A stretch of DNA of 10,913 bases. Origin: Candidatus Syntropharchaeum sp. Lineage in GTDB: Archaea; Halobacteriota; Syntropharchaeia; Alkanophagales; Methanospirareceae. Below are positions 1-10,913 of this stretch, piece after piece. Both the position numbers and the translations under genes were made by a program. The notes beneath the pieces were generated by a model, which saw only the letters and a program-made list of their open reading frames with translations, searched no databases and was not told the origin of the DNA. Location of the stretch: NCBI GenBank assembly GCA_016782355.1, contig JADHYP010000033.1, positions 1 to 10,913 of the forward strand. Reading direction: 5' to 3'. Position 1 is the stretch's first letter. The number at the start of each line of letters is the position of its first letter.

Positions 1-139
1 GGGTAACAGCGAAAATTTTCGCCGCCTCTCGCTTCCCCATTTGAAGCGACATTTCTGTTATTCTTAGCTTTGGCGAATAGCCCAATGCTTTAATTAATAA
101 TGATTGTCCAGTCTCGTTATACCTTACTTCTTTTGGCAT
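1..139 (-). CDS. Small winged-helix-type regulator, N-terminal part with apparent internal deletion; runs off left edge
   Basis: An open frame starts at ATG 139-137, with a GGAGG-type ribosome site about 8 nt upstream, and stays open to the window edge (46 codons). The protein begins MPKEVRYNETGQSLLIKALG and continues YSPKLRI. From memory, this resembles the N-terminus of a family of small archaeal winged-helix proteins, often seen near toxin/antitoxin genes. Right after PKLR it reads ITEMSLQMGK, which looks like the C-terminal helix of the same family; the roughly 60-residue winged-helix core expected between them is absent. The same ITEMSLQ peptide is encoded at 1799-1829. I infer an internally deleted, probably non-functional regulator that still has its promoter and ribosome site. 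The family assignment is recollection, not a search. Confidence 0.5.
   Translation of the reverse strand, partial: MPKEVRYNETGQSLLIKALGYSPKLRITEMSLQMGKREAAKIFAVT
32..62. repeat. 31-bp direct repeat, left copy flanking the MNT-HEPN operon
   Basis: Positions 32-62 match 1799-1829 at 30 of 31 bases, with a single C/A difference at 38/1805. The core TTTGAAGCGACATTTCTG is identical. Both copies are in the same orientation and encode ITEMSLQ(M/I)GK in the same minus-strand frame, so they are probably fragments of duplicated regulator genes rather than a dedicated attachment site. Confidence 0.75.
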
Positions 140-182
140 TCTCTTCCTCCTACTGTTAAGTTAATTGATTGATGTACTGAGT

Positions 183-192
183 ATTTATAAAA
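183..192 (-). promoter_or_regulatory. Archaeal TATA box for the gene at 139-1
   Basis: On the minus strand this reads TTTTATAAAT. A transcript start about 25 bp downstream would fall near 162, leaving a leader of roughly 23 nt that contains the GGAGG site before ATG 139. Spacing and sequence both fit an archaeal promoter. No purine-rich BRE is obvious upstream. Confidence 0.5.
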
Positions 193-278
193 GAGGTGCA
201 ACGGCGTCGTTAAATCCCGCAAGAGGTGAAGAGATTGTGGAGTTCATAAAAAGGGTGGAAAGTGACTGAGTGCCTGCG

Positions 279-298
279 GTTACTTTCGGTGCAGTAAC
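279..298. other. Short hairpin downstream of the MNT-HEPN operon
   Basis: GTTACT (279-284) and AGTAAC (293-298) are perfect inverted repeats with an 8-nt loop, starting 5 bp beyond the stop codon of the last HEPN gene. No T-run follows on the minus strand, so a terminator role is uncertain; it could instead protect the 3' end or be chance. Confidence 0.3.
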
Positions 299-303
299 AA
301 TGT

Positions 304-696
304 TCATGGTTTGATTTTCTCCTCTGCCCATTTGCGAACCTTTCTTACGAGTTCGCGAGTCGCCACCCTGTCAAAAGGTAACTCGGCTTCCGATGGTAGT
401 ATATCGTAGCGGAACTCAACAGCATAAGGGGAAAGCACATCCAGTTCCTTAATATAATCTGGAACTTCTATTTCATTATCGGTGAGCAAATTCAGCAGTT
501 TCTCAAGATCGTGGATTTTTCGGTATGCAACTCTAAATTCTGACAATACTGCCTTTAAGAGTTTTTCAACTGCCTGCTGGGCATGAAAACCTATTATTTC
601 ATCGCTGATACGTTCGGAATCTAATATTTCATCCAATAGAGCTTCATCTTCAGACGCTTTTTCCAATAGTAACAAAGCCTGCTCATGATGTTTCAT
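304..696 (-). CDS. HEPN-domain protein (toxin-type partner of MNT), pair 1
   Basis: A 130-residue, mostly helical protein of the HEPN type (COG2250-like). The helix 2 signature AQQAVEKLLKAVL is at residues 39-51, and the HEPN RNase-type motif is present as R55-x6-H62 (FRVAYRKIH). A DVLSPYAVEFRYD stretch corresponds to the LDKYYLTTRYPD region of the second HEPN protein in this operon. HEPN proteins of this class are usually ribonuclease toxins neutralised by the adjacent MNT nucleotidyltransferase. The residue two after the motif histidine is Leu, not the Tyr that is AMPylated in RX4HXY-type toxins, so that control route may not apply here. The gene overlaps its MNT partner by 14 bp and is the last gene of the operon. 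Confidence 0.85.
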   Translation of the reverse strand: MKHHEQALLLLEKASEDEALLDEILDSERISDEIIGFHAQQAVEKLLKAVLSEFRVAYRKIHDLEKLLNLLTDNEIEVPDYIKELDVLSPYAVEFRYDILPSEAELPFDRVATRELVRKVRKWAEEKIKP

Positions 697-1000
697 ACAA
701 TATCCTCCCTTCCAAGGCAGCTTCGTAGATTACCGTTCCAGGTGTATCTGCCCAATCATTGAATACCTGTTCGCTTACTACAATGATGTCAACAGGTATC
801 CGCAAAGGGCTCAAAATTCGTCTAAGCCTTACCATCTCCATCTTGCGTGCTTTTAGTTCTTTTTCTACAATAAGAAAATCAAGGTCACTATCTTCATCAG
901 CCTTACCCGTAGCATAAGAGCCAAAGAGGATGATCTTGACTGGATTGGCAGCTCTCTTAAGCAGTTGAACTGCTTCCCGGATGGTTGCTTCTGGAATCAT
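683..1000 (-). CDS. MNT-type minimal nucleotidyltransferase (antitoxin-type), pair 1
   Basis: A 105-residue minimal nucleotidyltransferase of the DNA polymerase beta superfamily. The signature GSX10DXD is complete: G27-S28, then D39 and D41 in SDLDF. A third acidic residue, D71, lies in the PVDIIVV strand, so the metal-binding triad looks intact. In studied HEPN-MNT systems the MNT protein is the antitoxin and can transfer AMP to the HEPN partner; that role is inferred here. Its ATG is two bases after the stop of the upstream HEPN gene, and its own end overlaps the downstream HEPN start by 14 bp, indicating translational coupling. Confidence 0.88.
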   Translation of the reverse strand: MIPEATIREAVQLLKRAANPVKIILFGSYATGKADEDSDLDFLIVEKELKARKMEMVRLRRILSPLRIPVDIIVVSEQVFNDWADTPGTVIYEAALEGRILYETS

Positions 1001-1002
1001 AT

Positions 1003-1422
1003 TTATGCTATATTATCACCGCTTAATTTAACCCTTACAAGATTAACAATTTCCTCCACCATCTTTATAGCATCAGACCCCTCTTTTTCGGTAAAAGATT
1101 CATAAGGAACCGCAGGAGGGGCTATTGCATCTGGGTATCGGGTAGTCAAGTAATATTTATCAAGAATAACCCCGAACTCCTTAAATTTAGAAAACTCCGC
1201 TTCAAAAAGGCTACATTTTTCTGCAAGTTTTTGTATTGCGTGCTCCCAGATATATCGTTCGCCTTTAAAGATGAGATACGCTTTTAATGCCTTTTGAGCA
1301 GCCTGCTCGCACATAAAGCAAGTATAAGAATATATTTCCCGCTCAAAATTGCTCTTAGCGGACTCTAAGTCAAAATCAGCCTGCTCAAACCACCGTTCCG
1401 ATTCCTCTTTACTCCTTCTCAT
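1003..1422 (-). CDS. HEPN-domain protein (toxin-type partner of MNT), pair 2
   Basis: A 139-residue HEPN protein with the full set of family landmarks: the AQADFDLESAK-like first helix (WFEQADFDLESAK, residues 11-23), CEQAAQKALKAYL at 38-50, the catalytic-type motif R56-x4-H61 (RYIWEH), and the late LDKYYLTTRYPDA segment followed by PYESFTEKE. This is the classic COG2250 arrangement. It is expected to be an RNase-type toxin or RNA-processing subunit. It is clearly paralogous to the HEPN protein at 304-696 but keeps the conserved features better. The position two after H61 is Ile, so the tyrosine of the RX4HXY motif is missing. It overlaps its MNT partner by 14 bp. Confidence 0.9.
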   Translation of the reverse strand: MRRSKEESERWFEQADFDLESAKSNFEREIYSYTCFMCEQAAQKALKAYLIFKGERYIWEHAIQKLAEKCSLFEAEFSKFKEFGVILDKYYLTTRYPDAIAPPAVPYESFTEKEGSDAIKMVEEIVNLVRVKLSGDNIA

Positions 1423-1723
1423 ATAAAATCCGCCCCTCTTTCAACACTCGCTCAATAAATGGATTTTCCCATTCAATCATCCTCTCAATTTCCTCAGGTG
1501 TGTATACGAACACATCAACTTTTCCTAGGTCTAAGTCTATAAGTCTTGCTACTTCTATTAATCTTTCAATAAATCTCTTCTCGGTTTTTTTAATTACAAC
1601 AAAATCCAGATCGCTGTATTCATCCATCTCATCTCGAACATAAGAGCCAAAAATGATTATCTTTTCAGGCTCATACTGCATAAGACATTTAACTATCTTA
1701 TCTACCTTATCCATTCTCACCAT
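1409..1723 (-). CDS. MNT-type minimal nucleotidyltransferase (antitoxin-type), pair 2
   Basis: A 104-residue minimal nucleotidyltransferase with GSX10DXD complete (G26-S27, D38 and D40 in SDLDF) and a third acidic residue D70 in GKVDVFVY. It is the first gene of the four-gene MNT-HEPN-MNT-HEPN operon and overlaps its HEPN partner by 14 bp, the same overlap as in pair 1, which suggests the operon arose by module duplication or sequential capture of related modules. Start choice: ATG 1723 would fit a leaderless transcript from the TATA-like box at 1745-1754. An in-frame ATG at 1714 is preceded by GGTGAGA, so the true protein may be three residues shorter. Confidence 0.88.
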   Translation of the reverse strand: MVRMDKVDKIVKCLMQYEPEKIIIFGSYVRDEMDEYSDLDFVVIKKTEKRFIERLIEVARLIDLDLGKVDVFVYTPEEIERMIEWENPFIERVLKEGRILYEKE

Positions 1724-1790
1724 CTTCTATATATGTCTCCTCGCCTATTATACTTTTCTTGTTAGCCACCTTGCCGAAAGCTTCTTTCAT
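1707..1790 (-). CDS. Possible 27-residue ORF ahead of the MNT gene
   Basis: ATG 1790-1788 overlaps the stop of the winged-helix remnant (ATGA) and has a GGTGGA ribosome-like site just upstream. The frame encodes MKEAFGKVANKKSIIGEETY and seven further residues, ending out of frame inside the start of the MNT gene. I recognise no family. It may be a leader peptide, a remnant of a lost partner gene, or a chance frame. Confidence 0.2.
   Translation of the reverse strand: MKEAFGKVANKKSIIGEETYIEDGENG
1745..1754 (-). promoter_or_regulatory. Candidate TATA box for the MNT-HEPN operon
   Basis: On the minus strand this reads AGTATAATAG. A start about 25 bp downstream would fall at 1723-1726, at or beside the MNT start codon, consistent with a leaderless transcript. 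The sequence match is moderate only. Confidence 0.3.
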
Positions 1791-1870
1791 TCTTCCACCT
1801 TCCCAATTTGAAGCGACATTTCTGTTATTATTTCATCAATTCCTGCTCGATAGTCGTGTTCTTTGGAAAC
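1787..1870 (-). pseudogene. C-terminal remnant of a small winged-helix regulator
   Basis: The minus-strand frame between stops reads ...AGIDEIITEMSLQIGKVEE and stop, 27 codons with no start codon before the internal ATG. The IDEIITEMSLQI segment resembles the C-terminal helix of the winged-helix family whose N-terminus is encoded at 139-1, and ITEMSLQ is identical in both. The 5' part of the gene is missing: upstream DNA in another frame encodes the restriction/transposase chimera at 1828-2040. The remnant stop overlaps ATG 1790. Family assignment is inference. Confidence 0.4.
1799..1829. repeat. 31-bp direct repeat, right copy flanking the MNT-HEPN operon
   Basis: Partner of the repeat at 32-62 (30/31 identity, same orientation). 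Similarity stops abruptly after 1829, where the neighbouring chimeric frame ends with its TAA at 1830-1828, so this edge may mark a rearrangement junction. Confidence 0.75.
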
Positions 1871-2040
1871 TCACCGACGATTAACTTGTTCCGGTGAAGG
1901 AGACAGAACCGATGAATCAAGTTCTCACCGAAGAACTCCTCAAAGACCCCTGGATAACGCATTGAAGGTTCGATTCCACGGTCTTCGCAAATCCGCAAGA
2001 AGGTAATCCGGTCTAACAACTTCTGCACTGCATAGTTCAA
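1828..2040 (-). pseudogene. Decayed chimera: type IIG restriction-methylase fragment joined to a transposase-like fragment
   Basis: The N-terminal 25 residues (NYAVQKLLDRITFLRICEDR) match the helical signature preceding the catalytic domain of large type IIG/Eco57I-like restriction-methyltransferases. This similarity continues upstream of the nominal TTG start (FDKVNEL precedes it in frame) to the 3' end of nth, so there is no genuine start codon. From about residue 40 the frame changes character: HRFCLLHRNKLI contains a C-x2-H pattern typical of MULE-like DDE transposases, followed by KNTTIEQELMK and a stop at the repeat junction. Neither part is near full length; no methylase NPPY or complete DDE motif is present. 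I infer two gene scraps joined in frame by rearrangement. The restriction part is the firmer call. Confidence 0.5.
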
Positions 2041-2050
2041 CTCGTTTACC

Positions 2051-2698
2051 TTATCGAAACCGCGTTACGCCAACCCTTTTGCAGTGCTCAGTAACCGGGC
2101 AGATGCTGCACTTTGGACTGATAGGCGTGCATATAGTTTTGCCATGCATGACGAGCAGGTCGTTAAAGATAATCCAGTACCGCTTTGGAAGCGTTTTTCG
2201 TAATGCAAACTCTGTCTGATACGGATTTTTAGTCGCTACGAGTCCCATGCGATTGGATATACGGTGGACGTGAGTATCAACGGCGACACCGGGTTTATTA
2301 TAGCCCATCGTGATAACGATATTTGCGGTTTTTCTACCAACACCCTTTAGATTCAAGAGTTCATCTATCTTGTCCGGGACCTTAGAATCATAGCGCTCAA
2401 TCAGGACACGACAGAGTTCAAGTATTTGCGCCGCCTTCCTCCGGTAGAATCCGACAGGATAGATTGCAGCTTCTATCTCCTCTCTTTTGAGGTTTAACAT
2501 CTCTTCAGGCGTTTTTGCCAGTGCAAATAACCGTTCGGAAGCTCTGGCAGTCACTTCATCCCTTGTTCTAAGACTCAAAAGGCATGAAATCAGTGTAAGA
2601 AAAGGGTCTTTTCTCGTTGAAACATCCGTCAATGCCGACGTTTCCTCTTGATACCGCGTTTTAAGAATCTGCACCACCTTCTCAATATCATTCGGCAA
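2051..2698 (-). CDS. nth: Endonuclease III (DNA glycosylase/AP lyase)
   Basis: A 215-residue enzyme, close to the usual 210-215. It removes oxidised pyrimidines from DNA and cleaves the abasic site by beta-elimination. Visible landmarks are the helix-hairpin-helix LNLKGVGRKTANI with catalytic Lys K123, the catalytic Asp D141 in VDTHVHR, and the [4Fe-4S] ligands C190-x6-C197-x2-C200-x5-C206 near the C-terminus. The start is TTG 2698-2696: an in-frame TGA lies three codons upstream, and GGTGAG sits at good ribosome-site spacing. The start overlaps the end of nfo by 11 bp, so the two base-excision-repair genes are translationally coupled. The 3' end abuts the restriction-methylase remnant. Confidence 0.96.
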   Translation of the reverse strand: MPNDIEKVVQILKTRYQEETSALTDVSTRKDPFLTLISCLLSLRTRDEVTARASERLFALAKTPEEMLNLKREEIEAAIYPVGFYRRKAAQILELCRVLIERYDSKVPDKIDELLNLKGVGRKTANIVITMGYNKPGVAVDTHVHRISNRMGLVATKNPYQTEFALRKTLPKRYWIIFNDLLVMHGKTICTPISPKCSICPVTEHCKRVGVTRFR

Positions 2699-3530
2699 GT
2701 TCTCTCACCTTCCGGATATTTTCAATATCGCCTCTCCGATCATCAACCGGAGTCTCGAGGATTATCGGCAACTCCCTGATACGCTCATCTTTGAGCATCA
2801 CTCGAAAACCTTCTTCTCCTATATACCCAAGCCCAATATGCTCATGCCTGTCCAGTCGCGAGTTCCGACCTGCCTTTGCATCATTTAGATGGATGAGCTT
2901 CAGACGTTCAAGTCCAATGACCGCATCAAAATGCTGCATCGTAGCTTTCAGGCTTTTTTCAGTCCGTAATTCGTATCCGGCAACAAAAGCGTGGCAGGTG
3001 TCAAAGCAGATTCCAATTCGTTCCTGCTGCTCAACACGGTCCATGATGTGTCGTATATCCTCAAAGGTTCCTCCCATACTGTTCTTCGTCCCGGCGGTAT
3101 TCTCTAAAAGCAGCATCACGCGGTTATCAACTTCATTGAATGCCGTGTTTATCGCATTCACTATCCGCCGAAGCCCCTCTGCTTTTCCATATCCTCGATG
3201 ACTCCCAAGGTGCGTGACAATGTAAGGAATCCGTAAAGAGCCGCTGCGCTTCAATTCCTCGACAAGAGCTGCCACAGACTGATGGTAAACCTTATCTGCC
3301 GGTGCAGCAAGATTTGGAAGGTATGGCATGTGGTCCACAGGAGGAAATATCCCGGAATGCTCAACCTTCTCAGTGAATCGTGTTATCACAATCTCTGTAA
3401 GCTCCTTGAGTTTCCATCCGCGTGGGTTTCTCGAGAATATCTGGAAGGTATCACAACCCTTCTCTATTGCTCGTCCCACTGCCTTATCTATCGACCCTGC
3501 GATTGAGACGTGAACGCCAACTCGAACCAT
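2688..3530 (-). CDS. nfo: Endonuclease IV (AP endonuclease)
   Basis: A zinc-dependent AP endonuclease that incises 5' of abasic sites and trims blocked 3' ends. Taking ATG 3530 as start gives 280 residues and the family N-terminus (VRVGVHVSIAGS). The nine expected trinuclear zinc ligands are all present: H67, H107, E143, D177, H180, H214, D227, H229 and E259, with spacing matching the E. coli enzyme at a constant offset of two. The frame is open further to a GTG at 3560, but a TATA-like box at 3565-3574 would put the transcript start near 3545, inside that extension, so ATG 3530 is preferred. It is first in an operon with nth. Confidence 0.96.
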   Translation of the reverse strand: MVRVGVHVSIAGSIDKAVGRAIEKGCDTFQIFSRNPRGWKLKELTEIVITRFTEKVEHSGIFPPVDHMPYLPNLAAPADKVYHQSVAALVEELKRSGSLRIPYIVTHLGSHRGYGKAEGLRRIVNAINTAFNEVDNRVMLLLENTAGTKNSMGGTFEDIRHIMDRVEQQERIGICFDTCHAFVAGYELRTEKSLKATMQHFDAVIGLERLKLIHLNDAKAGRNSRLDRHEHIGLGYIGEEGFRVMLKDERIRELPIILETPVDDRRGDIENIRKVRELAE

Positions 3531-3564
3531 TACCTTTTCCAACACTCCCCTTATCACCACTCAA

Positions 3565-3574
3565 TTAAAATATA
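3565..3574 (-). promoter_or_regulatory. TATA box for nfo-nth
   Basis: On the minus strand this reads TATATTTTAA. A transcript start about 25 bp downstream would be near 3545, leaving roughly 15 nt before ATG 3530. It lies just past the stop of the upstream truncated regulator (3584), so nfo-nth probably has its own promoter. Confidence 0.45.
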
Positions 3575-3583
3575 GTGTGGGTG

Positions 3584-4051
3584 CTATACTTCAAAGGCAA
3601 AGGAGCAGAACCTATCTCCTTTTGCCATACAGCTCTTTAACTCAACGCGTGTATTGAGCAAACCACCGATGAAGTTCATATCAAACTCGCATACGAGCTC
3701 ACCGAACTCCATGGCAATCTCATGGATGAGGCAATTGTATTCTTTTATAATTATTTTACCATCCTCTCGCTTCATCTCTGCAAATGTTCCCAGTTCGTTC
3801 AACAATTCCACCACGGACTCCACATCGCCAGCCCCGTTCAGTCTTTCTCTGTAATAAGATGCCTGCGCCGCGCCCAATCGCGCCATCATCTCCCTCACCC
3901 TCTCTGACCCTTCCCTCTCGATTATATCTCGGATAATCCATTTGAAGAAGTCAGAATATGCTTTTGGAAAGAATTTCTCCGCTTTCTCGGTGAGAGAATA
4001 AAAAATCTTCGGTCTCCCCATTTTTTCTTTAATCGCAATCCTCTTTATCAA
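3584..4051 (-). CDS. SufR/ArsR-like metal- or Fe-S-sensing regulator, missing its DNA-binding N-terminus
   Basis: The protein starts LIKRIAIKEKMGRPKIFYSL (residue 1 from TTG 4051), which is the wing and linker region of a winged-helix regulator of the COG2345/SufR type; GRPKIFYSLTEKAEKFFP is the classic joint to the C-terminal half. The C-terminal half contains four cysteines, C107, C121, C141 and C149, in the NC..H ... LVCEF ... KSCMAKGDRFC pattern that in SufR-like proteins can bind an Fe-S cluster or metal. The recognition helices expected upstream are absent: an in-frame TAG lies about ten codons before the TTG, and no other minus-strand frame there resembles a winged helix. The deletion or junction coincides with the start of the divergent gene at 4069. 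It is probably a disrupted regulator; a small sensor-only protein is possible. Confidence 0.65.
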   Translation of the reverse strand: MIKRIAIKEKMGRPKIFYSLTEKAEKFFPKAYSDFFKWIIRDIIEREGSERVREMMARLGAAQASYYRERLNGAGDVESVVELLNELGTFAEMKREDGKIIIKEYNCLIHEIAMEFGELVCEFDMNFIGGLLNTRVELKSCMAKGDRFCSFAFEV

Positions 4052-4068
4052 GCTATCCCGCTCCAGAA

Positions 4069-5709
4069 GTGATGGCTATGGCGGGAGAAGAGATACATAT
4101 AAGAGATTTTCCACCTTTCATCAGGTTCGAACTTGAGGAAAGATTCCGAAGGGAAATCTTCGCAAAGTTCTTGAAGAGCGTGAGCGAGGTTGAAGTAGGC
4201 ATTCTTCCGGAAGAGTTCTGGAACTCGGTGGAAGAAGAATTTGAAATATCGAGATACGAGTTGAACTTTGGCAAAGTACGTGGAAAGATATTAAAAACAC
4301 TCGAAAAAAGTCCATTAAGAGCGAGGGAGATACTGGAAAGAAATCCTGACGTCCCCGCGAATTCCATTTACCACGCTATAATGTGGTTAAAGGGTCAAAA
4401 ACACATAAAAAAGAAAGGAGAGCGGTGGGCGCGCAAAGAAGATTGTTTTGACCGTGTTAGAGTTTCCGACCTTGCAAGAATAATCGATATGAGACACGAG
4501 GGTGAAAGAAGAAAGAATGCCATATCTATAAAGGAATTGGAGATGGCAACTTTTCTGTGGCCGAGTTATGAGCGTGCTTGTGATCGTGCGGGGATACGTT
4601 TTCAAACCACGTCTTATGGGCGATGGTATCAAAATCAGTTCGCACTCGCGAGAGCGGTAAAAGAATGGAGGAGAGGAAATACTAATATTCCTCAATGGAC
4701 TCTGATAGCGATAGCCGATTTTACCAACGTGGATATTGAGGAGAGAGAAGTAATATCAAGCTATTGTCTTCCTCCGGGGGTTGAAATATCCCCCCATTAT
4801 AAAGGGCGGTATAAACTCCCTATTGAAGTCTCTTCTGACCTTGACGTTATTGCGCTTCAAATACTCATGAATGCGGATGGATTGGTACATCCCGCTAAAC
4901 ATAAAAAGGCGATATTTAAAAGACTACACCACACTTTCGGCTCATTTCAAAGCGACCGGATACCCCTAACCATAAGAAAGATAATTGAGAATTATTATCA
5001 AATCCCGGGTTGTAGAAGAAACGGCATTAGAATACCCGAAAAAATGAAGGAGAGATGGGAACAACACCCGTTTCACGAGAAGACGCTCTCTAAAATCATG
5101 GTTCTGGAGACGTTGTTTGAACTGGATAAATCAAGAAGAACTTATGAGCTAATCTCGCGCTCGATAGACTTTCTTGACGATGTAGCGAGCATATTAAAGG
5201 ATTTAGGAATTGGCACCATTAAGATAACAAAAAGGAAAGACAGACCCCATTATCGGTCTTATTTGCCTAAAAAGGTGAAAGAAAATCTTGAAGGCTTAAA
5301 AGAAAAAATAGAAAAAATCAAGATTGAAAAAGGGATTGATTTTCTCGTTGAAAAGGAGGGAATAGAACTGATCAGGAACGTTAAAAATTATTGGGGCGAG
5401 GAAGGGGTTAATATACTCTCCAACCTGACTCAGGATAAAGGAGTCAGAGACCTTGACCTTGCCCGAGCTTGTGGTGTGACACCAAAAGAGGTGAGGAAAA
5501 TACTCTATGAACTCATAGATAGAGCGATTATCACCTGCGTAAGAGAAGAGACCACTGCACTCGTGGAATATTATTACTATTTGAGTCCTGATGGTATCGA
5601 GAAATTTTTAGCAGGGGAAAAGAAGGTGAAAGAAGAAGAAGATTTCAAATACCCATTTCCGGAAGAATTCAATTTTTATCAGCGAAGAAGATTGTTTGTA
5701 TTTGTTTAG
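4069..5709 (+). CDS. Winged-helix / degenerate LAGLIDADG / TFE-alpha-like winged-helix fusion protein
   Basis: A 546-residue protein with three readable parts. Residues 68-122 (KILKTLEKSPLRAREIL ... IYHAIMWLKGQKHI) look like a winged helix. Residues 205-405 look like a LAGLIDADG homing-endonuclease fold: an IPQWTLIAIADFT linker helix, first motif DVIALQILMNADG (257-271, acidic D270), and a second motif around 343-353 (IMVLETLFELD, acidic D353) followed by ISRSIDFLDDVASILKDLGI, the usual post-motif beta-alpha pattern. Residues 437-515 (EEGVNILSNLTQDKGVRDLD ... VRKILYELIDRAI ... YYYYL) resemble the extended winged helix of archaeal TFE-alpha, without the zinc ribbon. The motifs are weak, so nuclease activity is doubtful; a DNA-binding regulator, similar in concept to bacterial WhiA, is more likely. 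The start is GTG 4069 or ATG 4072/4081, none with a good ribosome site. Confidence 0.7.
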   Translation: MMAMAGEEIHIRDFPPFIRFELEERFRREIFAKFLKSVSEVEVGILPEEFWNSVEEEFEISRYELNFGKVRGKILKTLEKSPLRAREILERNPDVPANSIYHAIMWLKGQKHIKKKGERWARKEDCFDRVRVSDLARIIDMRHEGERRKNAISIKELEMATFLWPSYERACDRAGIRFQTTSYGRWYQNQFALARAVKEWRRGNTNIPQWTLIAIADFTNVDIEEREVISSYCLPPGVEISPHYKGRYKLPIEVSSDLDVIALQILMNADGLVHPAKHKKAIFKRLHHTFGSFQSDRIPLTIRKIIENYYQIPGCRRNGIRIPEKMKERWEQHPFHEKTLSKIMVLETLFELDKSRRTYELISRSIDFLDDVASILKDLGIGTIKITKRKDRPHYRSYLPKKVKENLEGLKEKIEKIKIEKGIDFLVEKEGIELIRNVKNYWGEEGVNILSNLTQDKGVRDLDLARACGVTPKEVRKILYELIDRAIITCVREETTALVEYYYYLSPDGIEKFLAGEKKVKEEEDFKYPFPEEFNFYQRRRLFVFV

Positions 5710-5716
5710 CTCCTTA

Positions 5717-5880
5717 TATAACCACAAGATTACACATCGTGGGCTCTGCCCACGTCCCCGCAAACCCTGAAAGGGTTTATTTCACGAGAAACCTTTCTTT
5801 AAAAAAGAAAGCTTTACCAAAGATAAAACTTTTTTCTAAAAAGTTTTAGTGTTAATCTCGTGAAATCTCGTGGTTTTTTA
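5717..5880. repeat. Structured intergenic element with nested inverted repeats, copy 1
   Basis: Outer arms AACCACAAGATT (5720-5731) and AATCTCGTGGTT (5864-5875) are inverted with one mismatch. An inner 11-bp perfect pair, ATTTCACGAGA (5779-5789) with 5856-5866, encloses two perfect hairpins: 5793-5811 (8-bp stem) and 5824-5848 (11-bp stem, 3-nt loop). Two more hairpins lie in the left half: CGTGGGC-TCT-GCCCACG (5738-5754) and AAACCC-TGAAA-GGGTTT (5762-5778). A T-run ends the element (5874-5879). It begins 8 bp after the stop of the LAGLIDADG-like gene and shares its left half with 9687-9781. It may be a MITE/REP-like element or a structured RNA, and could also end transcription of the upstream gene. 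Confidence 0.75.
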
Positions 5881-5920
5881 TCTCTATATGTTTCTGACAG
5901 GTGTTATTTCTACTTAAAGT

Positions 5921-5930
5921 CTTTTATAGG
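5921..5930 (+). promoter_or_regulatory. Candidate TATA box for thioferritin-superoxide reductase
   Basis: CTTTTATAGG, preceded by a purine-rich TTAAAG stretch. A start about 25 bp downstream would be near 5950, leaving a short leader carrying GGTG ahead of ATG 5967. An alternative A/T-rich box is at 5936-5949, which would imply a leaderless transcript. Confidence 0.4.
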
Positions 5931-5966
5931 ATGTTGAAATAAAATATTAACGGTGCTGATAAGAAA

Positions 5967-6458
5967 ATGGGAACAAAAGGAAGAGAAATTGTGCAGGTGG
6001 ATGTAAAAACGTTGATAGAGCTGTTGAGGAACGCTTATGCAGATGAGTGGCTGGCATACTACCAGTATTGGGTATCTGCACAAATAGTAAAGGGAAGAAG
6101 GAGGAACGAAGCGGTTTCAGAACTCACGGAACATGCGGGAGATGAATTAAGGCATGCAGAACTGCTTTCTGAGCGGATAATGCAGTTAGGAGGAGCACCC
6201 ATAACAAATATAACGGAATTGAACGAGCGCGCAAACTGTAAATATGCAGACCCTGCGAATCCCGACTCGGTAGAGATATTAAAACAGGTGATAGATGGTG
6301 AGAGATGCGCCATTGACGTTTACAACAAGCTATTGGATATGTTAAGGCAGAAAGACCCGGTAACCTACCACGTTATTTTAGAAATTATCGAGGATGAAAT
6401 AGAGCACGAGGATGATTTTGAGACACTACTGGAAGATATACAAAGCTGTGGTGAATAA
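5967..6458 (+). CDS. Dps-like thioferritin (DPSL), ferritin-like di-iron protein
   Basis: A 163-residue four-helix ferritin-like protein. The N-terminus MGTKGREIVQVDV and the AYADEWLAYYQYW helix are characteristic of archaeal DPSL proteins, which form Dps-like cages that oxidise Fe(II) using peroxide and store the iron. Di-iron ligands are visible: E27, the E60-x2-H63 pair in DELRHAE, E112 in GERCAID, and E144-x2-H147. The two cysteines that define thioferritins, C91 (ANCKY) and C114 (ERCAI), are present. Length is slightly below the usual 180 or so. Its stop overlaps the superoxide reductase start (TAATG), implying coupled translation of an oxidative-stress pair: superoxide reductase makes peroxide, which DPSL can consume. 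Confidence 0.9.
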   Translation: MGTKGREIVQVDVKTLIELLRNAYADEWLAYYQYWVSAQIVKGRRRNEAVSELTEHAGDELRHAELLSERIMQLGGAPITNITELNERANCKYADPANPDSVEILKQVIDGERCAIDVYNKLLDMLRQKDPVTYHVILEIIEDEIEHEDDFETLLEDIQSCGE

Positions 6459-6856
6459 TGGCTGATAGATTAGGGGGGCGTATTCAGTATGCAGATTGGA
6501 AGAAGGAGAAGCACGTGCCAGCAATCGAGTGCCCTTCTGAAGTGAAGGCAGGAGAGTTCTTTGTGGTGAAAGTCACGCTTGGTAAGGGGATAGCACATCC
6601 TAATACAACCGAACATCATATCCGATGGATAAACGTCTTCTTTCATCCGGAAGGAGAGAAGTTCAGCTATCACGTGGGCAATTTTGAGTTCTCTGCGCAT
6701 GGCGAATCTACCGAAGGTCCAAACAAGGGGCCGGTCTATACGCACCACGAAGTTGCGTTTTCTATGAGAATCAACAAGCCGGGAACTATTCATGCTTTAG
6801 CGTTATGCAACATTCACGGGTTATGGGAAACAGCAAAAGAGATAAAACTGCCGTAA
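6458..6856 (+). CDS. Superoxide reductase (neelaredoxin type, 1Fe)
   Basis: A 132-residue superoxide reductase that reduces superoxide to peroxide without releasing oxygen. The catalytic iron ligands (His4-Cys1) are identifiable: H19 in EKHVP, H47 in AHPNT, H53 in TEHHI, and C117 and H120 in CNIHGLW. E17 and K18, directly before H19, form the conserved EK pair used in catalysis. There is no N-terminal desulforedoxin domain, so this is the single-iron neelaredoxin form, not 2Fe desulfoferrodoxin. Electrons usually come from rubredoxin, which is not in this window. The ATG overlaps the thioferritin stop by one base. Confidence 0.95.
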   Translation: MADRLGGRIQYADWKKEKHVPAIECPSEVKAGEFFVVKVTLGKGIAHPNTTEHHIRWINVFFHPEGEKFSYHVGNFEFSAHGESTEGPNKGPVYTHHEVAFSMRINKPGTIHALALCNIHGLWETAKEIKLP

Positions 6857-6858
6857 TA

Positions 6859-6957
6859 ATGCTTTTGATTGGCGTCCCGGCGTACTCGATACAAGGACCC
6901 TCGAATACAGAGGCGAGTTCATGGGCATCGAAGGCATTGCGTAAAAACCTATCATAA
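6859..6957 (+). CDS. Possible 32-residue ORF after superoxide reductase
   Basis: ATG 6859 lies 2 bp after the superoxide reductase stop, and the frame runs MLLIGVPAYSIQGPSNTEAS and 12 further residues to TAA 6955-6957. The tight spacing would allow re-initiation. I recognise no family. It may be a small protein, the degraded end of a lost gene, or chance. Confidence 0.25.
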   Translation: MLLIGVPAYSIQGPSNTEASSWASKALRKNLS

Positions 6958-6965
6958 TTTATATG
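6955..6965 (+). promoter_or_regulatory. Candidate TATA box for the NIL-ferredoxin gene
   Basis: TAATTTATATG centred near 6961. A start about 25 bp downstream would be near 6987, only about 8 nt before ATG 6995, which suits the lack of a clear ribosome site there. Confidence 0.4.
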
Positions 6966-6994
6966 CATGTGGTGTCAAATATAGTACGGACAAA

Positions 6995-7384
6995 ATGAAG
7001 TTGTTAGTGAGGAGATACACCTCAGATTTACATGAAACACCGTATATGGCTGAAGTAATCCTCGAAACAGGAGCGAAGATAAATATAGATAGGGCGAATG
7101 TGGACGCAGTGCGGGCCGATCTCATCATTGACGTTCCGAGTGATAAACTGGAGCAGGTAGCAGAGCATTTTAGGCAGAAAGGACTTGAGGTACGGCGATT
7201 GACGAAGCTAATCGCATGGGATGAAGAAAGATGCATTCACTGCGGTGCTTGTATCTCTGTTTGCCCTGCTCATGTTTTCACGTTTGACCAGGCATGGACT
7301 ATACATCTTGAGGAGGGGAAGTGTATTCGGTGTGACGTATGTATAAAAGCGTGTCCCCTCAACGCTTTGGCGTCCGTGGATTGA
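6995..7384 (+). CDS. NIL-domain ferredoxin, 2[4Fe-4S]
   Basis: A 129-residue protein. Residues 1-68 form a NIL domain, the ACT-like fold first noted in the methionine importer MetN (VRRYTSDLHETPYMAEVIL ... INIDRANVD ... DVPSDKLEQ). Residues 78-125 are a bacterial-type ferredoxin with two CxxCxxCxxxCP motifs, C80-C83-C86-C90 and C110-C113-C116-C120. In Methanosarcina a protein of this type (MA1822 family) works with a COG1900 protein in homocysteine biosynthesis; no COG1900 gene is visible here, so a sulfur or methionine role is inference. The frame is open upstream to 6869, but that extension is basic, unlike the family, and precedes a TATA-like box, so ATG 6995 is chosen. Confidence 0.9.
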   Translation: MKLLVRRYTSDLHETPYMAEVILETGAKINIDRANVDAVRADLIIDVPSDKLEQVAEHFRQKGLEVRRLTKLIAWDEERCIHCGACISVCPAHVFTFDQAWTIHLEEGKCIRCDVCIKACPLNALASVD

Positions 7385-7406
7385 TAAAATCGTATGAGGG
7401 ATTGAA

Positions 7407-8555
7407 ATGAAGTGGTCTTACCAGATTGGCAGTATCCGGGGGATACCGATAAAGCTGCACCTGACGTTCCTGATAATATTGTTGGCTTTTATCTGGATAT
7501 TCGCAGTTAACGAGTTTAGAATTAAAACACTTGGCATAATTCTCGGTTTCGGAGGCATGAACATTTCGACGTGGTTAAAATACCTGTGGGGAGTCATTGC
7601 TTCGGTTCTTTTTTTCTCAACCCTGCTCTTTCACGAGCTCAGTCACTCCTTCGTTGCACAGAGTTATGGCGTGCATATAAGGAGCATAACCCTGTTCGTC
7701 ATCGGTGGCGTGGCTCAGATGGAGGAGATTCCCAAAGAGCCACGAATGGAGGCAAAGATTTCGGCTGCTGGTCCTGCTCTCAGTTTGAGCATAGGCGCCC
7801 TTAGCTATGCCATTTACTACGTCTTTGGTCCGGTAAGCCCTGCTGAAATTGAGGCGACGTTCAAGAATGCCGCGCTCATAGTGGTAGGTATAATTGCATT
7901 TTACAACATAGTCATTGGTCTCTTCAATCTCATTCCCGCGTTCCCCATGGATGGAGGAAGGATATTGCGGGCATTGTTTGCCACGCGTATGCCCTATGTA
8001 GATGCAACCAGAAAGGCGGTTGTAGTGGGTAAGAGCTTCGCATTTGCTATGGGTCTTTTTGGGTTATTCGTATTGAGTCCTATTCTAATAGCCATAGCAT
8101 TATTCATCTACTTTGGTGCTTCCGAGGAGGAGAAGGCAACGGTTATTTCGGTCACCTTAGAGGGCGTGAAGGTCAGGGACGTTATGACCAGCGTTCCGGA
8201 CATAATCTACGTGCCCCCCGACTGGACGCTCGAAGAGTTAATAGAGGTGATGTTCAAGACCAGACACATGGGCTATCCGGTGCAGGAAAGCCAGACTTCT
8301 CCGGTGCTTGGAGTAGTAACCTTCGCGGACGTCCAGAGGATACCTGCCTTGGAGCGAGCCATTACAAGGGTCAAGGACGTCATGAAGAGCGAGATAATCT
8401 CTATCGGACCGGATGCAGATGCCTTTGATGCTCTTAAGCTCATGTCCACCAGTAATTTGGGTCGCTTGATAGTCATGGATGGTGGGCAGATGGTGGGTAT
8501 CGTCTCCAGGACCGACCTCGTGAGAGCTATACAGTTCAGAGGTGCATACAAATGA
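7407..8555 (+). CDS. Site-2 protease family (M50) membrane metalloprotease with C-terminal CBS pair
   Basis: A 382-residue integral membrane protease. The zinc motif HExxH is H76-E-L-S-H80, and the third ligand lies in NLIPAFPMDGGR (D182). Hydrophobic segments at roughly 17-34, 58-76, 115-140, 155-178 and 208-238 fit the M50 core. Two CBS domains follow (about 256-315 and 322-376; KVRDVMTSVP and RVKDVMKSEI open them), a layout common in archaea and probably used to sense adenine nucleotides. The substrate is unknown; intramembrane cleavage of an anti-sigma-like or membrane-tethered factor is the family role. ATG 7407 has GAGGG 6 nt upstream, and the gene starts 22 bp after the ferredoxin stop, so they may be co-transcribed. 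Confidence 0.93.
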   Translation: MKWSYQIGSIRGIPIKLHLTFLIILLAFIWIFAVNEFRIKTLGIILGFGGMNISTWLKYLWGVIASVLFFSTLLFHELSHSFVAQSYGVHIRSITLFVIGGVAQMEEIPKEPRMEAKISAAGPALSLSIGALSYAIYYVFGPVSPAEIEATFKNAALIVVGIIAFYNIVIGLFNLIPAFPMDGGRILRALFATRMPYVDATRKAVVVGKSFAFAMGLFGLFVLSPILIAIALFIYFGASEEEKATVISVTLEGVKVRDVMTSVPDIIYVPPDWTLEELIEVMFKTRHMGYPVQESQTSPVLGVVTFADVQRIPALERAITRVKDVMKSEIISIGPDADAFDALKLMSTSNLGRLIVMDGGQMVGIVSRTDLVRAIQFRGAYK

Positions 8556-8567
8556 GGTATTTGTACT

Positions 8568-8600
8568 TGTTAACCGCTGAGCCCGCAGAGAACGCGGAGA
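8568..8600 (+). repeat. Short degenerate tandem CGCNGAG-type repeat
   Basis: Three related units in a row, AACCGCTGAG, CCCGCAGAG and AACGCGGAG, followed by AGCCAGG. This resembles the CGCAGAG-type intergenic repeats scattered through many microbial genomes. It sits between the protease stop and the promoter of the next gene. No copy of comparable length is elsewhere in the window. Confidence 0.4.
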
Positions 8601-8613
8601 GCCAGGAAAATTA

Positions 8614-8622
8614 TTTTATATA
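8614..8622 (+). promoter_or_regulatory. TATA box for the gene at 8670
   Basis: TTTTATATA. A start about 25 bp downstream would be near 8645, leaving a leader of roughly 25 nt with a strong GGGGGGT ribosome site (8659-8665) before ATG 8670. Confidence 0.5.
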
Positions 8623-8669
8623 GTCCGAAAGTCAATATACTATACAGCATTGAAAGTTGGGGGGTAAAA

Positions 8670-8960
8670 ATGATGGAACGGGATCGGATTATAGGTAAAG
8701 TAATCGGTCCTAATTCATTGCGTGCCAGTGGGAGAATATTTCAGTGTTGGACCAACGCAATGTCGGCTGCGGTGGCGCCTCAGCCGCTTGATCTGGCAGG
8801 ATACGTGGGGCAGGTCGTAGAGGTAAGCGGACGCCTTAATGACGATCTCTGGGAGGCGCGTTTCGTAGGGGTGATACACGGAGGCTACCAGGAAGTTAAT
8901 ACTACCAAAGGCTCTATTATTAGTTGTTCCACGGGTGCGAGCATGGGATGGGGAGTGTAG
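8670..8960 (+). CDS. Small protein of unknown function with an OB-like segment
   Basis: A 96-residue protein of no family I recognise. The middle part, LAGYVGQVVEVSGRLNDDLW then EARFVGVIHGG (about residues 42-72), has the alternating pattern of OB-fold strands (V.V.G.......A....I). The N-terminal IIGKVIG and the last 20 residues, rich in Ser, Gly and Cys (SIISCSTGASMGWGV), are less typical. A strong ribosome site (GGGGGGT) precedes ATG 8670; ATG 8673 is an alternative. A TATA box at 8614-8622 supports expression. It lies 41 bp ahead of the UPF0280 gene and may share a transcript with it. Confidence 0.6.
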   Translation: MMERDRIIGKVIGPNSLRASGRIFQCWTNAMSAAVAPQPLDLAGYVGQVVEVSGRLNDDLWEARFVGVIHGGYQEVNTTKGSIISCSTGASMGWGV

Positions 8961-8979
8961 TGGCGTGGGTTATGCCACT
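8959..8979 (+). other. Small hairpin between 8670 gene and UPF0280 gene
   Basis: AGTGGC (8959-8964) and GCCACT (8974-8979) form a perfect 6-bp stem with a 9-nt loop, overlapping the stop codon of the 8670 gene and followed by CTTTT. It might attenuate read-through into the UPF0280 gene or be chance. Confidence 0.3.
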
Positions 8980-9001
8980 GAATCTTTTGGAATAAAAATG
9001 T

Positions 9002-9691
9002 ATGAAAGAGAGTTTCAGGCTAAAAGAGACTTTCGTATGGATAACCGCGGACGAGAAGAGATATATAGAGATTGCAAAAGAGGAGATAAAACAGCGTAGG
9101 AAAGAATTGGAAAGATTCGTGCGTTGGCATCCCTATTTTCTCGTAACGCTCGAGAGTTACCGGATAGGAGAAAGGGATAAGATACCAGAGATAGTGAGAA
9201 GAATGATAGAGGCTACGGTAAAATTTGGCATGGGACCGATGTCAGCAGTTGCAGGCACTTTAGCTGAGTTTGCAGTAGAGGCGATGCGAGACGCCCGGGC
9301 TACTTATGCAATGGTGGATAATGGCGGCGACGTTGCATTGATAAGTGATAGGGACGTGCTTGTTGGCATATATGCAGGAGAAAGCCCCTTCTCAAACAAG
9401 ATTGCTCTCCGGATAAAACCTTCCTCCTCCCTATTAGGTATATGCACGTCTTCCGGGGCTGTTGGGCATTCCATAAGTTTTGGGAACGCAGATGCTGCTA
9501 CTGTGATAAGCAATAGCGCATCTTTATCAGATGCCGCAGCTACTGCGCTCTGTAATTCCGTAACTGATGCTCATTCTATCCCGAAAGCTTTTCACTCGAT
9601 TAAACACGTGGAGGGCATTGAAGGTGCGCTTATAATATACAAGGACATGCTCGCAACATGGGGAAAAATTCCGGAAATCGTCCGTTTATAA
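9002..9691 (+). CDS. UPF0280 family protein (ApbE-like fold)
   Basis: A 229-residue protein, close to the family's usual 230-250. Diagnostic segments are GMGPMSAVAGTLAEFAVEAM (76-95), MVDNGGDVAL, and the late GICTSSGAVGHSISFGNADA with ASLSDAAATALCN. These correspond to the FMN/metal-binding regions of the ApbE flavin-transferase superfamily, to which UPF0280 (COG2122) is related; the biochemical role of UPF0280 is not established. It is common in methanogens and Archaeoglobus. ATG 9002 has only a weak GGA upstream; ATG 8998 is in another frame. The stop codon TAA (9689-9691) lies inside the start of the second structured repeat. Confidence 0.85.
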   Translation: MKESFRLKETFVWITADEKRYIEIAKEEIKQRRKELERFVRWHPYFLVTLESYRIGERDKIPEIVRRMIEATVKFGMGPMSAVAGTLAEFAVEAMRDARATYAMVDNGGDVALISDRDVLVGIYAGESPFSNKIALRIKPSSSLLGICTSSGAVGHSISFGNADAATVISNSASLSDAAATALCNSVTDAHSIPKAFHSIKHVEGIEGALIIYKDMLATWGKIPEIVRL

Positions 9692-9781
9692 CCACAAGGT
9701 TACATAGATTTTCACATAAACTTTCTTTAGAAAATCATTCATGGGCTCCGCCTACGTCCCCGCAAGTCCCGAAGGGGTTTA
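9687..9781. repeat. Structured intergenic element, diverged copy 2
   Basis: TATAACCACAAGRTTACA (9687-9704) matches 5717-5734 with one difference, and 9740-9781 matches 5738-5779 at 35 of 42 positions with no gap. The linking part differs: GATTTTC ... GAAAATC form their own inverted pair around TTTCT-TT-AGAAA. The AT-rich right half of copy 1 is absent. The second hairpin keeps its pairing: A-T to G-T, C-G to T-G, and a loop-closing T-A changed to C-G. The copy overlaps the UPF0280 stop codon, so, like copy 1, it sits at the 3' end of a gene. Confidence 0.7.
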
Positions 9782-9830
9782 GTTTGATCATCGTTAAATT
9801 AAAAAGATTATTCAGTTTTTGATGAGCTAC

Positions 9831-10913
9831 CTAACCCCCAATTATTTCCTCATACCCTTCCCGGATTTCTTCCCAGTATTCTTTCGCTGCTTGTTCCCGA
9901 TTTTCGTTAAACTTATTAATCCAAAGGTCTAATCCTTCATTTCCTTCAGGCATCTTCTTCTTTATCTCTGCAAGATACCTGTGGATAACATTTTTAGTCT
10001 TCTTTGTCTCCCAGAAGACGGGATACTGGTTTGCTTTACGGTCATATTCGATAATCTTCCGTAGAAGCGCTCTACAATGTTCGTAAAGGTTGAGGTCAAC
10101 ACCGCGTCCTCGACGCAGGAGCGTCTCAACGGTTCTCTCGGACCAACCGCGGTGAAACCTGCATATTCCCATTTCCTCTGAATACATCTCTCTTATTGCG
10201 CGTTCCGCACAACTTTTCCCAAGCTCTCCTGGTGGCAGAGAATTTATACAATAATCAGTGAGGTATTTCCCCTGGATAGGTACAGGTGCGAATACGCCTG
10301 GCACCCAATATTGTGTGGGCGAAATGCAACCGTTTTCTCCGTATGAAATGTATAGTGTGCTATCAACAAACGTATTGCCCAAACTCCTTACCCGGTCTGC
10401 AAATAGCTTGTCCAGTTCTTTAGCAGCAACCCTGACACCGTGGGCTAAGATAGCTCCGATTCCCTCCTTGCGGTAGGCAACGAGTTCGGCAAGTTTTATT
10501 AACGCTTTCGCATTCGCTTGCGAGAATTCAATCCTGTAATTTCGCGGGTCAAATTCAACGTCATCCTCAAGCCCAAGTTCCTCTTTTCTGAGCAGTCCTT
10601 TATGGATACATTCCAGAATCCATGAACTCACGTTACCAAACTCGATGGCATCAAAACCCATCACTTCTACTTCTTTCACCGCCTTCTCGGCAGCTCTTTG
10701 ATCGAATATACCAGAGTTAGGACCCAAAGCCTCGTAAGGTTCGTAGTCCTTCTTGTGCTCATGGTAGATTTTTTTGCAGGTTAGAGGGCATGGCTCCCCA
10801 CAGGTGGCAAACGTTCTTGGTTCTACTATCTCTTCATTAAATTGTTTGAGATAATGGTTTTTTACGAGCGCATACAATGATTTTCTCTCGCTCTCGCTGA
10901 GATTGACGGATTC
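9831..10913 (-). CDS. Tungsten-type aldehyde:ferredoxin oxidoreductase family protein, C-terminal part; N-terminus off window
   Basis: The minus-strand frame is open to the right edge, so the 360 residues here are the C-terminal portion of a roughly 600-residue AOR-family enzyme; the TTG at 10877 is not the real start. AOR enzymes oxidise aldehydes or related substrates with tungsten-bispyranopterin and pass electrons to ferredoxin. [4Fe-4S] cysteines appear as C38, C42 and C46 (TCGEPCPLTC), with the fourth expected in EEMGICRFHRGW. Other family marks are YEALGPNSGIFD, GFDAIEFGN and IGAILAHGVRVAAKEL. The first cluster spacing is Cx3Cx3C rather than the Cx2Cx3C of Pyrococcus AOR, pointing to a different subfamily whose substrate I cannot name. 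Confidence 0.88.
   Translation of the reverse strand, partial: ESVNLSESERKSLYALVKNHYLKQFNEEIVEPRTFATCGEPCPLTCKKIYHEHKKDYEPYEALGPNSGIFDQRAAEKAVKEVEVMGFDAIEFGNVSSWILECIHKGLLRKEELGLEDDVEFDPRNYRIEFSQANAKALIKLAELVAYRKEGIGAILAHGVRVAAKELDKLFADRVRSLGNTFVDSTLYISYGENGCISPTQYWVPGVFAPVPIQGKYLTDYCINSLPPGELGKSCAERAIREMYSEEMGICRFHRGWSERTVETLLRRGRGVDLNLYEHCRALLRKIIEYDRKANQYPVFWETKKTKNVIHRYLAEIKKKMPEGNEGLDLWINKFNENREQAAKEYWEEIREGYEEIIGG

What the first reader, a model, noticed from the sequence alone, without database searches (positions are those of the whole stretch)
4069..5709. Winged-helix/LAGLIDADG/TFE-like fusion: a possible archaeal parallel to WhiA
The sequence shows an N-terminal winged-helix pattern, two spaced degenerate LAGLIDADG-type segments (acidic D270 and D353, with the post-motif SIDFLDDVASILKDLGI pattern), and a C-terminal extended winged helix like TFE-alpha without its zinc ribbon. 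Bacterial WhiA is the known case of a homing-endonuclease fold turned transcription regulator by fusion to HTH domains. A homologous-in-concept archaeal regulator linked to the basal TFE module would be new to me. Family calls are by eye.
Basis: partly seen in the sequence, partly recalled or inferred. Interest (0 to 1): 0.75.

Follow-up and report, generated by a model that had tools for sequence, protein, structure and literature searches.

The report
Archaeal regulator with endonuclease and TFE folds
In methane-oxidising archaea (ANME-1), a protein joins a winged helix, a worn-down homing-endonuclease fold and a copy of the domain with which transcription factor E grips RNA polymerase, so it looks like a separately built archaeal counterpart of the bacterial regulator WhiA.

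The parts
4069..5709 (+). Whole gene: winged helix - HTH-like - degenerate LAGLIDADG - TFE-alpha-like winged helix, 546 aa
4264..4434 (+). N-terminal winged helix, residues about 66-122
   Evidence: Pfam HVO_A0261_N in 28 of 45 members at E <= 1, best 1.2e-5; model pLDDT 86-90
4600..4788 (+). HTH-like segment before the LAGLIDADG fold, residues 178-240, strongly conserved (SYGRWYQN..ALARAVKEW)
   Evidence: conservation; HTH_3 only at E 0.092; tentative
4819..5331 (+). Degenerate two-unit LAGLIDADG fold, residues 251-421
   Evidence: AF2 model m61c965048a0c; PDB matches; hhalign control
4834..4881 (+). LAGLIDADG motif helix 1, residues 256-271; D270 codon at 4876-4878
5071..5118 (+). LAGLIDADG motif helix 2, residues 335-350; D353 codon at 5125-5127
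5224..5268 (+). Conserved basic beta-hairpin of unit 2, residues 386-400 (KRKDRPHYRSYLP)
   Evidence: K388 R389 D391 P393 H394 R396 Y398 L399 P400 invariant in 45 sequences; strands in models
5350..5622 (+). TFE-alpha-like extended winged helix, residues 428-518
5623..5706 (+). C-terminal tail without zinc ribbon, with conserved YPFP and YQRR
3584..4051 (-). Divergent neighbour: SufR/ArsR-like regulator; homology runs 3587-4072; about its first 39 residues are missing in this genome

Best explanation
The gene encodes a domesticated LAGLIDADG protein that acts as a site-specific transcription regulator in ANME-1 archaea. Its N-terminal winged helix and the basic beta-hairpin of its degenerate LAGLIDADG fold bind promoter DNA without cutting it; the C-terminal TFE-like winged helix docks on the tip of the RNA-polymerase clamp. 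Because it keeps several clamp-contact residues but lacks TFE's zinc ribbon (stalk anchor) and bubble-stacking tryptophan, it should tether polymerase at chosen promoters, or keep TFE or Spt4/5 off the clamp there, rather than open promoters itself. The divergent promoter shared with the SufR-like neighbour is its likeliest target. Shown by computation: domain make-up, conservation, linkage, purifying selection. Inferred: DNA binding, loss of cutting, polymerase docking, the direction of regulation and the target.
Against: No binding or expression data. The gene is patchy (18 of 58 class genomes) and broken in 5 of 18; in this window the spacer with both promoters is gone, so this copy may be failing. 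Contacts K66, R67, W75 and R81 are not kept, F65 is Y in only 24 of 67, and the wing is two residues shorter. The central model is of middling confidence (pLDDT 69; most of 175-210 and 225-235, 243-251 below 50), no Foldseek match reaches E 0.001 (best 0.015), and unit 1 alone is not significant in profile comparison (local P 0.053, global 0.82). Both acids are kept in 47 of 68, so cutting is not excluded for those.
Confidence: 0.6

Rival explanations
1. A homing endonuclease, active or dying, that picked up winged helices; it spreads or spread by cutting and has no host function.
For: Patchy presence (18 of 58) and several broken copies; both motif positions acidic in 47 of 68; ANME-1 genomes are rich in LAGLIDADG_3 domains, mostly in long frames.
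Against: Always beside the same divergent regulator (16 of 16); distances follow neighbour and canonical TFE; acids not held in 21 of 68; no relative confirmed in viral contigs; unit 1 has no opening beta-hairpin in the model (pLDDT about 65 there).
Confidence: 0.15
2. A DNA-binding regulator in which the TFE-like winged helix is only a second DNA-binding or dimer domain and does not touch RNA polymerase.
For: Winged helices are reused widely (general knowledge); K66, R67, W75 and R81 contacts are lost and F65 mostly so.
Against: The clamp-facing R51, Y55, Y78 and lobe-facing R69 are invariant or nearly so while bubble-side W75 is lost, the pattern expected if polymerase contact is what is selected.
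Confidence: 0.2
3. A basal-factor variant: an RPC62/C82-like stand-in for TFE acting at many promoters.
For: The top four Foldseek matches of the whole model are RPC62/C82, best E 2e-5, ahead of TFE at 8.9e-4; these are proteins built of TFE-like winged helices.
Against: Those matches superpose at about 30 A, so single domains match, not the whole; PF02002 rings in 58 of 58 class genomes, over cut-off in 56, and the own genome has a canonical TFE; most class genomes lack the gene.
Confidence: 0.05

Closest known systems
WhiA (DUF199, bacterial sporulation regulator)
   Different: No WhiA Pfam model matched; longer, with a winged helix first and a TFE-like domain last; archaeal; structurally nearer to archaeal inteins
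TFE-alpha / TFIIE-alpha
   Same: Extended winged helix with several polymerase-contact residues
   Different: No zinc ribbon, W75 lost, wing two residues shorter, fused to two DNA-binding-type modules; far below the TFE equivalog cut-offs (29.2 of 180 bits, 25.1 of 149.5)
Archaeal intein and intron LAGLIDADG endonucleases (TliVMA intein 7qsu, intein 2cw7, I-DmoI 1b24)
   Different: Motifs degenerate, no intein match in Pfam, acids not held in 21 of 68

Membership tests
LAGLIDADG fold superfamily | Two-unit alpha-beta-beta-alpha-beta-beta-alpha fold | tested here: met
LAGLIDADG fold superfamily | Pfam LAGLIDADG_3 curated cut-off | tested here: inconclusive
   Window copy 13.4 of 22.5 bits; one relative 22.0, 22.5 with neighbours, one 21.6
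Active LAGLIDADG endonuclease | Acidic residue at the end of both motif helices | tested here: not met
   As a family rule: 47 of 68 have both, 21 of 68 lack one or both; the window's own copy has both
WhiA / DUF199 | WhiA-specific sequence models | tested here: not met
   None among the six Pfam matches up to E 10 for the window protein
WhiA / DUF199 | Transcription regulation shown by experiment | not testable with these tools
   No binding data
TFE-alpha | Extended winged helix | tested here: met
TFE-alpha | Zinc ribbon | tested here: not met
   CxxC in 0 of 68 C-terminal parts; the own genome's canonical TFE has such cysteines
TFE-alpha | RNA-polymerase contact residues | tested here: inconclusive
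   R51, K/R52, Y55, R69, Y78 kept in 66-67 of 67, acid at 59 in 59 of 67; K66, R67, W75, R81 not kept, F65 is Y in 24 of 67

The most novel reading that the evidence does not exclude
Archaea made their own WhiA-like regulator from an intein-type LAGLIDADG fold and coupled it to the basal machinery through a borrowed TFE clamp-binding domain: a gene-specific factor that acts by occupying the polymerase clamp, in competition with TFE or Spt4/5.
Probability: 0.42. Interest if true: 0.78.

Novelty: new variant of a known kind. Interest (0 to 1): 0.64.

Why it matters
WhiA is the one well-known case, to my knowledge, of a homing endonuclease fold turned transcription factor. A second case, in archaea and built from other pieces, would show that the route is repeatable. 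It would also be a regulator that carries a general-factor domain, which makes a simple question testable: can a gene-specific protein act by holding the RNA-polymerase clamp? The organisms, ANME-1 archaea, oxidise much of the methane that rises through the sea floor and are not available in pure culture (general knowledge).

Tried and rejected
Considered and dropped. Mobile-element cargo: no relative confirmed in viral contigs (10 stretches matched a pattern, none confirmed). Distant relatives of the central domain: the profile of 178-424 found 13 proteins at E <= 10, all fragments of this family; the search works by shared words, so remote ones can be missed. A plain HMM of the centre against 30 fetched LAGLIDADG_3 loci found only the family's own member above threshold. 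The first whole-protein model left the centre unresolved and no LAGLIDADG entry is among the 50 rows shown by either program; the centre was then folded alone. A split form of the protein (N- and C-terminal ORFs in G006 and G031) was rejected: both are out-of-frame internal deletions with different ends and 7- and 4-base overlaps. A conserved operator: the spacer alignment shows two back-to-back TATA-like elements, read by eye; no operator was isolated.

Choices that bear on counts. tallies 22 of 58 genomes; four (G010, G012, G013, G033) match only over the TFE part, which leaves 18. The regulator is counted at E < 1e-40; weaker matches in G019 (fragment), G051 and G054 are not counted. The intein profile used 26 of 30 loci: left out were the family's own member, a near copy of another, and two others; the minus-strand ones were not checked by eye. 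TFE contacts were counted on 67 of 68 copies (one too short). Distance tests used 12 loci and 8 genomes with both genes readable; one of the 12 is the Methanolliviera-named contig, and for G003 only its second fragment was used. The spacer alignment used 14 loci without the window, whose spacer is deleted; four more distant pairs there are only 57-80% identical and have no synonymous figure printed. In one search the G005 target began 238 bases before the gene, so its printed codon numbers are shifted. Result against a clean vertical history: G017 and G018, same genus, differ by 0.48 in this gene but 0.30 in TFE. hhalign's own probabilities are low (4-21%).

Papers: searches and 79 of one open-access library listed no description of such a protein (one search showed 15 of 308 papers, 20 of 23); the statement that I found none in print rests on those alone. 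PMC7704642 and PMC3781837 were read as passages.

Full report
What was claimed.

The gene. The frame 4069-5709 (+) is open for 546 codons and has one match in its own, incomplete genome. A search of 5.8 billion proteins gave 67 homologues, 54-95% identical, 63 of them covering at least 95% of the query; a profile search gave 68, with no wider family (both scored only the candidates sharing most words). Named records are Methanophagales/ANME-1, Halobacteriota, Methanospirareceae, Methanomicrobia or uncultured archaea, plus two names ('Bathyarchaeia', 'Desulfobacteria') that I take to be mislabelled. A pattern-based scan of 84,980 GTDB species found 15 loci: 14 in MAGs named Methanophagales, Methanomicrobia, Methanomicrobiales or simply 'archaeon', one named Methanolliviera, which is 93-94% identical to ANME-1 copies and likely a mis-binned contig. 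In 246 genomes of the phylum 16 matched at E <= 1e-8: 13 in the window's own family; a remnant in another family of the class (G057); G090, by contig number and position apparently that Methanolliviera contig; and G066, which matches only over the TFE part.

N-terminal part. A winged helix at about 66-122 is supported by HVO_A0261_N in 28 of 45 members at E <= 1 (best 1.2e-5). A conserved segment at 178-240 looks HTH-like but is unproven.

Surroundings. A divergent regulator lies next to the gene in 16 of 16 loci where that side is on the contig. It matches SufR below the cut-off (41.6 of 178.8 bits) and, in a full-length copy, ArsR-type HTH_5; two copies inspected share four cysteines in the C-terminal half. 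Across 58 class genomes it is found at E < 1e-40 in 16 of the 18 that hold this gene and in 3 of the other 40, plus a fragment in a fourth; in the two exceptions the gene is cut by a contig end. G020-G022 have the regulator and no trace of the gene in the fetched flanks of up to about 1.5 kb. The spacer (92-107 bases in 14 loci) holds two back-to-back TATA-like elements and is 82-92% identical in seven pairs whose synonymous sites differ by 15-39%.

Evolution. dN/dS is 0.26-0.43 in the 14 closest pairs. Distances follow the neighbour (r 0.956, 12 loci) and canonical TFE (r 0.797, 8 genomes). Yet the gene is broken in G003, G005, G006, G031 and G057 (5 of 18; an assembly fault is possible for G003), and in the window a deletion joins about codon 40 of the regulator to the gene's start codon, removing both promoters. 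It is thus a selected but dispensable host gene.

Mechanism. Most likely a regulator that binds chosen promoters by winged helix and LAGLIDADG hairpin and holds the polymerase clamp by the TFE-like domain. Whether it activates by tethering or represses by excluding TFE or Spt4/5 cannot be told; the loss of W75 and the zinc ribbon makes direct promoter opening unlikely.

Known or new. It works like WhiA in kind but fails the WhiA sequence test, and it is not a TFE. Eight paper searches listed no such protein. I file it as a new variant of a known kind.

Noticed in passing
window 3584-4072: About 215 bases deleted relative to orthologous loci: roughly the first 39 codons of the divergent regulator and the whole shared promoter spacer are missing; either gene decay in progress or an assembly fault.
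   Followed up: partly
window 304-1723: Two adjacent pairs of HEPN protein and MntA-like nucleotidyltransferase (type VII toxin-antitoxin-like), all on the minus strand.
   Followed up: no
L033:2912-3472 and L044:9708-10259 (G004:C7, G006:C45): A canonical-length TFE-alpha gene lies about 5-6 kb from this locus in two genomes of one genus, each of which has another TFE elsewhere.
   Followed up: no
L054: A contig in a MAG named Methanolliviera carries the gene at 93-94% identity to ANME-1 copies with ANME-1-like neighbours; likely mis-binned.
   Followed up: partly
L042, L044, L045, L046, L047: Internal deletions or remnants of the gene in five genomes, two with 7- and 4-base overlaps at the deletion ends.
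   Followed up: yes
class-wide: ANME-1 genomes carry many LAGLIDADG_3 domains, mostly in long (intein-like) frames, up to 12 matches in one genome (G023).
   Followed up: no
window 5623-5706: C-terminal tail with near-invariant YPFP and YQRR motifs of unknown role.
   Followed up: no
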